From Cochliopodium minus (lineage: Eukaryota > Discosea > Himatismenida > Cochliopodiidae): a stretch of DNA of 32,534 bases. Where the stretch lies: contig JAMYWO010000127.1 in assembly GCA_024220525.1 (NCBI GenBank), forward strand, positions 1 through 32,534, in the 5' to 3' direction. The notes under the pieces are model-generated. The model worked only from the letters and a program-made list of their open reading frames with translations. It made no database searches and was not told where the DNA came from. Made by a program: the position numbers and the translations under genes. This document shows positions 1-32,534 of this stretch, piece by piece (within the stretch, counting starts at the first letter, position 1; each line of letters begins with the position of its first letter).

Positions 1-64
1 AATGATGTTTGACTTCGCAGATCGAGACGGGATGCGGTATATTCATCATGATATGATCGTAACC
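1..64 (-). rRNA. 5S ribosomal RNA, 5' part (cut by window edge)
   Basis: Read on the minus strand from position 64, the sequence starts GGTTACGATCATATCATGAT and continues with the 5S core CATCCCGTCTCGATCTGCGAAGT. This lines up with the first half of eukaryotic 5S rRNA (GCCTACGGCCATACC..., then CCCGATCTCGTCTGATCTCGGAAGC) and is closest, from memory, to Dictyostelium 5S. The remaining half lies left of the window. 5S RNA belongs to the large ribosomal subunit and is made by RNA polymerase III from internal promoter elements, which would lie mostly in the missing part. It points the same way as the U6 gene about 320 bases away. Confidence 0.82.
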
Positions 65-380
65 AAAAGCTTTCAATTAATTAACTATTTCAAATCAAAC
101 CTTTTTTAATAAATTTATTGTTTTGTATAATAATGAATTTTAAAATATTACATCCACCTATATCATATCTGTTTCTTCTTCTTTTCTTTTTACAAAATTT
201 AATTTGATCAGTGAAATGTTATAAAAAATAATACAACTAATCAAATTTAAAATTTATAATCATAGAACCAAAATTTCAATCCATCAAGAACCATTCTAAA
301 CAATTTACTTTCAAATAACTATTATCGAAGAATATATAATAATCGTTTGAATAAAGATTGAAGATTTGGAAATGAAAAAT
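65..380. other. AT-rich spacer between 5S and U6 genes
   Basis: No open frame or RNA gene recognised. It would hold the upstream region of the 5S gene and the downstream flank of U6. Confidence 0.6.
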
Positions 381-385
381 AAAAA
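381..385 (-). terminator. RNA polymerase III T-run after U6
   Basis: On the minus strand, five A then five T follow a short AACTT-GAG-AAGTT hairpin at the U6 3' end. A run of T is the usual polymerase III stop signal. Confidence 0.6.
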
Positions 386-486
386 TTTTTAACTTCTCAA
401 GTTATTGTGTCATCATTACGCAGGGACCATGCTTATCTTCTCTGTATCGTTGCAATGTAAAGCATCGTCTCTGATAGTCACCTACC
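383..486 (-). ncRNA. U6 spliceosomal small nuclear RNA
   Basis: On the minus strand the core reads ACGATACAGAGAAGATAAGC, then ATGGTCCCTGCG and GATGACAC. These match U6: the ACAGAGA box (445-439) that pairs with the 5' splice site, the AGC catalytic triad, and the internal stem-loop. The 5' end was set from the usual distance to ACAGAGA. A five-pair hairpin there, GGTAG-GTGA-CTATC (486-473), has a GNRA-type loop. Length is about 104 nt, as expected for U6. One base of the internal stem-loop differs from the common form (AATGAT for AAGGAT), so a divergent paralogue or young pseudogene is possible. No TATA box or upstream element was identified with confidence. Confidence 0.88.
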
Positions 487-1571
<1,085 letters not shown>

Positions 1572-1716
1572 TATATAACTTTGAATTAAAGAAAATTTGT
1601 ATTTATGAAAAAACACATTTTTGTTTTTGATCATCTTTATCCTTCACTTATGAGATAGGAAAATCCTCAATGAAAAATTTCAAAATATAAAAAATAAAAT
1701 TGAATTCCAAAAAAAG

Positions 1717-4700
1717 ATGAGCAATTTTAACTGGAAAGAATTATTTGAAAAATTTGAAGATATAGATAATGATTTGAGATTCATGGGATTATCTGATCTC
1801 ACCAAAAATTTAGAAAAAGGAGGATTGGATATGCAAGGAGTGACAGAAGGTAGAGTGGTCACGTATTTGTTGAAATTATTTTTCGATACATCAACTGATG
1901 TACAAGGTATAAGAAAATATAAATTAAGATATTTTTATGCGTTAATAATTTTGATTCTTATAATTTTTGAAATTCTTATCAAAAAGGTGCTTCTGTAAGA
2001 TGGTAATAAAATTTCATTAATATACACTTTGATATCATCCAACAAACAACAATGAAATTATATTCAATGAGAGATCTATAAACTCATATACTATTAATCA
2101 ATTTAATTTGTTAATAATGGGTTATATAACAAATTTGATTCTCAATATTTTCTTTATAATTAAAAATAAAGCTTAATACCATTGACAAATAAACTTGAAG
2201 AAGAAAATATAACAAAAATACTCCAAACATTATCATCATATATGACATCAGAATCAAAATCAAAGTTTAGAGAGACTTGTTTATTGGGATTGAAATCGAT
2301 TATCTCGGTGGTAAAGAAGGATTATCAAGAATCAGTCGGAAATTTTCTATTTCAAGAAATCACAAAAGGATTTAAAACTGTATTAAAATATTAAAAGTTC
2401 AAATTTCATTTAAATCTTATTCATTTCTTTTTGAAAATTAGGGAAATGAAGAAATATCAACAGATGCACTTGAAATTTTGACAGATATGATCACAAAGTT
2501 TCCACAAGTAATGTCCAATCATTCTGTGAACATACTGAAAGCGATCATGCCATTTCTTTCAAGCGTAAAACAAATAAACGCAAAGAGAACAATAAATTGT
2601 TTGGAAGCTTTGTCCATGTACTTAACTCCCAACCTTTTCGACAATACAATATCTAGTATTCTCAAAGAAATGGAGACAAATCCAAAAAAGAAAAGCGTTT
2701 GCATTCAAGCATTAGGCTCTTTGGCAAAAACGGCTGGTCCTAAGTTGGCCAAACACGTTGAAGCGATAAGTCCTCAATTAGTTAGTGCGATAGACTCAAA
2801 AGGAGATTCAAAAGAAGACATCATCTTGAAAGAAAGTGCGATTCAGTGCTTCAGATCTTTTTTCTTGAGCTGCAGATCCTCTGTTGACAAATATTTTGAT
2901 ACAGTCCTCGAAAAAACACTTGAGTATCTTTCTTTTGATCCCAACGTGGCTGAAGATGATAGCGAAGACATGAGTGATGAAGAAGACGATGAAGACGATG
3001 ATGACGATGATGATTACGATCAAGATGATATTATTGACGATAACACTTGGCAAATCAGAAGGGCCAGTGCTAAAACACTCAACACCATCATTTTCACCAC
3101 TCCTTCCAAGTCGAAAGAATTATGCGAGAAAATAGGACCTGCTGTAATCAAAAGATTCAACGAAAGGGAAGAGACTGTGAGAGGAGAAATTTTGGAGCTT
3201 TTCAGGCTTATCATCAAGCAAGTTTCTACACCCAAATTAAGAAGCATTTTGAGAGGATGGGTTCCAAACATTATTTCTAATATTATAAAACAACTCAAAA
3301 TCGCTCCCAAAATCAAAAACAATAATGTCACTGTTTCCATCTTTTCCATGTTGAAGGAAATATGCTCCAGTGATCAAAACATCTTTGAAGATCATCTTTC
3401 CACTTTGTCTCCTTCTTTGAACGAGTTCATCGTGAACAAGAAAAACATTTCTTTGCAACAAGAGTCCTTGAATCTCAGCATCAACATCTTCAAAACACAC
3501 AACTCCGATCTTTTAAAGAAATTTGTTGCTGATTTTTCCAAATCTACTCTTGTTTCTTTGAAGAGTTCCAACTTGCAAGTCATTTCCTCTTCCATCTTGT
3601 TCGTTGGACAAATCTCGAAGATCACTGCAGAAGGAGAAACCTCTTTGATCGAAAGTCTTTTGAACGGAATCCTCCCATTCTACGAAGCAACCGACATCGA
3701 CCAAAGTGTCAAAGAAAACTCCATTTCTTCCGTTTCTCAGATCATTTACCACTTTGGAAACAAAATCCAAAACACCAACAAGATCATCTCCACATTGGTT
3801 GAAAGGCTCAACAATGAAGTCACCAGACCTGCAGCTATCAACGCAGTGAATCTCATTACCAAATCCCCTCTCAAAATCGACATTTCAGAGTTTGAGAAGG
3901 TTCTCTTCACCGAATTGACCAACTGTCTCAGATTGTCCAACAGACAAACAACTACTTCTTCCATTTCTGCTTTGACGTCCCTTGTAAACAACTATGGAGA
4001 GAAATCTTCTCACTTCCCTTCACACAGCGTCTCTATTATTGAACAGGGTTGCAAGTTGTTGCAAGAAAACGATCTTTATGTTTCTCAGTTGGCTCTCAAC
4101 TTGATTTCTTCTGCCATTAATGCTCACCCTAGCTCCTTTCAGTCTGTCAACCATACATATTTCATCAAGAGTGTTGAGACTTTGATCAAGAGTCCTCACA
4201 TGGAAGGGGCTTCTCTTGAATCTCTTTCAAACTTGTATAAAAGCATTTTAAATTCAAATACAAAAGGATTTGGTAAAATTATTCTATCACTTATTTTTTA
4301 TTTATAATTTTTATATTTATTCTAATTTCAAAGATTAATAATTTTTTCATTATTTTTTTTTTATTTTTATTTTTTATATTTTATTTTTTATTTTATTTTT
4401 TATTTTGTTTATTATTTTTTATTTTGTATTCAGCATACGGAGATTTAATGTCACCTTTACTTAAATTGGCCAATGACGAGAATGTCAAAAAAGAAAACTC
4501 CTACTCTGGAATTTCCACATGTGTCGCTTCCATCACCCTCGCCACCAAAGAAGAAAACAGAAGCAAAACAATCACTTATTTCCTCTCCTCCATCAAATCT
4601 TTGAAAAGCGATGCAGTGATCGCTTTGTATTGTATTGGTGAAATTGGAGGGAGAATTGATTTGTCTGATAATTTTGATGCTTTGCATGAAGTTATTTCCA

Positions 4701-6539
4701 AGTCTGTTTTGTCTAAAAACGAAGAAATTATTAATGCTTCCTCTTTTGCACTTGGTAAAAAAATAAAAAAAAAAAGTTATTCAGAAAGAATAAATTTAAA
4801 CAGAGATTCGGATATTTAGATAATCAAATTAAAATTAGAAATAAAATTTAAAATAAAATTTAAAAAGATTTTTTGTAAATAAAAAAATTTTTAAAAAGAA
4901 CAATTTTAAATAAAAAAATGAAAATGAATAAATTAAAATTAAAATTAAAACTAAAATTTAAAATAAAATTTGAAATAAAATTTGGAATAAAATTAAAAAG
5001 AATTTTGTAAATAAACAAAGAAATATTTTTTTTAAAAAAAGAAAATTTAACCTTATTTAAATTAATTATTTTTTGTAGGATCCATTTGTTTCGGGAACTT
5101 GGAAAAATATCTCCCAATTCTCCTCAAAGATGCCCAATCCGACAACGAGAAAAAATACGCCATCCTCAACGCCCTCAAGCTCGTGATCTCACACTCCGTC
5201 TCCGACCCAGAGAGATCCAAACAAATCGAGAAGAATTTGGATCAGATCGTCGATCTCTTGTCGAAAATCAAAACCGACGAGACCATTTCTCGTAATGTCG
5301 TCTCGGAGTGCTACGGGAAACTTTTCACTTTGAACCCCGAGAAGCTTTTCTCCACCTTTTCTGAGAACCTCAAGTCTGACAACGTATCGGTCAAATCTTG
5401 CATTATCAGTGCTCTTAAATATGTTCGTTTTGATCAAGGTGAATATTTTTATTCTTTTTTTTTTATTTTTATTTTATTTTTTTTTTTCATTTCAATTTAA
5501 TTTTGTCAACTTTATTTTTAAATTTTTATTTTTTTTTCATTTAATTTTTATTTATTTTTAAAACTTTATTTTCATTAAACTTTTATTTTTCATATTAATT
5601 TATGACTGATCATTACTCCAATCAAAAAAATTTCCCTTATTATTTAAAAAAATCATTAAAATTTTATTATTTTTGTTAATTATTTTCGTTTTGATTCTGA
5701 CAGATAATCATGTTTTGTTTGATTTGTTGAAATCCAAAATTGACAATTTTCTTGGATTAATTTCTGATGAAAATGTCTCAGTAAGAAGCTCGGTTTTGTC
5801 ATCACTCAACTTTGTATCTAGCAGAGCTCCTTCCATTGTCCAAAACTACATTTTGTTGAATAATTCTTTTTTTCCATCTTTTTACAACCAAACCATAATA
5901 AAACAAGAGCTCATCAAAACTATTGGTAAAAAAAAAAATTTAAATATAAAAAATTAAAAAATAAAATGATAAAATTAAAAAATAAAAATTAATTTTTTTC
6001 ATTAGATCTTGGACCTATCAAACATAAAGTAGATAGTGGATTGGGTAAAAAAAATTTTGATTTAAATTGATTTCACTTTTTGAGTTTCTTTTTAAATTAT
6101 TTCTTTATAATTTTTTATTATTTTTAATTTTATTTTATTTCTAGAATTGAGAAAACTTTCTTTTCAATGCATGATCACCTTTCTCGATAACATCCCGGAA
6201 GTCGTCAACTACTCAGAATACCTCAAATGCTTCTCCTACGCCCTAGTGGACGACGAAGAGATCAAGCTCCTCTGTTACATGTTGTTGGTGAGACTCTCCA
6301 AGCTGTGTGGTCCTCTTGTGCTTGAATCTCTCCCTTCTTTCATCGATACAATCATTTCCGATATTCAAAAAGGTGGTGACACTGCTGTCAAGAGAAACGC
6401 TGTTCAGGCTTTTGCTTCTTTGAGTTTGCTTCCTAACGTTTCTGGCGTTTCGAAGAAGTTTGATGAGGCTTTGTTGAATTTGGAGAAGTTTGGTATTGTT
6501 GAACTCTTCAAAAAGTCTAAATTGGAGTTACAAAATTGA
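1717..6539 (+). CDS. CAND1: Cullin-associated NEDD8-dissociated protein 1 (CAND1)
   Basis: Exons: 1717-1906, 1987-2002, 2172-2379, 2442-4272, 4434-4754, 5079-5438, 5704-5925, 6006-6044, 6145-6539. They join in frame to 1,193 residues, against about 1,230 in human. CAND1 is an all-HEAT-repeat solenoid that wraps unneddylated cullin-RBX1 and exchanges substrate adaptors of SCF ubiquitin ligases in cytosol and nucleus. Identity rests on co-linear matches over the whole length: RFMGLSDL near the N-terminus, the acidic loop (coded about 2949-3045), SPLKIDI, YNQ...KQELIK, GPIKHKVDSGLELRK and LLVRLSKLC. Exon 2 is only 16 nt and exon 8 is 39 nt. Seven of the eight introns split a codon, mostly after the first base of a Gly, Ala, Asp or Glu codon. 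The exon 3/4 junction is least certain and drops a few residues relative to human. Confidence 0.93.
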
Positions 6540-6622
6540 TTTTTCTATTAAATTGATTATTATATTATACTTTTTTTTTTTTTTAACAGGAAGTTTCATT
6601 TATTTTTCTTTTTTCTTTTTTT

Positions 6623-6765
6623 TTAAATAAAAGATTTAGGTTTCTTCCAAAACCAATCACATTTGTTCTCTGAAACTCTATGATTAAATTCAAAATTCAA
6701 CAAAAAATTGGAAAGAAAAACGGAAAAAGAAAGTTAAGAATTAAATTAAATTAAATTAAATTAAA
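6623..6765 (+). pseudogene. Decayed copy of the last exon of the nucleotidyltransferase-like gene
   Basis: Shared blocks with 8536-8710 include AATAAAAGAT at the acceptor, GGTTTCTTCCAAAACCAATCA (AGTTTCTTCCTAAACCAATCA in the intact gene), CATTTGTTCTCTGAAACT and the following Lys-rich tail. Relative to the intact exon, about 30 bases are missing just after the acceptor and about 17 more inside, the frame is lost and there is a stop. The order of blocks is kept, so this is a dead duplicate and not chance similarity. Confidence 0.8.
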
Positions 6766-6885
6766 AAAAGACCCTATAAATTTAAATAAATGATCAACAA
6801 TCTGAAAAATCCCCCATCCTCTAAAGAATTTAAATCAGCACCATTCTCCATTAATAACTTTACAAGATCTTCATTCTCAAATCTT
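6766..6885 (-). pseudogene. Decayed copy of the 3' end of the ankyrin-repeat gene
   Basis: The plus-strand text AAATCAGCACCATTCTCCA (from 6832) is identical to a block from about 8824 in the intact ankyrin gene, and similarity runs on through AGATCTTC. On the minus strand it reads as an ankyrin helix, EDLVKLLMENGADLN, against EDLLKLFVENGADLNVKDDE in the intact gene. The shared AAAGACCCT at the gene junction shows that the convergent arrangement was copied as one block. Similarity fades to the right of about 6885. Confidence 0.78.
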
Positions 6886-7151
6886 ATTTAGATTTGAAGT
6901 GATTTAAGGATAAAGGCAATAAATAATCCAATTCAAGAATGTAGTCTCATTGTCCAATAAGAAGAAGGCTGACTTCTCTAATTTACTCTACAATTTACTT
7001 TTTGAATCATTAAATGACTGAGCTCTTTAAGAATAAAAGAAAAATGAGTGAAATAGAGCCTTAAGGAAAATGTCAAAGTAGAAAGTTTCATTTTTTTAAA
7101 AATCAATTTGTTAAATCAATTATTAATATTATAATTGAATGAATAAAAAAA
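6886..7151. other. Intergenic region upstream of the nucleotidyltransferase-like gene
   Basis: No gene recognised. It is less A/T-pure than most gaps here, as expected if it is further decayed coding sequence from the same duplication, but I could not align it to the intact pair by eye. Confidence 0.4.
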
Positions 7152-8704
7152 ATGAGTGAAGAATTTTCAAGTGAAAATGAATTCAAAGAAAATGAATTCA
7201 AAGAAAAGGAATTGGATTTGAATGATAAAGATTTCATGAAGAAATATATCAAATCAATTAATCCAATACCCAAAAATTTCAAAAAATTGATAAAAATCTC
7301 AGATTTATGCATTTTGTTTCAAGAATTCTCAAGAAAATCGATGAATTGGCCAACAATAAAGCTTGGAAAATTCGAGCCAAATGGAAATCAATTCAAGTTC
7401 ATAAATTATACTGAAATGAGGCTTTATGTGGATGATATAAGCATTCCCGAAAAAGTATATACTTTATTAATCGAAAATCATGAAAATTTAATCCTTGCAG
7501 GAGGTTCAGTTGTCGATATGATGTTGAGCAAAAAGTATATAAGGGATTATGATCTTTTCTGTATTGGATCAAGACCCAATTTCAAAACAGATGATTGGAT
7601 CGAAACAACATTCAGCATATCCACAATATCCAAACCCAAAATTCAATTGATAAAGAGGATATATGATAATGCAGAACAAGTGATTGGAGGATTCGATATG
7701 GATTGTTCAAGATTCTATCTAAATTCAGATTTGGAAGTATTTACAACGTTTGGGGGATTAGCATCATTGTCTTATAAAATCAATTCGATCAATTTCAGTT
7801 GTTACAGTGCAAGTTTCAACAGGAGGATCAACAAATACAAATCTAAAAAAGAATTCTTGCCCATCTATGTTAATAAAAAGTATAATTACAGAGATATGGG
7901 AGTGACGAGAGCTTTCAAATTAGATAAAACACACCAATTTGTTTACATGCATGATTACGATATCAAACTTTCCTCGAAAAAAAACATGAAATTGGAAGAA
8001 AAGGTGAGGCTTTTGAACTTCTCGTGTTTGATGAGACAAGAATTCGATGGATTTTGTGTTGAAAACGGAAAGCTGATCAAAAAAGAGGAATTCATCGAGA
8101 TGGCAAAGTCTCTTAAACAAAAAGAACACCTCTTTATTTTTAATAATGATACTTTTTACTTGGTCGACCATTACAGCAAAAGAAATCATTTGTTCCCTAA
8201 AAATGAGTATGCAAGTCAGTACTTTGATATTTCATCCAACATTCACAATTTATCTATTAAACATACCACCGAGTTTATTTATCGTTCAAGAGTTCAAAAC
8301 ATTGAAAAGTTTTATGATCAATATTCTTCCATTGTTGACAAATTTAGGATTTCTAATCCAGGGAGCCAACACACTTCTTCTTTTCATCCTGTCGTTCTCA
8401 AAACACTTGAAGATCACAGAAACTTCAAAAAAAACATTTTTAAAGAAGCATACATTTCTCATGATCTTTCTACTCCTGGTAAAAAAGAAAAAATAAAAAT
8501 TGTCCCTCATAATTTCTTTTTTTTTTTAACAAAAAATAAATAAAAGATATTATGGGATGGTTGATTTGTTCAAAGCATTTGAAGTTTCTTCCTAAACCAA
8601 TCATTTATATGATCACTTCCCACATTTGTTCTCTGAAACTTTATGATTACGTTCAACAAAAAGTTGGGAAGAAAAACGAAAAAAAAAGAAAAATGACGAA
8701 TTAA
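7152..8704 (+). CDS. Nucleotidyltransferase-fold protein of the ankyrin-associated GFDxDC type
   Basis: Exons 7152-8478 and 8547-8704 give 494 residues. Seen directly: a Glu/Lys-rich N-terminus, then LILAGGSVVDMML (113-125) and RDYDLF (131-136), then GGFDMDCSRFYL (179-190) and later NRRINKYKSKKEF. GG(S) followed about 13 residues on by DxD and later by another acidic pair is the signature of polymerase-beta-like nucleotidyltransferases (candidate acids D132, D134, D182/D184). As I recall them, a G-F-D-x-D-C block and a later S/N-x-x-R-x-x-K-Y block mark a family found in fungal and protist proteins that often carry ankyrin repeats. Substrate is unknown. The basic C-terminal exon ends KKNEKKRKMTN. 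The gene converges on an ankyrin gene, and a decayed copy of both tails lies upstream. Catalytic function is inferred, not shown. Confidence 0.8.
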
Positions 8705-8772
8705 AAATTAAAAATAGGAAATTAAATTTTATAAAAGACCCTTTATTTTTTAAAAAAAAAATGATAAAAAAA

Positions 8773-10633
8773 TTATTTATTCAATCCCAAATCTGGAGAA
8801 TTTCCCTCATCATCTTTGACATTTAAATCAGCACCATTCTCCACGAATAACTTGAGAAGATCTTCCTTATAAACAGGGTCAAGATCGTTCTCTCCCAAGA
8901 TGTGAAGAGGAACTTTGCCATCTTTGTCCTTGGCGTTGACACTGCTTTTGCTCTCCAAGAAAAACTTGAACAAATTCATAGAAGAATACTCTGAAGCAGA
9001 AAGCAAATGTAAAGGGGTATGTTTCTTTTGATTTTCGGAATTAATATCAACTTTTTTTTCTGTTTGTATTTAAATAAATTATTTTTATTTTTAAAATTGT
9101 TTTTAAATTTTTAAAATTTTAAAAATTTTTTTTGAAACTCTTTATTTTATTACCTATCAAAAATTTTATGATTTCAAATTGCTTTTTAGGTTTTTTGGAA
9201 CAATAAATGTGCAACAAATTGTTTTTTTTCCCATCCAAAACGTTGATGTCGCACTTGCTCTCCACCAGAATTTTAAGGGAGTCAACAGATAAGTAACCGG
9301 ACTTTGCAATTTTCAACAAAACTGGTTTGTCATCTTCAGTTTTCGTATTTGGGTCTGCATTGTGATCTTCAAAAAATTTTATTATTAAAAATAAATTTTA
9401 ATAAAAAAAATAATTAAAAAATTTTACCAAGTAAATATTTCAAAATTTCTATGTTTGGCTTTCACATTTTATTTTTGTAATTGATTAAAAAAGCAAAATA
9501 TGAATTAATTCCTTAAAAAAATTTTTTTATTTTTTTTTTTACATCGGACTGATCCAAAAAATTAAAGAATGGAGAAACTCCCTCTTCATTTTTCAAATTC
9601 AAATCTGCTTTTTTCTCGACGAATTTCTTCACCAAGTCTAGAGAGTCCGCGAACCCAAAATATTTGTGAGTGGGTGCATCCCCGAACCTTTCTTTGTCCT
9701 TCACATTTACATCATCAGTAAGTTCCAACAAAAAGCTGATTATTTCGTCTTTTAAAAAAATTTTAATTTTAAAATTAAATTTGTTCAAAAAAAATTTTTT
9801 TAAATTTTTGAATTGGATATTGAAAAAATTTTTTTTTATCAAATTTTTAAAGAAATGTTTTATTTTATTCCAAAGATTTTATTTTTTTCATTTTAATTTT
9901 TAATTTTTAATTTACCATTGTTATAATGTTTTTCAACTGCATAGAAGAGCGGCAAAGTGTTATCAGCGTCCAATTTGTTGGTGTCGGCTTTATTTTCTAC
10001 CAAAAACTTTAAATTTTCAAAATTGAAATAATGACTCTTCAACATAATGTGAATAGGTGTATCTCCTTTTTAAAATTTAAATTGTTTTCAAAATAAATTT
10101 TTTTTTTTTTGTGAAGATTATACCTGATAGGGTTGATAAATTGATATCTGCTTTATTTTCTATCAAATGTTTGAATATTTCAATCGAATCTTGATTTTGA
10201 CATGCATATGTCAAAGCAGTATATCCTTCCTTTTTTAAAAATTGAAATAAAAATTTGAATTTTTTATTTATTTAAATTTCACTGAAAAAATTATTTAGTT
10301 TTTTCTTTTTACCTTATTTTTGTAATTGAGGTCCTTTGTATTCTTTATAGCTAATTTTATCAATTCTACTGGTTTATCTGTATAATTACAACATAATCTT
10401 TGAAGCAATGAAAAACCATTTCCAGGATGAGTATTTATATCGCATTTATGCTCTATCATGAACTCTATATCCTCAAAAGTTTTGATATTGGAGTAGTTTA
10501 TTCTCTCCAAATAGTTGTCTTGGATGTATAATTCTTCTATTTCGCTCAATTTCTTCTCCTCTATCAATTTATCAATGTTATATTTATTTCCATAGCTCTT
10601 TTTAAGGTTTTCCAAAAATGATTCAATGGACAT
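8773..10633 (-). CDS. Ankyrin-repeat protein
   Basis: Seven exons on the minus strand: 10633-10313, 10229-10124, 10065-9916, 9748-9543, 9458-9428, 9366-9154, 9059-8773. All phases close, giving 437 residues. Ankyrin marks recur along the chain: EGYTALTYACQNQ, HLIENKADINLS, FLVENKADTNKLDADNTLPL, FVEKKADLNLKNEEGVSPF, LVESKCDINVLD, FVENGADLNVKDDEGNSP. About eight to ten degenerate repeats are likely. No second domain or membrane segment is seen, so it is a cytosolic binding scaffold of unknown partner. The start at 10633 (MSIESFLENLKKS) opens the first exon. Exon 5 is 31 nt and encodes part of one helix (PNIEILKYLL). Only 68 bases separate its stop from the stop of the convergent nucleotidyltransferase-like gene. 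Confidence 0.88.
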
Positions 10634-11106
10634 TTACTATTTAAAAGCCCTCAATTTTTTTTTTTTTTAATATTTCTTTCAAAAAATGTTTTTCATCTTT
10701 CAATTTGGAAAGATTCTCCAAATAAATCGATTTATTTCAATCAAGGTTCTAAAATCATTTTATATTTTTCCAAATTTCATTATACAAATCTAAAACAAAT
10801 CTAAAGAATTATAAGAATTGTAGAATTAAAGGTTGGTTTTTTTTTTGAATCGAATTTGTTTAGATGGAAGGGGATTTAAATTGTAAAATAAAAAAAAAGC
10901 TTTCTTCCCAATCATATTCGCTTCCTAAAAAAAAAATACAACATAATTCCTCCAGTCAAAAAAAAAACTATTTTTTATTTGAAATCATTTGGAAAATCAA
11001 TAAAACACATATCCTTTCAAATAGAAGAATCTTTAGAAACATCTCGAATTTGATCTTAAAAATATAAAAACATATAAAATTTTATATTTAAGAAAAATAG
11101 AACTAT
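10634..11106. promoter_or_regulatory. Divergent intergenic region (ankyrin gene / Asn-rich gene)
   Basis: 473 bases between two start codons on opposite strands, so both promoters should lie here. It holds A/T runs and a 67-codon frame (10864-11067) with no domain. No RNA gene seen. Confidence 0.5.
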
Positions 11107-11991
11107 ATGGATAAACCACAATTCAAATTGCCAATGAGAGAAATACAACCAATAAAGAAAATGATAGGGAGAAATATCAAAGTGATAAAAGATAATAACA
11201 ATAATATGCTAAGCAGCACTCCACCGATCAAAGATAAAAACAAGATGAATGGAAATGGGGTGTATAGCACCTCTCCAAACAAAATGGGAGGCATAAATAT
11301 ACCCAATAAAGAACTTCCAATGAAAAAAGACAATATGGGCTATAATACTCCTCCAAATGATTCCATAACGATCAATAGAAACAGTTTAAGAAAATTGAAT
11401 CAGAATATCTCTTCATCAGTCCCACTCATATACAATATGCCAAATAATCAAACCAACAATGGAAATGGTAACAATGCATTTAATTTTTCATCTCCACAAG
11501 TGATCAAAATCAATAACAATGAAGATGATAATAATGCAACGAATGATATATCTTCAAATAATAATAATAAAAAATATAATTCACCTAATTCTCCCAATAC
11601 ATTAGAAAAAGAGAAATACAATCATGAAATGCCCATTTCGAGGCCCAAATTGATGAAAATCAAAATTCCCATCAACAAAACACTTCCCCTCAAAGGAAAG
11701 ATGAAAAGAGATAATATCCTCAATTATGAATTCGCTGAATCTCCTCCACTCACACCTATAGAAACTGATAATGTTGATGAACTCAAAAGAATAATTTATG
11801 ATAAGGATAAAGAAATCCAAAGATTGCAACATCTCTTGAAATTGACAACCAACAATAACAATAATTGTAATAATATCGATATTTATTCCGAAGATAATGG
11901 CGGGACTTTGGGAAGAGGTTCCATACAGATTTTTAGTGATCCTGTAATTATTGTATTAGATGAAATAATAAAAAACCTCGAATTTCTTTGA
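11107..11991 (+). CDS. Asn-rich, low-complexity protein with a short C-terminal coiled coil
   Basis: Single open frame of 294 residues, not recognised. Residues 1-200 are disordered and rich in Asn, Lys, Pro and Ser, with Asn runs and repeated S/T-P sites (SSTPP, SPNSPNTLEKEK, ESPPLTPIE) that could be proline-directed kinase targets. A short helix with heptad spacing follows (VDELKRIIYDKDKEIQRLQH), which may dimerise. The C-terminus is hydrophobic (PVIIVLDEIIKNLEFL). No intron is needed. The frame survives 885 bases in A/T-rich DNA with no stop, which supports it as a real gene. It ends in TGA 164 bases before the convergent RhoGEF gene. No function is proposed. Confidence 0.72.
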   Translation: MDKPQFKLPMREIQPIKKMIGRNIKVIKDNNNNMLSSTPPIKDKNKMNGNGVYSTSPNKMGGINIPNKELPMKKDNMGYNTPPNDSITINRNSLRKLNQNISSSVPLIYNMPNNQTNNGNGNNAFNFSSPQVIKINNNEDDNNATNDISSNNNNKKYNSPNSPNTLEKEKYNHEMPISRPKLMKIKIPINKTLPLKGKMKRDNILNYEFAESPPLTPIETDNVDELKRIIYDKDKEIQRLQHLLKLTTNNNNNCNNIDIYSEDNGGTLGRGSIQIFSDPVIIVLDEIIKNLEFL

Positions 11992-12155
11992 TTCAAAAAA
12001 AAATTTTTTTTTGTTTTTTTATATTAAATTTATTTAAATTTATTAAATATAAATAAATTCAAAAAATACCAAAATTTCCAAAATTTTTTTTTATTTAATT
12101 TAATTTGTGGTTTTTTTTTGCTCCTGTTATGTTTTCTTCTTCTTTTTTCCCTTTC

Positions 12156-15100
12156 TCATTTCGATTGGCACTTCTGATGAAAGATTTTTCCATCAGAAGA
12201 GACCTTCTCAGAAGGCAGAACATTTTTTTTACAAACAAAACAAACGTCACTAGTGGTTGACGGCGGATTTTTGGTTGGAACCCTCTTCGGAGGAAGGCCT
12301 TTGACAGGAGTTTTATCAACAAGTTTGGTAGGAGGTTCCTTTCTAGGACTAGAGTTAGGAGGATCTTTCCTAGGGCTTGTATTAGGGAGATTGTTCGTGT
12401 TGTCAACGTTATTTTTGGAGATGCGGAGAGAATTGGTGTTTTTTGTGAGGTTGATAGAGTTGTTATTGGTGGATTTAAATATGTCTATATCCTCTTTGTT
12501 CATTGTATTTTTGGGAGGTGTTTTGGGAGGAACTTTGGGAGGAACTTTTGGGGGAACTTCTTTGTTTTGGAGGTCTTTGTTGGGGATCTCTTTTTTGATG
12601 GGGACTTTGCTCACACTATTCCTTCTTTCCATGATGTTGTCGCCGGATTTAAAAGGCATGGGACTTGTGTTTCTAGTGAGAAGATCATTTTCACTATTGG
12701 GGGATCCATTAACAGGATCTTTGTTTTGATAGAATGATTTTCTAGGAGAAATACGAGGAGGCTCTTTGATTGGCACTTCTTTAGTTACGTTAGTGACCGT
12801 TTTGACAGGAGTTTCTTTGGTTGGGAGAGGAGGATTGACAGAAACCATCGAATTACGAGGAGGCCTTACAGGTTTATTATCCTTCAAAGGAGTAGATTGA
12901 GGTCTTGGAGAAATAGAAGGGATTTCCCCTGATTTTGTTTCGTTAGATTCATTTGAAGTATTTTCACTAAGGGAATCTACCGAACTAGGAGGTGTAGTGG
13001 GAGGTGTAGTTCTATTACTTACAGGAGTATGATTAGGAGTATTAACAATAGGGGTGGTCACAGGAGTGTTATTTGTAGATGTGTTATTGGGAAGATTATT
13101 TGTGGGTGTGTTGGGTGATTCGTTCATTGAAGAATCTATGGACGGCTTTTTGGGAGGAAGTGGAGGTGGTGCCTTTTTTTTTGGCGGTGGAGGAGGTGGA
13201 GGAGGTTTTTTGTTTGTTGGAGTTTTTGGCAAAGGCACCGACATTGGAGAGTTATTATGTGAATTAGGAGAAGGGATGGAAGGTATGGGAGAAGAAATAG
13301 ACAAATTACCAGTTGAACTTGTCAAATTTACAGATTCCCTCCTGTTGACATCTTGACTGGTAGATGTTTTAGGTGTTTTGGGGCTGTTTGGAACTTCCTC
13401 TTCTCCTTTTGTCGAAGACATCCCCATCAACATCTGCAACAAATTTCCTGCCTTTGAATCTCCTCCCATGTCTCCCTGGAGAAGATCGGAATAGAGACTA
13501 TCAATGTTGTTAGAAGATTGCGAGTTTTTGCTGTCTTTCTTCGACATCCAACTAAATATGCTCTTTTTTCGGCCGGATGGATCCTTGTGGTTGGGCATTT
13601 CAGGTAGTGTGCTGAGATTGTTGAGATTGTTGCCAGAGTTTGCCAGTATACTTGAAACCTTCTTGTCTTTCTTTTTCAGAGTTTTCACTTTGTGAGTCGT
13701 GTTCTTTTTCTCAACACCACTTCCCAAAAGGTTAGAAGAAAAATTAATTTGAATCACTTCACAATCATCTCCTGCAGACCATATGATCCCATTAGAAATA
13801 GCAGTAATGTTCCTGACGACATCAGAATGTAAAGTAAGCTTCTCAATGAGACTGTGATCGCTGTTTTTCCATACACAAACATGTTTGTCGTAAGATCCTG
13901 TGAAAATGATCGTATCACTTTCATAAATAAGTTTGGCCATAGACGTGACACCCATAGTATGACCTGTCAAAGAATGTATGGCTTGCGGAGTTCCAACAAC
14001 TTTGAGAGGCCAAACGTTGATAGAATCAGACGATCCACTCCACATGTTGTTGTCCACCTGCAAAAAAGACTCGATTTTGTCGCTATGAGCGTTGAAAGAA
14101 ACGATTTCCTCACTTTCTTGTATGTTCCACAAAACGATCTTCTGATTGGTTCCAATCCACAAAGTGTTTTGTTCTCCTTGAGGAACAATCATAGAGTAGA
14201 TTGGATAATTCATTTTGAACTCTTTGATGACTTTTTCTTCTTGCCACATTGCCAACGTTCCCTTGATATCTGCAGTAATCACCAACCCTCCAAACTCTTT
14301 GTCAGTCTTTACGACAGATGTGATGCTCGAGTCGTGAAACTTCAAGAGATTAGAAAGCAAAATCGACTTTCCATCATCAATGTCCCAAACACTTATGGTC
14401 ATGTCTTCCGAAACGCACCATACTTTCTCTTCCACTTGTATCATTGAATTAATTTTGGATTTGTGAACTTCAGGTGATATAGACAAAAGTTTTCCGCTCT
14501 TTTTTTTTTGAAACGAATTTAAATTATTTTTAAAAACAAATTAATATTTATTTAAAAATTTTTTGGATAAAGTCTTACAAATGAATCCTGTACATAGATA
14601 ATTTTCCCAGCTGAAGTCCAAACTTTGTCTCCTACTAACAACATAGAAGAACACTTGAAATCAAACTTTCCAATTTTTTTTCCATTAAGGTTTGCGATCT
14701 CATCTTCAGAGAAAAACAATCCTTTATTGAAAAAAGTTGAGTTTTCTTTGAACTTTCCTTTATAATTTTTGAATTTGAGTTTTAATTTAGAAGGGTTGGC
14801 TTCTTCCAAAACGTGTAAAACAATTGCAGAAGATGCTTTCTCAGAATTGGATTTGATGTCATTCTCCCACAATTCAAGTTGATCTTCCTTAAGAAAGAAC
14901 AGTAGATTACAATTTGGTGGAACGACTCCAGTTCCTGATAAATCAGATGGTGTATTTCCTTCATTTTCATTTTTGGTTGTAATACTCAAGCATCTTTTAG
15001 GTGCTTTAATATTATTTAAAAATTTTTATAAAAAAAAATAAATAAAAATTTTTTTTAAACAAATATAAAAAAATTTTAAAAGAATAAAAAATAAATTAAT

Positions 15101-17265
15101 AAAAATTTACAAAATTTAAATGAATAATTTGAATAAAATGAAAATTTTTTTTACTGTTAACTATTTCGACTGTATTGATGTCTGCAAGCCAAGTGACATA
15201 CTTTGCTAAATAAGATTCTCCAGACATCTGTTTCTTCTTGACGGAAATGACCAAAACATCACTAAAAAGAAAAATGAAAACAGTTTCCTTTGCATTGTCT
15301 TCTATAGTAAACTCTGCACTGTCCTCCCTTATGTAGTATCTATGACTTGCTACAAAGCTGATACGCTCCACAGGTTTACCGGAGATTAACTCTGTGAGTT
15401 GGAAGGCTCTCATCGCTCTTTCTGACTTTCTTTTCGCTTCATTTAAATAGTCGCTTATCTCCATGATTTGCTGGAGTGCCGTGTCTAAGGATTTATAGTC
15501 CGGATGTTCTTCATTTGTACAACTGATCAAATCCCTCATCAAAAGTGAATATCTTTTAACAATTTTTTTTTGATGTTTATTAAAATAATATTAAAAATAA
15601 ATTAAAATAATTTTTTTAAAATTAATTGGGCATACCTTGGAATCTATTATTTTTTTGTAAATGAAAGTTTAACTTTATTACTAAATAAAAATTAAAATTT
15701 TTACTCTTTGAACAGGCATGATCAATAAATCTTTCAATGGAAGTCCCTTAACTCTTGGATCTTTTTTGGCTTCTTCGATAAACTTGAACAAAGAAGATCT
15801 AGTCTCCTGCAGTTGATTCAGAAGGGAGTTGGCATTAGGATAGCCATTGACAAAGAGTGTATATGTTTTTAAAAATACCTTTAATAAAGGTTAAGAAATT
15901 ATCAAGTTATATGGTGGAAAAATAAACTTTACATAATAATTTTATTTTAATTTTAATTTTTAATATTAAATATTAATAAAAAATTTTTTACAGATAATTC
16001 CGAGAATACATGTCCCAATTTTGTTTTCACAGGATGGTATTCTTTTGTTGCTATTGTTAATTTTTGTAAAAGAATTGCGTTACACCCTACTATAGGTTCT
16101 ATGTATGGAAACACTATCTTCAATTCTGCTTCTGTCATAATGGCCGTTTTTGGATCGTTTTTTAGCATTACACGAAAAGGATTGAGATATGTATCGAGTA
16201 ATGCTTGCATATAATTTACATAATCCTCTTCTGTTTTCATTAATTCTTGGACGATATGCCATCTCCTTTTTTGCTTTGATACTATTTTACATTAATAATT
16301 ATTAGATATTTAAAATACAGCCCCAATATCGATATGAAAAAATGATATTATGCTGATATCTCCAATATATCGTTAAAATAAATTCAATGAAGATTTGAAA
16401 AACAATTATTTTGATGAATATAAGTTAATATAGCTTAAATTTCCATAATTTCCCAATATTTCAAATAAATTCGAATGATTTATTGAATATCAATCAAGAT
16501 TCGTTAATCAACATTGATATATGACTCGTATTTTGGTTATAATTATTGAAATAATTCTTTTTTTTTTTGGGCAAATTAAAATTAAATATATTTTCATAAT
16601 CCCTCTCCTTATTTTGTTTTCCTCGTATATAATAGCAATATTATTATTTTTTGTTTACATAAACTCTGATACAGTTTTTTAGCTTTCTTTGCTCTTTTAT
16701 ATGATTGAGCTTTCACAATATATCGCAGCAGATTTTTTGATTTGAATATTTCATTCAATTCATTCTTTCTCTCTTCCGTCAATGCCATGTTTTTTGGTTT
16801 TTCCTCTTTTATACTTTCCTCCTGTATACTCTCCTCTATTTCATCACTTGTTTTATTGGATGTACTATCAATAGATGAAGGAGGGGTTATGGTGGTTGAT
16901 TTATTATCCTCCTCACCATTAGTTTTGATCATACCATTTCTTTCTTTGAAAAATATTTTATCGCAAAATGCAAAGGCATTCTCATCCAATTTTAATTCCT
17001 CATCATTCTCATCTACCAAAATGTATTTCTCGCCTTCCAATTTACTTTTATAACACATTTTATCAAAGACATCCTGGAATTTCATTTCTCTCTTGATGAT
17101 CATTGATGATTTTTTTCCATCAGGAAGATATATTACAGCTGTTTTAGTTTTTGATATGTTCTTTATAGGTGCTGTTAGAGAATTCTTTCTGATTTCATTA
17201 AATTTATCATTTATTTTTTCTTTTATATCCTCCACTTCAACAGAATGATCTTTATCATCAGACAT
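12156..17265 (-). CDS. Multidomain RhoGEF: RBD-like, IQ, DH-PH, WD40, Pro-rich, single zinc finger
   Basis: Exons: 17265-16659, 16281-15992, 15878-15705, 15643-15636, 15552-15155, 15003-14579, 14498-12156, giving 1,414 residues. In order: a ubiquitin-like Ras-binding-type fold (about 40-108, KTAVIYLPDGKKS...); an IQ-like basic helix (about 178-202); a DH domain (about 208-400) with RWHIVQELMKTEEDYVNYMQ, LLIMPVQRIPRYSLLMRDL and HPDYKSLDTALQQI; a PH domain (about 415-560); a WD40 propeller (about 620-900, e.g. ISVWDIDDGK, FTGSYDKHVCVWK); a long Ser/Pro-rich region with a poly-Pro run and PKVPPKVPPKTPP; and a final CFVC...HQKC zinc site. DH-PH proteins load GTP on Rho/Rac, so this protein probably steers actin, with Pro motifs offering SH3 sites. 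The zinc site is only half a LIM domain. Exon 4 is 8 nt. Confidence 0.9.
16282..16658 (-). other. First intron of the RhoGEF gene (377 nt)
   Basis: Much longer than the other introns of this gene. It contains several GATATC/ATATCGATAT-like palindromic words (about 16325-16375 and 16475-16520) able to form hairpins. No open frame or known RNA was recognised. A regulatory role is only a possibility. Confidence 0.5.
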
Positions 17266-17548
17266 TTTCTTTTATATATCTTCAAACAAAAAGCCTTTCT
17301 TTAAATAAATATTTCGTGAAGAAAAAGTTGAAAATAAATTTTTTTTTTTTTTATTTATCCTTTTCAGCAAAAAAAATATTGAATTTACTTGCTTAAAAAC
17401 AATACTCATAAAATGAAAGTATCTCTTGTAAAAAAATATAAGGATGGAATTTATTTAATAATGAGAGTTGGTTTGAAAAATTATGGAAAATTATGGGATA
17501 AACAAAAAATTGCACTTATTTGATAGATATTCATTTATTTCTTTCAAT
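17266..17548. promoter_or_regulatory. Upstream region of the RhoGEF gene
   Basis: It separates the RhoGEF start from the PPR gene stop (same strand) and so should hold the RhoGEF promoter and the PPR 3' end. A 36-codon plus-strand frame from 17413 was seen but has no support. Confidence 0.45.
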
Positions 17549-19065
17549 TCATTTTTTATTTTCTTGACTGACCTGATTGATGGAACGTTTTTTCCAAATG
17601 AAATCAGTTTCCTTTAAAAGATTGAATAATTTCTCTTTATCATCGAGCTGATTGAATTTGATCTTGGAATTGGTGAGTTTTTGCATGATTTGTTTTTTAC
17701 TAACTAAATTGATCTAAATAAAGGAAATCAAATTATAGTTTTAAAAAATGCGCAAAAAAAAATCAAATCAACAATATTGAATAATATTTATTTTTTTTGT
17801 TTGGATTTTACCCCATTTGGATCTTCAATCAAATTTTCCCAATTAGTATCAAATACAGTGAATAATTTTTTTGGTTTGGGTGTTTCTTGGACATATTGAG
17901 TAGATCCAGGATTCTTGAGCATCTTTTCGAAATCATCAGCCTTCTCCTTTCCATAATTGGTGGAAATATACTTCAAGAGATCATGGATGGAGAAATTATC
18001 TTCCAACATACCCTTTCTTATATCTTCAACTTGTTCTTTGCTACCTTTCATTACAAAGGTGGCCATTATGATGTAATAACAATCAAGATCAAGCTTGATT
18101 TTTGCTTCTTTCATTATGTTGCGTATTTTCAAAAGTTCTTCTACTTTTCCTTGCACACTCTTTGTGGAGAGGATGAGACTGTATGTTTGTGAATCAAATG
18201 GTGCTTTGACGTTTTCCATGTAATCATACCAACTCTCGACACCATCATAATCACCTGCATCATAATGTCCTTTTATCATGATGAATGCGGTCATTGCATC
18301 TGCAGGAACTCCTTTTTTAAGCTATATAAATAAAAGATTTAATATTTGAGATATTATCGAATATGATTTGACTTGCATCAAATGGATAGATTTGATTCAT
18401 TATTTTATCTATAAATTCAAAATAATATTTATTTTTCTTGTTATCCTCACCATTTTTCTGAACCAATTTCTCATTTTTGCCAATTTATTCTCTTGTGCAC
18501 ATCTCTTGAGGATATGATTGAATGTATTGGAACTAGGCTCCAAATGCAACTCCAACATCTTCTCATAAATCTTTTCAGCCGCTTGCAAATCACCCTTTTC
18601 ACTGAGGATACGAATGATGATGGTATAGGTGTTAGAATCAGGCTTGAAATAATTCTTCTTCATCAAATCTATATATTTATTCATCCCTTCTTCATCATTC
18701 TTAGCTGCACATGCTGCTATAGCATATGAAAATGAATTTTCATTTTGTTCTATATCTTCTTCGGGCATATCATTGAATAATTTGAGTGCTTCATCGTATT
18801 TTTGTTTGGATAATAAATCATAGATTTTTAAATTGTATCTGTGTGATTTAATTTCGCTTTTGGATAGGTATTCTTGGTCATCCATCTTTATCTTTGTGTT
18901 TGAAAAATTTCTTTTTGTGATGCTTTTTTCAAAAGACTCTCTTTTACATTGGAATGTAACATTGGAGATGGAATTATTGAAAAATTGGAATGGAAATATC
19001 TTTAATGATTTGGGTGTGGAAAAAAGAAATTTCTTTTTTGAAGGAATTTTGAAGATTATTTTCAT
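17549..19065 (-). CDS. Pentatricopeptide-repeat (PPR) protein, probably mitochondrial
   Basis: Exons 19065-18451, 18321-17812 and 17713-17549 give 429 residues. The N-terminus (MKIIFKIPSKKKFLFSTPKS) is basic, hydroxylated and free of acids, as in mitochondrial presequences. Next come PPR helix pairs with the usual 35-residue spacing: NSFSYAIAACAAKND, PDSNTYTIIIRILSEKGDL, PSSNTFNHILKRCAQENKL, PADAMTAFIMIKGHYDAGD and DSQTYSLILSTKSVQG. PPR proteins bind organelle RNA for processing or translation; the target cannot be read here. An in-frame ATG 19 codons earlier (19122) is an alternative start. The last intron is inferred: without it the protein stops at 17788 after NGVKSKQKK; with it a charged tail (INLVSKKQIMQKL...) is added in phase. 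Confidence 0.82.
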
Positions 19066-19198
19066 TTTTTTTTTATTTATTTGCAATATATTTGAGGATA
19101 GATCAAAAATGGATGAAATCATGAATAATATTACACTAGATTCTCAATTTTAAAGATTCATTTATTAAAGTGATTTTTGTTTAATTTATTGAAGAGAA

Positions 19199-19819
19199 TT
19201 AAATTATATTCTCTTCCAATACTTGATGTTCTTTCTCTTCTGTATTTTCTTCATCATCTTCAAAATCACAAATTCCTTTTTCACAAATTATTTCTCTTTC
19301 CTTTCTGCATTTTGCTAAATAAATATAATTTAGAAGAATATTGTTTGATATTGAATGGATTGAGTGGAGATTGATTAATTATTCATATCATTCTTATGCA
19401 ACCTGAATATGTTGATATTATACTTTAATATTTAAATATTACCTCCAGAACAGTGTAAACAACCAAGTTCATTGCAAGTTGTATCTAATGGACAACAATA
19501 TGATCTTTTTTTATAACAGCAATTCTATTGAATAAGGGTGGGATAAAAAAAAAAAAGTGAAATCAGTTGATTTTGAATGAATACCTTTGTATTTGCAGGA
19601 CAACATTTCTAATATGAGTTAATTTATTAGGGAGTCAAATTAAATAGAGTTTAAATTTACGGGTGATTTTTTGGAAGGGCAACACTAAAAGGGTTTTGTT
19701 TGAGAATATAATAATTTTTAATTATTATATCATACATTTTCTTTATATTCTCCCCATTCCACTTTAACTGCATATACCATTAATATACAAATAAATACAA
19801 GCAAAATGATCCTTATCAT
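19199..19819 (-). CDS. Short secreted granulin-like cysteine-rich protein
   Basis: Five exons, all short: 19819-19736, 19684-19661, 19608-19585, 19524-19443, 19314-19199, giving 109 residues. A clear signal peptide (MIRIILLVFICILMVYA) is followed by paired cysteines CC-x7-CC-x6-CC-x6-CC-x5-C. The granulin/epithelin module has CC-x8-CC-x6-CC-x5-CC-x5-C, including the CCP triplets seen here (CCPSKKSP, KCCPANTK, NCCYKKRSYCCPLDTTC). The first two single cysteines of a full granulin are missing, so this is an N-terminally short module. The tail is acidic (CDFEDDEENTEEKEH). Granulins are secreted or lysosomal growth- and protease-linked peptides. The role here is not known. Exons 2 and 3 are exactly 24 nt, phase 0, and each carries one CC pair. 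Confidence 0.8.
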
Positions 19820-19956
19820 TTTTTTTTTTTTTTTCCAAATTTCATTTATTTTTAAATTCTATTCAAAAACTAACTATGCAAAGCAAATTGTTTGGGATAA
19901 GATTTTAAAATGAAAAAACGATCTCATTTATTGTTTATTTTACATAAAAAAAAGAA

Positions 19957-21791
19957 TTAATTATTCGCATTATTATTGTTACTTTCAGTTAGTTTGGGTG
20001 GACTGTAATCAATGGGAATGTCAAGAGCGGAGATGTTTTTATCAACCAAAGCACTACACCAATCAGTGACAGTCCAATCATTGATAGGCAGGGACGCGAG
20101 AGACATCAAAGAACAAACAGAAATGGACAATTTTTTGATGTTCAACTTTTTGTAATCAAAAACTTCTCTTGCCTTGTCGAATATTGAACTAAATATCCCA
20201 GAATTGAATATTGCAAGACCATTCTCGACAGAAAACGAACTAATGTTCCAAAGAGTCATGAAAGTGAGACGTGTGACTTCTTCGGAGTATTCGTATTGTT
20301 GCAGAAGAGATCCGAGGAAGTGCAAGTGATTATCTACCAAAATTTTAGCGCCTTCTTTGTAACAAGAGAGGATACAGAAAATATTTACAGATGTTTCGTG
20401 AAATTTGGATTTTTCAGTGGTACTGTCTTTCCCCAACAACAAACCTTTAACATATGAAAGCAAATCATCTTGATTATCACTGGTTGATTCTTTTAGTAGG
20501 AGAAAACAAGAGTCAGTAGAGTGTTCCAAACAATAAGAAATGATCTCCAAAGAAAACTGTATTCCCACTCCGTTTTCTGTCTCCATACTGATCCTCCTAA
20601 CGCAAAATTTAATGAGCCCATTGTCCACCAGATCCAAAATGATGTATTTTCTGTCCTCTGAGTTTTTCAATCTGTTAAGCGATTTTATTGTGCTAGATAT
20701 TATGATTAAAACGTTGTTGTATTGGTAAAGATCAAGTGGATCTATTTTTTCAACGAGTTTCAATATTTGTTTTATTCCATTGTTTAATACAAATTCGAAT
20801 CTAAACTGTTTTTTCGATGATAATCTACAAATTATCACATTTTTGTTTTTAAAAAATTAAAAAAATATTGAAAATTTTTTTGTGAATTACATTTCCGCTA
20901 ATTCGCAAAAATCTAAAAAACTTAATTTTGGAGCATCTAAATTAACAATTTCGAATATACTAGATAATAACTTATTCGTGTCAGTAGATATATGAGTAAT
21001 TTTGGAGTATTTCAGGTCTTTGGATGTTTTTGTTTCAACAGAATCTATTTCTATAGCAAGGGGAGATTTATGGATAAGGAGATTAAGATTTAACTAAAGA
21101 TGATAAAAAGTAAACAATTCAAAAGTTATTGAATAATTATTACTAATATTTCCGGTAGATCATTTCCTGCTCCTTTTCCGGCTAAAATATATGTCTTTTC
21201 TTTGTTTGTTTTGTCTTTCAATTCAGTGAATGGGTTAAAATAGCAGTTTCCCAAATCTTCATCCTTTTTTTATTTTTTTTGAAAAAAATAAAAAAAGATA
21301 TTCAATATTATATTTTTTCTTTTTTTCTTTTTTTACTTTGCCTATTGAATCATGATCTTTAACTTGTATTTTTATATCTATTGATTTAAATTTTCCTATT
21401 ATTGGTATTTTGAATATTGCATTCCATTTTGGTGTTCTTGTTTTCTTTATTATTGGTGTTTTTGATTTTACAGTGGGAAATTTTTCTTCTAATTTCACCC
21501 AGAAAGGATTGCTTGATTCTTTGATTAATATTTCACAATATGGATCGCTTTTTCCTTTTCATTTAAAAGTGATTTGGATGTTATTTAAAATATTTACTTT
21601 TTAAAGGGATATATCAATTTATTTAATTGTGAATCATTTGAAAAAGGGATTGTATTCTTTGGAGCTTATTAAATAAATATTTTTTTTTAAATACCATTCA
21701 AGTCGGCCGCACGAAGATTTTTAGCTGATATTATGGTCATCTCTAAGAATGCGGTCCCTGTCAAAAATATAACGTTATCGCTAAGTTCCAT
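19957..21791 (-). CDS. C2-domain protein with C-terminal helical (ARM/HEAT-like) repeats
   Basis: Exons: 21791-21695, 21554-21337, 21263-21144, 21093-20891, 20824-19957, giving 501 residues. Residues 1-110 form a C2 domain: LEMTIISAKNLRAADLNGKS followed by DPY, a PKWNAIFKIPI strand, and IKIQVKDHDSIGK. Asp30, Asp36, Asp99 and Asp101 sit where calcium-binding loop acids are expected, so calcium-dependent membrane binding is likely. The remaining 350 residues are helical with Leu/Ile spacing like armadillo or HEAT repeats (e.g. QILKLVEKIDPLDLYQYNNV, VTRLTFMTLWNISSFSVENG), but I cannot assign a family. The C-terminus is a short Asn run. The gene is divergent from the CH/SH3 gene, 158 bases between start codons. 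Confidence 0.85.
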
Positions 21792-21949
21792 TTATGTTGT
21801 AAAGCGAATATTTTTTTTATTTTTAATTTTTCTTGAAAGAGAATTCAGCAAAAATTGATCAAACTAAAAATAATAATAAAAAAAAAGATAGCTTTGTATC
21901 TAACAAAGATTGATAATAACATTATTATACAAATTTACAAAAAATTAAA
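21792..21949. promoter_or_regulatory. Compact bidirectional promoter region
   Basis: Only 158 bases lie between the minus-strand C2 gene start (21791) and the plus-strand CH/SH3 gene start (21950). Any core promoters and 5' leaders for both must fit here or overlap. No specific motif was identified. Confidence 0.6.
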
Positions 21950-24900
21950 ATGAGCAAACCTATCATTGCCAATAAGAGGTAAATATCTAACACAATTGTT
22001 CAAAAATTATATTTGATTAAATCTTATTTAATATATCAGTGGTGTGGTCATAGATCAGAGTGGTAAAAGGTAAAAATCAATAGAATATTTTTCATAAATA
22101 TTTATATTATATTTTGCTTAGAGTATAGAATGTTATAAATAACATTAAAATAACATCATTTACGAATATATATTAAATGGAAATCAAGATATTCTCAAAA
22201 AAATCAAGATCTTTATAAATTTCTATATAAGCTATCAATATCTTATAAATAAATTAATCAACAAATTTTATCAATAAAACAAAGATTATATGGATTTGAT
22301 GCCGAATTATATCAAAAGATGGCCAGCAAACAAGATCCAAATTTTGAATTGAGAATATCAAAATGGTTGCAGGTAGTATTGGAAGTAGAATTACCAGATG
22401 AAAAGGATTTATGGGTATCTTTGAAGAATGGAATTTTATTATGTAAATTAGTGAATAAAATAAAACCGGGTAAATAAAATTCAATATAAATTTCAATTTT
22501 AAATTTCAGATTTTTTTTTTAATTTCAATTAGGAACAATCAAAAGAATTAACTTGACAAGATTACTTCCTCTCACCGAAATGGACAATATCAAATTGTAC
22601 TTAGAAGCAATCTGGTTGTTAGGAGTTCCGGGATCATCTTTCTTTGTAGTTTCTGATTTGCATCAAAAAAAGAACATGCTTCAAGTAAATCTTTTAAAAA
22701 AACTAATCTCTTTCGTTAACATTTTTTTTTTGTCCCTCTTAATAAGGTTGCTAATAACATCGCTGCTCTTTCGAAACATGCAATCAATCTTGGGTTTAAA
22801 GGACCTACAGTAGATGACATGGAAGTTGAAGAAGTTACTGTCACTCAATCTCTCAAACCATGGGAAGTCCAGCAAAGGGAGGTAGATGACCCAGTAAAAT
22901 TAGTTGAAGAAAGGAATCAGATACGAAAGGATAATGAATTACTCAAGAAGGAGAAGGAAACTTGGAGAGACCAAATCAGAAATTTCAAAAGTGATTCTGA
23001 AAAAGAAAAGATGAAGTTGTATTATGCAAAGTCCGATCAGGAGAAAAAACTAAACCTTGCAAGAAATTCTTCCTCACAAATTTCTACTGTCAAACAGGAG
23101 GATATAGAAAAGGAAGAAGAGGAGGCAAAGAAAAAAATCATGGAGATTGAGAAACTTTACACTGAAAAGATAAAGAATTTGCAAAAAAAGCTGAATGATC
23201 TGAACCTTGATTTTGATAAATTGGAAGAGAAGAACAACAAAGAATCTCTTGAATACAAGAAACTCATGTCTAAGCTCGAAGTTCCTCTTAGAAAACCTCC
23301 ATCGCTCGTAAACTCTTCTCCTAATCTCCCAAAGAAACCAGAAGTCAGTGACAAACCTCCCACAAGAACCCCTCCTCCTTTAGAAATAAAGGGAGTAACC
23401 CAAATCAAAAAGGTGGATGAGAAATCTTCGAAAAAGAAAGACGAAAAGTCTGAAGGAGATTTATTTGTCGAAACAGGTACAGTTGGAATTGAAGATATTA
23501 GTGACTTGCAATCTCAAATCGAGAAATTATTAAAAAACCAGTCTGTGGAGCTCGAGGATGTCCACAAATTCAACAAGTTTCTCACTTTGGACGAAGGTCG
23601 TCGTGTTTTCACCTATGTTTTGAAGAATGCTACAAAGAGAGCACAATCTATTTGTTTGAATGAGAATAGTTTCGATTTGTTACTTTACCTTGTAAACACT
23701 ACTTTGTTTCACATGGATCTTTCTCAATCTGTAAATTATATCACTGCCAGTGTTTTGTTGAGAGGTTTTTTTTTATTTTTATTATTTTTTTTTATTAAAA
23801 ATTAATTATTTTTTTTTTAGGATCTCGTGCTATTCATAGAATGTTTGAAGGAGAAAAAGAATATTTAAAAAAATTCATTTCAAGTCATGCTGTTTGGAAT
23901 GATTTGACTTTTTGGGATGAGTACTTCTGGAGTGGTAAATAATTAATAAACCAACAATAAATCATTTAACTAATAATCAATTAAATAAATAGGAGTTACA
24001 ACTGCTTTCAGAAAAGAATTTAAATCATTTTTCATTGTTGCACAAGAAGGAGGTTTAAATCCAAAAGAATCTACCTTTTTAACACATGTAAAACAATTTT
24101 TTTTTTCTTTATAAATTTTCAACCAATTTTTTTTTTTAGCACACAGCAAATTATATTTTTGAAATGAGTTCTTGGGGAGTAACATCCCAAAATCAACAAG
24201 AATTTGCGATGGTGTTGTTCGATAAGTTGAAATTTAATTCCACCCAATCCCAAGAAACTTTGATTTTGCTTCAAAAAATGTATCATGAACACTTCAAGAG
24301 CGGAGAGGCAGAAAGATACAAAAAAGAAGCAGAAAAGAAAAAAAAAATGAGAGAAAAGAAACAGAGCAATATAAATGGTGCCATTAGTTCGTGGTTCGGT
24401 GATTCTGGCGACTCTAAGAACAGTTCTTTTTTGAATTTGTTTTCTGGAAAGAAATCGGATAGGAAAAGTTCTGTATACAGCAGAACTTCATTTTCTGGTC
24501 CAACAAACTATTCTTCTTCTAAATCTGTTATAATTTCCAGGGACTCTAATTCAAATGTACAAGAAGTAAACAAAACAACAGGTATGATTGATTTAAAATT
24601 AAAATTAAAATTATTAATTTTTTAAATAAAAAATAAATAGATTCTATCACCCAAACACCTGAGATTGCAAAGTCTGAGCCCAAATTAACTTCTCTCACTA
24701 AAAAAGAAGAGAATACAAAAGAATTAAGTAGTTCTGAAAACAATTTATCAGTCAACCAAATTAAGAATCGTACAGTTTCAACACCCCCAAAACCCTCTCC
24801 AAATAAAAATGATGACGTGGAAAAACCATCTAGACCTCCACCACCTCTCATCAAGAAAACAACTTCAGGTGAAAACACCACAACAAAGAAAGAAGAAGAA

Positions 24901-26709
24901 GTGAATAAACCATCCAGACCTCCCCCATCTCTTAACAAAACTGAAACTCCAACCAAAGAAACTCCCAAAACAGAAACACAAAAGGATACTCCCACTAAAG
25001 ATTCACCAAAAAAGGAAGAACCTTCAAAGAACAATGTACCTAGCCTTCCTGAAGTAGAAGTAATTGCTCCTTTTACTGCAGTTAAGTCTTCCCAAATGAC
25101 TATTAAAGAAGGAGAGATTTTATTTTTGGAGGACCAGACTAACTCTTCTTGGTGGATCGTCATCAACGAAGAGGGTAAAAGAGGATTTGTTCCTGCCAAA
25201 TTTTTGAAAAAGAAGGGGGAAGTTGTTGTAGAAAGTCCTCCGAAAGAGGAAGAAAATGTCAAAGATCAAAAGACAATCGAACTCGAGAAAAGAAGGGAAG
25301 AGAGAAGATTGCGTATTTTACAAGAGAAGGAAGAGGAGAACAAAAAGAATCAGAGTGGAGATAGCAATGGTAAGAATAATGTTGAAAAAGAAAAAGAAGA
25401 ACAAAACAAAAAAGAAGAGGAAAAGAAGAAACAAGAGGAGCTTAAAAAACAGCAAGAAGAACAGAAGAAGAAAGATGAGGAAAAGAAGAAACAAGAGGAG
25501 CTTAAAAAACAGCAAGAGGAGCAAAAAAAAAAGAAAGAGTTGGAAGAACAAAAGAAAAAAGAAGAGGAAAAGAAGAAACAAGAGGAACAAAAGAAAAGGG
25601 ATGAAGAAAAAAAGAAGAAAGAGTTGGAAGAACAAAAGAAAAAAGACGAGGAGAAGAAAAAGCAAGAGGAGCTTAAAAAGCAAGAAGAACAAAAGAAGAA
25701 AGAAGAGGAACAAAATAAGTCTACAACTACAACTACTTCTACTTCCACAACTAATAAAGTCGGAACAGGATCTAGGATCTCGGGACTTGCTGCAAAGATT
25801 AATCTAAATCCTATGATGATGATGGGTGGGATGCCTCCTAAGAGAGTTCAAAAGAAGGAAGAGGAGCCTGTGATTGAAGAGAAAGTCGAGAAGAACGAAG
25901 AAAGCAGTGAGGTAAAGGATGGCGACAAGCTCGTTGATGTAAGAAAATCTAGACCTAAGAGGCCAGCTACTCTTAAGAAGAAGACGATAAGAGAAATGAA
26001 TGAGAAAGAAGAAGATGAAAAAAAAGAAAGTGAGAAAGAAGAAGTGGAATCGAGTACTCCCACTTCTACGCCTAAAAGTGAAGATGAAGGTGAAAAGAAA
26101 TATCCGCCATGTCCGAAATGCAAGGTTCCGTTGTCTTTGGAAAGCGAAACTCAATACAAATGTTTGCCTTGTGATAAGACTTATGCCCGCAAAGTAAAGA
26201 TGACTTCTTCTGTTTCCCTCACTGAAAATGTGAACAAAAGAACAAGCACAAGAGAAATCAATAAAGTGGAAAGCAAAGAAACAGACAACAAAGAAAGATC
26301 CAAGACTACTCCTCCTAAAGTTGAAGTCAACACCACTTCCGCTCCAAAAAGTGAAGATGAAGGTGAAAAGAAATATCCGCCATGTCCGAAATGCAAAGTT
26401 CCGCTGTCTTTGGAAAGTGAAACTCAATACAAATGTTTGCCTTGCAACAAAAACTATGCCCGCAAAGTAAAGATGACTTCTTCTGTTTCCCTCATTGATA
26501 CTCCTACCGAAGACAAGAAAAAGAGTTTGGAAACCATCAAAGATTTCAAGAGTAGATCCAGTACTGTTACTAGTTCCAGTGTTTCTACTAAGGATTCTCC
26601 CGAAAAGAAATATCCGCCATGTCCTAAATGCAAAGTTAATTTGTCTTTGGAAAGTGAAACTCATTTGAAATGTGTTCCTTGCAACAAAACTTATTTGAGA
26701 AAGAAATAA
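21950..26709 (+). CDS. CH domain - coiled coil - SH3 - triple zinc-ribbon cytoskeletal adaptor
   Basis: Nine exons: 21950-21978, 22040-22069, 22285-22469, 22533-22684, 22747-23764, 23821-23934, 23993-24087, 24140-24581, 24641-26709; 1,377 residues. A calponin-homology domain (about 38-150: ISKWLQVVLEVELPDEKDLW, NGILLCKLVNKIKPG, KNMLQVANNIAALSKHA) suggests actin binding. Then come a coiled coil, a Pro-rich linker, and a helical region (about 368-610, FLTLDEGRRVFTYVLKN) that may resemble the SBF2/KIAA0513 region (weak call). An SH3 domain follows (about 827-890, EVIAPFTAVKSSQM, WWIVINEEGKRGFVPAKFL), then a Lys/Glu/Gln helix of about 150 residues. It ends with three CPKC-x15/16-CxPC zinc ribbons (about 1173, 1263, 1343). 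The Pro-rich linker has SRPPPPL-type SH3 ligand sites, so self-binding is possible. The first two exons are 29 and 30 nt. Confidence 0.9.
25390..25715 (+). repeat. Purine-rich coding repeat (Lys/Glu/Gln tract)
   Basis: Almost all A and G on the plus strand. It includes a near-perfect 60-base tandem unit (rows at 25421-25480 and 25481-25540 match almost base for base) and shorter degenerate copies after it. It encodes the long charged helix of the CH/SH3 protein. Length variation between strains would be expected. Confidence 0.85.
26074..26494 (+). repeat. Two 148-base direct repeats encoding zinc ribbons
   Basis: 26074-26221 and 26347-26494 are copies 273 bases (91 codons) apart with about nine differences by eye. 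Each encodes SEDEGEKKYPPCPKCKVPLS and the matching second CxPC half. A third, older ribbon copy starts near 26604. Recent internal duplication of a zinc module within the last exon is the simplest reading. Confidence 0.88.
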
Positions 26710-27128
26710 ATTAAAAATAGAAAAAATAGAAATAGAAATTAAATATAAAATAAAAAATAAAAAATAAAAATGTATTTAGATAAATTCGAAATGATCAGAA
26801 TTTTTTGAGAAAATTCAAGAGTTTTATTTCCAGAATTGCTTTAGTTAATGTTATAATATTTCACTTTGTCTTTTGTAGTCAAAGACAATAAATACTAACA
26901 AAGTTTGTTGTAGATCAAAAGAATCTCATAAAAACCATTTTCGAAATTGAAACAAATAGTTTAGAAGGCTAATTCAAAGAAAATAGAACTTATTATTTGT
27001 CTCTTTTTCTTAAAAACAATCAAAGAAACTTGAAAATTATTCAAATGCTTTTAATTTTGAAATGAATGAATAAAAAACAAATAATAAAAATAATTAAAAA
27101 AAATTAATTTTAAAAAAAAAAAAAAAAA
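26710..27128. other. Intergenic region before the GFA gene
   Basis: No gene, repeat family or RNA recognised. A short AAATAAAAAATA-rich 3' flank follows the CH/SH3 gene, and a long poly-A run lies directly before the next start codon. Confidence 0.5.
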
Positions 27129-27932
27129 ATGAGCAAATATTTTCACGAAGGCAAATGTATTTGTGGTGGAGTCCATTTTGGAGTGAAAGAGAAAATCACC
27201 TACAGAATAGAATGTCATTGTACTCAATGTAAAAAAAAAAAAGGAATCCTCGTTTAAATATATTTCAATCAAAAATTAAGACACTATAATGCCCTCTAAA
27301 ATCCCTCTTAAAATAAAGTAAATATTTAAATTTTATTTTTGTTAGGCAGAAAATTTACAGGTAAATTTGTTTTTTTTAAAAATACAATCCTAATAATTGA
27401 ACAATGATATAACAAAAAGGGTAAAAATCAAGATTGAATATTTTTTGTGGGCTTAATATCTTTGAAAAAACAGTCATTTCGCATCGGCATTGGCGAAGAT
27501 TAACGATCCAGAAAACAATTTAGAGTTTATTAACGGTGAAAAGTTTTTTTTATTCAATTTTATTTGTGAAAAATGAATTAATGTTGATTATCAATCCAAA
27601 GATAAAGAATTGAAATGGTTCAGTGAAGAAGGGAAAGATGCACAAGTATAATAAAAAATTAAAATTAAATTAAAAATAATTTTTTTATTTTAAAATTTTT
27701 AAATTATAAAAAGAGAGGATTTTGTGGGAAATGTGGGTAAATATTCAAACTCTTTAATTTAATAACTTAATTTTTATCGAAAATGTTTTTTGTTGATTTT
27801 AGTTGCTCCTTGTTTCAAAAGGGAACAGAGAGGCAGTACTATCTGGTTTTGGCAGGATGTTTGGACGTGTCTGATATTCCCAAAACGCCAAGTAAAGTTG
27901 TTTGTTTTAACGAGAAAGGAGATTATTACTAA
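27129..27932 (+). CDS. GFA/CENP-V family zinc protein
   Basis: Exons: 27129-27228, 27346-27360, 27420 (one base), 27474-27535, 27602-27645, 27714-27736, 27803-27932. Together 375 bases, 124 residues, the normal size for this family. All seven family cysteines are present: GKCICGG (C10, C12), ECHCTQC (C29, C31, C34) and GFCGKCG (C78, C81), with the conserved CRKFTG between. Family members bind two zincs; the namesake was described as a glutathione-dependent formaldehyde-activating enzyme, but most members have no proven substrate. The one-base exon is inferred because exons 27346-27360 and 27474-27535 do not join in frame, while adding G27420, which sits between AG and GT, restores Gly39 and the run TGHFASALAK. 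If that splice is wrong, the gene carries a frameshift. Confidence 0.82.
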
Positions 27933-28612
27933 AAAAAAAACATTTGAAGATCATTTCTATGAATTAATTATTTCCATTAAAAATAACAAACTTTAAAAAA
28001 GACAAAAAAAATTTTGGATTTGTCAATATTCTTTTGAAAAAAATTAATCTACAAAAACTAATTTTTTAAAAAAAATATTTAAATAATTAATAAAATTTTA
28101 TTTAATGCACTTTTTCATTTTATTTCTTTATTTCAATCAGAAAAAGAAAATGAAAAATCATTAAATATTCTGTAAAGTAAAAGTTTTGGAATTTTCAATT
28201 GTCTTTTGTTTGAAAGGAAAACTTGGAGAGAAATCAAAAAGGTTTGTATTTTCAATTTGAATTGATCTTCAAAATTCAAGTTTTTCAACAATCCAACATT
28301 TTTTCTGAGATTCTATAGTTTACTCCCAATAAAAAAATTATTCTGTCAATTTTTTTCTGTCTCAATTAGTAACTTACAATTCAATTCATAAAGAGAATGA
28401 TTTTCTATGAAAAAAATATAAAATAAAATCGACCATTTACGTTCAACTTTTGGAGAGTATCATTTGTTTCAAACAATTCATGCAATATTCTGTTATTTCC
28501 TTGCCTAAAATTTTGCCATAAGTTATAAGAAAAAAAATAAAAAAATAAAAAATTTGGGAAAACATAAATTTATTATTTATTTTCTTTTTTAAAAAAGTCT
28601 TTTGTTTAAGTT
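27933..28612. other. Intergenic region between convergent genes
   Basis: 680 bases between the GFA stop and the phospholipase B-like stop. Mostly A/T-rich 3' flank. On the minus strand at about 28515-28450, an acceptor-like TTTTAG is followed by a short frame with C-x2-C (KEITEYCMNCLKQMILSKS, then stop). It could be a relic or alternative 3' exon, but no donor joins to it. Confidence 0.4.
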
Positions 28613-31209
28613 TTATTTTTGAGAGTTTCTGCTGGTCCAAATGAAGTCGTTGGGACTTGGGCAGTGAATTTTTTCCTTAGGACCCTCCCAGAAGGCTTCC
28701 TTGGATCCTAACTTCTCGTTCATGTTATTCCAAAGTGGGACAGTAGCTGCTTGGTGTCTAAAAAAAAAAATGAAGTTAAAAAAATAAATAAATAAAATGA
28801 ATGAAAAAAAAAATAACAATAAAATAATTTAAAAAATTAATTAAAAAATTTAAAATAATTTATAAATTCTAAGAATAATTTAATGAATAAAAAATTTAAA
28901 AAAAAACAAAACCCTTTTTCGCTCAAGTGAAAGCAGTCCATAGCAAAGAAGCTCATATCAGGCCTAATTTAAATAAAAAATGAAAAAAAAAATAAAAAAT
29001 AGAAAATAAAAAAAATGAAAAAAAAAAATAAAATTTGAAAGAAAGAAATCTAAGAGTTCGCCAAAAAAAAAAAAAAAAAAAAAAATTTTGAAAGAATAGT
29101 TTGTTACGCTCCATTAAGTTGAGGAACAAAAGTTTTGGTCATGAAAGGTTGAAGAACGACAGTGAAATTGTCAGAAGTGTATTTAGGGTCGTTAGCAATT
29201 CTTCCTGCTGCTTCAACGTATGCCATTTGTAAGATGGACACTTGTTTTCTGGTTGCTGCATCACTAAAAAAAATTAAAAAATTAAAAAATAAATGAAAAA
29301 AATTCAAATATTAAAAAATAAATGAAAAAAAATTAAAATATTAAAAAATAAATAAAAAAAATAAATTTACGCAGTTCCACATTTGCATTCGAAAGCATGG
29401 AGGAGAGTGCAAAGACCACTTTTCAATTGGAAGAGTTCTAACAAAATAAACGAGATTCAAAATATATAAAATTGTGTGTTTTAAAAAAAAAAAAAAAAAT
29501 GGAAAAAAAAAAAATGATACCAGAAACATCTATTGATTTATTTTTTTAAAAAAAAGAAATGTTAAAAGCAAATTTTAATAAAGCTTTTTTGTATGCATAC
29601 CAATGACAGGGACCAAGTTGAGGATGGTGTTAGGAAAGTTAGCGGAGATATAATTGACAGCCTCTCTCAAACGAGCCTCGTAGTTAGCAGAGCTGTAGTA
29701 ATCCCAGTTGTTACATGCATCACTAATAAAAAAAAAAAATGAACATAAAAATGAAAATAAACGAAAATTAAAAAAAAGTAAATAAAAAAAAAAAAGTAAA
29801 TAAAAAAAAAAAAATAAAAATAAAAAATAAAATAAAAATAAAAATAAAATAAAATAAAAGTAAATATAAAAAAACTTTAATTGAGAATTCATTTTTACCA
29901 AAGATCATTTCCTCCAATGAAGAGAGTGAGCAATTTGTAGCTGGTTCTGAAGTTGGAAGCCTTGACCATCATGGAGTGCAAAGTGATAGCTTGGGATAAC
30001 ATGTCGGATGCGACTGCTCCGGAAACTGCTTGGTTGTAGTGAGCACCAGAGCCTTTTATGTAAAAAAAAAATAACAAATTGAAAAATGAAAATGAAAAAA
30101 AATAAATAAAACTAAACTAAAAAAGATATAAATCACAAAAAAAAAAAATCAAACAAATAAATTAAATCAATTATAAAATCATAAAAATCAAAATTAATTT
30201 TTTTTTTGTTTGTTTTTACTTGAATGTCCTCCAGTACCAGTTGAAAAACCAGTTACGTTGGCGTTGTACATCTTGATGAGATTAGGGATGGTCAAAACTC
30301 CTCCTGCGATGTTGGAGTCTCCACCGACAGACCAGGACACTCCTCTGTACTCGGTCAACATGGTCAAGACAGATTTACTCTTTGCTCCAAATGCTTTTTT
30401 GATTAAAAGTAAGAAGAAATAAGATTTTATTTTTTGTAAAAAAAAATTTTTATTAATTTACCAGCAGTAATGGAATCTCCGATTGCTTTTTTTTAAATTT
30501 ATTCATTGAAATAAAAAAATTATAAATTAATATTTAAATCATATTATTTTTTTTACCTGCCACAACATCAATCTAAAATAAGATAATATTAATTTTATGA
30601 ATTATAATAAAGAGGTTGAGAAATTTTCTTACGAATGGATATCTGACATTATGGACATTTGTTGGTGATGGCAATCCAACTCTAATAAAATTATATAGTT
30701 TATAAAAATGAAATTATGGAGCATAAATCAAAATAATTGTTTACCTATTGAACTATGATGAATTGATGAGAATGACATGTTATATTGGTAAAAGAAATGA
30801 AAATTTATTTATTTTTTACGGTTGTGCAATTGAATGGAACAATGAGTTCTCCAGGTTCATTTCCATGTTGCTTATTTTCTTTTTCCATGATTGCTGCGTG
30901 TTGTACGAGTGTTTTGTAGAATCTTACAGCTTCAGTTTGGTTTTGGATTTGGGGATAGTGTTTCTTCATTTGTTGGTATAATATCTCTGGAAATTGTTGC
31001 TATATTTAAAGAATAAATTGATGGCTTTTTTTTAAAAAAAAATATCTACGTATTCTTCGGATTTTGCAGAGTATTCATCCAACTATAAAACAAACAATGA
31101 AAATAAAACAATCAAGAAAAAATTATATTTTTTGTAAAATCTTTTTTTTTACACATAATGCACAAGAAAAAAAGAAAAGACAAATAATCAATAATGTTGG
31201 AACTTTCAT
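28613..31209 (-). CDS. Secreted phospholipase B-like SGNH/GDSL lipase
   Basis: Fourteen exons: 31209-31153, 31082-31050, 30999-30820, 30752-30745, 30681-30633, 30572-30557, 30485-30462, 30393-30220, 30052-29899, 29722-29601, 29437-29371, 29263-29108, 28963-28913, 28757-28613; 411 residues. A signal peptide (MKVPTLLIICLFFFSCALC) is followed by the phospholipase B1 pattern: VHNVRYPFIDVVA, nucleophile block AIGDSITA (Ser119), YRGVSWSVGGD, FIGGNDLCDAC (Asn229), ECKCGT, and DCFHLSEKGH with the Asp356/His359 dyad, ending LWNNM. All SGNH catalytic residues are present, so an active secreted or lysosomal lipase/phospholipase is likely. Thirteen introns, most of 50-120 bases, break 1,236 coding bases. 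Exons 4 and 6 are 8 and 16 nt, and the catalytic block is split between the 16-nt and 24-nt exons. Confidence 0.92.
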
Positions 31210-31538
31210 TCTATTCAAATTTTTTTATAATTTTTTTGAAAATTTTATATTTTATAAAAAGAGAGATTTCAAAAGAATATTCTAATCACTCATATCTTTT
31301 TTTTTAAAAAAAGCAAAAATTAGTTGAAATTCACTCTAATTTAACTGTACATTGTTCTGAGATAGCCAAATGGTTCTTATCAAAAATTTTTTTTTGTAAA
31401 AGGGCAAAATATATTTTCGAGATAAAGATTTGAGTTTAATTCTATCCCAAATCAAAAGATGTTATTATTTTAATCATATTTTGATTTGAGATAGCTTTAA
31501 TTTGTAAATATAAAAATAAAATTGCAATATATTTGAAA
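31210..31538. promoter_or_regulatory. Divergent promoter region (phospholipase B-like / FERM gene)
   Basis: 329 bases between opposite start codons. The 9-mer TGAGATAGC occurs twice on the same strand (31358-31366 and 31487-31495), and GAGATAAAG lies between them. These GATA-containing words stand out in A/T-rich DNA and could be shared control sites, which is inference only. Confidence 0.4.
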
Positions 31539-32534
31539 ATGCAAGATGATTTGCTGATCACCTTGAAATTTCCTGGAACAGTAGAAATAGAGAAGAAAGT
31601 ATTCAAAGTAAATATGAAATCGACAGGTAAATAAAGAAAGAGGAAGAAATAAATAAATTTATTCGAGAATGATGAAGAAAAACTTTGCAATTAATTTTTT
31701 TAATATCCTCTTCAAAATAATATTTGAATCAAATAATTATTTCAAATGACATACAGGATAGATACTTCAAATCAAAAAAAAATATAAATAATATATTAAT
31801 CAGCTCCAATATAAAAAATAAACAACATAATCCTTATCTAAGATCAAAATATAGAATGATTGAAAATTCATCAAGAAATATGTTCAATTTTCATTTATCA
31901 TTAATCAAGGATCTCATTTTAATAAAATATGAAACTAAATAATGAAAAAGAAAAATATAATTCATCACCTGAAGATCAAATAAATGAGGAGGAACTTTAT
32001 ATATTCCAAAATCAACAAAGAATTAAAATAATCACAAAATAATGACAATTTAATCAAAAAAAAATAAAGCCAAAGAGGTGATAGATCTCATATATTCCAC
32101 ATTGGCGCAAAAATACACAAAAGCATTGAAAGATAAAGATCTCTATGCGCTCTATCTTCCATTGGGAGCAGGAACATGGATGGAGGAAGAAGATAATCTA
32201 GAATGCTACGGCATAAAGACACAAGATGTCTTAGAATTCAGATTGAAGCCACAAATAATCAGCTTCACATACAACAAAGAAAAAAAGCAAATCTTAGTAG
32301 ACACTTGCTCTTCTGTGAAAGTTCTCTCCAAACACATTCCAGAGCAATTTAAGCTCAAAGGGAGATACGACATCACACAAAAAAGCGTCATCTTGGATCC
32401 TCATAAGACTCTCCAGGAACAGCTTCACAAAGAGAAGGATCTTCATCTTAAAAAGAGGAAATCTAAGGCATCCAATATGCTCGCCAAAACGTTTAGTACT
32501 TTAAAAGTAAATTTTTTTTCAAATTTTTTGTCAT
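31539..32534 (+). CDS. FERM (talin-like F0-F1) protein, 5' end only
   Basis: Exons 31539-31626 and 32070-32506, then a GTAAAT donor; the rest lies beyond the window. The first 174 residues hold two ubiquitin-like folds. The first starts LLITLKFPGTVEIEKKVFKV. The next part has ALYLPLGAGTWMEEEDNLEC then YGIKTQDVLEFRLKPQ, which follows the talin pattern (G-x-W-L/M-E-E, later Y-x-L-x-x-G-D-x-L-E-Y-K). The second fold follows (IISFTYNKEKKQILVDTCSS) and ends in a Lys-rich linker. This is the F0-F1 part of a FERM head, as in talin and related amoeba adaptors that bind integrin-like tails, PIP2 or Rap. Talin itself, another FERM adaptor or a multidomain GEF/GAP are all possible until the rest is seen. 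Confidence 0.78.
31627..32069 (+). other. First intron of the FERM gene (443 nt)
   Basis: The longest intron in the window. GT at 31627 and AG at 32068-32069 join the two halves of the first ubiquitin-like fold in frame (KST|AKEVIDL). It contains a 72-codon frame with no domain and A/T-rich codons, so probably not coding. Confidence 0.65.

Follow-up and report, generated by a model that had tools for sequence, protein, structure and literature searches.

The window analysed here is the whole 32,534-nucleotide stretch of Cochliopodium minus contig JAMYWO010000127.1; it is AT-rich (24-39% GC in 2-kb steps) and its genes contain introns. Together with the base composition, Asn-rich proteins give the impression of an amoeba-like protist. 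On its forward strand lies a gene (Table 1) whose exons, joined as listed, read without any internal stop. The spliced protein matches the Pfam family GFA (PF04828) with 65.2 bits (E 7e-18), above the gathering score of 24.3, and in the PDB a single entry, 8ajq, a CENP-V/GFA domain protein, matched at E <=0.01. GFA/CENP-V proteins form a cysteine-rich family named after glutathione-dependent formaldehyde activation, and every one of the GFA cysteines (C10, C12, C29, C31, C34, C78 and C81) is present in the window protein. By its sequence, the gene product is a protein of the GFA/CENP-V fold.

Other features were noted along the same stretch. Rfam identified a U6 snRNA gene (379-480, minus strand) near a 5S rRNA gene (1-64, minus strand), the latter cut by the window edge. 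Positions 24164-26709 of the forward strand encode a predicted protein in which three similar zinc-ribbon-like units, KKYPPCPKCKV.LSLESET..KC.PC.K.Y.RK, could be distinguished by eye, preceded by a lengthy region rich in K, E and Q and by a segment resembling SH3, also recognised by eye.

Table 1. Coordinates of the GFA/CENP-V gene, of its exons and first three introns, and of further exons of 8 or 16 nt in the window
Feature	Position	Strand	Description	Basis
GFA/CENP-V gene	27129-27932	+	seven exons (100, 15, 1, 62, 44, 23, 130 nt), exon 3 predicted; 375 nt, 124 aa	
Exon 1	27129-27228	+	100 nt; MSKYFHEGKCICGG...IECHCTQ and base 1 of Cys34; ends AAT|GTAAAA	Pfam GFA
Intron 1	27229-27345	+	117 nt, GT-AG; acceptor 8.4 bits; itself among the 43 reference introns	
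Exon 2	27346-27360	+	15 nt, GCAGAAAATTTACAG; remainder of Cys34, RKFT, base 1 of Gly39	translation, homologue alignment
Intron 2	27361-27419	+	59 nt, GTAAAT...AAAAAG; last two bases are its sole AG	
Exon 3 (predicted)	27420-27420	+	one nucleotide, G; middle base of Gly39 codon GGT	
Intron 3	27421-27473	+	53 nt, GTAAAA...AAACAG; donor rank 41/43, acceptor below all 43	
Exon 4	27474-27535	+	62 nt; final base of Gly39, then HFASALAKINDPENNLEFIN	translation, homologue alignment
Exon 5	27602-27645	+	44 nt, DKELKWFSEEGKDAQ	translation
Exon 6	27714-27736	+	23 nt, RGFCGKCG; second cysteine pair	translation, homologue alignment
Exon 7	27803-27932	+	130 nt up to stop TAA; CSLFQKG...KGDYY	translation, homologue alignment
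8-nt exon, RhoGEF gene	15636-15643	-	ATTCCAAG; IPR of PVQRIPRY	ungapped against intersectin-1 PMQRVTRY
16-nt exon, CAND1 gene	1987-2002	+	ASVRC of DVQGASVRCLIPL	ungapped against solved CAND1, evqnlavkclgpl
8-nt exon, GDSL-lipase gene	30745-30752	-	TTCAATAG	reading frame alone

The initial annotation had proposed that the GFA gene contains an exon of a single nucleotide, and its description of the reading frame was borne out when coordinates and translation were checked. Exon 2 ends in phase 1 (...TTT ACA G) before GTAAAT, exon 4 is in frame only if it starts, behind ACAG, as T|CAT (T CAT TTC), and when the two are joined straight the frame is lost, giving CRKFTVISHRHWRRLTIQKTI* with a stop after 54 codons. 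The sequence AAAAAG|G|GTAAAA is indeed present between them, with the lone G at 27420 and neighbouring introns of 59 and 53 nt; with this G included the frame is restored, Gly39 is formed from bases 27360, 27420 and 27474, and the coding total becomes 375 nt.

The size of what is missing at the joint can be read from homologues. One scan of genome contigs found two relatives, both in records labelled as alphaproteobacterial MAGs, and one scan of viral contigs with the GFA protein found no relative. Both bacterial alignments run without a gap over the joint in the pattern IECHCTQCRK-x-x-GH, the window having CRKFTGH and the bacteria CRKQSGH and CRKQAGH (across the joint, IECHCTQCRKFTGHFAS in the window against IECHCTQCRKQSGHRYA and IECHCTQCRKQAGHRYA). 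Since the alignment is ungapped there, the missing length is exactly one base, and since placing a G at the open position of G-?-T yields GGT, the Gly codon of the family is obtained. We also collected 23 distinct homologues of at least 85 aa from 22 loci of these two bacterial genomes (L001, L002 and the 20 loci listed for 46 matches), using a profile whose seed alignment contained the window protein. Position 39, gap-free in this set, is Gly in 21 of the 23 and Ser in the other two, and the cysteines are found in all 23 at six positions and in 22 at C34. The two bacterial genomes have 28 and 18 GFA-family matches, at loci such as L010 and L009; several of the matches lie in tandem, and one locus, L017, has a TGA within its frame.

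All canonical ways of reaching the HFAS frame from the start codon were enumerated, allowing at most four GT-AG introns of 45-300 nt each, and 15 open chains were found. Only the chain with exon 2 and the one-base exon contains QCRK, and it alone keeps both CHCTQC and CRKFTG; its mean splice score of 14.1 bits per intron also exceeds that of every other chain, the runner-up reaching 12.3. G27420 is used by nine of the 15 chains, among them the six best-scoring, and in those ranked 2-6 either exon 2 or some of the cysteine motif is missing; two of them retain CRKFTG. In three of the six chains that do without G27420, at least Cys34 is lost; the remaining three preserve CHCTQC. The Pfam GFA score is highest with the one-base exon, the four full-length alternatives reaching 53.7-59.1 bits. 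A second HMM, built from the 23 homologues alone with the window protein left out, gave 67.8 bits with the one-base exon and 54.6-61.1 bits for the three CHCTQC-keeping chains without G27420. Skipping of exon 2 was rejected, its score with this HMM being 53.7 bits. Lowering the minimum intron size to 30 nt (21 chains) or admitting GC donors (33 chains) left the top chain the same.

Splice sites were scored against a reference of 43 introns from ten gene models of the window curated by hand, from which the two introns under test were excluded. Intron proposals, and nothing else, were taken from a home-made gene finder; the GFA gene was not put together by this program unaided and several of its models were wrong, hence the curation by hand. 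The reference introns were picked by frame, homology and splice score, GT-AG ends being assumed for all of them. Left out were antisense- or spurious-looking models, the genes near 11107-11991, 16594-17265 and from 32054 onward, and, in the RhoGEF and lipase genes, the incomplete N-terminal exons. Because this set is small and partly circular (4 of the 43 introns belong to the GFA gene), the ranks that follow are indicative only: by leave-one-out reference scores the donor after the lone G (11.6 bits) stands at rank 41/43, the acceptor before it (7.2 bits) at 37/43 and the exon 2 donor at 32/43. The exon 4 acceptor, AAAAAACAG|TC, scores -2.1 bits and is weaker than all 43 reference acceptors, which is the chief loose end of the one-base-exon reading.

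If a single intron of 113 nt were removed between exons 2 and 4, the acceptor AAAAAG|G, 59 nt in, would need to be bypassed. One of the 43 reference introns, the one of 324 nt, bypasses an equally strong AG located at least 50 nt in, and none of the 43 contains an internal donor of at least 9 bits. This longest curated intron, in the CAND1 gene (4755-5078, forward strand), has several strong internal acceptor-like AGs and might be removed stepwise. The earlier remark that the two inner introns are of normal size is correct in that 59 and 53 nt fall within the range of the reference (50-324 nt, median 83, n=43); however 113 nt is equally ordinary and size does not discriminate, so that we dropped this argument as evidence. 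A branch-site motif that would put one branch point in each half of the interval was sought, and no consensus emerged from the 43 introns, CTAAT/C occurring in 1/43; a CTAAT 26 nt upstream of the end of intron 2 is given no weight. Introns 2 and 3 resemble each other no more than expected (score 9.0 against a mean of 9.25 in 500 shuffles), and an origin by intron duplication was rejected on this similarity at shuffle level.

Among other explanations for the missing base, the most serious is that one of the exon edges lacks a base, through an assembly error or a gene-breaking mutation, that a single 113-nt intron is removed, and that AG-G-GT is coincidental. Besides the ordinary size of such an intron, the weak exon 4 acceptor would mildly favour a missed base at that edge, since an added exonic G raises its score from -2.1 to 1.3 bits. 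To evaluate the coincidence we counted stop-free frame-mending exons of 1, 4, ... 28 nt, with both introns at least 50 nt long, in 20,000 dinucleotide shuffles and in 9,782 overlapping windows cut from actual non-coding DNA (introns, and 15.3 kb of intergenic sequence read on both strands). With no demand on quality, the shuffles gave 403 such exons of any length, 202 of one base and 148 of one-base G, the real windows 446, 208 and 65. When both splice sites had to be ordinary, scoring no lower than the first quartile of the reference introns, the counts were 44, 30 and 25 in the shuffles, and the real windows gave 7 exons in all, no one-base exon among them; a summed score at least as high as observed was reached by one shuffle exon of any length, by none of one base, and by 0 of the 9,782 real windows. 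Permitting introns of 40 nt gave 1,769 exons of any quality, 205 with ordinary sites and two with the observed score (one of them a one-base G) in the shuffles, and 1,474, 45 and none respectively in the real windows. A chance rescue exon of any length and quality is thus not rare, being found in 2-15% of controls, but one with ordinary splice sites is rare, at about 0.1-1% of controls, and the observed quality occurred in 1-2 of 20,000 shuffles. Moreover, no frame break without explanation was seen in the exons of at least 300 nt that belong to the ten models or to Arf (a hand-summed total of about 13.5 kb), and assembly indels are probably infrequent in the window. A lost base would also leave a strong internal acceptor unused, in a gene that is otherwise intact. 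For these reasons we regard it as unlikely, though the least improbable of the rivals.

Three further explanations would do without the single-nucleotide exon. A single intron with non-standard ends, read either as 27361-27472 (GT...CA) or as 27362-27473 (TA...AG) with identical mRNA, would also produce ACAG-G-TCAT, there being a G at both edges. Introns ending in this way are generally very rare, all 43 reference introns can be read as GT-AG (although this was assumed in choosing them), and the well-placed AG-G-GT would be left without explanation, so that we consider this solution very improbable. Less probable still is a longer exon 1 ending at the donor at 27252, followed by a shifted exon 2, which would add 5-10 residues and which is represented by the three open chains that retain CHCTQC without G27420. 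All three rely on the donor CTC|GTTTAA at 27252 (1.3 bits), and two also on TTT|GTTTTT at 27369 (-5.1 bits), both weaker than all 43 reference donors; CRKFTGH is lost, and the Pfam score falls within the lower range already given. Equally improbable is ribosomal frameshifting by -1 near ACA GTC on an mRNA from which the 113-nt intron has been removed and whose exons are joined directly. Its product would carry Ser39, the residue of two of the 23 homologues, and would score nearly as high with the HMM of homologues (65.7 against 67.8 bits). However, no slippery heptamer of the form X XXY YYZ can be read by eye in the 0 frame of AAA TTT ACA GTC; this explanation too leaves AG-G-GT unaccounted for.

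We therefore return to the one-base exon. What the sequence itself shows are the phases, a requirement for exactly one base, the conserved Gly and, on either side of the G, splice sites typical of the window. The combination of DNA and homology (the single missing base, the sole motif-keeping chain, the ranks of the inner sites and the lower scores of the longer proteins) favours this exon over the alternatives that the initial annotation had itself listed, namely a non-canonical splice, a frameshift or an assembly error. We infer, with a probability of about 0.83, that the mRNA is made by removing two ordinary GT-AG introns (59 and 53 nt) separated by a single nucleotide, G27420 being kept as an exon and left between exon 2 (...TTTACAG) and exon 4 (TCATTTC...). 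The two introns would be recognised by intron definition and removed in succession, because both sets of splicing factors could hardly fit on one nucleotide simultaneously. On paper the sequence permits either order. Were intron 2 removed first, the CAG of exon 2 would replace the AAG of the intron and the following donor would remain AGG|GTAAAA; were intron 3 removed first, the acceptor AAAAAG|G would be altered solely at the second exonic base, scoring 7.1 instead of 7.2 bits. Since skipping of the G leads to a translation stop after codon 54, its inclusion should be constitutive in productive mRNA.

Single-nucleotide exons were said in the initial annotation to have been reported once, in Arabidopsis; this has to be corrected, since the available portions of the literature describe more of them, in APC11, VPS55, Fusarium CYP621A and placozoan mitochondrial cox1. 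The closest parallel is Fusarium CYP621A, for which the accessible text describes AG|G|GT with the G as central base of a conserved Gly codon, a passage from phase 1 to phase 2, and RNA reads (Nelson and Syed 2026, PMC12940212). This case shares with ours the core AG|G|GT, the middle base of a Gly codon, the phase 1-to-2 junction, a short interval between the flanking exons (139 nt in F. graminearum and 113 nt in the GFA gene) and detection through a frame failure inside a conserved motif. It differs, as far as that text goes, in being a fungal P450 with at least 20 orthologues and RNA confirmation, whereas here there is one gene in one genome, seen as DNA alone. The same authors suggest that such an exon can be adopted after loss of a base near a splice site within a conserved motif (PMC12940212), and by analogy a base loss near a splice site, with the one-base exon adopted afterwards, may be the origin here too.

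In plants, APC11 is described as having a one-nucleotide exon, both in Arabidopsis and in further land plants (Guo and Liu 2015, PMC4674806; PMC8831610). According to the available parts of these reports it is similarly nuclear, with GT-AG introns on either side and a single base needed for the frame, but the base is A, the interval is 422 nt, the proof comes from cDNA and reporter constructs, the single base having been exchanged or deleted in minigenes, and most land plants have it. For soybean APC11, few reads were placed by a standard aligner unless the one-base exon was given to it as annotation (PMC8831610). VPS55 likewise has a nuclear one-nucleotide exon absent from annotation, described across land plants in the accessible text of PMC8831610; unlike ours it is supported by RNA, and some lineages have both including and excluding transcripts. 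In placozoan mitochondrial cox1 one base is also required for a conserved residue, but the gene is mitochondrial and the base lies between group I introns, with another splicing chemistry, as stated in the available part of PMC5436844. In the portion of PMC12409088 that is available, one-nucleotide exons are mentioned only by citing APC11. Among the open-access matches listed, mostly judged by title and the start of the abstract, none concerned a nuclear one-nucleotide exon outside plants and fungi. The one-base exon of the GFA gene is, on the evidence of its sequence, most likely a further case of this very rare but known kind.

Very short exons are found in other genes of the window as well. 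Eight of the 35 internal exons in the ten models, the tested one included, are 30 nt or shorter (1, 8, 8, 15, 16, 16, 23 and 24 nt). In the RhoGEF gene, PVQRIPRYSLL aligns without a gap to PMQRVTRYPLI of intersectin-1, a solved protein, across the 8-nt exon; across the 16-nt exon of CAND1, DVQGASVRCLIPL aligns without a gap to EVQNLAVKCLGPL of solved CAND1. These two homology-backed exons add to the case for the one-base exon. The GDSL-lipase gene (minus strand) has two further short exons, at 30557-30572 (16 nt) and 30462-30485 (24 nt, containing the GDSI block). It is conceivable, as a tentative extrapolation from 32 kb that we hold to be rather less probable than its opposite, that whole introns are strictly recognised in this organism with no minimum exon size, that tiny exons down to one base are routine throughout the genome, and that the GFA exon is the first nuclear one-nucleotide exon beyond plants and fungi.

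A single nucleotide is the smallest exon that a spliceosome can join, and few nuclear genes with such an exon (APC11, VPS55 and CYP621A) are known from the available parts of the reports. A case with this AGGGT/Gly arrangement in another AT-rich eukaryote, such as that proposed here, would point to convergence in how these exons arise. Gene finders that impose a minimum exon size will get the genes containing them wrong, and the one-base exon of the GFA gene would give a small natural substrate for studying the order of intron removal.
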